64,000 nt of DNA from Deltaproteobacteria bacterium (lineage in GTDB: Bacteria > Myxococcota_A > UBA9160 > SZUA-336): positions 1 through 64,000 of the forward strand of contig JAJDAJ010000068.1 in NCBI GenBank assembly GCA_029261925.1, given 5' to 3'. A program made the position numbers and the translations under genes. Below the pieces are notes generated by a model. The model did not search any database. It was not told where the DNA came from and saw nothing but the letters and a program-made list of their open reading frames with translations. This document shows positions 1-64,000 of the stretch, one piece after another. The stretch's first letter is position 1; the number at the start of each line of letters is the position of its first letter.

Positions 1-86
1 CCGGCGTGGGCGAGCTGGCGCACCACCGCGGCGCCGATCCCCGACGCTCCCCCCGTGACGACCGCGACCGCTCCGTCCAGGTTCAT
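1..86 (-). CDS. SDR family oxidoreductase, N-terminal fragment (gene continues off the left edge)
   Basis: Reverse complement from 86 reads MNLDGAVAVVTGGASGIGAAVVRQLAHAG, a classical SDR TGxxxGIG Rossmann N-terminus; truncated by window edge. Confidence 0.8.
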   Translation of the reverse strand, partial: MNLDGAVAVVTGGASGIGAAVVRQLAHA

Positions 87-320
87 CAGGGTGCGGGCAC
101 CAGGGCCAGGCTGGACTCGGGCCGCAGCCGCGAGGCGCTGCCTCCCATGCGCACGAAGGGGTCGTCGTCGGTGAGCCACGTCGGCCGCGAGAGGCATGCA
201 GGGGCCAGGGCCGAGGTGAATGTCGCTGGTCGCATCGGTCTCCCTCCCGGTGGCGTTCCGCTGCGGCCATCTTGCGCCCGGTGGCCTCCCCGAAGCAACG
301 CCAGGGCGGCAGGCTCGCCG

Positions 321-758
321 CTACTGGCCGAGCAGCCAGATTCCCAGGCTGGCAACCAGGAAATACGGCGCGATCACGGCCGCGTCGGCGTACGCCTTGG
401 CGAGCCGCTGACCGAGCAGGACCATCAGCAGCGAGATCGCGGAGAGCAGCGCGCCCCAGGCCGCGATCACGGACGTGCCCGCGAGGAGGATCTCGCCGAC
501 GCCGATCACCGAGAGCAGGCCCGCCGCGGTCTCGGCGATGGTCACCACCAGCAGCAGCGGCGGCACGGAGCCCGCGAGCGGCGAGCTGGCGAAGAACTCG
601 CGCAGCCAGTCCAGGTTCCCCTTCCAGTCGAAGATCTTGTCCAGCCCCGACTGCAGGAAGACGATCGCCAGGAAGAGCGCGATCCCGGTGCGGACGACGT
701 CGGGGGCGGTGATCGCTCCCTCGGGACACTGGCTGGCGAGACAGATCAGGCTGGACAT
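321..758 (-). CDS. DoxX-like small integral membrane protein
   Basis: 145 aa with several hydrophobic helices; N-terminal FLAIVFLQSGLDKIFDWKGN pattern resembles the DoxX family. Confidence 0.6.
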   Translation of the reverse strand: MSSLICLASQCPEGAITAPDVVRTGIALFLAIVFLQSGLDKIFDWKGNLDWLREFFASSPLAGSVPPLLLVVTIAETAAGLLSVIGVGEILLAGTSVIAAWGALLSAISLLMVLLGQRLAKAYADAAVIAPYFLVASLGIWLLGQ

Positions 759-839
759 TCACGGGCTCCCCTGTTTGGCGGCGGCGAGTCTACACCGCCA
801 GGCCGGCGCCGCGCGCGCCGCGCACACTAGAATGCGCGC

Positions 840-1922
840 ATGGCGGAGCGGACCCTGCTGGTGGCCGGTGCGCGCGGGCTGATCGGCCGCGCGGCGATCG
901 AGCACTTCGAGCGCGCGGCCGGCTGGAACGCCATCGGGCTGTCGCGCCGGCCCGCGGATTTCGACACCCGTGCGCGCTTCGTCACCGCGGACCTGCGCGA
1001 CCGCGCGGCCTGCGCATCCGCAGTGGGCGAGCTCCGCGGCGTGACGCACCTGGCCTACGCCGCGCTGTACGAGAAGCCGGACCTCGCGAGCGGCTGGCTC
1101 GACGCCGAGCACGTCCGCATCAACCTGGAGATGCTGCGCAACCTGCTGGAGCCGCTCGAGGCCGCGTGTCCGCAGCTCGAGCACGTGACGCTCCTGCAGG
1201 GTACCAAGGCCTACGGCGCACACCTCGGGCGAATGCGCGTGCCCGCGAAGGAGCGTGATCCGCGGATCGAGCACGCGAACTTCTACTTCGCGCAGGAGGA
1301 CTGGCTGCGCGAGCGCCAGGCGGCGGGCGCGGCCTGGAGCCTGAGCGTGCTGCGCCCGCAGATCGTCTTCGGCGTGGCCGTGGGTAGCCCGATGAACCCG
1401 GTGGCCACGCTGGGCGCCTTCGCCTCGATCCAGCGCGAGCTCGGCGAGCCCCTGTTCTGCCCCGGACATCCCGACGCCTGCAGCGAGGCGGTCGACGCGG
1501 GGCTGATCGCCGAGGCCATCGAGTGGGTCGCCACCACGCCGCGCTGCGCCGGCGAGATCTACAACCTGGCCAACGGCGACGCCCTGGTCTGGTCGGATCT
1601 CTTCCCCGCGCTGGCGGCGGCGTTCGACATGCCGCTGGGCGAGCCGCGGTCACTGCGCATGCGCGAGGACATGCCCGCGCACGCCGCGGTCTGGCGCCGG
1701 CTGATGGAGCGGCACGGGCTCCGCTTCGACCTCGACACCCTGATCGGCGACTCCTGGCAGTACGCCGACATGCTCTGGGCGAGCGAGCGTCCGCCCGGCG
1801 TGCCGATGCTGGTCAGCACCATCAAGGCGCGCCAGCACGGCTTCCACGCCTGCCGCGACACCGAGGACGTGCTGCTCGAGCAGATCGAGCGCATGCGGCG
1901 CGAGCGGCTGCTGCCGCCCTGA
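840..1922 (+). CDS. NAD-dependent epimerase/dehydratase-type SDR (PRISE/progesterone 5-beta-reductase-like)
   Basis: N-terminal VAGARGLIGRAAIEHF Rossmann motif; THLAYAALYEKPD, LLQGTKAYGAHLG and NFYFAQEDWL pattern typical of PRISE-like extended SDRs. Confidence 0.75.
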   Translation: MAERTLLVAGARGLIGRAAIEHFERAAGWNAIGLSRRPADFDTRARFVTADLRDRAACASAVGELRGVTHLAYAALYEKPDLASGWLDAEHVRINLEMLRNLLEPLEAACPQLEHVTLLQGTKAYGAHLGRMRVPAKERDPRIEHANFYFAQEDWLRERQAAGAAWSLSVLRPQIVFGVAVGSPMNPVATLGAFASIQRELGEPLFCPGHPDACSEAVDAGLIAEAIEWVATTPRCAGEIYNLANGDALVWSDLFPALAAAFDMPLGEPRSLRMREDMPAHAAVWRRLMERHGLRFDLDTLIGDSWQYADMLWASERPPGVPMLVSTIKARQHGFHACRDTEDVLLEQIERMRRERLLPP

Positions 1923-4367
1923 TCAGCCGGCGTCGTCGCGCGGCTCGATCGCGCCCAGTCCCTCGAGGCGGGCGATCTCGGCGGCGCCCAGGCCCAGCAG
2001 CCCGCCGAAGACGTCCGCGTTGTCGCGACCGATCGGCTCCCCCGCGTGCCTGGTGCGCCCGGGCGTCGCCGTCAGCCCGAACGGCATGCCCACCGCGGTC
2101 ACGGGTCCCTTGACCAGGTGCTCGATCTGCTCGAAGAAGGCGCGCGCCGTCAGGTGCGGATCGCGCTCGACCTGGTCCTCGGTGGTCTGCACCGCGCCCG
2201 CGGCGACCCCCGCAGCCTGCAGCGCGTGCATGAGCTCGTGTGCGTCGCGCTCGCGCGTGTGCTCGGAGATGCGGGCGTCGATCTCGTCGGCGCGCGCCAG
2301 GCGGCCCGCGGCGCCGGCCAGCTCCGGATCGTCGCGCAGCGCCTCGAGCCCGAGCACCGCGCAGAGCGACCGCCAGGCCGCGTCGTCCTGGCAGGCGATC
2401 GCGCACCAGCGGTCGTCCCCGCGACAGGGATAGGCGCCGTGTGGCGCGAGATGGAGCGAGCGGTTGCCCAGGCGCGGCGGCTCCTGGCCGTTCGCCAGGT
2501 ACTCCAGCAGCAGGTGGCCCCAGGCCGAGACGCAGGTCTCGTACTGCGCCAGGCGAACGTGCTGCCCCCCGCCGCCGCGATCGCGGTGCTCGAGCGCCGC
2601 CAGCACCGCGAACAGCCCGTGCAGCGCGCAGAGCGGATCCGGGTACGCGAAGTGCGTCATGGTGCACTCGCCGCCCGGGAAGCCGCTGAAGCGCGCCAGC
2701 CCCGTGAGCGCCTCGATGTTCGGCCCCCAGGTCACGTTGCCGGCGTCGGGACCCTCGTGACCGAAGCCCGACGAGCTGAGCATCACCAGCCCGGGGTTCA
2801 CGCGGCGCAGCGCCTCGTAGCCGAGGCCGAGCTTGTCGAGCACGCCGGTGTTGTAGTTCTCGACCACCACGTCGCTGCGCTCCACCAGCCGGTGGGCCAG
2901 CTCGACCGCCTCGGGGCGGCGCAGGTCCAGCGCGACGAAGCGCTTGCCCGCGTTCCAGTCCGTGAACCAGGGCGACAGCTGCGGCTGCACACCCAGCTCG
3001 GGGCTGCGCGGCGGCACGTACAGGCGCGTCACGTCGGGGTAGCTGCGCGACTCGATCTTGATCACGTCGGCGCCGCACCAGGCCATGGCGCGCCCCAGCC
3101 AGGGAACCGCCATGCCGGCGCCCAGCTCGACCACGCGCAGCCCGCGCAGCGGGTCGCCCGCGGGCTGCGGCGGGGCGGGCGCGCGGAGCTCGACGCGTGC
3201 ATCGCGCCAGTCGATCGCCGCCGCATCCTCGCCGCCCGGCTCCGGCGGCGGGCCCGCCAGGCGCCACGGAGTTCCCGAGAGCCGGTACGGCGGACCCGGA
3301 ACCTGCAGCCCGTCGGGATCGCCGGGCAGCGGCACGAAGTACTCGCGCGCCGCCAGGTGGCGATCGACGGCGATGTCGGCCGCGCGGTTCAGCGGCGTGA
3401 GCGCGATGTGCCGGCGCTGACCCTCGCGGTACACCTGCTCGACGCTCATCCCCGACATCATCTCCCCGATGAACAGGTCGAGCAGCTCGCGGTACGGCAG
3501 CCGGGCCGAGGACGGCCCGTCGAACATCGGGTCGAGCACCTCCTGGTTGCCCGTCACCTCGTTGACCCAGCGCGCCAGTGCCTTCCAGTGCGCCGGCCGG
3601 TTGACCATCAGGTAGACCTTGCCGTCCTTGCAGGCGAACGCGCCCGAGGGCACCGACGCCACCAGCCCGGTGCCGATGCGCTTCGGGATGATCCCGTCCT
3701 CGCGCCACTTGCCCACGCCGCAGATCAGGCTCGCGGCCAGCGTGGTCTCCTGGGTGGAGATGTCGACGTGCTGCCCCTCCCCACCGCCCGCCACGTGGCG
3801 CAGCGCGATCAGCGTCGAGGCCGCGGCGCAGACCGACGCCAGCATGTGCGCCTGGCGACCCGCGAGGCGCACGGGGGGATCGGCGTCGTCGCCGATCACG
3901 TACATGGCACCGCCGGTGGCGGCGGCGATCAGGTCGCTGGACCGGTAGTCGCGGTGCGGGCCGGTCTGCCCGAAGCCGGTGATCGAGGTGAGCACCAGGC
4001 GCGGGTTCAGCGCGTGCAGCGCGTCCCAGCCGAGTCCCCGGCGCTCGAGCTCGCCCGGCTCCAGCGTCTCGATCAGCGCGTCGGCGCCGGCCGCCAGGCG
4101 CCGCAGCCGCTCGCGGCCGGCGTCGCTGTCGAGGTCGAGCTCGATCGAGCGCTTGCCCGTGCTCGTGTAGCCGAAGAACAGCCCCGAGCGCGCGTCCGCA
4201 ACGCCACCCCGGAACGGCGGGAGCCAGCGCGCCGGATCGCCACCCGGCGGCTCCAGCTTGATCACGTCGGCGCCCAGGTCCGCGAAGAGCTTGCCGCAGT
4301 ACGCGCCGCGGTCGCTCGCGATCTCGATCACGCGGCGCCCGCTCAGCGCCCCCGGTCCCGCGCTCAT
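1923..4367 (-). CDS. Tandem-domain CaiB/BaiF CoA-transferase family protein
   Basis: Two successive CaiB/BaiF repeats: GRRVIEIASDRGAYCGKLFADLGADVIKLEPPGGDPAR and LRVVELGAGMAVPWLGRAMAWCGADVIKIESRSYPD. Start set at MSAGPGALSG (CAT 4365-4367). Confidence 0.9.
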   Translation of the reverse strand: MSAGPGALSGRRVIEIASDRGAYCGKLFADLGADVIKLEPPGGDPARWLPPFRGGVADARSGLFFGYTSTGKRSIELDLDSDAGRERLRRLAAGADALIETLEPGELERRGLGWDALHALNPRLVLTSITGFGQTGPHRDYRSSDLIAAATGGAMYVIGDDADPPVRLAGRQAHMLASVCAAASTLIALRHVAGGGEGQHVDISTQETTLAASLICGVGKWREDGIIPKRIGTGLVASVPSGAFACKDGKVYLMVNRPAHWKALARWVNEVTGNQEVLDPMFDGPSSARLPYRELLDLFIGEMMSGMSVEQVYREGQRRHIALTPLNRAADIAVDRHLAAREYFVPLPGDPDGLQVPGPPYRLSGTPWRLAGPPPEPGGEDAAAIDWRDARVELRAPAPPQPAGDPLRGLRVVELGAGMAVPWLGRAMAWCGADVIKIESRSYPDVTRLYVPPRSPELGVQPQLSPWFTDWNAGKRFVALDLRRPEAVELAHRLVERSDVVVENYNTGVLDKLGLGYEALRRVNPGLVMLSSSGFGHEGPDAGNVTWGPNIEALTGLARFSGFPGGECTMTHFAYPDPLCALHGLFAVLAALEHRDRGGGGQHVRLAQYETCVSAWGHLLLEYLANGQEPPRLGNRSLHLAPHGAYPCRGDDRWCAIACQDDAAWRSLCAVLGLEALRDDPELAGAAGRLARADEIDARISEHTRERDAHELMHALQAAGVAAGAVQTTEDQVERDPHLTARAFFEQIEHLVKGPVTAVGMPFGLTATPGRTRHAGEPIGRDNADVFGGLLGLGAAEIARLEGLGAIEPRDDAG

Positions 4368-4441
4368 CTGGGTGCTCCGACGCTCATGGCCCCGCATTCT
4401 CCCAGAACGCGATGCACTTCGCGCCCTGGTACGCTGCACCC

Positions 4442-4909
4442 ATGAAGCCCAGCAGTCTCTCCGCGAAGCAGATGGCCGAGATCGCCCAGCTCCACGGCGA
4501 GCTCGAGGAGCGCTGCGAGCTCGAGCCGCTCATGGACACGCTCGTGGCCGAGCCGGTCTTCGAGTTCCATCCCCCCGGCGCGGCGCTGGTCGGGGGCGAC
4601 ACGCTGCGCCGCTACTACACCCAGTTCCTCGAGCGCTTCATGCCGCTGGTCGACGAGGTGCACATGATCGGCGAGTGCGGCGATGCCCACGCCAGCGTGC
4701 GCGAGTACCAGATCCGGCTGCGCGTGGATGGCCGGATCGAGGACCACCAGCTCGTCGCGGTCATGTTCGGCTCGGGGAGCCTGCTGGGCGGCGAGCGCCT
4801 GTACGGCAGCGAGCGCCTGCTGCGCCTGATGCTCGGGGACATGGAGTCCGAGCTCGAGCCGATCCGCGGCGTCACGCAGTTCGCGCGCGACCAGGCGGCC
4901 CCGCGCTGA
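4442..4909 (+). CDS. SnoaL/NTF2-like fold protein
   Basis: ~155 aa alpha+beta protein (LHGELEERCELEPLMDTLVAEPVFEFHPPGAALVGGDTLRRYYTQFLERF); start at MKPSSLSAK is more likely than the ORF-track start at 4412. Confidence 0.6.
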   Translation: MKPSSLSAKQMAEIAQLHGELEERCELEPLMDTLVAEPVFEFHPPGAALVGGDTLRRYYTQFLERFMPLVDEVHMIGECGDAHASVREYQIRLRVDGRIEDHQLVAVMFGSGSLLGGERLYGSERLLRLMLGDMESELEPIRGVTQFARDQAAPR

Positions 4910-4913
4910 CGGC

Positions 4914-6128
4914 TCAGAGGACCTGCTTGTCGCGCAGGGCCTGGATGTCGTCCCAGTCGTAGCCGAGCAGGCCCGTCAGGATCTGCTCGTTGTGCTCGCC
5001 GAGCTGCGGGGCGGGCAGGCGCAGGGAGCCCGGCGTCCGCGAGAGGTGGACCGGCACGCCCATCTCCTGGATGCGGCCGTACGCTGGGTGCTCGAAGTCG
5101 ACGACGTAGCCGTTGGCCTGCATCTGCGGATCGTCGGGCAGGTCGTCGAGGGTGGCGACCGCCGTGTAGATGAAGTCGCCGCCCTTGCGCAGGCGCTCCA
5201 TCCAGTCGGCACGCGACCGGCGCGCGAACTCCGCGTCGAGCTGGGCGATGCACGCCTGCACGTTACGACCGCGCGCACCCATCTCGGCGAAGCGCTCGTC
5301 CGTGATCATGTCCTCGCGCTCGAGCACGCGGCACAGGTCGGCCCAGTAGCGATCGGCCTGGATCATCGCCAGGCAGAGCCACTGGCCGTCGGCGCAGCGG
5401 TACACGTTCCACAGCGGATTGGCCGCGTCGCTCCGCGACGCCCGCTGGTGCGCGCGCCCGGCGAGCAGCCGCGCGTGCAGGCTCATGCCCTGCAGCCAGG
5501 CGGTGGATCCCAGGTGCGAGCTGTCCACGCGTTGGCCGATCCCGTGGCGCTCGCGCGCCAGCAGCGCGGCCATGATCCCGTGGCAGAGCATCATGGCCCC
5601 GACCTGGTCCGAGACCCCGCCCTGCACCACCAGCGGCGGACCGTCGGGCTCGCCGACCGACATCATCAGGCCCGCACGCGCCTGCCCCATCAGGTCGAAC
5701 GAGGGCTCGCCCGAGTCAGGCCCCTCGGGGCCGTATCCCGAGGCGCAGGCGTAGACCAGCCGCTCGTTGACCGCGCGCAGGTCCTCGTAGCCCAGGCCGA
5801 GCCGCTCCGGCACGCCCTTGCGGAAGTTGTGCACGAACACGTCGGAGACCGCGGCCAGCCGGCGCACCACCTCGACACCCTCGGGCTGCTTGAGGTCGAG
5901 GGCCATGCCGAGCTTGTTGCGGTTGTTGCCCTCGAAGTACGCCGACGGCACGCGCGCGTTCATGTCGACGCCGCCGCTCGAGAGCACGCCCCGCCCCGCG
6001 TCGCCGCCGCGCCGGTCCTCCAGCTTGATCACCTCGGCGCCCAGGTCGGCGAGCATCATCGTGGCCACCGGGCCCTGCTGCCAGATGGTCCAGTCGATGA
6101 CGCGGATCCCCTCGAGGGGCATGGGCAT
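4914..6128 (-). CDS. CaiB/BaiF CoA-transferase family protein (single domain)
   Basis: LEGIRVIDWTIWQQGPVATMMLADLGAEVIKLEDRRGGD; SFDLMGQARAG contains the conserved Asp region. Start at MPMPLEG (CAT 6126-6128). Confidence 0.93.
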   Translation of the reverse strand: MPMPLEGIRVIDWTIWQQGPVATMMLADLGAEVIKLEDRRGGDAGRGVLSSGGVDMNARVPSAYFEGNNRNKLGMALDLKQPEGVEVVRRLAAVSDVFVHNFRKGVPERLGLGYEDLRAVNERLVYACASGYGPEGPDSGEPSFDLMGQARAGLMMSVGEPDGPPLVVQGGVSDQVGAMMLCHGIMAALLARERHGIGQRVDSSHLGSTAWLQGMSLHARLLAGRAHQRASRSDAANPLWNVYRCADGQWLCLAMIQADRYWADLCRVLEREDMITDERFAEMGARGRNVQACIAQLDAEFARRSRADWMERLRKGGDFIYTAVATLDDLPDDPQMQANGYVVDFEHPAYGRIQEMGVPVHLSRTPGSLRLPAPQLGEHNEQILTGLLGYDWDDIQALRDKQVL

Positions 6129-6142
6129 GGCGGTCCTCCGGG

Positions 6143-7801
6143 TTACCGGGTCAGCCAGGCGTGCTTCTGGGGCTTGGCACGCGCGTGCGGGTCGATCAGC
6201 ACATTGATGATGCTCGGCATCGGGTCCTCGAGCGCGCGCTTGAACGCGGTCGAGAGCTCGCCGGGCGTGCGCACCAGGTAGCCCGTGCCCCCGAAGCCCT
6301 CGATCATCTTCTCGTAGCCCGCGTCGATGGTGTAGCCGCTCGGCGACGCGGCGAAGCGGTCCTCGGGCAGCGCGTCGACGCCGCCGCCGATCGCGTTGTT
6401 GTTGACGATCACGAAGACGATCGGCAGCCGGTAGCGACACGCCGTCTCGACCTCCATGCCGCTGAAGCCGAAGGCCGAGTCGCCCTCCAGGCAGACGACC
6501 TTGCGGTCGGGATGCACGACCGCCGCCGCGATGGCCTGTCCGAGGCCGACGCCCATGGTGCCAAAGCTGCCGGCGTCCAGGCGCAGGCGCGGCTCGTCGT
6601 GGAGCAGCACCGTGCGGCTGATGTCCATGGTCTGGGCGCCCTCCGCCTGGATGATCGTTCCGGGCGGGGACTGCTCCTGGATCTCGCGCAGCACCCGGTA
6701 GTAGCCCATGGGCACGCTCTCGTCGTCCATCATGCCGCGCACGAACTGCCGGTTCTCCTCGACCTTCTCCGCGAGCTGGGCGCGCCAGGGTGCGTCGTCG
6801 GGGAGGCGCCAGGGCTCCGCGCGCAGGCCGTCACGGAGCTGGCCCACGATCGAGCGCAGGTCGCCGACGAGCCCGACCTCTGCGGGCACGTTGCGGCCGA
6901 TCTCCTCCGCCGCGATGTCGACCTGGATGGTCTTGACGTCGGCGGCAAAGCGCGGCGGCAGCCCGAAGTGCATGATCCAGTTCAGGCGCGCTCCGAGCAG
7001 CAGGACCACGTCGGCCTCCTGGAGCGCCAGTCCGCGCGCCGGCGCGACCGAGAGCGGGTGACTGTCGGGCATGACCCCCTTGCCCATCGGCGAGGGCAGG
7101 AACGGCAGCTGCGCGGCCTCGACGAGCTCGCGCACCTCCTGCTCGGCGCGGGAGTACGCGGCGCCCTTGCCGATGATCACCAGCGGGCGCTGCGCCCCGC
7201 GCAGCACGTCGAGCGCGCGCGACACGTCGGCCGGGCCGGCCTGCGGCCGCGGCGGATCGGGACAGCGCGCCGGGAAGGTCACGTCGGATTCCTCGAAGGT
7301 CGCGCCGATGAAGTCGTCGGGAAGGTCCAGGTAGCTCGCACCCGGCCGCCCCGCGATGCTCGTGCGCACGGCCTGCTCCACGTAGAACGGGATGCGCGCG
7401 GCGGAGTCGGGCCGCGCGCTGTACTTGGTGTAGGTTCGCGCCAGCTCGACCTGCGGCGCCTCCTGGAACGCGCCCCGCCCCTCCTGGTACGAGTTGCTGG
7501 CGCCTCCGATCAGGATCATCGGCCAGCAGTTCTCCGCCGCGTTCGCGAGGCCCGCGATCGCGTGCACCATTCCCGGTCCGGAGACGACGAGGCAGGCGCC
7601 CGGGCGCCCGGTCAGGTAGCCCACGGCCGCCGCCGCGTAGCTCGCCGCCTGCTCGTTGCGCATCCCCAGGTAGGTCAGGCCCTCGCGCTGGGCCGCCTCC
7701 GCGATCGCGAAGACCGGGAAGCCGACGATCCCGAAGAGGTGCTCGACACCCTGCTGCCTGAGGCTCCGGGTGATCAGGGTCGCGCCGTCGATCTGGGCCA
7801 T
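6143..7801 (-). CDS. Thiamine diphosphate enzyme, 2-hydroxyacyl-CoA lyase / oxalyl-CoA decarboxylase-like
   Basis: ThDP motif EGDSAFGFSGMEVETACRYRLPIVFVIVNNN; N-terminal MRNEQAASYAAAAVGYLTGRPG; C-terminal INVLIDPHARAKPQKHAWLTR resembles HACL C-termini. Start at MAQIDGATL. Confidence 0.87.
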   Translation of the reverse strand: MAQIDGATLITRSLRQQGVEHLFGIVGFPVFAIAEAAQREGLTYLGMRNEQAASYAAAAVGYLTGRPGACLVVSGPGMVHAIAGLANAAENCWPMILIGGASNSYQEGRGAFQEAPQVELARTYTKYSARPDSAARIPFYVEQAVRTSIAGRPGASYLDLPDDFIGATFEESDVTFPARCPDPPRPQAGPADVSRALDVLRGAQRPLVIIGKGAAYSRAEQEVRELVEAAQLPFLPSPMGKGVMPDSHPLSVAPARGLALQEADVVLLLGARLNWIMHFGLPPRFAADVKTIQVDIAAEEIGRNVPAEVGLVGDLRSIVGQLRDGLRAEPWRLPDDAPWRAQLAEKVEENRQFVRGMMDDESVPMGYYRVLREIQEQSPPGTIIQAEGAQTMDISRTVLLHDEPRLRLDAGSFGTMGVGLGQAIAAAVVHPDRKVVCLEGDSAFGFSGMEVETACRYRLPIVFVIVNNNAIGGGVDALPEDRFAASPSGYTIDAGYEKMIEGFGGTGYLVRTPGELSTAFKRALEDPMPSIINVLIDPHARAKPQKHAWLTR

Positions 7802-7954
7802 GGCGGCTCCTCGCACTGGGGGGTGGGAGATGCGCCGGCCCTCCAGGATCCGCGGCAGGCCGGCAGCACGCGCAGCATACCGCGCGGGGGGCGGCGCCCG
7901 TTGCGGGCCACGGGTGAGCCTGCTGGACGGGTACGGGGCGCCGGCGGTGTGGCC

Positions 7955-8410
7955 TCAGAGCCCCCGCCAGAGGTAGCCCTGGATGACGCCCCGGGAGTCC
8001 ACGTCGAAGACGCGGAAGACCACGCGGTCGCGGTAGCCGATCGCATCGTGCTCGATCCGGTACTCGGTCACGCCGCCCGCCGTGCTCTCCTCGATCGTGC
8101 CGTTGACCGAGCGGGGCATGATCTTGCGATCGGCGAAGACCAGGATCTCGCCGCCGTCCGGCCCCGGGTGCACCTCGAGCGGCTGGCCCCACTTGCTGAT
8201 CAGCGAGTCCCGGTGCAGCCCGATCCAGCGCGAGAGCCGCCGGTCGGTGGCATAGGTCATCTCGGAGTAGCCGAGCGTGAACAGGGCCTGCGGGACGCGG
8301 ACGACCCCCTTCCCGAGCCGGGTCGACACGCCGTCTCCGGGCTCGAACTGCAGCCCCACGCAGGCGCAGAGCAGCAGCGTCGAGAGCGCCAGCCACTGCA
8401 CCTTTCGCAT
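7955..8410 (-). CDS. Small predicted lipoprotein of unknown function
   Basis: MRKVQWLALSTLLLCAC signal with lipobox-like LLCAC; soluble ~130 aa remainder. Start CAT 8408-8410. Confidence 0.65.
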   Translation of the reverse strand: MRKVQWLALSTLLLCACVGLQFEPGDGVSTRLGKGVVRVPQALFTLGYSEMTYATDRRLSRWIGLHRDSLISKWGQPLEVHPGPDGGEILVFADRKIMPRSVNGTIEESTAGGVTEYRIEHDAIGYRDRVVFRVFDVDSRGVIQGYLWRGL

Positions 8411-8502
8411 CCCCTGAGCCTGCCAGGCCGGCGGGGCGGGGTCAATGCACACAGGGGCAACGTGCCAGGTGTTCGGGTCCCTGTGGCAGCGGGCCGCAGG
8501 CT

Positions 8503-8604
8503 GCGGCACGGCGCCCCCTTGCGAGTCCGCGGAAGCACCGCGGAGCCCCGCCGGGCCGTGCCGCGACCCGCTGCACCCCGCAGTGCGTGGGCACGCGGGG
8601 TGCA
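8503..8604 (+). promoter_or_regulatory. Two strong hairpins in the intergenic region upstream of nqrA
   Basis: Hairpin 1: GCGGCACGGC (8503-8512) / GCCGTGCCGC (8555-8564) enclosing TCCGCGG-aagca-CCGCGGA (8526-8544). Hairpin 2: TGCACCCCGC (8572-8581) / GCGGGGTGCA (8595-8604) with internal GTGC-gtgg-GCAC. Perfect arms; no T-tract follows. Confidence 0.6.
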
Positions 8605-8675
8605 AGAGTCCACGCCTGGAGCGCGCCGCGGCCCCGCGAGCACGAGCCCGGCGCCCCGAGTGAGCCTGACCCGCG

Positions 8676-10004
8676 ATGACGATCAGACTGCGAAGAGGAC
8701 TGGAGCTCCCGATCCCGGGTGTCCCGGAGCCGAGGGTGCACGACGCGCCGCTGCCCGGCTCGGTGGCCGTGCTCGGCGACGACTTCCCGGGCGTGCGCTG
8801 CGCCATGCAGGTCGAGGTCGGAGCTCGTGTCCGCGCGGGGCAGGTGCTGTTCACCGATCGGCAGAGGCCGGCCATCGGCTTCACGGCGCCCGCCGCGGGA
8901 ACCGTCGCGGCGATCCACCGGGGCGACGCACGGCGTCTTGTCGCGGTGGTGATCGAGACGTCGGGCAGCGACGCGATCGAGCTCCCGCGCGCCGGGAGCC
9001 CGGAGCTGCGCGGCTGGAGCGCCGAGCAGACGACACGCTGGCTGCTCGACTCGGGGGACTGGATCGCCCTGCGCACGCGACCGTTCGGGAGGATCGCGAC
9101 CCCCGGAACCGAGCCCGACGCGATCTTCGTCCGCGCCATGGACTCGGAGCCACTCGCCGCGGACACCGCCACCGTGCTGCGCGACCGCTCCGACGATCTC
9201 GGGGCGGGGCTGACGGCGCTCTCGCGACTGACCCGGGGACGACTGTACCTGTGCGCCCGGCCGGGCTCCGTGGAGCCGCCGGACGTCGAGCGGCTCGAGC
9301 TGGCGACCTTCGACGGGCCCCACCCCGCGGGACTGGTCGGCACGCACATCCACCATCTCCTGCCCGTCTCGCGCCAGCGGCGGGTCTGGTACGTCGGCTA
9401 CCAGGACGTGCTGGCCATCGGACGGGCGCTCCGCAGCGGCCGTCCCGACGCCGCCCGCGTCATCGCGCTGGGAGGGCCGGCCGTGTGGCGGCCGCGGCTG
9501 CTGCGGACCGTTCGCGGGGCGGGCACCGAGGCTCTGGTTCGCGGCGAGCTCTCCGGCGAGCCGTGCCGGATCGTCTCGGGCTCCGTCCTGTCCGGGCGCA
9601 CCGCAGCGGGCCCCGGTGCGTTCCTCGGTCGCTACCACGAGCAGGTCTGCGCGATCGCCGAGCGCGCACCGCAGGCGGCGCGGAGCTGGTGGGTGCCCGG
9701 CCGGAGGCGGGCGCGGCGCGTTCCGCTCTGGCGCGCGCGCCAGGCGTGGTCCAGCGAGCTGCACGGCGAGGCGACCGGCTTCCTGCCGCTGGACGTGCTC
9801 GACCGCGCGTTCCCGCTGCACCTGCCGCTCTCCCCGCTGCGGCGCGCGCTCGCCGCGGGCGTTGCGCGCGCGGCGGCCGCCTTCGGCGCGCTGCAGCTCG
9901 AGGAGGAGGACCTCGCCCTGTCCTCGTTCCTGTGCCCGGCCAAGCTCGACTACGGGCCCCTGCTGCGCACCGTCCTCGACCAGCTGGCGGAGCAGCTCGC
10001 GTGA
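8676..10004 (+). CDS. nqrA: Na+-translocating NADH:quinone reductase subunit A
   Basis: LRRGLELPIPGVPEPRV..., lipoyl-like VEVGARVRAGQVLFTDRQRPAIGFTAPAAGTVAAIHRG; first gene of a syntenic nqrABCDEF cluster. Confidence 0.92.
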   Translation: MTIRLRRGLELPIPGVPEPRVHDAPLPGSVAVLGDDFPGVRCAMQVEVGARVRAGQVLFTDRQRPAIGFTAPAAGTVAAIHRGDARRLVAVVIETSGSDAIELPRAGSPELRGWSAEQTTRWLLDSGDWIALRTRPFGRIATPGTEPDAIFVRAMDSEPLAADTATVLRDRSDDLGAGLTALSRLTRGRLYLCARPGSVEPPDVERLELATFDGPHPAGLVGTHIHHLLPVSRQRRVWYVGYQDVLAIGRALRSGRPDAARVIALGGPAVWRPRLLRTVRGAGTEALVRGELSGEPCRIVSGSVLSGRTAAGPGAFLGRYHEQVCAIAERAPQAARSWWVPGRRRARRVPLWRARQAWSSELHGEATGFLPLDVLDRAFPLHLPLSPLRRALAAGVARAAAAFGALQLEEEDLALSSFLCPAKLDYGPLLRTVLDQLAEQLA

Positions 10005-11137
10005 CCACGAGCGCACCGGGGGCACGGCACTACGTCACGTCCGATCTCGCGACGCTCGCGCCCCACGTCCGCAACACGCTGGACGTCCGCGCGGCCATGT
10101 ACTGCGTGCTCGCCGCCGCGCTTCCCTGCGCGCTGATGGCGCTCTACAACACCGGGTACCAGGTCAACCGCGTGCTGGCGGGCAGCGGCGCATCGGCGGG
10201 GTGGCGAACGCGACTGCTGGAGACCGCGGGACTCGGCCACGCGCCGGCGAGCGCCGTCGACTGCGTGGCGCTCGGCGCGCTCTTCCTGGCGCCGCTGCTG
10301 GCCGCGACCTGGCTCGCGGGAGGCGCGGCGGAGTGGTGCTTCGCGCGCGCGCGCGGTCGGCGTCCGGACCACGTGGCGCTCCCGGTGATCGCGGTGCTGT
10401 TCGCGCTGTGCCTTCCCGCCTCGCTTCCGGCATGGCAGGCGGCGATCGGGGCGGCGATCGGGGTCGTCATCGGCAAGGAGATCTTCGGCGGCTTCGGACG
10501 CAACTTCGTCAATCCCGTCGTGGTGGGCCTGGCCTTCCTGTACTTCGCGTACCCGGGGGCGCTCGTCGGCGACGGCGTCTGGGTGCCGCTGCCCGGTCAC
10601 CTCGAGCCCTCCCCGCTCGCGATCGCCACGCGCTCGGGTCTCGACGGCGTCCACGGCGCCGGCCTGGCCTGGTCGTCGGCCGCGCTGGGCAGGGTGCCGG
10701 GCGCGATGGGCGAGACCTCGGCGCTGGCGTGTCTGCTGGGCCTGGGGATCCTGCTGCACACCGGCGTCGCGTCCTGGCGCATCGTCGCCGGCGGCCTGCT
10801 CGGCCTGATCGCGGGGGTCTGGTCGCTGCAGGCGCTCGGCGCGACCAGCCCCATCGCGCAGCTTCCGTGGTACTGGCACCTGGTGAGCGGGAGCTTCGCC
10901 TTCGGTCTGGTCTACCTCGCGACCGACCCCGTGACGGCCGCGACCACCGACGCCGGCCGCTGGATCTACGGCGGGATCATCGGCGCGCTGGTCGCCGCCG
11001 TGCGCATCGCGAATCCCGCGTACCAGGACGGCGTGCTCCTCGCACTCCTGCTCGGCAACGTGGCCGCGCCGCTCGTCGACCGGATGGTGGCCCTCGTCCA
11101 GCTGCGCCAGGGTGCAAGGGGTGTCGGTGGTGGATGA
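10001..11137 (+). CDS. nqrB: Na+-translocating NADH:quinone reductase subunit B
   Basis: Polytopic NqrB/RnfD family protein (RNTLDVRAAMYCVLAAALPCALMALYNTGYQ; GKEIFGGFGRNFVNPVVVGLAFLYFAYPG). GTG start at 10001 overlaps nqrA stop (GTGA). Confidence 0.92.
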   Translation: MTTSAPGARHYVTSDLATLAPHVRNTLDVRAAMYCVLAAALPCALMALYNTGYQVNRVLAGSGASAGWRTRLLETAGLGHAPASAVDCVALGALFLAPLLAATWLAGGAAEWCFARARGRRPDHVALPVIAVLFALCLPASLPAWQAAIGAAIGVVIGKEIFGGFGRNFVNPVVVGLAFLYFAYPGALVGDGVWVPLPGHLEPSPLAIATRSGLDGVHGAGLAWSSAALGRVPGAMGETSALACLLGLGILLHTGVASWRIVAGGLLGLIAGVWSLQALGATSPIAQLPWYWHLVSGSFAFGLVYLATDPVTAATTDAGRWIYGGIIGALVAAVRIANPAYQDGVLLALLLGNVAAPLVDRMVALVQLRQGARGVGGG

Positions 11138-11957
11138 CGTGACCGATACACCGGGCTGGCCCGTGCTGCGCCGCTGGCCGCGCGAGTCCGCGGCGCGCGC
11201 GGTCCTGATCACGCTGCTGGTGTGCACGATCTGCTCGGCGCTGATCGCGACCGTGGTCAGCGTCCTGCAGCCCTACCGGGAGCAAAATCGCGCGCTGGAG
11301 CGCACGCAGCGCATCCGCGAGCTGGTCGCGGGCGTTCCCGGTCTGGAGGACCTGGTGGGTCCCCTGGGGTCGGCCCGGCTGGAGCCGCGCGTCGTGGATC
11401 TCGCGAGCGGCTCCTACGTGGAAGGGGTGGATCCAGCGCTGCTCGACGCGCGTGCCGCGGCGCGCGATCCCGCGAGCAGCATCGCGCTGCCGCCCGGGCG
11501 CGACCTGGCCGGCATCGGCCGGCGCGCGAACCTCGCGACCGTCTTCGAGGTCTTCGAGAACGGCGAGCTGCGCCTGCTGGTGCTGCCGGTCCACGGCGCC
11601 GGCTACGTCTCGACCCTGTACGGCTACCTGGCGCTCGACGCGGATCTCGACACGGTTCGTGGGCTGAGCTTTCACGAGCACGGGGAGACGCCCGGCCTGG
11701 GCTCCGAGATCGAGAACCCGCGCTGGCGCGAGCAGTGGTCGGGAAAGCGGCTGCGCGACCCCTCCGGAGAGCTCCGGATCGAGGTGGCGCGAGGCCGCGC
11801 ACCCGCCAGCGGCGAGGACGCAGCGCACCAGGTCGACGGCATCACCGGGGCGACGCGTACGGGGATCGGCGTCACGCGGCTGCTGCGCTTCTGGGTCGGA
11901 CCGGACGGCTTCGGCCCTTTCCTGGAACGCCTCCGGCGCGAGCGAGGTGAGCCGTGA
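11112..11957 (+). CDS. nqrC: Na+-translocating NADH:quinone reductase subunit C (covalent-FMN subunit)
   Basis: One N-terminal TM helix, periplasmic domain, C-terminal HQVDGITGATRTG flavinylation motif (Thr codon 11853-11855). Exact start uncertain; overlaps nqrB 3' end. Confidence 0.92.
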   Translation: MQGVSVVDDVTDTPGWPVLRRWPRESAARAVLITLLVCTICSALIATVVSVLQPYREQNRALERTQRIRELVAGVPGLEDLVGPLGSARLEPRVVDLASGSYVEGVDPALLDARAAARDPASSIALPPGRDLAGIGRRANLATVFEVFENGELRLLVLPVHGAGYVSTLYGYLALDADLDTVRGLSFHEHGETPGLGSEIENPRWREQWSGKRLRDPSGELRIEVARGRAPASGEDAAHQVDGITGATRTGIGVTRLLRFWVGPDGFGPFLERLRRERGEP

Positions 11958-12637
11958 CGCAGCCGCCCGCATCGCCGCTGCGGATCCTGATCGACCCGGT
12001 GATCCGAGAGAATCCGCTCACGATCCAGGTGCTCGGCATCTGCTCCGCACTCGCCGTGACGCGAAGCGTCGCGACCGCACTCGCGATGTCGGCCTCCGTC
12101 ACGCTGGTCCTGATGGGCACCAGCGTCGCGATCAGCGCGCTGCGCCGCGAGGTCCCCCGCAGCGTCCGTCTGATCATCGAGATCACGATCATCGCGACCC
12201 TGGTGATCGTGGTGGACCAGCTGCTCCAGGCGTTCTTCCGGGAGCTCAGCCGCGAGCTCTCGGTCTTCGTCGGGCTGATCATCACCAACTGCGTCATCCT
12301 GGGCCGGGCCGAGACGTTCGCGATGCACCAGTCGCCGGGCCGTAGCCTGCTGGACGCGCTGGGCAACGGCATCGGCTACAGCTGGATCCTGCTGCTGATC
12401 GGCGGGCTGCGCGAGCTCCTCGGCTCGGGCACGCTGCTGGGCCACACGGTGCTCCCGCTCGTGGAGAACGGCGGCTGGTTCGAGCCGGTCGCGCTGATGC
12501 TGAGACCACCGAGCGCCTTCTTCCTGATCGGGCTGCTCATCTGGGGGCTCCGGAGCGCGCGGCTCGCACGGGCGCGCGCGTCCGATCCCGCCGCGAGAGC
12601 ACCCGCCTCCTCGATCGCGCCGGGGGAGGTCGCGTGA
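11954..12637 (+). CDS. nqrD: Na+-translocating NADH:quinone reductase subunit D
   Basis: [18 protein letters not shown] and [17 protein letters not shown] contain the conserved intramembrane Cys positions. GTG start overlaps nqrC stop. Confidence 0.95.
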
Positions 12638-13245
12638 TGGAGCTGGTCGACCTCTTCTTCCGCGCGGCACTGGTGGAGAACCTGGCCCTCGCCTTCCTGC
12701 TGGGCATGTGCATGTTCCTCGCCGTCTCGCGCACGCTCGAGATGGCGTTCGGCTTCGGCCTCGCCGTGTTCACGGTGCAGAGCCTCACCGTCCCCCTCAA
12801 TCACCTGCTCGACCGGTTCCTGCTCGAGCAGGGCGCCTGGGCCTGGGCGGGTCTGGGCGACGTCGACCTCACCTTCCTGCGGCTGATCACCTTCGTGGGA
12901 GTCATCGCGGCCTTCGTGCAGATCCTGGAGATGGTGCTCGACCGCTACCTGCCCGCACTCGCCGCCGCGCTGGGCGTGTACCTGCCGCTGGTCACGGTGA
13001 ACTGCGCGATCCTCGGAGGCTCCCTGTTCATGGCCGAGCGCCAGTACACGCTGCTCGAGAGCGTGGCCTACGGGACCGGCAGCGGCTTCGGCTGGGCCGC
13101 GGCGATCTGCCTGATCGCCGCGATCCGCGAGCGGCTGGAGTACAGCGATGCGCCCGAGGGGCTCCAGGGGATGGGGCTCACCTTCCTGGTCGCGGGGCTG
13201 GTCTCCATGGCCTTCCTGGGCTTCGTCGGGATCGAGCTCTCGTGA
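12634..13245 (+). CDS. nqrE: Na+-translocating NADH:quinone reductase subunit E
   Basis: [18 protein letters not shown] and [19 protein letters not shown] are canonical NqrE motifs. Confidence 0.96.
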
Positions 13246-14465
13246 CGGCCCCGCTGCTCTCGGTGCTGCTGTTCACCGCGATCGTGCTGGGACTGGTGTC
13301 GGTCATCCTCGGCGCGCAGCGCGTCCTGATGCCCTCCGGCTCGGCGCAGATCCTCGTCAACGACCAGCGCACCGTCACCGGGCGGCTGGGCGAGAAGCTC
13401 CTGGATGCGCTCGGCGCAGGGGACATCTCGCTGCCCTCGGCCTGTGGCGGCAAGGGGACGTGCGGGCAGTGCCGCGTGCGGGTCCTGGGCGAGGTGCCTC
13501 CGCCGCTCCCGACCGAGCTCGCGCGCCTGTCGGTGCGAGAGCTGGCACAGGGCGAGAGGCTGGCGTGCCAGCTCACGCTGCGACAGGACGTCGCGATCCG
13601 CGTGCCCGCCGAGATCTTCGGCGTGCGACGCTGGACCTGCCGCGTCCGCACGGCGCGCTGCGTGGGCTCGATGATCCGGGAGATCGTCGCGGACCTGCCC
13701 GAGGGGGAGCGGATCGACTTCCGCGCCGGCAGCTTCGTCCAGGTGACCGCGCCTGCCTACGAGGCGAGCTTCCGCGACTTCCCGATCGACACGTCGGTGC
13801 GTCCCGAGTGGGACCGGCTCGATCTGTGGCGACACCGGGTGAGCTCCCGGCTGCCCGTCACGCGGGCCTACTCGCTGGCCAACCCGCCGCAGGAGGACCG
13901 GAGCGTCCAGCTGCTGGTCCGCCTCGCCACGCCACCGGCGAGCGCCCCGCCGGGGACACCACCGGGAATCGTCTCGTCCTACCTGTTCCAGCTGGCGCCG
14001 GGCGCGACACTCGAGCTCGGGGGGCCGTACGGTCACTTCTTCGCAGACGAGAGCGACCGCGAGATGATCTTCGTCGGGGGCGGGGCCGGGATGGCGCCGC
14101 TGCGCTCGCACATCCTGGATCAGCTGCTGCGCCTGCGTTCGCAGCGCACGATCTCGCTGTGGTACGGGGCGCGCAATCGCCGCGAGCTGCTCTACGCCGA
14201 GGAGTTCGAGCGGCTGCAGCGCGAGCATCCCGGGTTCCGCTGGGTCCCCGCGCTCTCGGAGCCGAGAGCGGGCGAGCCATGGGACGGCGAGGTCGGCTTC
14301 ATCCACGAGGTGCTCGAGCGTCGCTACCTCGCCGGGCATCCGCGCCCCGAGGAGTGCGAGTACTACCTGTGCGGTCCGCCCCTGATGGCGCGCGCGACGA
14401 TCGCGATGCTGCACCGGATGGGCGCCGCGCCCGAGACGATTCACCTCGACGACTTCGGGGCGTGA
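13242..14465 (+). CDS. nqrF: Na+-translocating NADH:quinone reductase subunit F (FAD, 2Fe-2S)
   Basis: 2Fe-2S motif [10 protein letters not shown]...LACQL; FAD/NAD domain RAYSLANPP and [20 protein letters not shown] start overlaps nqrE stop. Confidence 0.96.
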
Positions 14466-14484
14466 TGCCGGAGGACACGAGAAC

Positions 14485-14670
14485 ATGGCTCTCTTCGTGC
14501 TGATCTGGAGCCTGCTGCTGGCCTCGGCAGCGGGTCTGGCGCTGGCGGCTCGGGCCGAGGCCGGCCGGGGATCCTGCTCCGGCGCGGCGCTCGCCCGCCG
14601 GCCCCGCGCCGCCTGCCGGGGCTGCGGCGGGGCTGACGTGAGGCAGCCCGCCACGCGGCGTGGAGGATGA
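14485..14670 (+). CDS. nqrM: NqrM-like (Na+)-NQR maturation protein
   Basis: 61 aa, N-terminal TM helix followed by GRGSCSGAALARRPRAACRGCGGA, a Cys-rich tail like NqrM (KGSCGG...C.C..C); directly downstream of nqrF. Confidence 0.75.
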   Translation: MALFVLIWSLLLASAAGLALAARAEAGRGSCSGAALARRPRAACRGCGGADVRQPATRRGG

Positions 14671-15062
14671 CCACAGTGGCACTCGTTCGCGACTACATGT
14701 CCCGGGACCTCATCGTCCTGTCACCCGAGCAGGACGTGGTCGAGGCCATGCAGCTCATGCTCGAGCGGCGCATCTCCGGAGCCCCGGTGGTCGACCCGCA
14801 CCGCAACCTGGTCGGTCTGCTGACGCAGCGCGATTGCCTCACGGTCGTGTATCGCGCGGGATATCACGGGGAACTCCCTGGAAAGGTTTCGGAATTCATG
14901 AGCCGGTCGCCCGAGACGGTGACCGCGGAAATGCCGCTGGTCGAGGTGATCGAGCGCTTCTACCAGAGCCTCCATCGCCGCTTCCCCGTGCTGGAGAACA
15001 ACCAGCTCGTCGGGCAGATCAGCCGCCGCGACGTCCTGCGCGCGTTCCTGGAGCTCGCCTGA
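14667..15062 (+). CDS. Tandem CBS domain protein
   Basis: VRDYMSRDLIVLSPEQDVVEAMQLMLERRISGAPVVD and VSEFMSRSPETVTAEMPLVEVIERFYQSLHRRFPVLENNQLVGQISRRDVL: two CBS repeats. Overlaps nqrM 3' end. Confidence 0.92.
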   Translation: MTTVALVRDYMSRDLIVLSPEQDVVEAMQLMLERRISGAPVVDPHRNLVGLLTQRDCLTVVYRAGYHGELPGKVSEFMSRSPETVTAEMPLVEVIERFYQSLHRRFPVLENNQLVGQISRRDVLRAFLELA

Positions 15063-15136
15063 GACGGGCCCGCATCCTGCGGCACGCCTCTTGCTCTCTT
15101 GGCGAGCTGTCCGGACAGGGCACAGAGAGGAAGAGC

Positions 15137-15442
15137 ATGAAGCTGCTGGCACCCAGCCTCGCGATCGTCGGCGCCCTGGCCGCCTGGGCCGGGGTCCAGC
15201 TGTTCGGGTCCGGCCCCGACGCCGAGGCCGTCGCACGCGGTCGCGCGCACGTAGAGAAGACCTGCGTGGGCTGTCACCCGGGCTCGCAGCTCGACGTCGT
15301 CGCGGCGCGCCGGCTGGATCCCGCGGATCGCGACCCGATGGACCGCTTCCTCGCGGGTCATCACGTGGCGGATCCCGCGCTGCGAGCCGACGTCATCGCC
15401 TACCTCGAGACCCGCCTGCCCGCGGCCGACCCGGAGTCCTGA
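15137..15442 (+). CDS. Monoheme c-type cytochrome, membrane-anchored or periplasmic
   Basis: N-terminal hydrophobic segment, then HVEKTCVGCHPGSQ (CxxCH). Start ATG 15137. Confidence 0.8.
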   Translation: MKLLAPSLAIVGALAAWAGVQLFGSGPDAEAVARGRAHVEKTCVGCHPGSQLDVVAARRLDPADRDPMDRFLAGHHVADPALRADVIAYLETRLPAADPES

Positions 15443-15449
15443 GGCCGCG

Positions 15450-16364
15450 ATGGGGCTCGCCCGGACGCTCCTCCGCATCGGGGTCGCGCTGTGCATCGCC
15501 AGCGCGGCTCGCGCCGATGACTACGTGGGCCAGGAGACCTGCGTCGGCTGTCACGGCGCGGTCTCGCACGCCTACGCGAGCACGGTGCACGGACGGGCCC
15601 TGACGGCGGCCGCCGCGACCACGGCGCTGATGGAGCGTGGCTGCGAGTCGTGCCACGGCCCCGGACGCGCGCACGCGATGAGCGGGGGCAGGGTCCAGCA
15701 GGCCGAGGGCTGGCTGACGTTCCGCGAGGACACGCCGGAAGCGGAGACCCTGAAGTCTCAGGCGTGCCTGCAGTGCCACCAGGGCAGCACGCAGCGCTTC
15801 TGGCACGGCAGCGCGCACGAGTCGCGCGGGCTGTCCTGCAGCTCGTGCCACACGGTGATGCAGCCGGTGTCGCAGCGGCACCTGCTCTCGCGCCCCACCG
15901 AGGCCGAGGTGTGCAGCCAGTGCCACCACCTGGCAGGCGCCCAGTCGCGCCGCACCTCGCACATGCCGACGCGAACGACCGGGGGCGGGCCCGGCGCCGA
16001 GGGCTTCATGACCTGCGCCTCCTGCCACAACGCCCACGGGAGCGTGGCGGAGTCGCTGATCGATGCCCACACGATCAATGACAGCTGCACGAGCTGCCAC
16101 GCGGAGAAGCGCGGCCCGTTCCTCTGGGAGCACGCCCCGGTCTCGGAGAGCTGCCTCGGCTGCCACGTCGCCCACGGGAGCATCAAGCCGAACCTGCTGC
16201 GCATCTCGGCGCCGCGCCTGTGCCAGACCTGTCACGTCCAGGTGCTGCACGTCTCCGAGGCCCGTGCTCCGGGCAGCCGCTTCGTGGCGGGGCAGAGCTG
16301 CATGAGCTGCCACTCGCAGGTCCACGGCAGCAATCACCCATCGGGCGCGTTCCTCACGCGATGA
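15450..16364 (+). CDS. DmsE/MtrA-family decaheme c-type cytochrome
   Basis: Ten CxxCH motifs counted by eye: CVGCH, CESCH, CLQCH, CSSCH, CSQCH, CASCH, CTSCH, CLGCH, CQTCH, CMSCH; signal peptide IGVALCIASAARA; 304 aa. Confidence 0.93.
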   Translation: MGLARTLLRIGVALCIASAARADDYVGQETCVGCHGAVSHAYASTVHGRALTAAAATTALMERGCESCHGPGRAHAMSGGRVQQAEGWLTFREDTPEAETLKSQACLQCHQGSTQRFWHGSAHESRGLSCSSCHTVMQPVSQRHLLSRPTEAEVCSQCHHLAGAQSRRTSHMPTRTTGGGPGAEGFMTCASCHNAHGSVAESLIDAHTINDSCTSCHAEKRGPFLWEHAPVSESCLGCHVAHGSIKPNLLRISAPRLCQTCHVQVLHVSEARAPGSRFVAGQSCMSCHSQVHGSNHPSGAFLTR

Positions 16365-16371
16365 GGCGGGC

Positions 16372-18660
16372 ATGAGCGTGCAGAAGCGCACCGGAGCCGG
16401 CCGCCTCGTGTCGCTGGCGCTCGCGCTGGTGGCGGCCAGCTGGCCGCTGACGGCGGCCGCCCAGACGCCGGTGGGCTCGTCGACGGCCACGGGTGAGCTC
16501 GGCCTCGGGGGCATGACGACCTGGGGGGACGACGAGGAAGGGAAGTACCTCGAGTACCGCGACCTCGACAGGGGTCTGATCGGCGACTACCGGCTCCTGC
16601 TGACGGATCCGTCCAGCGGCCTCTACCTGCGCAGCCAGGGTGAGAACCCCGGCTACGACGACCAGCGGCTCTGGCTGGAGACCGGCCGCCACGGCGTGTT
16701 CAAGCTAGATGCCTTCGTGCGCGAGCTCCCGCACGTCTTCAGCACGCAGGCCCGCAGCCTGTACACGCATGTGGGGAACGGCACGCTCCGGCTCCCGCCC
16801 GGGGTGCAGGCAGCCATCGCGGGTGGCGGCAGCAGCCAGCTCGCCAGCGAGCTGCAGGGGGCGCGAGGCACCGATCTCGAGCTGAGCTGGCTCGAGGCGG
16901 GCGGAGGGCTCGAGCTCCAGTGGGGCGAGGCCCTGCGCCTGTACGGCAGCTATCGCCTGCAGGACAAGGAGGGCACGCGCGCGCGCGCCATCGGCTGGGG
17001 AACCCCGGGCGGAAACTTCGCGGTCTTCCCGCTCGAGGTCGACGAGAAGATCCACGAGGTCCGCGCGGGCGGCGAGTGGCTGCGGGGGACCTCGAGCCTG
17101 TCGCTGGAGTACCTGGGCTCGTTCTTCCACAACGATCTGCGGCAGGCCGTGGTCGACAACCCGCTGGTGGCGGCGGACAGCGTCACGGCCTCCACCCGGG
17201 GACGGATGGCCCTGGCCCCCGACAACGCGGCGCACAGCCTGGCGCTGTCCGGGTCGAGCCCGCTCCCGCTCGCCTTCCCCGCGCGTCTGATCGGAAGCGT
17301 CGTGTACGGCGTCCGGCTCCAGGACCAGAGCTTCCTGCCGCACACGCTCAATCCCGCGATCCTGGCGCTCGGGAACCCCGGTCTCGTCCTGCCACAGGGC
17401 GATCTCGACGGCCGCGTCGAGACGCTGCTGGCGAGCTTTCGCGTGAGCCTCGACCCGAACCCCGAGCTGGACGTCGACCTGCGCTACCGGATCTACCGCT
17501 ACGACAACGAGAGCGACGAGCTGCTCTTCCCGGAGCACGTCACCAACGACGGCGCGGTGGCCTCCGGCGCACACCGCAGCGTCGCGAGCGACTATACCGT
17601 CCAGAAGGCCAGCGTGAACACGCGGCACCGCCTTTCCCGACGCCTGACCGGACACGTCGGCTACTTCTGGGAGCACTGGCACCGCAGCGACGATCGCCAG
17701 GTCGAGGACCTGCACGAGCACGGGCCCACCGCGAAGCTCGACTGGCGCGTCTCCCCCGGGACCACCGCGCATGCGAGCTACGCGTTCCGCACGCGCAACG
17801 GCGACGGCTACGACCCCTTCGCCTACTTCGACGAGAGCCTGGATGCCCAGGGCCGCGCCGATGCGAGGAGCTTCGGCGAGTCTCCCCGGCTCCGGAAGTT
17901 CGACCAGGCCGACCGCGACACGCACCGCCTCGACGTGCAGGCGAGAACCCTGCGCGGCGAGCGCCTCGAGCTCGGGCTCTCGGGCGGCCTCTACCTCGCC
18001 GACTACCGGAACACCGACCTCGGCCTGACAGACCGCTGGACCTGGAACCTGGGAGGCGAGGCGTACTACCAGCTGAGCCCGCGCGTGGGTGTGCGGGGCT
18101 ACTACGACTTCGAGGCGATCCTCGACGAGCAGGATGCTCGCTGGCGCCCGCGCTCGTTCGCCGGGCTGACCACGGCGGTCGACGATCCGCTCAACGGCTG
18201 GTCGAGCCGCACGCGCAGTCGCTTCCACACCGCAGGCGTCGGCCTCGACCTGACGCTGGTCGAGGACCGGGTCGATCTCGTGCTGGGCTACGAGTTCCAC
18301 CACGGGCGCGAGCGCACCACGTCGTCGGGCCCCGCCGGTCTGGTCGCCGCCGCACCTCCCACCACCAGCGGCGACGGGGGCAACGCGGCCTTCTTCCCGG
18401 AGATCGAGGAGCGCCTCCACGCGCTCACCGCCGACCTGACGCTGCGCCTCGGCGAGCGGGTCTCGCTGGTCGCCCAGTACCGCTACGAGGACTTCGACCT
18501 GGACGACGACTTCCGCAGGCAGGGGCTCGGGCCGTTCCTCGCCGGATCCAACGTGAACGGGAGCGGCGCGATCACCCCGTCGACGGACATCTTCCTGGCC
18601 AACGACGTGCGGAGCTACCAGGCGCACGTCCTCCGGCTCCTCGCCCGGCTGCGCTTCTAG
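16372..18660 (+). CDS. MtrB/PioB-family outer-membrane beta-barrel protein
   Basis: Signal peptide ending AAAQT; 762 aa of alternating beta-barrel pattern ending in VLRLLARLRF; immediately downstream of the decaheme cytochrome. Confidence 0.9.
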   Translation: MSVQKRTGAGRLVSLALALVAASWPLTAAAQTPVGSSTATGELGLGGMTTWGDDEEGKYLEYRDLDRGLIGDYRLLLTDPSSGLYLRSQGENPGYDDQRLWLETGRHGVFKLDAFVRELPHVFSTQARSLYTHVGNGTLRLPPGVQAAIAGGGSSQLASELQGARGTDLELSWLEAGGGLELQWGEALRLYGSYRLQDKEGTRARAIGWGTPGGNFAVFPLEVDEKIHEVRAGGEWLRGTSSLSLEYLGSFFHNDLRQAVVDNPLVAADSVTASTRGRMALAPDNAAHSLALSGSSPLPLAFPARLIGSVVYGVRLQDQSFLPHTLNPAILALGNPGLVLPQGDLDGRVETLLASFRVSLDPNPELDVDLRYRIYRYDNESDELLFPEHVTNDGAVASGAHRSVASDYTVQKASVNTRHRLSRRLTGHVGYFWEHWHRSDDRQVEDLHEHGPTAKLDWRVSPGTTAHASYAFRTRNGDGYDPFAYFDESLDAQGRADARSFGESPRLRKFDQADRDTHRLDVQARTLRGERLELGLSGGLYLADYRNTDLGLTDRWTWNLGGEAYYQLSPRVGVRGYYDFEAILDEQDARWRPRSFAGLTTAVDDPLNGWSSRTRSRFHTAGVGLDLTLVEDRVDLVLGYEFHHGRERTTSSGPAGLVAAAPPTTSGDGGNAAFFPEIEERLHALTADLTLRLGERVSLVAQYRYEDFDLDDDFRRQGLGPFLAGSNVNGSGAITPSTDIFLANDVRSYQAHVLRLLARLRF

Positions 18661-18891
18661 GAGCGACGGCCCGTGGGGCGACAGCTTCATTCCCGGCTGC
18701 AGCACCGGCGCGCCCCTGCCACGAATGGGTAACCTGGGCGAGTTCGTCCGCTTCCAGACCGCACGGGGCCCTGCTCGACTGCGAGACCCCGCGGCCTGAC
18801 CAGCCGCGGCGATCGTCCGGCCCGGACGAACGCCGCCAGGCGGCGACGAAGGCGAATGGCCCGGGCGCCGCCGTGACACCGAGAGGACGCG

Positions 18892-19914
18892 ATGACAGGG
18901 ACGACGTGGACGTGGATCGCGATGGCGGCCTGCCTGACCCAGTCGGCGATGTTCTCCGGGCTCAACCTCGGGATGCTCGGACCGAGCCGGCTGCGGCTCC
19001 AGGTTGCGGCGCGCGGCGGCGACCGCGGGGCGCAGCGGGTGCTCGCGCTGCGCGAGGACTTCCACCTGCTCCTGACCACGATCCTGTGGGGCAACGTCGC
19101 GGTCAACACGCTGCTGGCACTGCTGGCCGACTCGATCCTCGCCGGGGTCACGGCGTTCGCCGTCTCGACCGTCGGCATCACGCTGCTGGGCGAGATCGTT
19201 CCGCAGGCCTACATCTCGCGGCATGCCTACCTGGTGGGAGGCGCCCTGGCGCCGCTGATCCGTTTCTACCGGTTCGTCCTGATGCCGGTCGCCTGGCCAA
19301 CGGCGCGGATGCTCGACCGGCTGATCGGCAAGGAAGGCCTGGGGCTGTTCCGCGAGGTCGACCTGCGCGAGATGCTCAAGCTACACATCCGCGAGGAGAG
19401 CTCCGACGTGAGCCACGTCGAGGGCCACGGCGCGCTCAACTTCCTGGCGCTCGACGACCGCAGCCTGGCCGAGGAGTCGGAGGAGCTTCACCCGGACTCG
19501 ATCCTGTCGCTCCCCCTCGAGGACGACCGGCCGCGCTTCCCAGACTTCGAGCCGTCGTCCTCCGATCCCTTCCTCAGGTCGGTTCACGGCTCCGGGCGCA
19601 AGTGGGTCGTGATCACGGGCCCGGACCAGCGACCCCGGCTGGTGCTGAACGCGGACGCGTTCCTGCGCGCGGTGCTGATCGAGGCCGCACCCGTGCGGCC
19701 CGGGGACTTCTGTCACGAGCCGCTGGTGGTGACGGACGAGGCAACGAAGCTCGAGTCGGTCCTGGGCAATCTCGACCTGCGCCCGGGTCGGTCGGGGGGC
19801 CAGCCCCACCACCCGGACCTGGTCCTGCTCTGGACGGACCGGCACCGGCGCGTGCTGACCGGAGCCGACCTGCTCGAGAACCTGCTCCGGGGCATCTCGA
19901 GCGAGAGTCGCTGA
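18892..19914 (+). CDS. DUF21/CNNM-type transmembrane protein with degenerate CBS-like C-terminus
   Basis: N-terminal TM domain AACLTQSAMFSGLNLGMLGPSRLRLQVAARGGDRGAQRVLALREDFHLLLTTILWGNVAVN typical of DUF21/CorC-HlyC-type proteins. Confidence 0.8.
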   Translation: MTGTTWTWIAMAACLTQSAMFSGLNLGMLGPSRLRLQVAARGGDRGAQRVLALREDFHLLLTTILWGNVAVNTLLALLADSILAGVTAFAVSTVGITLLGEIVPQAYISRHAYLVGGALAPLIRFYRFVLMPVAWPTARMLDRLIGKEGLGLFREVDLREMLKLHIREESSDVSHVEGHGALNFLALDDRSLAEESEELHPDSILSLPLEDDRPRFPDFEPSSSDPFLRSVHGSGRKWVVITGPDQRPRLVLNADAFLRAVLIEAAPVRPGDFCHEPLVVTDEATKLESVLGNLDLRPGRSGGQPHHPDLVLLWTDRHRRVLTGADLLENLLRGISSESR

Positions 19915-19931
19915 GACCCCGGCGACGGTGA

Positions 19932-21056
19932 TCAGACCGGCGTCGTCAGCACCTCGGGCTCGAAGCGGAACAGGCGCGCGGCCGTGCCGCCGACCATCCC
20001 GGCGGCGTCGGCGACCGGGACGCCGGCGAACTGCTCCTGCACGGACTTTCGCGAGTTCGGGTAGGTGCCCTCGGCGTGCGGGAAGTCCGAGCCCCACATC
20101 AGGGGAGACGTACCGGTCCGCGCCATGGCGGCGACGGCGACCGGGTCATACTGGAAGGTGCCGTGGATCTGGCGCGACATGTAGTCGCTCGGCTTCTCCG
20201 CGAGATCGGGCCAGACCCAGCCCTCGTACTCCTGGAACGCCTGGTGGTAGTAGTCGACCGTGTTCATGGCCCAGGCGAGCCAGCTCGCGTTGGTCTCGAC
20301 GTACACGAAGTGCAGGCCGGGGTGGGCAGCGAGCACGCCCGAGGTCGCCAGCAGCGCGGCCCCCCGCGGCGCCATCGACTGCGTGGCCAGCAGGTTGGAG
20401 ACGGCGGCGCCGGGGCCGCGGTAGAAGAGCATGCTGTGGCCCGTGCCCTGGTGCATGACCACCGGCATGCCGATCTCCTCGATCGCGTGCCAGAGCGGCT
20501 GCCATTGCCGGTGGTTGTACTCGGGCGTGCCGACCAGCGGCAGCATGGCCGCGGCCAGGCCCAGGTCTGCGGCGCGGCGCACCTCAGCGATCGCGGCCTC
20601 GACGTTCCAGGTCGGGATCATGGCGGCGCAGCGAAAGCGCGGCGAGCGCGACTCCAGCCGGTCGTGGACCCAGTCGTTGTAGAGCCGGCAGCAGGCCTCG
20701 CCGACCGCCCCGTCCTCGAGGTTCCACACGTACAGGCCCGCGCTCGGATAGATGCACTCGCCCGAGATGCCGTCCTCGCGCATCACCGCGAAGCGTCGCT
20801 CGGGATCCGCGGTCAGCTCGCAGAGCGCGTCGATGTCACTGGCGCCCGCGCTCCGCGCCGCGTCGGTCAGCGCCTTGGCCTCGGCGGCGTTGTCGATCCC
20901 GATGCGCTGCGCGAACGTCGAGGCCGCGTTCGCGTCGCGCCGCAGCTCGGGCGGCAGCCGGTCGTGCATCGACGCCGGCAGGTTCTGGACCCACAGGTAG
21001 CTGGGCTCCTCGACGTGGCTGTCGGCCGAGATCAGGGGGAGGCTGGAAAGATCCAT
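19932..21056 (-). CDS. Amidohydrolase family protein (amidohydrolase_2 type)
   Basis: LISADSHVEEP metal motif start; MPVVMHQGTGHSM; GSDFPHAEGTYPNS. Confidence 0.9.
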   Translation of the reverse strand: MDLSSLPLISADSHVEEPSYLWVQNLPASMHDRLPPELRRDANAASTFAQRIGIDNAAEAKALTDAARSAGASDIDALCELTADPERRFAVMREDGISGECIYPSAGLYVWNLEDGAVGEACCRLYNDWVHDRLESRSPRFRCAAMIPTWNVEAAIAEVRRAADLGLAAAMLPLVGTPEYNHRQWQPLWHAIEEIGMPVVMHQGTGHSMLFYRGPGAAVSNLLATQSMAPRGAALLATSGVLAAHPGLHFVYVETNASWLAWAMNTVDYYHQAFQEYEGWVWPDLAEKPSDYMSRQIHGTFQYDPVAVAAMARTGTSPLMWGSDFPHAEGTYPNSRKSVQEQFAGVPVADAAGMVGGTAARLFRFEPEVLTTPV

Positions 21057-21063
21057 CGAGACC

Positions 21064-22335
21064 TCAGGAGATGGAGCCGTAGGTGAGCTCGTAGCTCTTG
21101 CGGTAGTCCGCCTTCGATCGGATCCGCAGGTCCACGTCGTTCGAGCGGGCGCGGGCGCGCAGGGCCCCGACGGTCGCCTCCTCGCGCGTCACGTGCTGGA
21201 ACGGATCGAAGCGCAGCCAGCGCGCCGCGTTGCCGTGGGTGATCTTCGCGATCTCCTCGTCGCTGCAGCGAGCGAGCTCGATGTGCTCCCAGAGCTCCTC
21301 GGCCGAGTTCGGGAAGGTGCAGTCCGAGTGCGGGTAGTCGACCTCGTAGGCGATGTTGTCGATGCCGATGCGGTCACGCAGCAGCAGGCCCGAGGGATCG
21401 CAGATGAAGCAGGCCAGGAAGTGGCGCTGGAACATCTCGGTGGGCGTCAGCCCGCCGAGGTCCGAGCCCACCCACTTCTGCACGTGGAACTGGCGCTCCA
21501 TGCGGTCGAGGAAGCCCGGGATCCACGACGTGCCGCCCTCGGACAGGGCGATGCGCAGGTCGGGGTACTTCACCAGCGACTTCGACCAGAGCAGGTTGGC
21601 GGCGCACGGCAGCGCGTTCCAGCACGGCAGGGTGCTGGACACCTCGAGCGGCACCTCCTGGTCCGCCGGCATCACGTTCTGGCCCGAGGCGATGTGGATG
21701 GCGACGACCACGTCCTCGTCGCAGCAGGCCGCGAAGAACGGATCCCAGGCGCCGCTGTGGATGTTCGGGTAGCCGAAGGACTCCGGCGCCTCGGAGAAGG
21801 TGATCGCCGTGGCGCCCTTGCGCGCGACCCGGCGCACCTCCTTCGCGGCCAGCTCCGGGTCCCAGAGCGGCGAGAGCGGCAGCGGGATGAAGCGTCCCGG
21901 ATGACTGCCGGCCCACTCGTCGATGTGCCAGTCGTTGTAGGCCTGCAGCGCCGCGTAGCCGAGCTCGCGGTCGGCGCACTCGCCGAAGAAGTGGCCCGCC
22001 ATGCCGGCGAACGACGGGAAGCACATCGAGGCCAGCACGCCGTTGGCGTCCATGTCCCGCACGCGCTCGTTCACGTCCCAGCAGCCCGGGCGCATCTCGG
22101 CCAGCGTGCTCGGGTCGTAGCCCCACTCGTCGGGCGGCAGGGTGACCACGGCACAGATGAACGGGGTGGCGGTGGTGCCTCCCTCCCAGGTCCAGCTCTG
22201 CATCCCCGTGGCGGGGTCGAAGACCATGCGTGGCGCCCGATCGGCCCAGCGCTGCGGGATGTGGTTGTCGAAGACCGTCGCCGGCTCGACGATGTGGTCA
22301 TCGACGCTCACCAGGATCATCTCGTCGAGCTGCAT
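21064..22335 (-). CDS. Amidohydrolase family protein (amidohydrolase_2 type)
   Basis: LVSVDDHIVEP; EVDYPHSDCTFPNSAEELWEHI; same family as the upstream gene. Confidence 0.9.
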   Translation of the reverse strand: MQLDEMILVSVDDHIVEPATVFDNHIPQRWADRAPRMVFDPATGMQSWTWEGGTTATPFICAVVTLPPDEWGYDPSTLAEMRPGCWDVNERVRDMDANGVLASMCFPSFAGMAGHFFGECADRELGYAALQAYNDWHIDEWAGSHPGRFIPLPLSPLWDPELAAKEVRRVARKGATAITFSEAPESFGYPNIHSGAWDPFFAACCDEDVVVAIHIASGQNVMPADQEVPLEVSSTLPCWNALPCAANLLWSKSLVKYPDLRIALSEGGTSWIPGFLDRMERQFHVQKWVGSDLGGLTPTEMFQRHFLACFICDPSGLLLRDRIGIDNIAYEVDYPHSDCTFPNSAEELWEHIELARCSDEEIAKITHGNAARWLRFDPFQHVTREEATVGALRARARSNDVDLRIRSKADYRKSYELTYGSIS

Positions 22336-22450
22336 GGGGATCTCCTCCTCGGGGCGGGGTCGGCCGCACGGCCGTTCCGGACCCGCCTGGATGGCCTGAT
22401 TCTACGCGCTCGCGCGGCGATCGGCAGCCCACCGCCGGCGCCATGCACGC

Positions 22451-23311
22451 CTAGACCTCCACCCGATAGGCCCGCGCCAGGACGCCACGGGCGGCCTCTG
22501 CCAGCGGCAGCGCCGCCTCCAGCTCCGCGGCGCGGGCGAGGGCCGCGCCGAGGTCCTTGCCCGCCACCTCGTCCATGTAGCGCGCGTGTGCGGCGAGGTC
22601 GGGCCCGTCGGCGGCGCGAACCGTCCGGTCCAGCGGCGTCGTGAGCAGGATCTCGCGCGTGTTCTGGCTCATCACCCGCGTGTGCTCCAGGATGCGCAGG
22701 GCGGTCTCCGTCGCGATGCCCAGCGCCCGTGCCAGGTCGAGCGCCTCGCGCACGGCGGCAACCTGCGCGAACGACGCCATGTTGCGCACGAGCTTCGCGT
22801 CGAGGCCGCTGCCCAGCGGTCCGACGTGCTCGATCAGGCCGGCGTACGCCTCGAGCAGCGGCCGCGCGCGGTCGAGGTCGGCGGCCTCGCCGCCGACCAT
22901 CACGCCGTGGTCGCCGGACTGCTGCTGCTCGGTGGTCCCGCCGCTGACCGCGGCGTCGAGCAGCGGAAAGCCCCGCGCCGCGGCCGCCGCGGCCGCGCGG
23001 CGCAGCCCGGCCGCGGTCAGGGTCGAGTGGATCAGGATCACCGGGGGCTCGCCCCCTGCGGCGAGCAGGCCCCGCGGGCCCTCGAGCACGTCGAGGACCT
23101 GCGCGTCGTCGAAGACGACCACGCCGATCACGTCGGCGAGGCCCGCGAGCTCGAGGGGACTCGAGGCCACGCGCACCCCGGCGTCGCCGGAGAAGGGCTC
23201 CAGCGCCCCGGGGCGCTCGTCGAGCACCGCGACCTCGAGCCCGCGCCTGCGCAGGCAGCCCAGCATCAGGCTCCCCATGCGTCCGATGCCGATCAGTCCC
23301 GCCCGCTGCAT
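22451..23311 (-). CDS. 3-hydroxyisobutyrate dehydrogenase-family NAD(P)-dependent oxidoreductase
   Basis: GLIGIGRMGSLMLGCL; LLDAAVSGGTTEQQ; LDAKLVRNMASFAQVAAVREAL with the family catalytic Lys. Confidence 0.88.
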   Translation of the reverse strand: MQRAGLIGIGRMGSLMLGCLRRRGLEVAVLDERPGALEPFSGDAGVRVASSPLELAGLADVIGVVVFDDAQVLDVLEGPRGLLAAGGEPPVILIHSTLTAAGLRRAAAAAAARGFPLLDAAVSGGTTEQQQSGDHGVMVGGEAADLDRARPLLEAYAGLIEHVGPLGSGLDAKLVRNMASFAQVAAVREALDLARALGIATETALRILEHTRVMSQNTREILLTTPLDRTVRAADGPDLAAHARYMDEVAGKDLGAALARAAELEAALPLAEAARGVLARAYRVEV

Positions 23312-23400
23312 CCGCCGTCCTCCCGTGCCAGCGCCGCGTGGCCGTTCCGGGCCGCGACCGCTGCAAGACTACGCCCTGCGGGCGCGCGTATGATCCCGGC

Positions 23401-24390
23401 ATGCCACTCGCCTTCCACACCGATATGCCCCCCGCCATGCTCGACGACGCGCCCGAGGCGCGCATGCTGCGCGAGGCGGGCATCGAGGTCCGCGGCGAGC
23501 GCTGCGGCTCCGAGGACGAGACCATCGAGCGCGCGGCGGGCGCCGACGCCATCCTGAACGGGCTGGTGCCGATCACGGCACGCGTGCTCGAGGCCCTGCC
23601 CGGCCTCAAGGTCGTGGCCCGGTACGGCGTGGGCGTGGACAACGTGGACCTCCAGGCCGCCACGCGCTGCGGGGTCGCGATCGTGCACGTCCCCGACTAC
23701 TGCGTCGAGGAGGTCTCGAACCAGGCGTTCGCCTTCCTGCTCGGCTGGGCGCGCCAGGTGCCGCGCTGGACGGAGATGCTGCGCGCGGGCCGCTGGGGCT
23801 ACGACCACATCGGCGCCATGCGCTCCGTGCACGGGCAGACGCTGGGCGTGATCGGGCTCGGACGCATCGGCGCGGCCACGGCGCGCAAGGGCGCGGCCTT
23901 CGGCATGGAGGTGCTGGGCTTCGACCCCGGCCTGGGCGACGACGACCTGCGGGCCCGCGGCGCGGAGCCGTGCACCCTGGAGGCTCTGCTGGCGCGCAGC
24001 GACTACGTCTCGCTGCACGCCCCGCTGCTGCCGGCCACCCACCACCTGATCGGAGCGGCGGAGCTGGCGCGCATGAAGCCGGGTGCCTTCCTGATCAACA
24101 CCTCGCGCGGCCCGCTGGTCGACGAGAAGGCGCTGATCGACGCGCTGCAGCGCGGCGAGCTCGCCGGCGCAGGCCTCGACGTCTTCGAGACCGAGCCGCT
24201 TCCCGACGACAGCCCCCTGCGCGGCATGGACCAGGTGCTGCTCAGCCCTCACATGGGCGCGCAGTCGCCGCTCGCGACCGCAAAGCTGCGCCGCAGCATC
24301 GCCGAGGAGGTCACGCGCGCCCTGCGCGGCGAGTGGCCGCTGCACGTGGCCAACCCCGAGGTGCGCGCGAACGCGCGCCTGCTCGCCTGA
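23401..24390 (+). CDS. D-isomer-specific 2-hydroxyacid dehydrogenase (phosphoglycerate dehydrogenase-like)
   Basis: VVARYGVGVDNVD; LGVIGLGRIGAATARKGAAFGMEVLGFDP; FLINTSRGPLVDEKAL; LLSPHMGAQS. Confidence 0.93.
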   Translation: MPLAFHTDMPPAMLDDAPEARMLREAGIEVRGERCGSEDETIERAAGADAILNGLVPITARVLEALPGLKVVARYGVGVDNVDLQAATRCGVAIVHVPDYCVEEVSNQAFAFLLGWARQVPRWTEMLRAGRWGYDHIGAMRSVHGQTLGVIGLGRIGAATARKGAAFGMEVLGFDPGLGDDDLRARGAEPCTLEALLARSDYVSLHAPLLPATHHLIGAAELARMKPGAFLINTSRGPLVDEKALIDALQRGELAGAGLDVFETEPLPDDSPLRGMDQVLLSPHMGAQSPLATAKLRRSIAEEVTRALRGEWPLHVANPEVRANARLLA

Positions 24391-24407
24391 ACCGAACCGG
24401 AGGCCCC

Positions 24408-25106
24408 ATGTCCGACTCGCTGCCACTTTCCCCCGAGGAGCTGGAGGCGCTGCGCCGCATCACCAGCCCCACCATCTGCAACGCCATCGAGACCTTCGGC
24501 GTGCGCGACCACGCCGAGGGCTTCATGGGGCCCGAGATCCGCTGCATCTCCCCCGGGCTGGGAAACATGGCCGGCTACGCCTGCACCGCGGTGATCGGCG
24601 CGAAGGTCGCCGGGGGCTCGCGCTCGGCTCCGCCGATGCCCGAGCTCTGGGAGCACGTGGCCTCGATCCCCGGACCGCGCGTGCTGGTGATCCACGACGT
24701 GGACTTCCCGCGCCCGCTCGGCTCGTTCTGGGGCGAGGTCAACGCCAACATCTTCAAGGCACAGGGCGTGGTCGGGACCGTGACCGACGGCGGCGTGCGC
24801 GACCTGCCCGAGGTCCGCGCGCTCGGCTTCCACTACTTCGCCTCCGAGGTGCTCGTCTCTCACGCCAACCTGCACCTGATCGACGTGGGCGTCCCGGTCG
24901 AGGTCGGCGGGCTGCGCGTCGAGCCCGGCGACCTGATCCACGGCGACGAGCACGGCGTGGTCAAGATCCCGCCCGGGATCGCGCGCCAGGTCCCGGCGGC
25001 CGCGGAGAAGATCGAGAAGGCGGAGCGGGGAATCATCCAGATGTGCCAGGCGCCGGATTTCTCGGTCGACAAGCTGCTGAAGGCCTTCGGCGCGAAGCAC
25101 CGCTAG
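24408..25106 (+). CDS. RraA-like / HMG-CHA aldolase-family protein
   Basis: ITSPTICNAIETFGVRDH; VGTVTDGGVRDLPEVRALGFHYFASEVLVSHA; VEPGDLIHGDEHGVVKIP. Confidence 0.88.
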   Translation: MSDSLPLSPEELEALRRITSPTICNAIETFGVRDHAEGFMGPEIRCISPGLGNMAGYACTAVIGAKVAGGSRSAPPMPELWEHVASIPGPRVLVIHDVDFPRPLGSFWGEVNANIFKAQGVVGTVTDGGVRDLPEVRALGFHYFASEVLVSHANLHLIDVGVPVEVGGLRVEPGDLIHGDEHGVVKIPPGIARQVPAAAEKIEKAERGIIQMCQAPDFSVDKLLKAFGAKHR

Positions 25107-25112
25107 CGTCCC

Positions 25113-26192
25113 GTGCCCGCGAGCCTGGAGGTTCCCGAGGAGATCGCCGTCCGCGTGGATGTGGAGGTCATGCACGCGACCATGGCCGGCCTGTTCGGGG
25201 CCCTGGGCGCGCCCGCCGACGACGCGCGGCGCAGCGCCGACACGCTGCTCTATGCCGACCTGCGCGGGATCGACTCCCACGGCGTGAGCAACATGACCCA
25301 GGTCTACGTGATGGGCATACAGAAGGGCTGGATCAACCCGGCGCCCGTGCCACGCGTCGTTCGCGAGGCCCCGGCGACGGCCACCATCGACAGCGACCGC
25401 GGCCTGGGCCTGACCGTCGGGCCGCAGGCGATGCAGGTCGCGATGCAGAAGGCCGCGACCTGCGGCGTGGGAGCGGTCGCCGTCACCAACGGCCGGCACT
25501 TCGGTGCGGCGGCCTACCACGCCCAGCTCGCGCTCGAGCGCGGCATGATCGGCGTGGCCATGACCATCGGCAGCAACCAGGTCGTGCCGACCTGGGGCGC
25601 CGCGGCGCGCGTCGGCCTCAACCCGATCGCCGTGGCGGTGCCCACGCGCAGCGAGGTGCCCTTCGTCTTCGACGGCTCGATGAGCGCGGTGGCCGCCAAC
25701 AAGATCGCGATCGCCAAGCGGCTCGGCGCCGACGTCGGCCCCGGCTGGATCGCGGAGCCGGACGGCACGCCGATCATGCGAGCCGGGCCCGTGCCCGAGG
25801 AGTACATGATGCTGCCGCTCGGCGGCACGCGCGAGATCGGCTCGCACAAGGGCTACGGCATGGCGGTGGTGGTCGACGTGCTCTGCGGCCTGCTCGGCGG
25901 CGACCCCGCGGGCCTCGAGCGCGAGCCGCTCGACGTCTCGCATCACTTTCTGGCCTACCGGATCGATGCGTTCACCGACGCCGACGCGTTCCGGGAGCGC
26001 ATGGACGCCTTCATGCACGCGCTGCGCGAGACGCCACCGGCGCCCGGGCACGAGCGCGTGGTCTACGCCGGCCTGCCGGAGCACGAGACCGAGCAGGAAC
26101 GCCGCGAGCGCGGCATCCCCTATCACCCCGACGTGGTGGCGTGGATCCGCGACACGGCGCTCGACCTGGGCGTCGAGACGGCGCTGCCCTGA
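25113..26192 (+). CDS. Ldh family oxidoreductase (malate/L-lactate/L-sulfolactate dehydrogenase family)
   Basis: LYADLRGIDSHGVSNM; VTNGRHFGAAAYHAQLALERGMIGVAMT; SHKGYGMAVVVDVLCGLL. Confidence 0.92.
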   Translation: MPASLEVPEEIAVRVDVEVMHATMAGLFGALGAPADDARRSADTLLYADLRGIDSHGVSNMTQVYVMGIQKGWINPAPVPRVVREAPATATIDSDRGLGLTVGPQAMQVAMQKAATCGVGAVAVTNGRHFGAAAYHAQLALERGMIGVAMTIGSNQVVPTWGAAARVGLNPIAVAVPTRSEVPFVFDGSMSAVAANKIAIAKRLGADVGPGWIAEPDGTPIMRAGPVPEEYMMLPLGGTREIGSHKGYGMAVVVDVLCGLLGGDPAGLEREPLDVSHHFLAYRIDAFTDADAFRERMDAFMHALRETPPAPGHERVVYAGLPEHETEQERRERGIPYHPDVVAWIRDTALDLGVETALP

Positions 26193-26208
26193 GCCCGCGC
26201 CATCCCGA

Positions 26209-27408
26209 TCAGGCGTCGATCAGCGCCTGCATCTGCTCGATCACGTAGTCGATGTCCTCGACGCTCATGCCCTGGTGCGCGGGCAGCATCAGCGCGTGGG
26301 CCATCACCCGGTCGGCGTTCGGGAAGCCGTCCTTGGGCTCCCGGCGCGGGATGTCGCAGAAGCCGGGCTGGCGGCAGATGTTCCCGCTCCAGACCACGCG
26401 CGTGGGCACGCCGCGTTCCTCGAGGAAGACCTGCGTGGCGGTGCGGTCCAGACCGCTCTCGGACCGCACCATGAACGGGTAGAGCATCCAGGTGGTCTCG
26501 AGCTCCGGGGTGGTCTCGGGCCGGATCAAGCGGTCCTCGTGCTCGCTGAACCAGGCGTCGTAGCGCTCGAACGCCAGGCGCCGGCGCGCATTGAAATCCT
26601 GGAGCTTGTCGAGCTGCACCCTGCCGAAGCACGCCCCGAGCTCGCTGGGCTCGAAGTTGAAGCAGCGCGCGTCCTCGAACACGAAGATGTTGTCGTAGGG
26701 CAGACCGTCCACCGTGGCGCTGAAGCGATCGTCCTGACCGCGGCGCGAGCCGAACATGTAGCTCTCCGAGCGTCGACCCCAGCGGCGCTTGACCAGGCAG
26801 CGGTCGAGCAGCTCCTCGTCGTCGAGACCGACCAGTCCGCCGCCGCCCGCAGCGGTGATCGAGTGGCTGACCGCGAAGCTGGTCACGCCGATGTCGGCGC
26901 GGGTGCCGGTCGGCGTGCCGCGCAGGGTCGTGTCGAGCACGTCGCAGCTGTCCTCGACCACCTTCAGGCCATGGCGGTCGGCGATGGCGCGGATCGCGTC
27001 CCAGTCGGGACAGTTGCCCACGAGGTTGGGCGTGAGGATGGCGCGCGTGCGCGGCCCGATCATCTCCTCGATGCGCGCCACGTCGATCTGGTAGGTGGCC
27101 GGCTCCACGTCGACGAACGCCGGCACCACGCCCGATCGAACCATCGGCGCGATGTCGGCCGAGAACGTGAGCACCGAGGTCACGACCTCGTCGCCGGGCT
27201 GCAGGTCGAGCAGGTCGAGGGCCAGGTACAGCGCCGAGGTGCCCGAGTTGACCATGACGCCGAAGCGCTTCGACAGTAGCTCCGCGACGCGCTTCTCGAA
27301 GGCCTCGACGTTGCGGCCGATGTGCAGCCGGCTCTTCTGCAGCAGCTCGGTCACGGCCTGGATCTCGCGCTCGTCGTGGGTGCTGCCCGGGGGCGTGATC
27401 TTTCGCAT
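26209..27408 (-). CDS. DegT/DnrJ/EryC1/StrS-family PLP protein with His at the PLP-Lys position
   Basis: LYLALDLLDLQPGDEVVTSVLTFSADIAPMVRSG; VVEDSCDVLDTT; active-site segment VTSFAVSHSITAAGGGGLVG. Start at MRKITPPG (CAT 27406-27408). Confidence 0.9.
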   Translation of the reverse strand: MRKITPPGSTHDEREIQAVTELLQKSRLHIGRNVEAFEKRVAELLSKRFGVMVNSGTSALYLALDLLDLQPGDEVVTSVLTFSADIAPMVRSGVVPAFVDVEPATYQIDVARIEEMIGPRTRAILTPNLVGNCPDWDAIRAIADRHGLKVVEDSCDVLDTTLRGTPTGTRADIGVTSFAVSHSITAAGGGGLVGLDDEELLDRCLVKRRWGRRSESYMFGSRRGQDDRFSATVDGLPYDNIFVFEDARCFNFEPSELGACFGRVQLDKLQDFNARRRLAFERYDAWFSEHEDRLIRPETTPELETTWMLYPFMVRSESGLDRTATQVFLEERGVPTRVVWSGNICRQPGFCDIPRREPKDGFPNADRVMAHALMLPAHQGMSVEDIDYVIEQMQALIDA

Positions 27409-27475
27409 GGGACCTCCCATCGCCGCTACGATAGCCGCAATGGATCGCCCGGGGTCAACGGGCGCGGGAGGAGAG

Positions 27476-28120
27476 ATGACCGAGCCCACCAGTGCCGAGC
27501 TGCTCCGGGAGATCCGCGCGCTGCGCGGGCGCGTGCAGGAGCTCGAGGACCGTGAGGCGGTGCGGCAGCTCACCGCGGAGTACATGCAGGCCATGCACGA
27601 CGCCCGCTGGGAGGATGCCGTCGCCTGCTTCGCACAGGACGCCACCTACGACCACGGGATCCTCGGCGAGCTGCGCTCGAAGGAGGATCTGCGGACGTTC
27701 TACACCGAGTTCGTGCCGCGCTTCGAGGAGGCCGGGGGCTGGGCCTTCGACGTGCTGGCGGACCCGGTGATCCACGTGGACGGCGACCGCGCCGAGGGCC
27801 GCTGGTTCCTGCTCACCCTGCTGATCGATCCCGCGACCCAGGAGGCCGCCTGGAGCATGGCGACGCTCGAGTACGAGTACGCCCGCATCGACGGCCGCTG
27901 GCTCTTCCAGCGCAACCGCTGCATCAGCGAGCACCTGCTCTCCCCCTACAGCAAGGGCTGGGGCCCGCGGGCCGGCAGCAAGCTTCCCGGGGCGGCCGAC
28001 GCCCTCCCGATCCAGCACTTCGAGCGGCTGGAGTCGCAGGGCGGCAAGCAGAAGCCGGGCAAGCTCTGCCGCTCGATCCGCGGCTGGACCGTGCCGACCC
28101 TGGAGCCGGCGGCGGAGTAG
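27476..28120 (+). CDS. SnoaL/NTF2-like fold protein
   Basis: ELEDREAVRQLTAEYMQAMHDARWEDAVACFAQDATYDHGILGELRSKEDLRTFY is a typical SnoaL-like N-terminus. Confidence 0.85.
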   Translation: MTEPTSAELLREIRALRGRVQELEDREAVRQLTAEYMQAMHDARWEDAVACFAQDATYDHGILGELRSKEDLRTFYTEFVPRFEEAGGWAFDVLADPVIHVDGDRAEGRWFLLTLLIDPATQEAAWSMATLEYEYARIDGRWLFQRNRCISEHLLSPYSKGWGPRAGSKLPGAADALPIQHFERLESQGGKQKPGKLCRSIRGWTVPTLEPAAE

Positions 28121-28125
28121 CCGCC

Positions 28126-28422
28126 TGCCAGCAGGCTGCTGAAAATCGACCGAGGTGGGCCCGCGGGCGGGTGACCTCCGCCGGCCGAGGAGGGAGCCCT
28201 TCGCGCGCTCCGCGCGCTTTTCCCAATCGTCCGTCGGAGCTCACCCGCCCACGGGCCCTCAGCGGCGTCGGGTTCACGCTGGCGCCCCGTCGCCAGCAAT
28301 GAGCGCAAGCGGACCAGGTCGTAGGCGGTCGCCCGAATACGAACATCCAGTCCACCCGCCGTCTCCCGCGATGGCGTGTCTTGCGCAGCCCACCGACGGA
28401 CGCTTTTCAGCAGCCGGCTAGC
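28126..28422 (-). mobile_element. Degenerate insertion-sequence remnant bounded by imperfect inverted repeats
   Basis: TGCCAGCAGGCTGCTGAAAA (28126-28145) and CTTTTCAGCAGCCGGCTAGC (28403-28422) are near-perfect inverted repeats; the minus strand between them encodes VRIRATAYDLVRLRSLLATG...RSIFSSLLA, resembling a DDE-transposase C-terminus. Confidence 0.5.
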
Positions 28423-29350
28423 CCTTCGCGTGGCGCGCCACGAAGTCGCGGATGCGTGCGCTGGCGATGCGGGCGAGCTCGGTGGGAAAGAGCGTGAAGC
28501 CGTGCACGCACTCCGGATAGACGGCCAGCTCGGCCTCGTTGCCCGCCGCGCGCCAGCGCAGCGCCATGAACAGCGAGTCGTCGTAGAGGTAGTCCGCGGT
28601 ACCGACCGTGAACAGCGCAGGCGGCAGCCCGCTCAGCTCGGCGTACAGCGGAGAGACGTCGGGATGCTTGCGCGCGAGCGTGTCGAGCCCGCCCACGTAC
28701 AGGTCGCGGAACTCCGTCATCTCCAGGTGGAACTGCGACGGCGTGCCCGAGACGTCGTACACGCCGAACTCGAGGTTTGCGGCCGCGAACGCACCGGCAG
28801 CATCGTGACGGTCGCGCATGCGCAGCAGGGTGACCGCGGCCAGGTTGCCGCCCGCGGAGCCTCCGCCGATCATCAGGCGATCACTGCCGAGCTCGCGGCG
28901 CGCGTGCTCGAGCACCCAGACGGCCGCCGCCTCGCAGTCGTCGGGTCCTGCGGGATACGGATTCTCGGGGGCGAGGCGGTAGTCGACGCTGACGATCGCG
29001 ACCCGGGCGTGCTCCGCCAGCGCGCGGTTGGCGCGGTCGTCCATCGCGGCCTCGCCCATGAAGAAGCCGCCGCCGTGAATGTCGACGTAGACGGCGCGTA
29101 CCTCGCCGTCGGGCACGTGGATGCGCAGGCCGACGGGCCCCGCGGGGCCGGCGATCTCGCGCGTCTCGAAGCCGGGCAGCGGCTCCATCGAGAACGCGCC
29201 TCCCATCAGGTTGCTCAGGTCGCGCGCCTTCTCGATCGCCTCGGGCGTCCACGCCGTCGGACCGCCGCTGGCCGGCAGCTTCGCATTGAATGCCCGGGTC
29301 TCGGGCACGTGCGCGTCGAGCGCGGGGTCCCAGAGGCGGCTCAGGTCCAT
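28418..29350 (-). CDS. Alpha/beta hydrolase, HSL-type acetyl esterase/lipase
   Basis: Oxyanion motif VDIHGGGFFMG and nucleophile GGGSAGGNLA; start CAT 29348-29350. The stop codon lies inside the inverted repeat. Confidence 0.92.
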   Translation of the reverse strand: MDLSRLWDPALDAHVPETRAFNAKLPASGGPTAWTPEAIEKARDLSNLMGGAFSMEPLPGFETREIAGPAGPVGLRIHVPDGEVRAVYVDIHGGGFFMGEAAMDDRANRALAEHARVAIVSVDYRLAPENPYPAGPDDCEAAAVWVLEHARRELGSDRLMIGGGSAGGNLAAVTLLRMRDRHDAAGAFAAANLEFGVYDVSGTPSQFHLEMTEFRDLYVGGLDTLARKHPDVSPLYAELSGLPPALFTVGTADYLYDDSLFMALRWRAAGNEAELAVYPECVHGFTLFPTELARIASARIRDFVARHAKG

Positions 29351-29445
29351 GACGGGTCCTCCGCGCCGAGCATACCGCCCCGCGGGATCCGTCGTCGCCA
29401 TCCCGGACCCTGTATCCTGCGCCCCTCGCGGGGAGCACGGCCTGG

Positions 29446-31332
29446 ATGGGAAAGACAGCCGACACGGCCGATGGCGCCTTCATCCGCCGCGCGGTCGAGG
29501 CATCGGACCTCGAGGCCCTGCGCGCGGCGCTGTACCAGGCGTCGGGCGATCCGGAGCTGGCGAGCTACGCGCCGGTCGCGACGCTGGGGCCGGAGGCGCA
29601 CGAGCGGCTCGTGGAGCGGGCGATCGACGTGCTCGAGAAGGAGCGCGACCGCTGGACGCCGCGCGTGCCCTCCGACGCGGAGGTGCGCCGGATCATGGAC
29701 GTGGTCCTGGGTGTGCCGACGCGCGACGAGCACTTCGAGGTGCGGCGGAAGATGCTCGGCTTCGAGAGCTTCCCCTTCCTCCACACGCGGCCGGAGGGTC
29801 CGCTCGCAGTGCCCGAGGGCTTCGAGGTCGCGATCATCGGCGCCGGGCTCGCGGGCATTGCCATGGCGGTGCAGCTCGGGCTCCTGGGCATTCCCTACGT
29901 CGTCTACGAGAAGCGATCCGAGATCGGCGGCACCTGGAGCCGGAACACCTACCCGGACATCCGCGTCGACACGCTGAGCATCACCTACGAGTTCAGCTTC
30001 GACGAGCAGTACCCGTGGAGCGAGTACTTCGCCCGCGGCGCCGAGGTGCGCGGCTACCTCGAGCACGTGGCGCGGAGGTACGGCGTGACCGAGCACGTGC
30101 GCCTGGAGCACGCGCTCGAGACAGCGACCTGGGACGAGACGGAGCGCGGCTGGCGGCTGCGCCTCCGCGGGCCCGACGGCGCCCGCGTGGAGCGCCGGGC
30201 GAGCGCGGTGGTCAGTGCGGCAGGGCTGTTCGCGAACCCCCGACGCCCGGACCTTCCGGGCAGCGACGTCTTCGAGGGCACGATGGTCCACCCCACCGAG
30301 TGGCCCGGGGACCTGAAGCTCGCCGGCCAGCGGGTCGCGGTCGTGGGCAACGGCTCGACGGGCGTGCAGCTGCTCGCCCCCGTGGCTCGCGATGCGGCGC
30401 GGGTGCACGTCTTCCAGCGCACGCCACAGTGGATCGCGCCGCGCCCGCACTACGGCGAGGCGATCGAGCCCGAGGTGCGCTGGCTGCTCGATCACGTCCC
30501 GGGCTACTGGAACTGGTGTCGCTACACCTCGATGATCAACCTGTTCACCTGGCACGAGGACTACCTGGTGCCGGATCCCGACTGGGAGAGCCAGGGCGGG
30601 TACATCACCCGCAAGAGCGAGGAGCTGCGCGAGTTCCTGATCGGCTACATCCGCGAGCAGATCGGCGACCGGCCCGACCTGCTGGAGAAGCTGATCCCCG
30701 ACTACGCGCCGATGGTCCGGCGCCCCGTCGTCGACAACGGCTGGTACCGTGCGCTCACACGCGACAACGTGGAGCTGGTCACCGAGGGCATCGCGCGCCT
30801 CACGCCGACCGGGATCGAGACCCTGGACGGCGCGCACCGCGAGCTCGACGTGCTCGTGCTCGCCACGGGATACGACGTGAGTACGTATCTCTGGCCCGCG
30901 ACCTACACCGGCCGCGACGGCGTCGACCTGCAGGACTTCTGGCGCCAGGAAAGCCCGCGCGCGTACCTCGGGATGATGGTCCCCCGCTTCCCGAACCTGT
31001 TCATGCTCTACGGCCCGAACTCGCAGCCCGCGTCGGGCGGGATCTCGCTGCCCTCCTGGTTCCAGATCTGGGCCGGCTACGTCGGGCAGTGCCTGGCGAC
31101 CCTGCTCGAGCGCGGCCACGCCACGGTGAGCGTCCGCGAGAAGGCCTACGAGGAGCACAACCGGCGGCTCGACGCGGAGGCCTCGCAGATGGCCTTCGTG
31201 AAGGACACGTCGGCCGGCAAGAACTACTACGTGAACGCCGACGGCCGCCTGCAGGTCAACTCGCCCTTCGAGACGGCCGACCTCTGGGCGATGCAGCGGG
31301 CCCCCGATCCCGCGGACCTCGAGTTCCGCTGA
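29446..31332 (+). CDS. Flavin-containing Baeyer-Villiger-type monooxygenase
   Basis: FAD Rossmann AIIGAGLAGIAMAVQ; BVMO fingerprint FEGTMVHPTEWP (FxGxxxHxxxWP); second Rossmann VVGNGSTGVQL. Confidence 0.93.
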   Translation: MGKTADTADGAFIRRAVEASDLEALRAALYQASGDPELASYAPVATLGPEAHERLVERAIDVLEKERDRWTPRVPSDAEVRRIMDVVLGVPTRDEHFEVRRKMLGFESFPFLHTRPEGPLAVPEGFEVAIIGAGLAGIAMAVQLGLLGIPYVVYEKRSEIGGTWSRNTYPDIRVDTLSITYEFSFDEQYPWSEYFARGAEVRGYLEHVARRYGVTEHVRLEHALETATWDETERGWRLRLRGPDGARVERRASAVVSAAGLFANPRRPDLPGSDVFEGTMVHPTEWPGDLKLAGQRVAVVGNGSTGVQLLAPVARDAARVHVFQRTPQWIAPRPHYGEAIEPEVRWLLDHVPGYWNWCRYTSMINLFTWHEDYLVPDPDWESQGGYITRKSEELREFLIGYIREQIGDRPDLLEKLIPDYAPMVRRPVVDNGWYRALTRDNVELVTEGIARLTPTGIETLDGAHRELDVLVLATGYDVSTYLWPATYTGRDGVDLQDFWRQESPRAYLGMMVPRFPNLFMLYGPNSQPASGGISLPSWFQIWAGYVGQCLATLLERGHATVSVREKAYEEHNRRLDAEASQMAFVKDTSAGKNYYVNADGRLQVNSPFETADLWAMQRAPDPADLEFR

Positions 31333-31336
31333 TCGC

Positions 31337-32212
31337 CTAGAGCGCGCGGTACAGGGGCTGCGGCTCGCGGCCGGCCGCCGGGAAGTCGCTCACCAGATCC
31401 TCGAGCGTCCATCCGTCGCGCTTCTCGACGCCGATCTCGCGCGGGTGCGTCCAGAGCGCCAGCTTGCGGCCGTCGAAGGTCACGATCTGGCCGTTGAGCG
31501 CGGCGGCGTGGTCGCTGGTCAGGTAGACGACCATGTCGGCGATGCGGTCGGGGTCGCCGAAACCCAGGTCGGCGGCCGTGGGCTCCGCCTTGCCGTCGGC
31601 ACGGGCCTGCGCCTGCGACTTCTCGATCAGCCCGCGCGTCATGTCGGTCACGGCCACGGGCCAGAGCGCGTTGGCGCGGATGCCGTAGCGCTCCAGCTCG
31701 CGCGACCAGACGCGGGTCATCGAGGCCACGCCGGCCTTCGACGCCGCGTAGTTCGTCTGACCGATCGCGCCGGTAAAGGCGCTGGCCGAGATCACGCTCA
31801 GGATCTGCCCGCCGCTCTCCTTCATGGCGCGCCCCGCGGCCTGCGCACAGGCCCAGACACCGCGCAGGTTCACGGCGATCACCTCGTCGAACTCCTCGGG
31901 GGTCATCTTCAGGAGCGTGCGATCCCGGGTGATGCCGGCGTTGTTCACGATCGCATCGATGCCGCCGAAGGCGTCGACACAGGCCCCCACGATGGCGTCG
32001 GCCACGGCGGTGTCGGCCACCGAGCCCCGGACCACCGCGGGCTTGGCTCCGGCGGCCTCGACCAGCGCCACCGCCTCGTCGAGCGCGTCGGCGCTGGTGC
32101 CGTTGATCACCACCTGCGCGCCCTCGCGCGCCAGCGCCACCGCGAACGCGCGCCCCAGTCCGCGCGACGAGCCGGTCACCGCGATGCGCTTGCCCTCGAC
32201 GAGTCCCGCCAC
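31337..32212 (-). CDS. SDR family oxidoreductase
   Basis: KRIAVTGSSRGLGRAFAVALAREGAQVV; IVNNAGITRD; YAASKAGV. GTG start inferred at 32212. Confidence 0.92.
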   Translation of the reverse strand: MAGLVEGKRIAVTGSSRGLGRAFAVALAREGAQVVINGTSADALDEAVALVEAAGAKPAVVRGSVADTAVADAIVGACVDAFGGIDAIVNNAGITRDRTLLKMTPEEFDEVIAVNLRGVWACAQAAGRAMKESGGQILSVISASAFTGAIGQTNYAASKAGVASMTRVWSRELERYGIRANALWPVAVTDMTRGLIEKSQAQARADGKAEPTAADLGFGDPDRIADMVVYLTSDHAAALNGQIVTFDGRKLALWTHPREIGVEKRDGWTLEDLVSDFPAAGREPQPLYRAL

Positions 32213-32276
32213 CTGTTCCCTCCGTCCCGGAGTCGTGTCCGCTCCGCAGCGCACAGTCTACCCGCAGAGCGGCAGC

Positions 32277-32684
32277 TCAGTCGAGCATCTGCTCCTTGAG
32301 GTACAGCGAGTCGATGTACTCGCGCACGGACTGGATCCTGCCGTCGCGCAGCTCGAAGACCAGGCAGTGGTCGGTCTCGTAGCGCTTGCCGTTGAGCCCC
32401 TCGGAGCGGTGCGTCATCTCGACCACGACGTGCGTCGGCGTGGCGACCACACAGGTGGTCTCGAGGTCGTAGCTCGACATGCCCGTGGTGAACAGACCCT
32501 TGTCCACCGCGAAGTACTCGTCGAAGATCGCGCGACGCCCCTCGAAGCGCCCCGGCCACGGCAGCGACGGGGGTGTCTGCCAGGTCGCGTCCTCGGCGAA
32601 CGCCGCGTAGGCGGCCTCGTGGTCACCGCGTCCGATCGCGTCGAGGTAGTCGAGCACCCGCTTCTCGGCCTGCTTCGCGTCCAC
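32277..32684 (-). CDS. SnoaL/NTF2-like fold protein
   Basis: VLDYLDAIGRGDHEAAYAAFAEDATWQTPPSLPWPGRFEGRRAIFDEYF...DGRIQSVREYIDS. Confidence 0.88.
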   Translation of the reverse strand: MDAKQAEKRVLDYLDAIGRGDHEAAYAAFAEDATWQTPPSLPWPGRFEGRRAIFDEYFAVDKGLFTTGMSSYDLETTCVVATPTHVVVEMTHRSEGLNGKRYETDHCLVFELRDGRIQSVREYIDSLYLKEQMLD

Positions 32685-32745
32685 CCGGTCCTCCTGACCC
32701 TGGCCCCGCTCGATCTTCTCACGCCCGGAGCCCGGTCGCGCGTGG

Positions 32746-32847
32746 GCCAGCAGGCTGCTCGAGAACGCCGGACCGGGCCACGCGAGCCGAACCGGGCCGA
32801 GGCCCGCCGCGCGGCGACGGAGTGGGCTCTTCAGCAGCCTGCTAGCA
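32746..32847. repeat. Inverted-repeat pair of the CAGCAGGCTGCTGAA family (MITE-like)
   Basis: GCCAGCAGGCTGCTC (32746-32760) and CTTCAGCAGCCTGCTAGCA (32829-32847) face each other across about 70 bp; same core as the 28.1/28.4 kb pair. Confidence 0.65.
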
Positions 32848-32854
32848 TGCGCGC

Positions 32855-33637
32855 ATGGCGCTGGAGCTGGAGCTCGCGGGTCGGCGGGCGGTGGTCACGG
32901 GGGCGTCGGCCGGGATCGGCGCGGGCATCGCGCGCCGGCTGGCCGCCGAGGGCGTGCACCTGTACCTCGCGGCGCGCAGCAAGGACCGCCTGGAGGCGCT
33001 CGCCCGCGAGCTGCACGACGCGCACGGGGTCGAGGTCGCGCCGCTCGCGCTCGACCTGGGCTCCAGCGAGGCGCAGATGGAGCTGGCGGCGGCGGCGAGC
33101 GACGCGGACATCCTGGTCAACAACGCGGGAGCGATCCCGAGCGGAACGCTCCAGGAGATCGACGAGGCCACCTGGCGCAGTGCCTGGGACCTGAAGCTCT
33201 TCGCGGCGATCAACCTGTCGCGGGCGCTGTACGCGCAGATGAGCGAGCGCGGCCGCGGCGTGATCCTGAACGTGATCGGCACCGCCGCTGACAAGCCGGC
33301 GGCGGGCTACATCGCGGGCGCGACGGCGAACGCGGCCCTGGTCGGGTTCACCCGGGCCCTGGGCGGCGACAGCCCGCGCCACGGGATCCGGGTGATCGGG
33401 CTCAGCCCCGGACCCGTCGCCACCGAGCGACTGCGGGACCTGCTCGGTCAGATGGCCGCGCGGCAGCTGGGCGATGCGGGGCGCTTCGCCGAGGTGCTCG
33501 GCCCCCTGCCCTTCGATCGCATGGCATCGGTCGAGGAGGTCGCCGACCTCGCGGCGTTCCTCATCTCGGAGCGCTCCGCCTACACCAGCGGCACCGTCGT
33601 CACGATCGACGGCGGCCTGCTTCACCGCGACGGCTGA
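32855..33637 (+). CDS. SDR family oxidoreductase
   Basis: RRAVVTGASAGIGAGIARRLAAEG; ILVNNAGAIPSG; GTVVTIDGGL. Confidence 0.9.
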   Translation: MALELELAGRRAVVTGASAGIGAGIARRLAAEGVHLYLAARSKDRLEALARELHDAHGVEVAPLALDLGSSEAQMELAAAASDADILVNNAGAIPSGTLQEIDEATWRSAWDLKLFAAINLSRALYAQMSERGRGVILNVIGTAADKPAAGYIAGATANAALVGFTRALGGDSPRHGIRVIGLSPGPVATERLRDLLGQMAARQLGDAGRFAEVLGPLPFDRMASVEEVADLAAFLISERSAYTSGTVVTIDGGLLHRDG

Positions 33638-33648
33638 GGAGGCGGGAC

Positions 33649-34098
33649 ATGGCGGACCTGGAGGCACGCGTCGAGGCGCTCGAGGCGCGGCTCGGCGAGC
33701 TGGCGGACCGCGAGGCGATCCGCGAGCTGACGTCGGACTACTGCCAGCGCGTGCAGCGCGGCGACGTGGACGGCGTGGTCGAGCTGTTCTGCGCGGACGG
33801 CTCGATCGAGACGGGCGAGACGGTGACGCGCGGCCACGAGCAGCTGCGCAGCGCCTACCGCGAGGCCTTCGCGGAGATGACGCCCGAGCCGTTCATCCAC
33901 AACCATGTGATCGAGGTCGACGGCGACGCCGCACGCGGCGTCTGCTCGGTCGAGATCCGCATGGTGCAGGACGGCCGCGGCCACGACGTGGCGGGCCACT
34001 ACCACGACGACTACCGCCGGGTGGACGGGGGCTGGCGCTTCGCGCGCCGCGTCTTCGTCGTGTACCACTGGACGCCCCACGGCGAGAACTGGGCCTGA
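33649..34098 (+). CDS. SnoaL/NTF2-like fold protein
   Basis: ELADREAIRELTSDYCQRVQRGDVDGVVELFCADGSIETGETVTRGHEQLRSAY. Confidence 0.9.
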   Translation: MADLEARVEALEARLGELADREAIRELTSDYCQRVQRGDVDGVVELFCADGSIETGETVTRGHEQLRSAYREAFAEMTPEPFIHNHVIEVDGDAARGVCSVEIRMVQDGRGHDVAGHYHDDYRRVDGGWRFARRVFVVYHWTPHGENWA

Positions 34099-34125
34099 CC
34101 CCCGCGGCGTCTTCAGGCCGATCGC

Positions 34126-34953
34126 CTACGGCATGTACGCCCCGCCGCTCACGCTGACCAGCTGTCCGGTTACATAGCCTGCCCGCTCCGAGGCCAGGAA
34201 GAGCGCCAGATCGGCGATGTCCTCGGGCCGGCCGACACGGCGCACGGGTTGGTTGCCGATGTTGAACAGCGCACCGTCCTCTGCGGCCGACTCCATCTTC
34301 TCGGGCGTGCCGAAGAACTCGTAGCCGAACTTGTTCCAGAAGCTTCCCTCGCCGGTGTGCTCGGACTTCCAGGGCACGATCCACCCCGGCGCGATGCAGT
34401 TCACGCGCACGCCGCGCGGCCCCCACTCGAAGGCCAGCGCCTTGGACAGCGACATCACGTAGCCCTTGGTCCCGCCGTAGTGCGCGACGTGCGCCGCGGC
34501 CTCGCCCAGGAGCGCCGAGTTCGAGGTGATGTTCACGATCGAGCCCGAGCCGCGCTCGAGCATCTCGCCGCAGACGGCGCGAATGCAGTGGAAGACGCCC
34601 CAGACGTTGAGCTGGAGCTCCCACTCGCAGTCCTCCAGCGTCTTCTCCTCGAAGGGCGTCGGGACGTTCGTGCCGCCCGCGTTGTTGACCAGGACGTCGA
34701 CGGGACCGAACTCGGCGCGGGTCTGCTCGACCATCGCGCCCACGGCGTCGCGATCGGTGATGTCGGTCTTCACCACGACGACGCGCCCGGGCAGGTCGGC
34801 GCAGCTGTCCGCGACGTCCTGCCCCTTGGCGGCGTCGCGCGTGGCGACCACGACGTTGCAGCCCTCGGCCGCGAAGCCCTGTACCAGGCCGCGACCGATG
34901 CCGCCGCTGCCGCCGGTGATGATCGACGTCTTGCCCCCGAGTCCCAGGTCCAT
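34126..34953 (-). CDS. SDR family oxidoreductase
   Basis: KTSIITGGSGGIGRGLVQGFAAEGCNVVVATRD; VLVNNAGGTNVP; HYGGTKGYVMSLSKALAFEWG. Confidence 0.92.
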   Translation of the reverse strand: MDLGLGGKTSIITGGSGGIGRGLVQGFAAEGCNVVVATRDAAKGQDVADSCADLPGRVVVVKTDITDRDAVGAMVEQTRAEFGPVDVLVNNAGGTNVPTPFEEKTLEDCEWELQLNVWGVFHCIRAVCGEMLERGSGSIVNITSNSALLGEAAAHVAHYGGTKGYVMSLSKALAFEWGPRGVRVNCIAPGWIVPWKSEHTGEGSFWNKFGYEFFGTPEKMESAAEDGALFNIGNQPVRRVGRPEDIADLALFLASERAGYVTGQLVSVSGGAYMP

Positions 34954-35036
34954 CGCTCGCGCTCCTCTGCCCGCGCCCCGCAGCGGGGCCGTGATAGTCT
35001 GGCCGAGTCCCGAGCATTGCAGAAGGGAGCGGCCCC

Positions 35037-36149
35037 GTGGGGATGAAGTTCGCCCTGTTCTACGAGATCCCGGTCGCCCGGCCGTGGGGCCCGACCAGCG
35101 AGCTGGACGCCTACCGCAACACCATCGAGCAGGTGAAGCTCGCCGACCGGCTCGGCTTCCACAGCTTCTGGAGCGTGGAGCACCACTTCCTCGAGGAGTA
35201 CTCGCACTGCTCCAACCCCGAGGTGCTGTACGGACACATCGCGGCGCTGACCGAGAACCTGAAGATCGGCTACGGCGTGCGCCTGCTGCCGAAGCCGTAC
35301 AACCACCCGGTGCGCACGGCCGAGTCGGTCGCGGTGCTCGACCTGATCTCGAACGGGCGCGTGCTCTTCGGCACCGGCCGTTCGTCGACGCGGGCGGAGC
35401 TGGAGGGCTTCGGTGTCGAGCCGACCGAGACGCGCCAGATGTGGAGCGAGGCCCTGCGTCACATCGTGGGCTGCTGGACGAACGAGCAGTACAGCTTCGA
35501 GGGCGAGTACTGGTCGATGCCCCCGCGCACGGTGCTGCCCAAGCCGATCCAGGACCCGCACCCGCCGATCTTCGGCGCCACGTCGAGCGTCGAGGGGCAC
35601 TACGAGATCGGCAGCCACGGCATCGGCCTGTGCTCGTTCACGGTCGGCCAGCCGCCCGAGGAGCTCGGTCCGCGCATCGAGAACTACCGCCGGGGCCTGG
35701 CGGACTGCACCGATCCCGTCGGCAAGGTCAGGACCACCACCGCGGCGACGTTCACCATGGTGCACTGCGCGGAGAGCAACGCGCGGGCGCGGGCCGAGTC
35801 CGAGGAATCCTTCATCTGGTACCCGAAGACCGCAAGTCACCACATCGGCAGCCTGGCTCAGTGGATGGAGGAGCGGAAGGACCCGCTGGGCAACTATGGC
35901 TACGCCAGCGAGATGCTCGAGCGCAGCCGCAGCGGCGTGATGGACCACCTGAGCATGGACTGGATCTGGGACACGGGCGCCGCCGTCGTCGGCGACCCCG
36001 ACCGCTGCATCGAGATCGCCCGACGCTACGAGGCGGTGGGCTGCGAGCTGCTGCTCTGCCTGTTCAACCCCTACAAGATCGGGCACGAGGCGGTCATGAA
36101 GTCGATCGAGCTGATGGGCAAGCACGTGCTGCCCGAGTTCGCGGACTGA
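35037..36149 (+). CDS. LLM-class (luciferase-like) flavin-dependent oxidoreductase
   Basis: KFALFYEIPVARPW...LADRLGFHSFWSVEHHFLEEYSHCSNPEVLYGHIAALTENLKIGYGVRLLP. Confidence 0.92.
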   Translation: MGMKFALFYEIPVARPWGPTSELDAYRNTIEQVKLADRLGFHSFWSVEHHFLEEYSHCSNPEVLYGHIAALTENLKIGYGVRLLPKPYNHPVRTAESVAVLDLISNGRVLFGTGRSSTRAELEGFGVEPTETRQMWSEALRHIVGCWTNEQYSFEGEYWSMPPRTVLPKPIQDPHPPIFGATSSVEGHYEIGSHGIGLCSFTVGQPPEELGPRIENYRRGLADCTDPVGKVRTTTAATFTMVHCAESNARARAESEESFIWYPKTASHHIGSLAQWMEERKDPLGNYGYASEMLERSRSGVMDHLSMDWIWDTGAAVVGDPDRCIEIARRYEAVGCELLLCLFNPYKIGHEAVMKSIELMGKHVLPEFAD

Positions 36150-36168
36150 CCGGCCGGAGCCAGGGCGC

Positions 36169-37644
36169 ATGACGACCTTCGACACGATCGTCGTCGGTGC
36201 CGGATCCGCCGGCTGCACGCTGGCGGCCCGGCTGTCGGAGAACTCAGCGCGCAGCGTGCTGCTGCTCGAGGCGGGGCCCGACCTGCGCGCCGACGAGGCC
36301 CCCGACGCGCTGCGCTACCTGGGCCGGCCCGTGGACTGGCCCCACGAGTGGGGCGATCAGGTCCAGTCGGTCCGGGGCCGGCGCCTGGACTACCTGCGCG
36401 GCCGCGGCACGGGCGGCTCGTCGGCCACCAACGGCGGCGTGGCGCTGCGCATCGAGCCGGCGGACCTCGCGCGCTGGCCGGCGGGCTGGGACTGGGACGC
36501 GCTGCTGCCCTACCTGTGCCGGCTCGAGCGGGATCTCGAGTACGGCGACGCGCCCTGGCACGGCGACGCCGGCCCGGTCCCGATCACGCGCTGGCCGCGC
36601 GAGAGCTGGGCGCCGCTGCAGAGCGCCTTCCACGACAGCTGCACGAAGCTCGGTCTCGAGGCCTGCGCCGACCACAACGCGCCGGGCACGACGGGCGTGG
36701 GCCCGATCCCGATGAACCGCGTGGAGCGCGAGCGCGTCTCGTGCGGCCGCGCCTACCTGGATCCGGCGCGAGAGCGATTTAACCTCGCGGTGCGCGGAGA
36801 CGCGCACGTGCGCCGCGTACTGCTCGACGGCGACCGTGCGGCGGGCGTGGAGCTGCTGGACGGCGAGGTGCTGCGCGCGGGCGAGGTCGTGGTCTGCGCG
36901 GGGGTGATCCAGAGCCCGCTGCTGCTCTGGCGCTCGGGGATCGGACCGCGCGAGCCGCTGGCGGCGCTCGGGATCGAGCCGCGCGTGGATCTGCCGGCGG
37001 TGGGCTCGCACCTGACCGACCACGTTGTGGTCACGTTCACCGCCCCGCTCGACCGCGAGCTGCAGCCCCGCGGCGCACCGCCCCTGCAGACGATCCTGCG
37101 CGCCACGGCGCCCGGCAGCGAGTCGACCAACGACCTCAACCTCACGCCCTGGCCCGCCACCACGCCCGACGGACAGCTCCAGCTGGGGATCAGCGTCTCG
37201 CTGCAGGTGCCGCTGGGCCGCGGCGGCGCGGTCGCGGCGGCCAGCCCCGACCCGGCGGTGCCCGCGCGCATCGACTGGCCGTTCGCGGGCCACCCGGAGA
37301 ACGTGCGGCGCCTGCGCGAGGGCTGGCGCCTGGCCATGCGCATCGTCGACGCCGCCGGGCTCTCGACCGACCCCGAGGTCGCGCGCCGCGAGCTCGGGCG
37401 CTCCGACGCCGAGCTCGACGAGCACGTCGCCGCCGAGCACACTGCCTTCTACCACGGCGTGGGCACCTGCCGGATGGGCGAGCCCGGGGCCGACGACTGC
37501 GTGCTCGATCCGCAGCTGCGGGTGCGCGGCGTGCGCGGACTGCGCGTGGTCGATGCCTCGGCCGTTCCGACGGTGCCGCGCACCAACACCAACGTCATGG
37601 TCATCGCCGTCGCCGAGCGCGCGGCGGCGCTGATCGACGCCTGA
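36169..37644 (+). CDS. GMC family oxidoreductase (choline dehydrogenase-like)
   Basis: DTIVVGAGSAGCTLAARLSENSARSVLLLEAGPD; LRGRGTGGSSATNGG; VVDASAVPTVPRTNTNVMVIAVAERAA. Confidence 0.95.
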   Translation: MTTFDTIVVGAGSAGCTLAARLSENSARSVLLLEAGPDLRADEAPDALRYLGRPVDWPHEWGDQVQSVRGRRLDYLRGRGTGGSSATNGGVALRIEPADLARWPAGWDWDALLPYLCRLERDLEYGDAPWHGDAGPVPITRWPRESWAPLQSAFHDSCTKLGLEACADHNAPGTTGVGPIPMNRVERERVSCGRAYLDPARERFNLAVRGDAHVRRVLLDGDRAAGVELLDGEVLRAGEVVVCAGVIQSPLLLWRSGIGPREPLAALGIEPRVDLPAVGSHLTDHVVVTFTAPLDRELQPRGAPPLQTILRATAPGSESTNDLNLTPWPATTPDGQLQLGISVSLQVPLGRGGAVAAASPDPAVPARIDWPFAGHPENVRRLREGWRLAMRIVDAAGLSTDPEVARRELGRSDAELDEHVAAEHTAFYHGVGTCRMGEPGADDCVLDPQLRVRGVRGLRVVDASAVPTVPRTNTNVMVIAVAERAAALIDA

Positions 37645-37656
37645 AGGTGAGAGATC

Positions 37657-38544
37657 ATGAAGATCGGAGCCATCTTCCCCACCACCGAGATCGGGAACGA
37701 CCCCGCCGCGATCCGCGACTGGGCCCAGGCGGCGGAGTCGCTCGGCTACGAGTTCATCCTCACGTTCGACCACGTGCTCGGCGCCGAGCACGCCGACCGC
37801 GACCCGGCGTTCATCGGCCCGTACACGGAGAAGGACCCCTTTCACGAGCCCTTCACGCTCTTCGGGTTCCTGGCGGGCGTGACCGAGCGCATCGAGCTGG
37901 CCACCGGGGTGATCATCCTGCCCCAGCGCCAGACGGCGCTGGTCGCCAAGCAGGCGGCCGAGATCGACGTGCTCTCGGGCGGCCGGCTGCGACTGGGCGT
38001 GGGCACGGGCTGGAACCACGCCGAGTACACGGCGCTCGGCGCTCCCTGGAGCGAGCGCGGCTCGGTGCTCGACGAGCAGATCCCCCTGCTGCGCCGGCTC
38101 TGGTCGGGTGAAGTGATCGAGTTCGAGGGCGAGCACCACCGCATCGAGCGCGCGGGGATCCTGCCGGCGCCGGCCCACCCGATCGAGATCTGGCTGGGCG
38201 CGATCGCGCCCGTCGCGGTCCGCCGCGCCGCGCGCCTCGGCGACGGCATCATCCTGGCGACGCAGCCCAGCTCGATCCAGGGGCTCTGGGAGAAGACGCT
38301 CGAGGAGGTCGATCGCGCGGGCCGCAGCCGCGCCGACTTCGGCGGCGAGGCCAGCGTGGACTTCTCGCTGGATCGCGACCGCTGGGGCAAGGAGGCCGAG
38401 CTCTGGCGCTCGCTGGGCGGCACCCACCTGAGCCTGCGGGCCATGGACACCGCGGCCGAGGCCATGGGCCTCAAGCACGTCGGCTACAAGGGCCCGCAGG
38501 ACTACATCGATGCGCTGCGCGTCTTCAAGCAGGAGATCGGCTAG
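37657..38544 (+). CDS. LLM-class F420-dependent-type oxidoreductase
   Basis: KIGAIFPTTEIGNDPAAIRDWAQAAESLGYEFILTFDHVLG; ATGVIILPQRQTALVAKQAAEIDVLSGGRLRLGVGTGWN. Confidence 0.9.
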   Translation: MKIGAIFPTTEIGNDPAAIRDWAQAAESLGYEFILTFDHVLGAEHADRDPAFIGPYTEKDPFHEPFTLFGFLAGVTERIELATGVIILPQRQTALVAKQAAEIDVLSGGRLRLGVGTGWNHAEYTALGAPWSERGSVLDEQIPLLRRLWSGEVIEFEGEHHRIERAGILPAPAHPIEIWLGAIAPVAVRRAARLGDGIILATQPSSIQGLWEKTLEEVDRAGRSRADFGGEASVDFSLDRDRWGKEAELWRSLGGTHLSLRAMDTAAEAMGLKHVGYKGPQDYIDALRVFKQEIG

Positions 38545-38559
38545 CGGGCCCCGGGGCGT

Positions 38560-40095
38560 TTGCCGCGCTTCGCCTCGCGCTGGCAGACTGCCGCGGTGCC
38601 GACGTCATCCGCCCTGGCAGAGCTCCAGCGCCGCAGACAGCTCGCGGCGGGCGCGGGCCGCCGGGAGCGGGTGGCGCGCCAGCACGCGCGCGGAGGTCTG
38701 ACCGGCCAGGAGCGAATCGACCGGCTGCTCGACCCCGGATCGTTCCTGCCGATGGGCCGGCTGGTCCACGCCGAGGACCTGGCCGAGGCAGAGCGGACGC
38801 TGGGCGGCGATGGCGCGATCCACGGCTTCGGCTGCGTCGACGGACGGCCGGTCGCGGTGTTCGCGAGCGATCCCACGGTCAAGGGCGCCACGGGGAGCAC
38901 GACCGTCTACCGCGTGTCGCACGCCCACGCGCGGATCGCGGCGCGTGCCGGCGTGCCGCTGTTCGACCTGCACCAGAGCGGCGGTGCCCGCATCACCGAT
39001 CTGATGACGTCGAAGTTCGCGGGCACGGGCGGCTCCGGGATGGGTGCGCGGCACGCGTTCCGCAGGCGCTACTTCCAGTTCTGCGGGATACTGGGCGACT
39101 ACTGGCCGCCCTGGAACATGGTGCAGTCGGAGTTCACGGTGATGAGCCGCAGCGCGCACGCGGCGCTGACCAGTCCGGCGCTGCTGGAGGCGGCGACCGG
39201 CCAGCAGGTGACGGCCGCGGAGCTCGGCGGGGCCGACGTGCAGGCCGGGGTGACGGGGCAGGTGGACGCGGTCGCCGACGACGAGCTCGCGGCGATCGCG
39301 CTGCTGCGCCGTGCCTTCGGCTACTTCCCGTCGCGCCCCGGCGAGGCCGCCCCGCGCAGGCCCGGCGACGATCCCGCCGGACGGGTGAGCCCGGAGCTGC
39401 GGGAGATCCTGCCACAGAACCCGCGGCGCGCCATCGACATCCGGGGCATCGTGGAGATCATCTGCGATCGCGGCTCGTTCCTGGAGCTCTGCAGCTCCTA
39501 CGCGCGCAACCTGGTCTGCGGGCTGGCGCGCCTGGACGGCGAGACGGTCGCGATCATGGCCAGCCAGCCGCGCGTGCTCGCGGGCACGCTCGACACCCGG
39601 GCGCTGGTCAAGGCGCGACGCCTGCTCGAGCTCGTCGACACGCTGCAGATCCCGCTGGTGAGCCTGGTGGACACGCCCGGTGTACTGACGACCCTGCAGG
39701 AGGAGCACGCGCGCCTGATCACGGAGGTGTACCGGACCTCCGTGGAGCGACTGCGGCCGCTGGTGCCCAAGGTCGCGGTCGTCATCCGCAAGGGCATCGG
39801 CTTCGCCTATCTGGCGATGAGCGCCGGCGACAGCGAGGGGATCACCCTGGCCTGGCCCTCGGCACAGATCGCCTTCACCGGTCCGGAACCTGCCGCGCGC
39901 ATCGTCCATCAGCGCGAGATCGCGGCGGCAGCGGATCCCGGGGCCGCGCTGCAGCAGCGCGCGGCCGAGATGCGCTCGCTATCGCAGCCGGAGGCCGGTG
40001 CACGCCTGGGCTACATCGACGCGATCATCGATCCGGCGCAGACGCGTCCCCTGGTCATCCGCGCGATCAGCGCGCTGCGCGGGAGCTCGCGATGA
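38560..40095 (+). CDS. Acyl-CoA carboxylase carboxyltransferase (PCCB-like)
   Basis: GGLTGQERIDRLLDPGSFLPMG; VFDLHQSGGARI-type segment; LVSLVDTPGVL; VAVVIRKGIGFAYLAMSAGDSEGITLAWPSAQIAFTG. Start may be a downstream GTG. Confidence 0.87.
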   Translation: MPRFASRWQTAAVPTSSALAELQRRRQLAAGAGRRERVARQHARGGLTGQERIDRLLDPGSFLPMGRLVHAEDLAEAERTLGGDGAIHGFGCVDGRPVAVFASDPTVKGATGSTTVYRVSHAHARIAARAGVPLFDLHQSGGARITDLMTSKFAGTGGSGMGARHAFRRRYFQFCGILGDYWPPWNMVQSEFTVMSRSAHAALTSPALLEAATGQQVTAAELGGADVQAGVTGQVDAVADDELAAIALLRRAFGYFPSRPGEAAPRRPGDDPAGRVSPELREILPQNPRRAIDIRGIVEIICDRGSFLELCSSYARNLVCGLARLDGETVAIMASQPRVLAGTLDTRALVKARRLLELVDTLQIPLVSLVDTPGVLTTLQEEHARLITEVYRTSVERLRPLVPKVAVVIRKGIGFAYLAMSAGDSEGITLAWPSAQIAFTGPEPAARIVHQREIAAAADPGAALQQRAAEMRSLSQPEAGARLGYIDAIIDPAQTRPLVIRAISALRGSSR

Positions 40096-41324
40096 GTGAC
40101 GTGATGCGCCCGGCCGGGCGGCTCGCACTGCTCGCCGATCCCGACAGCGTACTGGCGCTGGGGGATCGGGCACAGACGCAGCAGGCATCGGTCACCGGGC
40201 CCACGCCGGCAGACGGCCTGCACACCGCCTTCGTGCGGGTGGCTGGCCTCGAGGCGATCGCGCTGCTCGAGGACGCCGAGGTGCTGCAGCGAACCGACGG
40301 CGAGGTCGCGCGCGCCAAGCTGCAGCGAATGCTCGCATTCGCCGTGTCGCGCGAGCTGCCCGTCGTGCTGGTGGTCGACGGTCCGGCGGGGCCACCACCG
40401 CTCTTCGAGCCCGGCGAGGGAGAGCTTCACGGGCGCATGACCGATCCATCGCTGGCGATCGACGTCGGAGCCCGGGTCGCGCCGCTCGTGGCCGTGGTGC
40501 TGGGGCCGGCGGTCGGTCGTGTCGGCGAGCTGCTGGGCGACGCCGACCTGGTCATCGCGACCAGCGAGACCGCGGATGCGAGCGCGGATCTGGTCGCGCC
40601 CGATGCCGCGGGGGCGCTGCGGCTCGCGCGTCAGGCGCTCGCGATTCTCGGCGCTCGCGAGGGCCGCGCCTACCCGCTCGAAGCGCCGGAAGAGACCGGG
40701 GCCGGGCCGCTCGCGCTCGATGCGGCCATCGAGCTGCTCGTCGACGCGGACCCTGGACTCTCGCTGGCGCATCAGGACGGGGTGATCGGCCGGCTCGGCC
40801 GGATCGGCGGCTGGCCCGCCGTGGTCGCGGGCGCGTCCGGTCCGCTGTCGGCCGCGGGCCTGGCGCGCATCCGCAGACTGGTGCGGCTGACCGGCCGCTG
40901 CGGGGTGCCGCTGGTCCTGGTCCAGGACTGCGGGGGATACGCGCCCGATGCGGCGCGCGATCGCGACGCGATCGCGCGGCTGGTCGCGGAGTACCGCGCC
41001 TGGTCCAATCCCCGCATCGTGGTCGTCAGCGGCGCGGGCCACGTGCTGGGCAGCTTTGCCCTCGGGGCGCGCCAGCTCGGCGTGGACTTCGTGATCGCGT
41101 GGCCCTGGGCGCGGCTCGCGGTCACCGATCCGGCGAGCTACGAGGAGGCCGCTCTCGCGCGGGTTCGCCAGGTCGATCCGTGGCGCGCTGCCGGCATGGG
41201 ACTGGTCGACGATGTCCTCACGCCCGCGGAGACCGTGGTGGCCCTGCGGCGGCTGGCCGCGCTCCTCGGTCGCGCGCTGCCGCAGCGGCGCGAGGGCGTG
41301 CCCTTCCGCGTTCACGACGCGTGA
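40092..41324 (+). CDS. Degenerate carboxyltransferase (PCCB-like) paralogue
   Basis: C-terminal half GPLSAAGLARIRRLVRLTGRCGVPLVLVQDCGGYAPD...NPRIVVVSGAGHVLGSFALGARQLGVDFVIAWPWARLAV parallels the PCCB C-domain with eroded motifs. ATGA overlap with the previous gene. Confidence 0.65.
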   Translation: MSDVMRPAGRLALLADPDSVLALGDRAQTQQASVTGPTPADGLHTAFVRVAGLEAIALLEDAEVLQRTDGEVARAKLQRMLAFAVSRELPVVLVVDGPAGPPPLFEPGEGELHGRMTDPSLAIDVGARVAPLVAVVLGPAVGRVGELLGDADLVIATSETADASADLVAPDAAGALRLARQALAILGAREGRAYPLEAPEETGAGPLALDAAIELLVDADPGLSLAHQDGVIGRLGRIGGWPAVVAGASGPLSAAGLARIRRLVRLTGRCGVPLVLVQDCGGYAPDAARDRDAIARLVAEYRAWSNPRIVVVSGAGHVLGSFALGARQLGVDFVIAWPWARLAVTDPASYEEAALARVRQVDPWRAAGMGLVDDVLTPAETVVALRRLAALLGRALPQRREGVPFRVHDA

Positions 41325-43453
41325 CGGGACCGCTGGCGGGCGTGCGCGTCGTCGATGCCTCGACGGGCATCGCGGGCGGGTATGCCGCGAAGCTGCTGGC
41401 GGACGCGGGGGCGGACGTGCTGCGCGTCGAGTCGGGCGAGGACGCGGCCGAGCCCGGGCTGCTCCAGCGGCACCTGCACGCCGCCAAGCGCGCCGGCGCC
41501 ATGCCCGACGAGGCCGACGTGCTGATCCGCGGCAGCGATACCGCGCCCGCCGCTCGCACGAGCGCCGGGCTGCACGAGCGCCACGGCGTCATCGTCACGC
41601 TCTCCCCGTTCGGCACGGGCGGCCCCTGGAGTGAGCGCAGCGCGAACGAGTTCACGCTGCAGGCCTGGTGCGGGAGCATGTCGATGCGACAGGCGCCCGG
41701 TCGGCCGCCGGTGATGGCCGGCGGCTCACCGGGACTCTGGGCGGCCGGCGCCATGGCCGCGCTGGGCGCCGCGGCCTTCCTCGGTCGCGGTGTCGAGCTC
41801 GACGTGTCGATCCTCGAGACCATGACCGCCATCTGGGGAACTCCCTCGCTGGAGGCGCAGCTCCTGCCGGGTCTGGGGCCGCCGCCGCGCGCGCCCGAGG
41901 TGCCGTCGATCGAGCAGGCCGCCGACGGCATGGTCGGCTTCGGCATCGTCACCGCCACGCAGTGGCGCGACTTCTGCGTGCTGGTCGAGAAGCCGGAGTG
42001 GGTGGACGATCCGCGGCTGACGACCATGGCCGGTCGCTACCAGCACATCGAGGAGGTGCGCGCCGGCATCGCCGGCTGGCTCCTCGAACGCCCGGTCGCC
42101 GAGGTCGTGGAGCGCGCCTCGCTGCTGCGGATCCCGGTGGTTCCGGTGGGCAATGGCGCGAGCGTCGCCGGCATCGAGCCCTACCGGGCCGGCGAGACGT
42201 TTCGCCACCACGTCAGCGGCGACTTCCAGGAGCCGCGCAGCCCGCTGCGCTTCGGTGCGGCGGGAATCCCCGCGCCGCCCCTGGCCTCGGACGCGACGGG
42301 CCCGCCGCTCGGCGGCGTGCGCGTCGCCGACTTCACGGCGTTCTGGGCCGGGCCGTACGCCACCCAGCTGCTCGGCCTGCTCGGGGCCGACGTGATCCAC
42401 GTCGAGTCGATGCGTCACCCCGACGGGATGCGGCTGCGCTCCGTGCGCACGCCCGGGGACGGCGACTGGTGGGAGTGGAGCCCGATCTTCCACGCGGTCA
42501 ACGGGTCGAAGCGCGGATTGACGCTCGACCTCGATCATCCCCGCGGCCTGGCGGCTGCGGAGCGGCTCATCGCGCGCAGCGACGTCGTGGTCGAGAACTT
42601 CTCGCCCCGCGTGATGGACGCCTGGGGGCTCGACGGTGCGGGCGTGCGGCGAATCCAGCCGCGCGCGGTGATGCTGCGCATGCCGGCCTTCGGGCTCGAG
42701 GGCCCGTGGCGTGACCGCACCGGCTTCCAGATGACCATGGAGCAGATGTCGGGGATCGCCTGGATCACGGGCTGGCCCGACGATCGCCCCTGGGTTCCGT
42801 ACGTCTGCGACCCGATCGCCGGCATCCACGCCGCGTTCGCGGCGGTCTGTGGACTGGAGCACCGCCGGCGAAGCGGCGAGGGGCAGCAGATCGAGGTGCG
42901 CATGTCGGAGGTCGCCACGGCGATCGCGGCCGAGCAGGTCGTGGAGTTCAGCGGCGCGGGCCGGCTGCTGACGCGCGCCGGGAATCGCGCGGCGGACGGC
43001 ACCCGGCAGGGCGTTCACGCGTGCCGGGACGGCGCGTGGCTGGCCGTGTCGGCCCCCGCCGGGGAGCTCGAGCGCGTGCTGGGAGACGAGGCGTCGGATC
43101 TCGAGGTCTGGTGTGCGGCGCGCGAGGTCGAGGAAGCGCTGCGCCAGCTCTGGGACGCCGGCGTCCCCGCCGCCCGGGTCGATCCGGGGCGCACTGCCCA
43201 CCTCAACCCGCAGCACGTGGCGCGTGGCTTCTACACGCGCTGCGTGCACCCGGTGGCCGGCCCGCTGCTGGTTCCGGGCCTGCCCCTGCGCGTCGCGGAT
43301 GCGCCGCCGCTCGAGCAGCGCTCCGCCGCGCCGACACTCGGCGAGCACAGCGCAGAGGTGCTGCGGGAGCTCGGCCTGGCGGACGCGGAGCTCGCCGAGC
43401 TGCTCGAGGCGGACGTGACGGGCGAGCGGCTCGCCGGCTCGCGGCCGATGTAG
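41321..43453 (+). CDS. Tandem-domain CaiB/BaiF CoA-transferase family protein
   Basis: VRVVDASTGIAGGYAAKLLADAGADVLRVES and GVRVADFTAFWAGPYATQLLGLLGADVIHVESMRHPDGMR. GTG start 41321 overlaps previous stop (GTGA). Confidence 0.9.
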   Translation: MTGPLAGVRVVDASTGIAGGYAAKLLADAGADVLRVESGEDAAEPGLLQRHLHAAKRAGAMPDEADVLIRGSDTAPAARTSAGLHERHGVIVTLSPFGTGGPWSERSANEFTLQAWCGSMSMRQAPGRPPVMAGGSPGLWAAGAMAALGAAAFLGRGVELDVSILETMTAIWGTPSLEAQLLPGLGPPPRAPEVPSIEQAADGMVGFGIVTATQWRDFCVLVEKPEWVDDPRLTTMAGRYQHIEEVRAGIAGWLLERPVAEVVERASLLRIPVVPVGNGASVAGIEPYRAGETFRHHVSGDFQEPRSPLRFGAAGIPAPPLASDATGPPLGGVRVADFTAFWAGPYATQLLGLLGADVIHVESMRHPDGMRLRSVRTPGDGDWWEWSPIFHAVNGSKRGLTLDLDHPRGLAAAERLIARSDVVVENFSPRVMDAWGLDGAGVRRIQPRAVMLRMPAFGLEGPWRDRTGFQMTMEQMSGIAWITGWPDDRPWVPYVCDPIAGIHAAFAAVCGLEHRRRSGEGQQIEVRMSEVATAIAAEQVVEFSGAGRLLTRAGNRAADGTRQGVHACRDGAWLAVSAPAGELERVLGDEASDLEVWCAAREVEEALRQLWDAGVPAARVDPGRTAHLNPQHVARGFYTRCVHPVAGPLLVPGLPLRVADAPPLEQRSAAPTLGEHSAEVLRELGLADAELAELLEADVTGERLAGSRPM

Positions 43454-43462
43454 CTCCGACGC

Positions 43463-45094
43463 TCAGGCGGTCTCGGTCTCGGTGAGGCCCAGCTCGGCGA
43501 TCGAGATCTCGCGCATGCGGAACTTCTGGACCTTCCCCGTCACCGTCATCGGAAACTCGCGCGTCAGGCGAACGTGGCGCGGGATCTTGAAGTGGGCGAT
43601 GCGGCCCCGGCAGAAGGCGCGGATGTCCTCGGCGTCGAGCTCCGCGCCCTCGCGGGGCTCGATCCACGCCATGATCTCCTCGCCGTAGCGGGGGTCGGGC
43701 ACGCCGATCACCTGCGCCTGCATCACGTCGGGATGCTGATGGAGGAACTCCTCGATCTCCCGGGGGTACACGTTCTCGCCCCCGCGGATGATCATGTCCT
43801 TGATGCGGCCGACGATGTTCACGTAGCCCGCCTCGTCCATGACGGCGAGATCCCCGGTGTGCATGAAGCCGTCGGCATCGATCGCCTCGGCGGTCCGCTC
43901 GGGATCGTTCCAGTAGCCGCGCATCACCGAGTAGCCGCGCGTGCAGAACTCGCCGCGCTGACCGCGCTCCACGGTCGCGCCGGTCTCCGGATCGACGATG
44001 CGGATCTCCACGTGCGGGTGTACGCGGCCCACCGTCGAGGTGCGCCGCTCGATCGGGTCACCCGCCGCGGTCTGCGTCGAGACCGGGGAGGTCTCGGTCA
44101 TGCCGTAACAGATCGCGACCTCGCGCATGTGCATGCGCTCGATCACCTCCTTCATGGTCTCGACCGGGCATGGCGCCCCCGCCATGATGCCGGTGCGCAG
44201 CGCCCTCAGGTCGAAGCGACCGAACTCGGGGTCCGCCAGCTCGGCGATGAACATGGTCGGCACGCCGTACAGACTGGTGCAGCGCTCCGCCTCGACCGTC
44301 TCCAGGACCGCGCGCGCGTCGAAGGCCGCGTCGGGGACCACGATCGTGGCGCCGTGCGTGGTCGCGCCCAGGTTCCCCATGACCATCCCGAAGCAGTGGT
44401 AGAACGGCACCGGAACGCAGATCCGATCCGCCGGCGTGTAGCCGCAGAGCTCGCCGGTGAAGAAGCCGTTGTTCAGGATGTTCCGGTGCGTGAGGGTCGC
44501 GCCCTTCGGGAAGCCCGTGGTCCCGCTGGTGTACTGGATGTTGATCGGGTCGTCCGGTCGCAGCCCGGACTCGCGCTCCGCCAGCTCCTCCGGGGACACC
44601 CGCTCCGCACCGTCGAGCAGCGACGTCCAGTCGTCGGTGTCGAGGAACACGCTGCGCTCCAGCCCGGGCAGCTGATCCGTCACGGCCTCGAGCATGGCGC
44701 GGTAGTCCGAGGTCCGGAAGCGCTCGGGCGCGATCAGCATGCGGCAGCCGGACTGGCGCAGCGCGTAGGCCAGCTCCTCGGTGCGGTAGGCGGGATTCAC
44801 GTTGACCAGGATCACACCCGCCCGTGCGGTCGCGTACTGCACCAGCACCCACTCGGCGCGGCTCGGGCTCCAGATGCCCAGGCGATCTCCGGCACGCAGC
44901 CCGGCGCCGATCAGGGCGCGTGCGAGCCGCTCGACCGCGGCGCCGAGCTGTGCGTAGTCGAGGCGCACGCCCTGGTGGCGGCAGACCAGGGCCTCGCGCG
45001 CACCGTGGGTGGCCACCGCTCGCGCCAGGTTCTCGCCGATGGTCTCCTCGAGCAGCGGGACGTCCGTCGGGCCGGATGTGTGTGCGAGCGCCAT
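43463..45094 (-). CDS. AMP-binding acyl-CoA synthetase
   Basis: [19 protein letters not shown] (P-loop); [63 protein letters not shown]. Confidence 0.96.
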
Positions 45095-45156
45095 GCCGGG
45101 GCGATTCTACGCGTCCGGACCGCGCCCGGCCGGGCCGTCTCGACTATGCTGCGACC

Positions 45157-45894
45157 ATGAGCTCCCGCCCGCTCTCCGAGATCGGCCTGATCGAGGGCAT
45201 CACCACCACGCGCGCGATTCGCCGCTACACCGACGAGCCCGTGTCGGATCAGGACCTGGCCGCGATCCTGTTCGCGGCCACGCGGGCGCCCTCGGGATCG
45301 AACCGCCAGCCCTGGCGCTTCATGGTGCTGCGCGACGATCCGACCTCGCGCGAGGCCAAGCGGCTGCTGGGCGACGTGGCCGTGCGTATCTGGGAGCTGA
45401 AGCGACGCCGCGATGGCTACGACCAGGGCTCGGGCCGCCGGGCGGACTCGCCCAAGTCGCGGATGGCCGGCGTGATGCAGTCGTTCGCCGAGCACCTCGC
45501 CAGCGCCCCCGTCGTGATCCTGCCCTGCTACCTGCGCTACCGGGAGCCGTCCCACTTCGAGGGCGCGTCGATCTTCCCCTGCTGCCAGAACCTGCTGCTG
45601 GCCGCGCGCGCTCGCGGCCTGGGCGGCGTGATGACCGGCTTCCAGGCGGGCTGCGAGGCGGAGCTGCACGCCCTGCTCGGGATTCCCGACGAGATCGTGA
45701 TCTCCGCCGCGATCCCGATCGGCCATCCGCGCGGCTCCCACGGCCCCGTGCGCCGGCGCCCGCTGGAGGAGTTCGTCTACGAGTCGCACTGGGGCCAGAC
45801 ACCGGCGTGGGCCGTCGACCCGCCCGGAACCCGTCACACGAGCGCGGGACCGCCCGGCCACCGCGCGCGCCTGGAGGGCGAGCCCACGCGCTGA
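45157..45894 (+). CDS. Nitroreductase family protein
   Basis: EGITTTRAIRRYTDEPVSDQDLAAILFAATRAPSGSNRQPWRFMVLRD; GGVMTGFQAGCEAELHALLGIPDEIVISAAIPIGHP. Confidence 0.93.
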   Translation: MSSRPLSEIGLIEGITTTRAIRRYTDEPVSDQDLAAILFAATRAPSGSNRQPWRFMVLRDDPTSREAKRLLGDVAVRIWELKRRRDGYDQGSGRRADSPKSRMAGVMQSFAEHLASAPVVILPCYLRYREPSHFEGASIFPCCQNLLLAARARGLGGVMTGFQAGCEAELHALLGIPDEIVISAAIPIGHPRGSHGPVRRRPLEEFVYESHWGQTPAWAVDPPGTRHTSAGPPGHRARLEGEPTR

Positions 45895-45944
45895 TGCCTC
45901 GCGGCCGTTGTGGGCGAGCGACCGCGGGGTACCCTCGACCGTGC

Positions 45945-46433
45945 ATGCCGCTGCGTACCCGCTGGTGGACGTTCTGGCTCCGCTTCAACCTGCGGGCCGC
46001 CTACTCGGCGGAGCGCGGCGCGGCACTGGCCTACGCCGGGCACGCGGCGTCCGCCAGCACGCCCGGACGGCGGCGCGAGATCGAGGAGATCCTGCGCGAC
46101 GAGCTGCGGCACCGCGAGCGCGTCGGTCGCATGCTCGCCGCGCTCGGCGCGCGTCCGTGGCGCTGGCTCGACCTGATCCTCGCCGGTGTCGGCAGCTGCG
46201 TCGCGTTCGGCTGCCGCTTCTGGGGCGACTGGGCGTCGGCCGTCGGGGCATCCGGCTTCGAGGTGAACGGCGCGGCCGAGTACCGCCGGGCGGCCCATTT
46301 CGCGCAGCTGCTCGGCCACGGCGCCCTCGCCGCCGGGATCCGCGAGATGCAGGAGCAGGAGGAGGCGCACGTGATCGTGCTGCGGCGCCAGGCGGCGGAG
46401 GTCCTCGCCGGGCTGCGCCGCGCCGCTCGCTAG
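45945..46433 (+). CDS. Ferritin-like / Coq7-like putative diiron protein
   Basis: 162 aa helical protein with EIEEILRDELRHRERVGRMLAALG and EMQEQEEAHVIVLRR (E...DELxH / EEAH pattern). Start ATG 45945. Confidence 0.5.
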   Translation: MPLRTRWWTFWLRFNLRAAYSAERGAALAYAGHAASASTPGRRREIEEILRDELRHRERVGRMLAALGARPWRWLDLILAGVGSCVAFGCRFWGDWASAVGASGFEVNGAAEYRRAAHFAQLLGHGALAAGIREMQEQEEAHVIVLRRQAAEVLAGLRRAAR

Positions 46434-46451
46434 CGCGTGGCTCGGTCCGGG

Positions 46452-46472
46452 GTTCTTCAGCAGCCTGCCAGC
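46452..46472. repeat. Solo copy of the CAGCAGGCTGCTGAA-family repeat
   Basis: GTTCTTCAGCAGCCTGCCAGC, same orientation as 32829-32847; lies about 30 bp upstream of the SDR start. Confidence 0.55.
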
Positions 46473-46500
46473 GGCCGGCCTCCGGCGTATACTGCCGCGG

Positions 46501-47253
46501 ATGCCGGAACTGGACGGACGCATCGCGGTGGTCACGGGCGCCGCACACGGGATCGGACTCGAGATCGCCCGCAGGCTCGCGGCCGAGGGCGCGCGACTGG
46601 TGCTCGGCGACCTGAACGCCGACGGCCTGGAGAACGCCCGCAAGGAGCTCGAGGCCTCGGGCGCGGAGGTCCTCACCGAGGCCGGCGACCTGCGCACGGA
46701 GACCGCTGCGCACGCGCTGATCGATCGCGCGACGCGTGATCTCGGAGGCCTCGACGTGCTCGTGAACAACGCGGGCATCTGGGTCATCAAGTCGCTCGAG
46801 GAGACCAGCCCCGAGGAGTGGGACAGCCAGCTCGACACGAACCTGCGCGCGGTGTACCTGCTGGCGCGACGCGCGATCCCGGCGCTGCGCGCGTCGCCGC
46901 ACGGCGCGGTGGTGAACATCGCGTCGATGGCGGCGATCCGCTTCACCGTGCCCCACGTCGCGTACGCAGCCTCCAAGGCGGGTGTCGTCGCGTTCACCCG
47001 CGACCTGGCGGTGGAGCTCGCGCCCGATCGCGTGCGCGTGAACGCCGTCGCGCCGGGACCGATCGACACGCGCGGTCTGTCTGACGGCATGGCGGACGAG
47101 GTGGGCCAGAGGTTCCTGCTCGGGCGCATGGGTACGCCGCGCGACATCGCCGAGGCGGTGCTCTTCCTCGCCTCGGACCGCGCCTCCTACATCACGGGCG
47201 CGACGCTGCCGGTCACCGGCGGCGCCGAGCTGCGCACGCCGCCCCTCCTGTAG
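46501..47253 (+). CDS. SDR family oxidoreductase
   Basis: RIAVVTGAAHGIGLEIARRLAAEGARLVLGDLN; VLVNNAGIWV; YAASKAGVVAFTRDLAVELAPDRVRVNAVAPGPIDT. Confidence 0.94.
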   Translation: MPELDGRIAVVTGAAHGIGLEIARRLAAEGARLVLGDLNADGLENARKELEASGAEVLTEAGDLRTETAAHALIDRATRDLGGLDVLVNNAGIWVIKSLEETSPEEWDSQLDTNLRAVYLLARRAIPALRASPHGAVVNIASMAAIRFTVPHVAYAASKAGVVAFTRDLAVELAPDRVRVNAVAPGPIDTRGLSDGMADEVGQRFLLGRMGTPRDIAEAVLFLASDRASYITGATLPVTGGAELRTPPLL

Positions 47254-47260
47254 CCGGACC

Positions 47261-49714
47261 TCAGTCCTCCAGCGAGCGCACCACGCCATCGGCGTGCAGG
47301 CGCTCGATCTCCTGCGCGCTGAAGTCGAGCTCGCGCAGGATCTCGCGGGTGTGCTGGCCCACCAGCGGCGAGGGCCGCTGCACCTCCCCGGGCGTCTCGG
47401 ACAGGCCCACGAGGCAGCCGGGCTGCGCGAGCCGTCCGAGAGTCGGGTGATCGCAGGCCACGACCCAGCCGCGCTCGTACGCACCGGGGTCCTCGAAGAT
47501 CTCGCGCGCGAAGTCCCGCGAGGAGATCTCGCAGGGTACGCCGGCGCGGTCGAGCCGCCGCTGCCACTCCCCTGCCGGCGCTTCGGAAAACGCCAGCTCG
47601 AGGCGCTGCGCCAGGGTGGCGTCGGCCGGGCGGGCCGGCATCCACGGCGGCACGAAGCCGATCGCGTCGAGACCGGGCTCGCCGATCGCGCGCAGCAGGC
47701 CGCGCCACTCCGGCTCGGCGGTGACCGCGAGGCAGATCCAGCCGTCGTCGGCCGTGCGGTACAGCCGGTACAGCGGTCCGGTGCCGAGCTGCTGCGCGTC
47801 GATGCGAGGCCGCGCGGGACCGCGTCCGTCCGCGCCGGTCCAGGTGAAGGAGTTGAACAGCAGCGCGGCGAAGGCGATCGAGGTGTCCACCCGCTGCCCC
47901 GCGCCGCTGCGCTCGCGATGGTAGAGCGCCTGCAGCACCACGAGCGCCGACAGGGCGCCGTTGCCGAGGTCCCCCATGGAGTTGGGGTGCCACACGGGGC
48001 GCCCCCCCGCGTGCATGCCGCCGGCCTCGTACGCGGTCCCGGCCAGGGCATTCCCCATCTGGTCGGTGCCGGGCAGGTGCGTCCGGGGACCCTCGCGCTC
48101 CCAGCCCAGGGTGTGGCAGTAGATCAGCCGCTCGTTGAGCGCCCGCAGCCGCGGCTCGTCGATCCCGAGGCGCTCGGCCACGCCCACGCGCATGTTGTGG
48201 TGCACGACGTCGGCGCGCCGTACCAGGCGCTCGAGTACCTCGCGCGAGCCCGTGTGCTTGAGATCGATCGAGAGGCTGCGCTTGCCGCGCTCGACGCCCA
48301 CCGCCATCCAGTTGCCGAAGTCGAGACCCGCGCGGCTGCTGTTCACCTTGATCACGTCAGCACCCAGGTCCGCGAGCAGCTGCGCCCCGAACGGACCCGC
48401 CATGGCCAGGCCGAAGTCCAGCACGACCACGCCCTCGAGGGCCCGGGCCGGGGGCGCGCCGCGCCGCGCGGGTTCCGGGGTCGCGACCGGCTCGGGCAAC
48501 GAGCCGCTGTCGGCGCCGACGCGCGGGGCGGGTCCACGCACCGCGCCCGGCGTCGCCGACATGCCCTGCAGGATGCCCATCTGGCGGATCGACCCGTGGT
48601 CCGGATCCTCGAGCTCGACGATCGCCCCGTCGGCGAGCAGCGCCTCGTCGGCCAGCGCCTCCTCGGGGGAGCGGACCGGCGCGGCCCCGCGTCCCGCGGC
48701 GTGCAGCACCTCGAGCCAGCGGTCGCGCGGGAAGCGCAGGTAGTGCTGCGCGGTCCGCTCGCCGAGCTCCGCCTGCTGGCGCACCGCGTCCTCGTAGCTC
48801 AGGTCCGTCATGCCGCGCTGCGCCGGCGGCGTCAGCTCGCGCACCGCCTCCTCGTCGGGCTGCACCAGCCGATCGCCGCGCGCGGCCGCCGCCGCGAAGC
48901 CGTGGTCGATCGGCGGCCACTGGTGCAGCCAGCCGCCGTCGCTGCACTCGAACAGTCCCTTGGGCGCGCGGCGGTCGTAGTACCAGAGGCGATACCCCGA
49001 CTGCTCCGGGTTCTCGAGCTTCTGGTACAGGTGCCCGCTCTGGAGCAGCACGCCCTGCAGCAGCGACGTCTCCACGTGCTGTCCCCGTCCCGTGCGCTCG
49101 CGCACGTACAGGGCCGAGAGCGCGCCGGCGACCGCCAGCAGCGCCGCGCCGATGCTCGGCCACGGATGCGCCAGGAAGATCGGTCCCTCGCGATGGCCGG
49201 TCTGCTCGGCGCGCGGCGGGACCTCCCAGGCGGAGCGCTCCGCATCGATGCCGGCCACGTGGTCGGTCGGCGCCCCGAACCAGCCGCGCTGCTCCCACTG
49301 CATGCCGCTGCGCGCCGCGACCAGCGCATCGATCGCCGGGCGCTCGCTATGCGGGTTGTCGCGCCCGTAACCCGTGATCGAGACCTGCACGAGCCGCGGA
49401 CACGCCGGCGCGAGGCGCGGGTGGTCGATCCCGAGGCGCGCGCTCTCGCGCGGCGGGAGCTCCGTGATCAGCACGTCGGCGCCGGCCGCCAGCCGCAGCA
49501 GGCGCTCGCGCTCCCGCGCGCGCTCCAGCTCGAGCACCACGCTGCGCTTGCCGCGGTTCCAGACCGGCGATCCGGACAGCCGCCGCGTCGGGTCGCCCTC
49601 CAGCGGCTCGAGCTTGATCACCTCGGCGCCGTGATCGCCCAGGAGCATGCCCGCCATCGCCCCCGCCACGCCGCGCGAAATCTCCAGCACCCGGATCCCG
49701 TCGAGACTTCCCAT
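47261..49714 (-). CDS. Tandem-domain CaiB/BaiF CoA-transferase family protein
   Basis: MGSLDGIRVLEISRGVAGAMAGMLLGDHGAEVIKLEPLEGDPTRR and LEGVVVLDFGLAMAGPFGAQLLADLGADVIKVNSSRAG. Start CAT 49712-49714. Confidence 0.92.
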   Translation of the reverse strand: MGSLDGIRVLEISRGVAGAMAGMLLGDHGAEVIKLEPLEGDPTRRLSGSPVWNRGKRSVVLELERARERERLLRLAAGADVLITELPPRESARLGIDHPRLAPACPRLVQVSITGYGRDNPHSERPAIDALVAARSGMQWEQRGWFGAPTDHVAGIDAERSAWEVPPRAEQTGHREGPIFLAHPWPSIGAALLAVAGALSALYVRERTGRGQHVETSLLQGVLLQSGHLYQKLENPEQSGYRLWYYDRRAPKGLFECSDGGWLHQWPPIDHGFAAAAARGDRLVQPDEEAVRELTPPAQRGMTDLSYEDAVRQQAELGERTAQHYLRFPRDRWLEVLHAAGRGAAPVRSPEEALADEALLADGAIVELEDPDHGSIRQMGILQGMSATPGAVRGPAPRVGADSGSLPEPVATPEPARRGAPPARALEGVVVLDFGLAMAGPFGAQLLADLGADVIKVNSSRAGLDFGNWMAVGVERGKRSLSIDLKHTGSREVLERLVRRADVVHHNMRVGVAERLGIDEPRLRALNERLIYCHTLGWEREGPRTHLPGTDQMGNALAGTAYEAGGMHAGGRPVWHPNSMGDLGNGALSALVVLQALYHRERSGAGQRVDTSIAFAALLFNSFTWTGADGRGPARPRIDAQQLGTGPLYRLYRTADDGWICLAVTAEPEWRGLLRAIGEPGLDAIGFVPPWMPARPADATLAQRLELAFSEAPAGEWQRRLDRAGVPCEISSRDFAREIFEDPGAYERGWVVACDHPTLGRLAQPGCLVGLSETPGEVQRPSPLVGQHTREILRELDFSAQEIERLHADGVVRSLED

Positions 49715-49734
49715 CGGGCCCCCGTCGGCGGCGC

Positions 49735-50706
49735 TCAGCCCCCGCCCCCGGCCGTGACCTCGAGGACGAAGCGCTCGAGCGCCTCGAAGTAGCGCGCGCG
49801 CCCCCTCCACCACAGATCGTTGTGTCCGGCGCCCGGGATGACCTCGATGCGCCGCCGCCGGGAGCCGAGGCGCGCGAGCGTCGACTCCGCGGACGCCAGC
49901 GGGATCAGCTCGTCGCGCTCGCCGTGGATCATCAGCACCGGGAGCTCGATGGAGGCGAGCTTCGCGTCGTGCGCCTCGAGCAACGCGACCAGGCCGGGAT
50001 CGGCCGGATCGAGCCCCAGCATCGCGGCGAGCCGCGAGAGCTCCCCCGAGCCGCTCTCGATCACCAGGCCGGCGAGGTCGGCGGCGTGGCGGGCAGCGAC
50101 CTCGAGCGCACAGTGCGCGCCCAGGGAGCGGCCCTTCACGATCAGCACACCCGGAAGGTCCAGGGCCCGCCGCCGCGCGAGCAGCTGCTCGAAGACCACG
50201 CCGGCGTCGCGCACCATCGCCGAGAACGTCGGGTGACCGTCGCTGCGCCCGTAGCCGCGGAAGTCGCTGACCAGCAGCGCGCAGCCGCAGTCGACGTAGT
50301 CGCGGGCGACGCCGTCGTAGTCGCCGACGACCTCGCCGTTGCCGTGGAAGAGCACGATCGTCGCGCGCCCGCCGGGGCACGGGTGCAGTCGTGCCGCCAG
50401 CTCCACGCCGTCCGCGACGGGGATGCGCAGGTCCGTCACGCCCTCCGGCGGCCGCGAAGGGTCCGGGCGCGGGTAGAAGATCTGCGCGCTGATGGCGTCG
50501 ACGGGTGAGTAGTCGAGCGGAGGTCCGGACACGCTCACGGTTCCCGTGTGTACCAGATCCGCGCGCTCCAGGCGCGCGAGCAGCGGGCACCGGGCGCGGC
50601 ACCTCACGGCGGCGGCCAGCACCGGCGCGGGCGGCACGATCCGCCCGGCGGTCCGGATCCACCGCGTCGACGCAGCGGCTTCCGGAGCGATCGCTGGCTC
50701 GCTCAC
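49735..50706 (-). CDS. Alpha/beta hydrolase
   Basis: TIVLFHGNGEVVGDYDGVARDYVDCGCALLVSDFRGYGRSDG; VLIVKGRSLGAHCALEVA; LPVLMIHGERDELIPLASAE. GTG start inferred at 50706. Confidence 0.85.
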   Translation of the reverse strand: MSEPAIAPEAAASTRWIRTAGRIVPPAPVLAAAVRCRARCPLLARLERADLVHTGTVSVSGPPLDYSPVDAISAQIFYPRPDPSRPPEGVTDLRIPVADGVELAARLHPCPGGRATIVLFHGNGEVVGDYDGVARDYVDCGCALLVSDFRGYGRSDGHPTFSAMVRDAGVVFEQLLARRRALDLPGVLIVKGRSLGAHCALEVAARHAADLAGLVIESGSGELSRLAAMLGLDPADPGLVALLEAHDAKLASIELPVLMIHGERDELIPLASAESTLARLGSRRRRIEVIPGAGHNDLWWRGRARYFEALERFVLEVTAGGGG

Positions 50707-50921
50707 AGGCCCTCCGTTCCCGGCCCCCGTCGCGGCCGGCCCGTGGCCGGGGTGCGCTGGCCCGTAGCCGGACCGGGCGGCGGGACGCCCCGGCACTCCT
50801 GGCCGCACGCGGGCCGCAGCATGGAGCATGCGCGCTCGGGTATGCTCCGGTGCGCAGCGGATCTGCCCGCCGGCCGGCGGCTTCCGGCCGCGCGCCGGGG
50901 CGCGCGCAGGAGGAGGTCGAC

Positions 50922-52052
50922 ATGGAGTTCGGTGTGTTCCAGGGCGCCTCGGTCGGGCCCCGGCCATGGGACGAGACCGAGCCGCGGCGCCTGCGCCAGG
51001 ACGTCGAGATCGGCGTCGCCGCGGATGCCGCCGGCTTCGACTACTTCTGGGCACCCGAGCACCACTGCCTGGAGGAGTACTCGCACAACTCCAGCTCGCA
51101 CCTCTCGTGCCTCGCGGTGGGCATGCGCACCGAGAAGATCCGGGTCGCCACGGGCATCTTCAATATCTGCCCGCCCATCAACCATCCCGTACGCGTGGCC
51201 GAGCAGATCGCCACGATCGACATCCTGACCGGCGGGCGCGTGGACCTCGGCACCGGCCGCGGGAGCGGCTCGACCGAGGTCAACACCTTCGGGATCACCA
51301 ACGAGCAGACGCGCGCCATGTGGGACGAGGCCATCCGTGCCATCCCCAGGATGTGGACCCAGGACCTGTTCTCGTGGGATGGCGAGTTCTTCCAGGTGCC
51401 CGAGCGCTGCATCCTGCCCAAGCCGGTCCAGAAGCCTCACCCGCCGCTCTGGGTCACCAGCTCGAATCCCGACACGGTCGAGCTCGCCGGCAAGATGGGG
51501 ATCGGCGTGGCCATGTTCAACTTCTCCGATCCCGAGCTGCTGCGGCCCGCGGTCGAGCGCTACAAGAACGCGGTCGAGAAGGCCGAGCCGGTGGGAGAGT
51601 TCGTCAACAACAGGATCATGACCATCACCCCGCTGATGTGCATGGACGACGGCCAGCGTGCCCGCGAGCTCTACGGCGGGCGCTCGAACGACGTGACGGC
51701 GCACTTCTCGGTGTACTTCGACACCATCCTGGCCAACGGGAAGCTGCTCGAGGACGAGCCTCGCCCCATGTCGCAGACGCGCATCCGCGAGCTCATCGAG
51801 CGGAACCGCCGCAACCCCGAGGTACAGGGTCCGCTGGCGCGGGGCTCGATCTCGAGGGACTTCCTGGCGCAGAACGGGATCTGCGTCGGGACGCCGGAGG
51901 ACGTGATCTCGACGGTCGAGCGCTTTCGCAAGGTCGGCTTCGACATGCTCGTGTTCGTGCCGGTCGTGGGCTGGGGCAACACGCTGCACGACGTCTGCCT
52001 CGAGTCGGTCGCACACGCGGGCCAGCACGTGCTGCCCCCCTTCCGCGGCTGA
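50922..52052 (+). CDS. LLM-class (luciferase-like) flavin-dependent oxidoreductase
   Basis: MEFGVFQGASVG...VAADAAGFDYFWAPEHHCLEEYSHNSSSHLSCLAVGMRTEKIRVATGIFNICPP. Confidence 0.93.
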   Translation: MEFGVFQGASVGPRPWDETEPRRLRQDVEIGVAADAAGFDYFWAPEHHCLEEYSHNSSSHLSCLAVGMRTEKIRVATGIFNICPPINHPVRVAEQIATIDILTGGRVDLGTGRGSGSTEVNTFGITNEQTRAMWDEAIRAIPRMWTQDLFSWDGEFFQVPERCILPKPVQKPHPPLWVTSSNPDTVELAGKMGIGVAMFNFSDPELLRPAVERYKNAVEKAEPVGEFVNNRIMTITPLMCMDDGQRARELYGGRSNDVTAHFSVYFDTILANGKLLEDEPRPMSQTRIRELIERNRRNPEVQGPLARGSISRDFLAQNGICVGTPEDVISTVERFRKVGFDMLVFVPVVGWGNTLHDVCLESVAHAGQHVLPPFRG

Positions 52053-52061
52053 GGCCGGGCG

Positions 52062-53609
52062 GTGCGGCACAACGTCGGCCTGTTCCTGGCCAAGCGGGCG
52101 GAGCTGACGCCCGACCAGCCGGGGCTGGTCCAGTTCGAGACCGGCCTCCGCCTGAGCTGGGCCGAGCTGAACGCGCGGGCGAACCGCACCGCGAACGCGC
52201 TGCTCGAGCGCGGCGTGCGTCCGGGCGAGCGGGTGGCCCTGCTGCTGATGAACGGGCCCGAGATGTTCGAGAGCTACGCCGCGATCGCCAAGCTCGGCGC
52301 CATCGCGGTGCCGCTGAACTGGCGGCTCGAGCCCGACGAGCTCGCTTTCCTGCTGGCCGACAGCGGGGCGACCACGCTGATCTTCGGAGCCGACTTCGAC
52401 ACCGGCGTGTCCGAGCTCCAGGCCCGCGGGGCGCGCGGGCCGGCGCTGTCCAGCTGGATCCGCGTCGGCGAGGCCTCCGACCTGCCGGGCTTCGCGCTCG
52501 ACTACGACGCGCTGCAGGCCTCGGCACCGGACGGCGAGCCGCCCGTGGGCGCCAGCGACGACGACGACCTGGTGATCCTGTACACGTCGGGCACGACCGG
52601 GCGCCCCAAGGGCGCCGTACACACGCACCGCACGGCGATCTGGGGCGGTACGACCTTCGGCGTCTCGCTGGACATGCGCTACCGGGACATCTGGCTGCTC
52701 TTCATGCCGGCCTTCCACGTCGGCGCGCTGAACCCGTTCGTGACCTGCATGCAGCGCGGGATCTGCTGCGTGACCATGCGCAGCTTCGATCCCGAGCTTG
52801 CCTGGCGCGTGATCCAGCAGGAGCGCGTCACCAGCTTCATCGCCGTGCCCGCCATGCTGCTGCAGATGCTGCCGTACGTGGAGCGCGGCGAGGTCGACGC
52901 CTCGAGCGTGCGCTGGGTGCTGACCGGCGGCTCGCCGACGCCCGTGCCGCTGCTGGAGGCCTACGCGAGCCACGACATCCGCATCATCGGCGCCTACGGG
53001 CTGACCGAGGCCTGCGGTCTCGGCTGCCTGCTGCCGCACGACGAGGCCACGCAGCGCATCGGCTCGGCGGGCAAGGCCTTCTACCACCTCGACCTGCGCA
53101 TCGTGGACGAGCAGGGGCGAGACTGCCCACCCGGGCAGCCCGGCGAGATCCTGCTCGAGGGCCCGAGCATCATGCGCGGCTACTGGCAGCTGCCCGAGGC
53201 GAGCGCCGAGACCCTGCGCGACGGCTGGCTGCACACGGGGGACATCGCCGAGCGCGACGTCGAGGGCTACGTCTACATCCGCGACCGGCTCAAGGACATG
53301 ATCATCTCGGGTGGCGAGAACGTGTACCCCGCCGAGGTCGAGAACCTGCTCCACGGCCATCCGGACATCGCCGAGGTCGCCGTCATCGGCCAGCCCAGCG
53401 AGCGCTGGGGCGAGTCGCCCTTCGCCGTGGTGGTGCGCACCAGCGACAGCCTGAAGCCCGGGGACGTGCTGGAGTACTGCCGGGGGCGCATCGCGCGCTT
53501 CAAGCAGCCCCGCGGCGTGGCCTTCATCGACGAGCTGCCGCGGAACGCCTCGGGCAAGGTGCTCAAGCGCGTGCTGAGCGAGCGCTTCCCGGGCCCGGCG
53601 CCCGAGTAG
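52062..53609 (+). CDS. AMP-binding acyl-CoA synthetase
   Basis: VILYTSGTTGRPKGAVHTH; GAYGLTEACGLG; HTGDIAERDVEGYVYIRDRLKDMIISGGENVYPAEVE; NASGKVLKRVL. Confidence 0.96.
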   Translation: MRHNVGLFLAKRAELTPDQPGLVQFETGLRLSWAELNARANRTANALLERGVRPGERVALLLMNGPEMFESYAAIAKLGAIAVPLNWRLEPDELAFLLADSGATTLIFGADFDTGVSELQARGARGPALSSWIRVGEASDLPGFALDYDALQASAPDGEPPVGASDDDDLVILYTSGTTGRPKGAVHTHRTAIWGGTTFGVSLDMRYRDIWLLFMPAFHVGALNPFVTCMQRGICCVTMRSFDPELAWRVIQQERVTSFIAVPAMLLQMLPYVERGEVDASSVRWVLTGGSPTPVPLLEAYASHDIRIIGAYGLTEACGLGCLLPHDEATQRIGSAGKAFYHLDLRIVDEQGRDCPPGQPGEILLEGPSIMRGYWQLPEASAETLRDGWLHTGDIAERDVEGYVYIRDRLKDMIISGGENVYPAEVENLLHGHPDIAEVAVIGQPSERWGESPFAVVVRTSDSLKPGDVLEYCRGRIARFKQPRGVAFIDELPRNASGKVLKRVLSERFPGPAPE

Positions 53610-53688
53610 GCGTTCCGCACGGGGCGGGCCGGCACTGAGCGGGCCCGGGATCTGTCGTATCCTCGGGCCCGCAATCCACGGAGGTTCC

Positions 53689-54459
53689 ATGTCCAGCCCG
53701 TCTCTCGAGGGAAAGGTCGCCATCGTCACCGGCGCGTCGCGCGGCATCGGCAAGGGACTGGCCCTCGGCCTGGCGCGGGCCGGTGCCGCGGTCGCCTGTG
53801 CCGCCCGCACCGAGACCGAGCAGCCCGGCGGCCTGCCCGGCACGATCCACGCCACGGTCGAGGCGATCCGCAGCGCGGGCGGTGAGGCGATCGCCGTGCG
53901 CTGCGACATCGGATCCCCCGACGACGTCTACGCCTTGATGGAGACGACGGCGAGCAAGCTCGGTCGCATCGACGTGCTGCTCAACAACGCCATGACGCCC
54001 ACGCGCGGCCTGTTCGAGGAGAGCTCGCTGGAGATGTGGGACGAATCGATGACCGTGAACGTGCGCAGCCTGTTCACGACCTGCCAGGCCGTGCTTCCCC
54101 ACATGAAGCGCCAGGGCGGCGGCAGCATCATCAACGTGTCCTCCGGCGCGGCGTCGTCGGACATGGAAGGTCTCCCGCCCGGCTTCCTGGTGTACGCCGT
54201 CGCCAAGGCGGCGCTCGAGCGCTTCACCACCGCGCTGGCCCTGGAGCTGCGACCTCACAACGTGGCGGTCAACGCCCTGCGACCCGGCGCCGTGAAGACC
54301 GAGATGGCCGTGTCGGAGCTCGGCGAGGACTACGACTGGAGCGCCTGGACCGGGCCCGAGGCCGTGGTCCCGGCGGTCCTGCACCTGGCCGCGCAGGATG
54401 CGAGCGGCCTGACCGGACGCATCGTGGACTCCACGCAGTTCGGCGACACCTGGCCCTAG
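53689..54459 (+). CDS. SDR family oxidoreductase
   Basis: KVAIVTGASRGIGKGLALGLARAGAAV; DVLLNNAMTPTRG; VYAVAKAALERFTTALALEL. Confidence 0.92.
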   Translation: MSSPSLEGKVAIVTGASRGIGKGLALGLARAGAAVACAARTETEQPGGLPGTIHATVEAIRSAGGEAIAVRCDIGSPDDVYALMETTASKLGRIDVLLNNAMTPTRGLFEESSLEMWDESMTVNVRSLFTTCQAVLPHMKRQGGGSIINVSSGAASSDMEGLPPGFLVYAVAKAALERFTTALALELRPHNVAVNALRPGAVKTEMAVSELGEDYDWSAWTGPEAVVPAVLHLAAQDASGLTGRIVDSTQFGDTWP

Positions 54460-54470
54460 GGCCCGGAGGA

Positions 54471-55793
54471 GTGACCGTGGCGAGCGAGCCGACCGGAACC
54501 CCGCTTCAGAAGTTCCCCGAGCCGGAGTACCTCGACGACCCGATCCCCGCCGAGCGCTACACGAGCCCGGAGTTCGCGGCGCGCGAGTGGAAGCGCATGT
54601 GGACGCGGACCTGGCAGATCGCCGGACCCGAGTCCGACGTCGCGAAGGTGGGCGACTACTTCACCTTCGAGATCGGGCACGAGTCGATCCTGGTGGTGCG
54701 CTCGGCGCCGGACGAGCTCTCGGCGTTCTACAACGTCTGCCAGCACCGCGCGAGCCAGATCGTCACGCAGCGCGGCTGCGGCCACGCGCGGGCCTTCACC
54801 TGCCCCTACCACCTGTGGAGCTACGACCTCGAGGGTCGCCTGCGCGGGCTGCCGGACCGCGACGACTTCCGGCAGGGCATCCCCGAAGGCATGCGCATCC
54901 CGGCGGTCCGGGTGGACACCTGGGGCGGCTGGGTCTGGATCAACATGAACCCCGACGCCGAGCCCCTGGGCAGGTTCCTCCGCCCGGTCGTCGAGCACCT
55001 TGATCCCTACGACTTCGGCGCGAGCTACGCGCTGACGCGCGATGTCACCTTCGACTGGGCCTGCAACTGGAAGGTCGCCGTCGACGCGTTCAACGAGGTC
55101 TACCACGTGGCCGGCATCCACCCGGAGCTGATCCCCTTCACCGACGACGTGGACTGCCCGATCGACCTGCTGGGCAAGCACAGCCGCTTCCTCTTCCACG
55201 TGGGTCGCCCGAGCCCGCGCTGGACCGACCAGAAGGCCCACGCCGCGGGCTATCCCGACCGCAGGGCGCTCACCCAGGAGCTGCGCGGGCTGCTCCAGGC
55301 CTACGGGGTCGACGCGGCGCCGTTCGAGCGCGACAGCAGCGGTGCGCGCGGTGCGCTGATCCGGGCGCAGCGCGAGCTCGGCGAGCAGAAGGGGTGGAAC
55401 CTGTCCGCTCTCAACGACGAGCAGCTCTGGATCGACGTTCACTACCAGCTCTTCCCGAACGTCACGCTGAACATCAGCGTCGGGCACTTCTGGTTCTTCC
55501 GCGCTCGACCGCATCCCGACGACCCCAACCGCATGTTCTGGGACTTCCAGGAGTATCACCGGATGGCACCCGGCGGCCCGCGTCCGCAGCGACCCGAGCA
55601 CGTGCACTCCGACTGGGGCGGGGAGGAGCGCGCCGCGCTGCACCTGGCCCTGCGTCAGGACGGGGACACGGCCCCGCCGCAGCAGCGCGGCCTGCGCTCG
55701 CGCGGCTTCCGCGGCCTGCACCTGGCCCACCAGGAGCGCCGCATCCGCCACTTCCACCACGTTCTCGACGGCTACCTCGGAGACGGGAGGTGA
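54471..55793 (+). CDS. Rieske non-heme iron ring-hydroxylating oxygenase, alpha-subunit type
   Basis: Rieske motif NVCQHRASQIVTQRGCGHARAFTCPYHLWSY; catalytic domain NWKVAVDAFNEVYHVAGIHPE. GTG start at 54471. Confidence 0.93.
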   Translation: MTVASEPTGTPLQKFPEPEYLDDPIPAERYTSPEFAAREWKRMWTRTWQIAGPESDVAKVGDYFTFEIGHESILVVRSAPDELSAFYNVCQHRASQIVTQRGCGHARAFTCPYHLWSYDLEGRLRGLPDRDDFRQGIPEGMRIPAVRVDTWGGWVWINMNPDAEPLGRFLRPVVEHLDPYDFGASYALTRDVTFDWACNWKVAVDAFNEVYHVAGIHPELIPFTDDVDCPIDLLGKHSRFLFHVGRPSPRWTDQKAHAAGYPDRRALTQELRGLLQAYGVDAAPFERDSSGARGALIRAQRELGEQKGWNLSALNDEQLWIDVHYQLFPNVTLNISVGHFWFFRARPHPDDPNRMFWDFQEYHRMAPGGPRPQRPEHVHSDWGGEERAALHLALRQDGDTAPPQQRGLRSRGFRGLHLAHQERRIRHFHHVLDGYLGDGR

Positions 55794-57235
55794 CCCGGAC
55801 GACGGAGATCCGCGACGCAGCCGCGATCGGGAGCTGGGAGGCCGAGGCCGACGTGCTCGTCGTCGGCCTGGGCTGCGCCGGTGCGAGCGCGGCGATCGAG
55901 GCACACGACGCCGGCGCCGACGTGATCATCCTGGAGCGGAGCGGCGGCGGTGGCGGGACCTCCGCGAACTCCGGAGGTCTGATCTACATGGGCGGGGGCA
56001 CGCCCGTGCAGGAGGCCGCGGGCTTCGAGGACACGCCCGAGGAGCTGTACCGCTTCCTCATGGCGGTCTCGGCGCCGGGGCCCGACGAGACCAAGATCCG
56101 CCTGTACAGCGAGTCGAGCGTGGAGCACTTCCACTGGCTCGAGACCCAGGGCGTGCCCTTCAAGCGCAGCTTCTGGCCCGAGCCGAGCATGGAGTCCCCG
56201 ACCGACGACTGCCTGGTCTTCAGCGGCGGGGAGAACTGCGCGCCGTTCAGCGAGATCGCGCGCCCCGCGGCACGGGGCCACAAGCCGCAGACCGAAGGCA
56301 AGGCCGGCCCGTTCTTCATGCAGTGCATGCTGCGCGCGGTGGAGCGCCGCCCGCTGCGCGTCGAGGTGGACACGCGCGCTCAGACGCTCGTGCGCGAGGC
56401 CGACGGCCGCATCGCCGGCGTGGTCGCGCGCCGCGCCGGCGAGGAGCTGGCGTTCCGCGCACGCCGCGGCGTGATCCTGACCGCAGGCGGCTTCGCGATG
56501 AACGACGGGATGGTCGAGCGCCACGTCCCCCAGCTCGCGCGGGTGGGTACGCGGAGCGCGACCGAGGGTGACGACGGCTGCGGCATCCGCATGGGCCAGG
56601 CGGCGGGAGGCAGCCTGCTGCGCATGGAGCAGGCCGAGGTCGCCCTGGCCACCACGATCCCCAGCCGCCTGGGCCGCGGGATCTACGTGAACGCGCGCGG
56701 CCTGCGCTTCATCAACGAGGACACCTACTACGGGCACATCGGCATCGAGGCCCTGTTCCGCCAGGGCGGCCGGGCCTGGCTGCTCGTGGACGACGCCACC
56801 TTCGAGCGAAACTTCTTCGACCAGAAGCCGCTGCACGTCGCGGAGACCATCGCCGGGCTCGAGGCCGAGGCCGGCTTTCCCGCGGGAGCGCTGGTGAACA
56901 CCGTCGCGCAGTACAACCGCGGTGCGGAGGCCGGCGCGGACCCGATCTTCGGCAAGCGGCCCGAGTTCCTGGTCCCGCTGGTGCACCCGCCCTACGCGCT
57001 GCTCGACTGCACCACCGAGGGCGGCCCCTACAGCGGGCTCACCGTGGGCGGCCTGGCGACCGGCACGAGCGGCGAGGTGCTCGACGCCGAGGATGACCCC
57101 GTTTCCGGCCTGTACGCGGCCGGCAGGACCGCGGCGCTGTTCTGCGGACGCGGCTACGCCGGCAGCGGCATCTCGCTGGCCGACGGGACCTTCTTCGGAC
57201 GGCGCGCCGGACGCCACGCCGCCTCGGGGAGCTGA
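55790..57235 (+). CDS. FAD-dependent oxidoreductase, 3-ketosteroid delta1-dehydrogenase/fumarate reductase-like
   Basis: ADVLVVGLGCAGASAAIEAHDAGADVIILERSGGGGGTSANSGGLIYMGGGT; GVILTAGGFAMND; LYAAGRTAALFCGRGYAGSGISLADGTFFGRRAG. GTG start overlaps previous stop. Confidence 0.9.
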   Translation: MTRTTEIRDAAAIGSWEAEADVLVVGLGCAGASAAIEAHDAGADVIILERSGGGGGTSANSGGLIYMGGGTPVQEAAGFEDTPEELYRFLMAVSAPGPDETKIRLYSESSVEHFHWLETQGVPFKRSFWPEPSMESPTDDCLVFSGGENCAPFSEIARPAARGHKPQTEGKAGPFFMQCMLRAVERRPLRVEVDTRAQTLVREADGRIAGVVARRAGEELAFRARRGVILTAGGFAMNDGMVERHVPQLARVGTRSATEGDDGCGIRMGQAAGGSLLRMEQAEVALATTIPSRLGRGIYVNARGLRFINEDTYYGHIGIEALFRQGGRAWLLVDDATFERNFFDQKPLHVAETIAGLEAEAGFPAGALVNTVAQYNRGAEAGADPIFGKRPEFLVPLVHPPYALLDCTTEGGPYSGLTVGGLATGTSGEVLDAEDDPVSGLYAAGRTAALFCGRGYAGSGISLADGTFFGRRAGRHAASGS

Positions 57236-57247
57236 AGGGAGAGCGAG

Positions 57248-58069
57248 ATGGAGCTGAGCGGATTCGAGGGGAAGGTGGCGCTGGTCACGGGAGCCGGGCG
57301 CATGCGCAGCATCGGTCGGCCCATCGCCGTGGAGCTCGCGCGTGCGGGCTGCGACGTGGTCGTGACGGGGACCGCGCGCCCGCCCGAGCAGTTCCCAGAG
57401 CACGAGCGGGACGTCGGCTGGCGCGGCATCGAGTCGGTCGCGGAGGAGATCCGCGCGCTCGGACGCCGCGCCCTGGCCGCCACCAGCGACGTCTCGGATC
57501 CCGGGGCGGTCGAGGCACTGGCCGCGCAGGTGATCGACGAGCTCGGGCGGGTGGACTTCGTGATCAACAACGCCGGCGCCGCACGCGGCAGCGACCGCGT
57601 GCCCGTGGTCGACCTGTCGCTGGACGACTGGCACAGGGTCATCGAGACGAACCTCAACGGGACCTTCTACATGTCGCGGACCTTCGCGCGGCGCATGATC
57701 GAGCAGGGCGACGGGGGCGCGATCATCAACATCTCGTCGATCGCCGGCAAGATCCTCCCGGCGAACACCGCGGCCTACGCGGCGAGCAAGGCCGGCATCC
57801 AGGCGCTGACCGCTTCGATGGCGCAGGAGATCGGCTCGCAGGGCATCCGCGTCAACGCGATCTGCCCGGGCATCGTCGACACGTACCGCATGGACGACGT
57901 GCCGCGCGGCGAGGTCTGGGACCGCATGGTCAAGGATCGCGTTCCCATGGGGCGCGCCGGCACGGGTGAGGACATCGCCTGGATCGCGGTGTACCTGTGC
58001 AGCGAGCAGGGCTCGTGGATCACCGGGCAGTCCTACAACGTCGATGGCGGCACCGTCGTCCAGCACTGA
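57248..58069 (+). CDS. SDR family oxidoreductase
   Basis: KVALVTGAGRMRSIGRPIAVELARAGCDVVVTG; FVINNAGAARGSD; YAASKAGIQALTASMAQEIGSQGIRVNAICPG. Confidence 0.93.
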   Translation: MELSGFEGKVALVTGAGRMRSIGRPIAVELARAGCDVVVTGTARPPEQFPEHERDVGWRGIESVAEEIRALGRRALAATSDVSDPGAVEALAAQVIDELGRVDFVINNAGAARGSDRVPVVDLSLDDWHRVIETNLNGTFYMSRTFARRMIEQGDGGAIINISSIAGKILPANTAAYAASKAGIQALTASMAQEIGSQGIRVNAICPGIVDTYRMDDVPRGEVWDRMVKDRVPMGRAGTGEDIAWIAVYLCSEQGSWITGQSYNVDGGTVVQH

Positions 58070-58070
58070 C

Positions 58071-60146
58071 GTGGAGCACCGGACGCACGGCACGGCGGCG
58101 CGGACCCTGCGGGCGTGTACCCGGGCGGCTCCCGGCCTGCTGGTCGCCCTGCTCTGCGCGGTCCCGGCGGAGGGCCGCGTGCTCCGCGTGGAGATCGAGC
58201 GCGTGTCGCCGCTGCTCGGCGGTCGTGCCTTCGGCGAGGCCGGCGCCTACGACCTGCTCGAGGGCCGGATCCACTTCGGCTTCGACCCCGGGAACCCCGC
58301 GAATGCGCGCGTGACCGATATCGCGCTCGCGCCCCGCGACGACGACGGTCTCGTGCGGGCCTGGGCGGAGCTGGCGGTGCTGCAGCCGGTCGATCCCGCA
58401 CGCCGCAGCGGAACGGCGCTGGTCGAGGTGGTCAACCGCGGCCGGCGCATCGCCATCGGCAGCCTGAATCGCGCGCCGCTCGCCTTCGACACGCCGCGCG
58501 CGCCCGATCCCGACGAGCCGCGGGACTGGGGCGACGGCTTCCTGATGCGCCGCGGACTGACCGTGATCGCGATCGGCTGGCAGGGCGACGCACCCGACCT
58601 GCCGGGCAGCCTGCGGCTGCGCGTACCGCTCGCCCGTGCAGCCGACGGCGCGCCGCTGCGGGGCCTGGCGCGGGCCGACTGGGTGGTGGAGTCGCCGACC
58701 GTGACGCTGGAGCTCGCGGCGATGGGCCACGCGCCGATCCCCGTCACGGATCCCGACGATCCGGCCAGCGTGCTCACCGTGCGCGACGGGCGCGACGCGA
58801 CGCGCGAGGTCGTGCCGCGCGAGCGCTGGGGCTTCGGGCAGCTCGTGGACGGCCGCAGCGTGCCGGACCCCACCCGCATCTCGATGCCCGGGGGCTTCGA
58901 GCCCGGCCGGATCTACGAGCTGGTCTATCCCGCGCAGGACCCGCCGTTGCTGGGCCTGGGCTTCGCGGCACTGCGCGACGTGATCGCCCACGCCCGTCAC
59001 GATCCGGCGTCGCGCTTCCCGGTCCAGCGAGGCATCGCCATGGGCGTGTCGCAGTCGGGGCGTTTCCTGCGCCACTTCCTGCACGAGGGCTTCAACGTCG
59101 ACGAGGAGGGCCGGCGGGCCTACGACGCGGTGGTGATCCAGATCGCCGGCGCCGGTCGCGGTGGCTTCAACCACCGCTTCGGCCAGCCGGGGCGCGTCGG
59201 CACGCGCTTCCGCAACTTCTTCTACCCCGGTGACCTGTTCCCGTTCAGCTCGCGGCCGCAGACCGACCCCGTCACCGGACGCACGGAGGGGCTGCTCGAC
59301 CGCCTGCGCGCGGCTGCTGCGGTGCCGCGCATCTTCCAGGTCAACACCGGCTACGAGTACTGGGGACGCGCTGCCGCACTGATCCACGTGAGCCCGGAAG
59401 GCACGCGCGACGTCGAGCCGCTGGACAACGAGCGGCTCTACCACATCGCCTCGGCACCGCACTTCTCTGTTCCGTTCCCGCCGCCGTCGGGCACGGAGAT
59501 CGGCGACGGCGCGTACCGCGGCAGCTCGATCGAGACCGGCTCGATCATCCGGGCGCTGCTGCACCACCTGCTGCGCTGGGTCCAGGTCGGCACCGAGCCG
59601 CCGCCGAGCCGGGTGCCGCGCCTCGACCGCGGCTCGCTGGTCGCCGTCGACGCGCTCGTCTATCCGCAGCTGCCCGGCGTCCAGCCGCCGCGGCTGGCCC
59701 ACGTCGCGTACCGCATGGATCACGGCCCCCGCTGGAGCCGGGGCATCATCGACGTTCAGCCACCGCGCGCCGGCGCGCCCTACCCGGCCCTGGTCCCGGC
59801 GGTGGACGCGCTGGGCAACGAGGCGACCGGCATCCGCCCGCTCGAGCTGCGGGCGCCGATCGGCACCTACCTGCCGTGGGCGACGCGCGGCGGCCTGCCG
59901 GGCCCCGAGCACGAGCTGCTGGACTTCATCGGCAGCTTCGTCCGGCTGTCGCGCAGCGCTGCCGAGCGCGAGGCCCGGGGCGACGTCCGCCCGCCGCTCG
60001 ACGTGCTCTATCCGTCGCGCGCCGCCTACCTGGAACGGGTCGATCGCGAGCTCGACGCGCTGGTGTCCGAGGGCTTCCTGCTGCTCACCGACCGCGCGCT
60101 CGCCCGGGATCAGGCAATCGCCCGCTGGGAGTGGCTCCAGGAGTGA
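58071..60146 (+). CDS. Secreted alpha/beta hydrolase domain-containing protein
   Basis: Signal peptide-like N-terminus; VLRVEIERVSPLLGGRAFGEAGAYDLLEGRIHFGFDP; nucleophile GIAMGVSQSGRFLRHFL. Confidence 0.82.
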   Translation: MEHRTHGTAARTLRACTRAAPGLLVALLCAVPAEGRVLRVEIERVSPLLGGRAFGEAGAYDLLEGRIHFGFDPGNPANARVTDIALAPRDDDGLVRAWAELAVLQPVDPARRSGTALVEVVNRGRRIAIGSLNRAPLAFDTPRAPDPDEPRDWGDGFLMRRGLTVIAIGWQGDAPDLPGSLRLRVPLARAADGAPLRGLARADWVVESPTVTLELAAMGHAPIPVTDPDDPASVLTVRDGRDATREVVPRERWGFGQLVDGRSVPDPTRISMPGGFEPGRIYELVYPAQDPPLLGLGFAALRDVIAHARHDPASRFPVQRGIAMGVSQSGRFLRHFLHEGFNVDEEGRRAYDAVVIQIAGAGRGGFNHRFGQPGRVGTRFRNFFYPGDLFPFSSRPQTDPVTGRTEGLLDRLRAAAAVPRIFQVNTGYEYWGRAAALIHVSPEGTRDVEPLDNERLYHIASAPHFSVPFPPPSGTEIGDGAYRGSSIETGSIIRALLHHLLRWVQVGTEPPPSRVPRLDRGSLVAVDALVYPQLPGVQPPRLAHVAYRMDHGPRWSRGIIDVQPPRAGAPYPALVPAVDALGNEATGIRPLELRAPIGTYLPWATRGGLPGPEHELLDFIGSFVRLSRSAAEREARGDVRPPLDVLYPSRAAYLERVDRELDALVSEGFLLLTDRALARDQAIARWEWLQE

Positions 60147-60153
60147 CCGCGCG

Positions 60154-60795
60154 TCACGCCGGCGTGGCGTGGCCCCAGTACTGGAACGCCGCGATGCGGG
60201 GCGTTCCCGGCAGGTACATGGTGTCGAGTTCGTCGATGCGGAAGCCCATCTCCTCGAGTGCGGCAGGCACCTCGCGGTTGATGTTGCAGCCGCCGGTGAA
60301 ACGCTTCCAGATCGGGTTGACGCGGTCCTGCCAGCGCCGAACGCTCGCGTCGGGCGCCGCGCCGTGCTCGGAGAAGAGCAGCTGTCCACCGGGCTTGAGC
60401 ACCCGGCGCATCTGCGAGAGCGCCGCCCGGAAGTCGGGGATCGTGCACAGCGTGTAGGTCAGCAGCACGGTATCGACGCTGTCGTCGTCCAGCGGCACCT
60501 CCTCGCCCGGGAGGTCGAGCCAGCGGATCTCGAAGGGCGCCGCGGCGACGCGCTCCCGGGCGCGACGGCGCATGCCCTCCGACGGCTCGAGGCCCCAGAC
60601 GAGCTCGATCCGGGACGGATCGTAGAAGGGGATGTTGAGACCGGAGCCCATGCCCACCTCGAGCACGCGCCCCTCGGCGCGGGGCACCACCTTCTGGCGC
60701 TGCTTCGAGATCGGTGAGGTTCCGCAGCCCAGGTCGATCAGCCGGGGCAGGACGTGATTCTCGTAGAAGCCCACGCGTTCCTCCCCCGCCAGCAT
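60154..60795 (-). CDS. Class I SAM-dependent methyltransferase
   Basis: GRVLEVGMGSGLNIPFYDPSRIELVWGLEPSEGMRRRA; SVDTVLLTYTLCTIPDFRAALSQMRRVLKPGGQLLFSEHG. Confidence 0.94.
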   Translation of the reverse strand: MLAGEERVGFYENHVLPRLIDLGCGTSPISKQRQKVVPRAEGRVLEVGMGSGLNIPFYDPSRIELVWGLEPSEGMRRRARERVAAAPFEIRWLDLPGEEVPLDDDSVDTVLLTYTLCTIPDFRAALSQMRRVLKPGGQLLFSEHGAAPDASVRRWQDRVNPIWKRFTGGCNINREVPAALEEMGFRIDELDTMYLPGTPRIAAFQYWGHATPA

Positions 60796-60800
60796 ACCCG

Positions 60801-60823
60801 GCCAGCAGGCTACTGAGAAACCC
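60801..60823. repeat. Solo degenerate copy of the CAGCAGGCTGCTGAA-family repeat
   Basis: GCCAGCAGGCTACTGAGAAACCC; same core as 28126-28145 with substitutions. Confidence 0.45.
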
Positions 60824-60880
60824 GCTCCGCCGCCGCGCGGCGGCCTCGAGCCGCCCCGGAGGGCAGGAGCGCAACGATGC

Positions 60881-61465
60881 TCAGCGGAGCGCCGACTCGC
60901 AGTCGACGATGCTGGCGTCGCTCGCGAGCAGCAGCTGCGTGTGCCGCAGGCTCCGCGCCAGCTTCGGGCCGAGCTCCTGGCCGGTCTCGCGGACCCGCGC
61001 AGAGGCCACCTGGAGACGCGCGCCGTGCACGCGCAGGCAGGTACGGTCTCCGCCGCTGCGCAGCTGCTCCTCGTGCCGATCCACGGCCTTCACCAGCGCC
61101 CGACGCGCGCGCGAGCTGCTGCCGAGCAGGCTGAAGGTCTCGATCGAGCGCTGGGCCTGGCGGGCACCCGGGGAGCTGCAGCGGTGAAAGTCCGGATGGT
61201 CGCGGTGGATCAGCCGCGCCTGCTCGATCGGCAGCGCCGCGATCGTCACGTGCGTGATGCTGTTGCGCGGCTGGCTGTTGTCGCCGCCGAAGATCATCAG
61301 GGCGTCGTCGTAGTCGAGCTGCTCGCTGAACTGCACGTCGAGATCGTCCGTGCTCAGGTGCACGTCTCGACCCTCGATCCGGAGGCCGCGCGTCCCTCCC
61401 CCGTACTGCGTGAAGGCCCAGTAGCCGGCCAGCGCCAGCAGCACGAGAACGAGCAGCTTTCCCAT
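60881..61465 (-). CDS. Hypothetical membrane-anchored or secreted protein
   Basis: MGKLLVLVLLALAGYWAFTQYGGG hydrophobic N-terminus; no recognised domain. Confidence 0.55.
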   Translation of the reverse strand: MGKLLVLVLLALAGYWAFTQYGGGTRGLRIEGRDVHLSTDDLDVQFSEQLDYDDALMIFGGDNSQPRNSITHVTIAALPIEQARLIHRDHPDFHRCSSPGARQAQRSIETFSLLGSSSRARRALVKAVDRHEEQLRSGGDRTCLRVHGARLQVASARVRETGQELGPKLARSLRHTQLLLASDASIVDCESALR

Positions 61466-61593
61466 GCGGGGACCATCGGCTCGATCGAACCCGTCGTGAA
61501 CCCGCCCACCGCACCGCGATCACCGGCGAGAACCGGCGGCCCTGTCGCGACCTGACGCCGGTCGTCGAGCGACCGGCCTGCGCGCGCGCCGTC

Positions 61594-62493
61594 TCAGGCG
61601 CCGAAGCGGGGAGCCACGTCGCGGGCGATCGCCTCGAGCTGCTCGAGGTAGTGCTCGAGCGAGTCGGAGCGCGGCGCGACGTTGATCACCGTGGCTCCCG
61701 CGGCCAGCGCGCGCTCGACCCCCGCAGCGAGCGCGTCCGCGCCGTCGGAGCTCGTGGCGTCTCCCCCGCCGTCGGGGGCGAGCGCGATGTCGAGCGGCGT
61801 CTCGCGCTGCTGCCACTCGGGCCACTCGCGGGCCCGGCGCACCATCTCCGCGACGTCGTCTGCACCCAGCGAGAACGGGTTCCAGCCCTCCCCCGCGACG
61901 ACCGCGCGGCGCAGCGAGCGCAGGCTGCGGCCGCCGAGCCAGATCGGGGTGTCGGGATTCACGGCGCAGGGATCGATGATGAAGTCGTCGAAGTCGTAGT
62001 ACTGGCCGTGGAACACGGGCTGGCGCTCGGCCCAGGCCACGCGCAGCGCCTGCAGCCCCTCGGTGTAGCGATCGCCGCGGTCCTCGAAGGGCACGTCGAG
62101 CAGCTCGAACTCCTCGCGCAGGGATCCGACGCCCATGCCCAGGATCAGCCGTCCGCCGCAGATCCGATCCAGCGTTCCGTAGCGCTTGGCGATCGCGAGC
62201 GGGTGGTGGTAGCCCATGACCAGCACGTTGGTCAGGAAGCGGATGCGCTCGGTGAGCGCCGCGAAGAAGCCGAAGGTCGGGAGCGGATCGTAGTAGCGAC
62301 CGCCGCGCACGGGTGCGACCTGCGTCGGGATGCCCACGTGCTCGCTGCAGGTCAGGTACTCGTAGCCGAGGCGCTCGGCCGCGAGCGCGACCTGCCTCAG
62401 CTCGCGCGGGCCCGCCTCGACCTCCCAGCCGTCCTTCTTGCCGGCGAGGGTGACGACGGGCGTGATGATTCCGAAGCGCAGTGTGGCGGACAT
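61594..62493 (-). CDS. LLM-class F420-dependent-type oxidoreductase
   Basis: LRFGIITPVVTLAGKKDGWEVEAGPRELRQVALAAERLGYEYLTCSEHVGIP; VLVMGYHHPLAIAKRYGTLDRICGGRLILGMGVGSLREEF. Confidence 0.92.
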   Translation of the reverse strand: MSATLRFGIITPVVTLAGKKDGWEVEAGPRELRQVALAAERLGYEYLTCSEHVGIPTQVAPVRGGRYYDPLPTFGFFAALTERIRFLTNVLVMGYHHPLAIAKRYGTLDRICGGRLILGMGVGSLREEFELLDVPFEDRGDRYTEGLQALRVAWAERQPVFHGQYYDFDDFIIDPCAVNPDTPIWLGGRSLRSLRRAVVAGEGWNPFSLGADDVAEMVRRAREWPEWQQRETPLDIALAPDGGGDATSSDGADALAAGVERALAAGATVINVAPRSDSLEHYLEQLEAIARDVAPRFGA

Positions 62494-62545
62494 GCCTCCA
62501 CCATATCACTGGACACTCCGCGCCGGCGCATGGTAGCAGCGGCCC

Positions 62546-63823
62546 ATGAGATCACGCACCCCTGGCCCGGCCCCGCGCATCCTGCTCACCGTTGTGCTGC
62601 TGCTCGCCACGACCGCCCCCGCTGCGGCCGATCTGGCCCGGGTGCGGCCGGACCGGGTCGGGATGTCGGCCGCCCGCATCGAGCGGATCGAGCGCGTGTT
62701 GCGCGACCACGTCGAGTCGGGGCGCCTGCCCGGGGCGGTCGGCCTGATCGCGCGCCGCGGCCGGGTGGTCTGGCACGAGGCCTTCGGCTGGCGCGATCGC
62801 GAGGCGCAGGCCCCCATGCCCCGCGACGCGATCTTCCGGATCGCCTCGATGAGCAAGCCCATCACCAGCGTGGCGGTGATGCTCCTCGTCGAGGAGGGGC
62901 GGCTGCGCGTCTCGGACCCGGTGTCGCTGCACCTGCCCGGGCTCGGCGCCCTGCCGGTCGCGGTGGAGTCGCGCGACCCCGCGACCGGGGAGCCCCGCGT
63001 CGAGCGCGTGCCCGCGGTGCGCGACATGACCATCCAGGACCTGCTGCGCCACACCTCGGGCCTGACATACGGCTTCTTCGATGACGCCTGGGTGGACCGG
63101 CAGTACCTCGACCTGGGCGTGTTCACGCGGGACCGGGTCCTCGCCGACACCGTGACCAAGCTCGGCCGCATCCCGCTCAAGCACCAGCCGGGGACCGTCT
63201 GGACGTACGGGGTGTCGACGGACGTGCTCGGGCGGCTGGTCGAGGTGGCCTCGGGCATGTCCTTCGATCGCTTCCTGCGCGAGCGCCTGTTCGAGCCGCT
63301 CGGCATGCGCGACACCGCCTTCAACCTGCCGCCGGCCAAGCTCCCGCGTGTCGCGGCCCTGTACGAGACCGGCGGCGGCGGGGTCGCACGCACGGAGCTC
63401 GGCGACTCCCAGGATCTGGCCACGCCGGCGACGTACCTCTCGGGCGGCGGCGGGCTGGTGTCGACCGCGCAGGACTACGCCCGCTTCGCGCAGATGCTCC
63501 TCGCCGATGGGGAGCTCGAGGGCACGCGCGTCCTGGGACGCAAGACCGTGGAGCTGATGCGCTCGGACCACCTCGGTGACCTGCCCGGCCTCGGCCGTCC
63601 GGGCTACGGCTTCGGGCTCGGCTTCGCGGTGCGCACGAGCCCGGGGCTGGCCGGACATCCGGGCTCGGTGGGCGAGTACCACTGGGGCGGCGCCTACGGC
63701 ACCACGTTCTGGATCGATCCCGCCGAGGAGCTGGTCGCCGTGCTGATGATCCAGCTGCGACCCGTCAACCACCCGTACCGCGACGAGTTCCGCGGCCTGG
63801 TCTACCAGGCGATCGTCGACTGA
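62546..63823 (+). CDS. Serine hydrolase, class C beta-lactamase-like family
   Basis: IFRIASMSKPITSVAVMLLVEEG (SxxK); WTYGVSTDVLGRLVE (YxV-type motif); HWGGAYGTTFWIDP. Confidence 0.94.
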   Translation: MRSRTPGPAPRILLTVVLLLATTAPAAADLARVRPDRVGMSAARIERIERVLRDHVESGRLPGAVGLIARRGRVVWHEAFGWRDREAQAPMPRDAIFRIASMSKPITSVAVMLLVEEGRLRVSDPVSLHLPGLGALPVAVESRDPATGEPRVERVPAVRDMTIQDLLRHTSGLTYGFFDDAWVDRQYLDLGVFTRDRVLADTVTKLGRIPLKHQPGTVWTYGVSTDVLGRLVEVASGMSFDRFLRERLFEPLGMRDTAFNLPPAKLPRVAALYETGGGGVARTELGDSQDLATPATYLSGGGGLVSTAQDYARFAQMLLADGELEGTRVLGRKTVELMRSDHLGDLPGLGRPGYGFGLGFAVRTSPGLAGHPGSVGEYHWGGAYGTTFWIDPAEELVAVLMIQLRPVNHPYRDEFRGLVYQAIVD

Positions 63824-63829
63824 CGCCGC

Positions 63830-64000
63830 TCAGCGGCCCTTCTCGACCCGCTCGCGTACCCGCCCGGCGACGAAGCGCACGGTGTCGTCATCGAGGGCGT
63901 GGCTCAGCGGCAGCAACACGCCGCGCTCCATGACGGCATCGGTCTCGGGCAGTCCCCCGGGCGGCACGCGGACAGGTACGCCGCGCAGCATCGGCTGGCG
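63830..64000 (-). CDS. C-terminal fragment, possibly DegT/DnrJ/StrS family (continues off the right edge)
   Basis: Open frame to the window edge on minus: RQPMLRGVPVRVPPGGLPETDAVMERGVLLPLSHALDDDTVRFVAGRVRERVEKGR*, resembling the C-terminal MerGvlLPl...L.dd.v.yv pattern of DegT-family proteins. Confidence 0.4.
   Translation of the reverse strand, partial: RQPMLRGVPVRVPPGGLPETDAVMERGVLLPLSHALDDDTVRFVAGRVRERVEKGR

Follow-up and report, generated by a model that had tools for sequence, protein, structure and literature searches.

On balance, we find it somewhat probable that a DegT-fold gene in the window, the whole stretch of 64,000 nucleotides analyzed here, encodes a PMP deoxygenase of the ColD type that was recruited out of CDP-sugar metabolism and now serves the catabolism of steroid- or isoprenoid-like ketols. 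This estimate covers the reading as a whole; the chemistry alone and the steroid role of the actinobacterial relatives are rated higher, and the exact substrate of the window's enzyme is rated lower. The predicted chemistry of a B6-dependent deoxygenase is well supported by the conserved active-site residues. The results suggest that B6 chemistry serves bacteria in removing hydroxyl groups from steroid-like molecules.

The best start of the open reading frame was an ATG at 27408, and the stop codon ended at 26209 (Table 1). The encoded protein matched the Pfam family DegT_DnrJ_EryC1 (PF01041) over its full length (E=5e-82; 276.4 bits, cut-off 19.8). Its top NCBIfam match was RfbH with 256.6 bits, below the cut-off of 423, and the protein therefore lies outside every curated equivalog. 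Identity to the nearest relatives in other genomes was 71-77%, and the dN/dS of the family gene was approximately 0.27-0.33. By sequence, the closest PDB chain was E1 (3bcx). The AlphaFold2 model (mean pLDDT 90, pTM 0.89) likewise matched the fold of E1 first (TM 0.90/0.86), followed by sugar aminotransferases and ColD.

Table 1. Positions of the DegT-fold gene, its predicted active-site elements and associated genes in the window.
Feature	Position	Strand	Basis or remark
DegT-fold B6 enzyme, His-type, PMP 3-dehydratase-like	26209..27408	(-)	399 aa; ORF, Pfam, PDB alignment, AlphaFold2
Asn54-Ser-Gly-Thr-Ser58, predicted cofactor-phosphate loop	27235..27249	(-)	alignment; coordinates from start 27408
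Asp153-Ser-Cys-Asp156, predicted pyridine-N aspartate (Asp153) and acidic residue (Asp156)	26941..26952	(-)	alignment; coordinates from start 27408
Active-site segment SFAVSHSITAAGGGG, residues 177-191	26836..26880	(-)	ORF translation, alignment
CAC codon of His182, Schiff-base lysine position	26863..26865	(-)	alignment with E1 His220, ColD His188
SnoaL-like gene, oriented divergently to DegT, candidate member	27476..28120	(+)	
Alpha/beta hydrolase (Abhydrolase_3)	28418..29350	(-)	Embleya has a homolog next to its DegT gene; possible association
BVMO/FMO-like flavoprotein	29446..31332	(+)	homologs near DegT at five other loci and in Embleya; possible association
Second family copy, C-terminal end; SDR just upstream on the same strand	63830..64000 (contig 63830-65038)	(-)	scan of the window's genome

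According to the original prediction, a histidine replaces the PLP-binding lysine, with its CAC codon at 26863-26865 on the minus strand. Exactly this codon was found in the open reading frame; the surrounding segment exists as described, and its span is 26836-26880 instead of 26851-26890. The alignment with ColD and E1 that had been proposed as a check placed His182 in one column with His220 of E1 (3bcx) and His188 of ColD (2gms). This column holds Lys in the E1 H220K mutant 3bb8, and Asn and Lys in the ColD mutants 3b8x and 2r0t, respectively. Ser177 of SFAVSHSITAAGGGG aligned with ColD Ser183. E1, ColD, and SpnQ carry His where the catalytic lysine would be, and this His serves as both acid and base (PMC8987622). 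The column was His in all 53 first-round relatives that cover it and in 68 of the 68 rows of the final family alignment, and Lys in four DegT aminotransferases from the window's genome. His182 is thus explained neither by chance nor by an error in sequencing nor by an isolated mutation. A nearby Lys at the Schiff-base position, which the prediction had named as evidence against itself, was sought by alignment and no such residue was present. A hidden Schiff-base lysine was ruled out, since the family alignment contained no conserved Lys near His182 and the nearest downstream, Lys207, varies. Another DegT protein with His for Lys (STYVAHFIV; L087) was observed outside both E1 and this family.

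The other cofactor positions, N54-S-G-[TS]-S58, D153, S177, and N251, were retained across the family in the alignment, and a GN..R motif (342-346) was common to E1 and the family. Position 156 was Asp here and in E1, Glu in ColD, and Gln or His in Lys-type enzymes from the window's genome. E1 and ColD have a second His in the active site; the family did not retain it and has S, A, I, or V instead. At the positions of the E1 [2Fe-2S] cysteines 193, 251, 253, and 261, the window's protein carried C155, S214, M218, and D226. Cysteines 251, 253, and 261 of E1 were replaced throughout the family, and the position of C193 was Cys or Ala; it is Cys in the cluster-free ColD as well. All four Fe-S cysteines were retained in E1-like proteins from the same class (L079, L080). 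An E1-type Fe-S enzyme was ruled out because three of the four cluster cysteines are replaced. The Fe-S cluster is present in E1 and SpnQ and absent from ColD (PMC8987622). The anatomy of ColD, namely the His, an acid at the Gln position, and no Fe-S cysteine set, is present in the DegT protein. ColD-type chemistry is therefore predicted from the retained cofactor residues, the His, and the missing Fe-S cysteine set, and the active site looks like that of a ColD-type PMP 3-dehydratase rather than that of an aminotransferase.

In the proposed cycle, a steroid- or isoprenoid-like substrate with a vicinal diol would first have one of the two hydroxyls oxidized to a ketone, in many cases by a partner SDR. 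The ketone would condense with enzyme-bound PMP, and abstraction of the C4' proton from this PMP by His182 would be accompanied by loss of the neighboring hydroxyl as water. Hydrolysis of the unsaturated intermediate would give the deoxy-ketone and leave PLP behind, which would be converted to PMP via glutamate; such re-amination would make an Fe-S cluster and a reductase unnecessary. The deoxygenated product could then feed ring oxidation or beta-oxidation. From gene context alone, we infer that an SDR takes part and that the substrate is steroid-like; the steps from condensation onward are drawn by analogy with characterized relatives. An enzyme of similar PMP/PLP anatomy might instead act differently on these substrates, for example by ketone amination or deamination or by an isomerization. 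In the absence of its reductase, the His-type SpnQ does act as an aminotransferase, whereas no such activity is seen for E1 or ColD under the SpnQ conditions (PMC8987622), and a normal transamination cycle is impaired without the lysine. Such a reaction is thus rather unlikely compared with the deoxygenation proposed here.

A first scan of bacterial genomes for relatives yielded 49 loci. The relatives belonged to Acidimicrobiia and other Actinomycetota MAGs, to Rhodococcus, Nocardia, Tomitella, Blastococcus, and Geodermatophilus, to a Myxococcales MAG, and to MAGs labelled Proteobacteria. Matches were found in 16 of 60 genomes of the window's own class and family, with up to six copies per genome, and in an even draw of genomes over the phylum the family was found only in the window's class. 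The window's genome has the copy at 26209, a second copy straddling the end of the window, and probably a third. Two half genes at contig ends (L007/L092 and L009/L090, on contigs C32 and C13 of this genome) appear to be a single third copy that the assembly split. In the tree, the second copy grouped with the actinobacterial steroid-operon clade, apart from the window's own copy.

This tree was a quick IQ-TREE analysis with SH-aLRT support only, in which ColD and the aminotransferases lie on long branches. The 68 family rows formed one group (SH-aLRT 100) adjoining E1-like proteins, and ColD was placed outside the group of E1 plus the family on a very long branch. The origin of the enzyme most likely lies within the DegT family on the side of E1/RfbH. 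Proteins of Sinorhizobium meliloti pSymB, Roseibium, Leisingera, and Palleronia formed one clade (99) basal to a catabolic group of 62 rows that includes the window's protein (SH-aLRT 98). The DegT genes of Roseibium, Leisingera, and Palleronia are annotated directly after rfbF and rfbG (CDP-glucose 4,6-dehydratase), and at the unannotated pSymB locus, gene calls gave two similar-looking genes at the places of rfbF and rfbG. The proteins encoded at these four loci (L150-L153), named aminotransferases where annotated, have the catalytic His and no Fe-S cysteines, and are likely cluster-free CDP-4-keto-6-deoxyglucose 3-dehydratases. Since the basal clade lies next to rfbF-rfbG, the ancestral role was likely that of a nucleotide-sugar 3-dehydratase. 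Position 215 was Glu in 62 of 62 catabolic rows and Ser in the sugar clade; position 179 was Ala or Ser in the catabolic clade and Tyr in the sugar clade and in E1. The prediction of a ColD/E1-like dehydratase or a new activity in place of an aminotransferase is thus backed by His for Lys, Asp156, and the GN..R motif, and also by E1 as the closest PDB relative in sequence and fold and by the rfbF-rfbG sister clade.

In Rhodococcus, Nocardia, Tomitella, Blastococcus, and Geodermatophilus, the DegT gene lay within a conserved operon encoding MaoC-type and ChsH2-type OB proteins, Ltp2, DegT, an SDR, a steroid 3-ketoacyl-CoA thiolase, and fused and single acyl-CoA dehydrogenases. The operon Ltp2 scored 650 bits (cut-off 469), and the steroid 3-ketoacyl-CoA thiolases, with scores of 595 and 584, exceeded their cut-off of 515 bits. 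The operon is of the igr-like, steroid side-chain type, and a TetR gene lies divergent to it. A small conserved protein of approximately 140 aa without a Pfam match (L045:6350-6766 and equivalents) was encoded between the ChsH2-type gene and Ltp2. Further Ltp2 copies occurred elsewhere in the Rhodococcus carriers, and the copy in the DegT operon was the sole one in Blastococcus and Geodermatophilus. In the latter two genera, the operon lay inside a cluster with KshA, KstD, HsaA, HsaC, HsaD, and aldolase homologs, where matches to several Hsa and KstD models fell below the equivalog cut-offs and denote homologs by family with orthology unproven. Other Mycobacteriaceae-type genomes showed the DegT gene in different arrangements, near KshA in several and, on reading, with genes resembling KstD and HsaD in some.

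Among 121 Mycobacteriaceae-type genomes, at least two Ltp2 copies were present in 19 of 19 DegT carriers versus 14 of 102 non-carriers (p=1e-13), and in all nine carriers with the DegT gene outside the igr-like operon (p=2e-7); the genomes counted are related, so these p-values are optimistic. KshA was present in 19/19 carriers of this set. In seven of the 21 genomes, where chance would give 0.7, it lay within 20 kb of the DegT gene, the seven representing approximately four distinct arrangements. The case for a steroid role of the actinobacterial clade is strong.

The enzyme could still be a nucleotide-sugar 3-dehydratase whose product, a 3,6-dideoxysugar, goes into a glycolipid or a glycan of the cell surface, with its catabolic surroundings incidental, as the position of the nearest sister clade directly after rfbF and rfbG and of E1 as the nearest solved relative might suggest. 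However, homologs of the Roseibium rfbF, rfbG, methyltransferase, and glycosyltransferases were absent from the loci of the 62-row clade, save for an isolated rfbF-like gene in L060. The conservation of the operon with steroid genes over five genera, and the replacement of two residues that are invariable in the sugar clade (Tyr179 by Ala/Ser and Ser215 by a Glu without exception), also make a sugar role unlikely.

Among tightly coupled neighbors of the DegT gene (same strand, gap of at most 20 bases), 23 of 42 were SDRs, versus approximately 12% of such gene slots overall. One SDR subfamily paired with DegT in Nocardiaceae/Geodermatophilaceae, in Acidimicrobiales, and in L061, which is related to the window, with 41-47% identity to the Rhodococcus SDR in Acidimicrobiales and 44% in L061. 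The SDR was downstream of DegT in the first two groups and upstream in L061. This pairing fits an enzyme that needs a ketone beside the hydroxyl to be removed. We tentatively suggest that the chemistry of PMP 3-dehydratases was transferred in catabolism from CDP-sugars to lipophilic ketols of a ring or side chain, with several paralogs per genome serving different substrates. A hopanoid side chain was rejected as the substrate, as the sole hint was the MAG name 'Hopanoidivorans' (L048) with no gene or paper behind it; it is kept merely as one possible candidate polyol.

Gfo/Idh/MocA oxidoreductases or xylose-isomerase-like TIM barrels at L034-L037 and on R. erythropolis pLRE138 would suit an enzyme that takes part in the breakdown of a glycosylated natural product by acting on its sugar or cyclitol moiety, leaving the terpenoid skeleton untouched. 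The best-conserved operon, however, carries side-chain beta-oxidation and aldolase genes, and no glycosidase was identified there, which renders this role improbable.

The original prediction had also argued from the neighboring 2-hydroxyacid dehydrogenase, RraA-like, and Ldh_2 genes that the substrate may be unusual. These genes had no counterpart at 69 related loci, and the substrate argument drawn from them was dropped for want of conservation. The conclusion itself stands, because relatives sit in steroid or other catabolic clusters, outside sugar clusters. The surroundings in the window were catabolic, including SDRs, acyl-CoA ligases, luciferase-like monooxygenases, Amidohydro_2, BVMO-like, GMC, and Rieske proteins, and a KstD-superfamily flavoprotein. 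A Rieske oxygenase, the KstD-superfamily flavoprotein, and an SDR were encoded consecutively at 54471-58069. This flavoprotein has a homolog near the DegT gene in L016, and a flavoprotein of the Geodermatophilus steroid cluster matched the same NCBIfam model. Amidohydro_2 genes near the DegT gene recurred in several lineages (L160:4957-7912, L022, L024, L059, and window 19932-22335).

Directly beside the window's DegT gene at 26209-27408 there was no SDR, and a true KshA was not evident in the window's genome, where KshA-domain matches reached approximately 110 bits versus approximately 310 in Rhodococcus. No linkage to steroid ring or side-chain genes was found at the window's own locus. With no adjoining SDR and weak KshA matches, the steroid link is therefore not automatically transferable to the window's gene, for which we only infer a steroid role. 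The chemistry, but not the substrate, would transfer to the window's protein with fair confidence. Loss of the lysine by itself could mean that catalysis was lost, but a non-catalytic DegT-fold protein with a regulatory or structural role is hardly credible given the invariant cofactor residues and a His that is never lost across several bacterial lineages.

Three characterized 3-dehydratases, E1, ColD, and SpnQ, have been described, all acting on nucleotide sugars (PMC8987622). Database annotation names proteins of the present His-type family aminotransferases. If deoxygenation of steroid- or isoprenoid-like ketols is the true function, vitamin-B6 chemistry would join steroid degradation and provide a new way of deoxygenating polyhydroxylated natural steroids. 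The DegT operon is carried by cultured relatives in Rhodococcus and Geodermatophilus.

A search of the open-access literature found no DegT or B6 enzyme in steroid operons, which does not by itself prove absence. To our knowledge, no B6 enzyme belongs to the known igr pathway. The protein families of the mycobacterial igr operon (ChsE1/E2, ChsH1/H2, Ltp2), which acts in steroid side-chain removal, also surround the actinobacterial DegT gene, although in Rhodococcus the DegT-bearing operon is a separate, paralogous one. The Fe-S-free DegT proteins downstream of rfbF-rfbG share the His, a GxGG-type signature, the lack of Fe-S cysteines, and 46-49% identity with the Rhodococcus member; unlike the catabolic clade with its Ala/Ser and invariant Glu, they have Tyr179 and Ser215 and are encoded in a sugar-nucleotide operon. 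E1/RfbH (CDP-6-deoxy-L-threo-D-glycero-4-hexulose 3-dehydrase, 3bcx) resembles the DegT protein in its fold, with a TM of 0.90, and likewise has the catalytic His, an Asp where aminotransferases have Gln, and GN..R, whereas the DegT protein is only approximately 29% identical to it and has neither the [2Fe-2S] cysteine set nor the second His. ColD (GDP-4-keto-6-deoxy-D-mannose 3-dehydratase, 2gms) shows approximately 26% identity and is distant in the tree on a long branch, and the DegT gene lies outside a GDP-sugar operon; yet the two share the catalytic His, the absence of an Fe-S cluster, and an acid at the Gln position, and the glutamate-recycled mechanism of ColD would, by analogy, be the one expected for the DegT protein.
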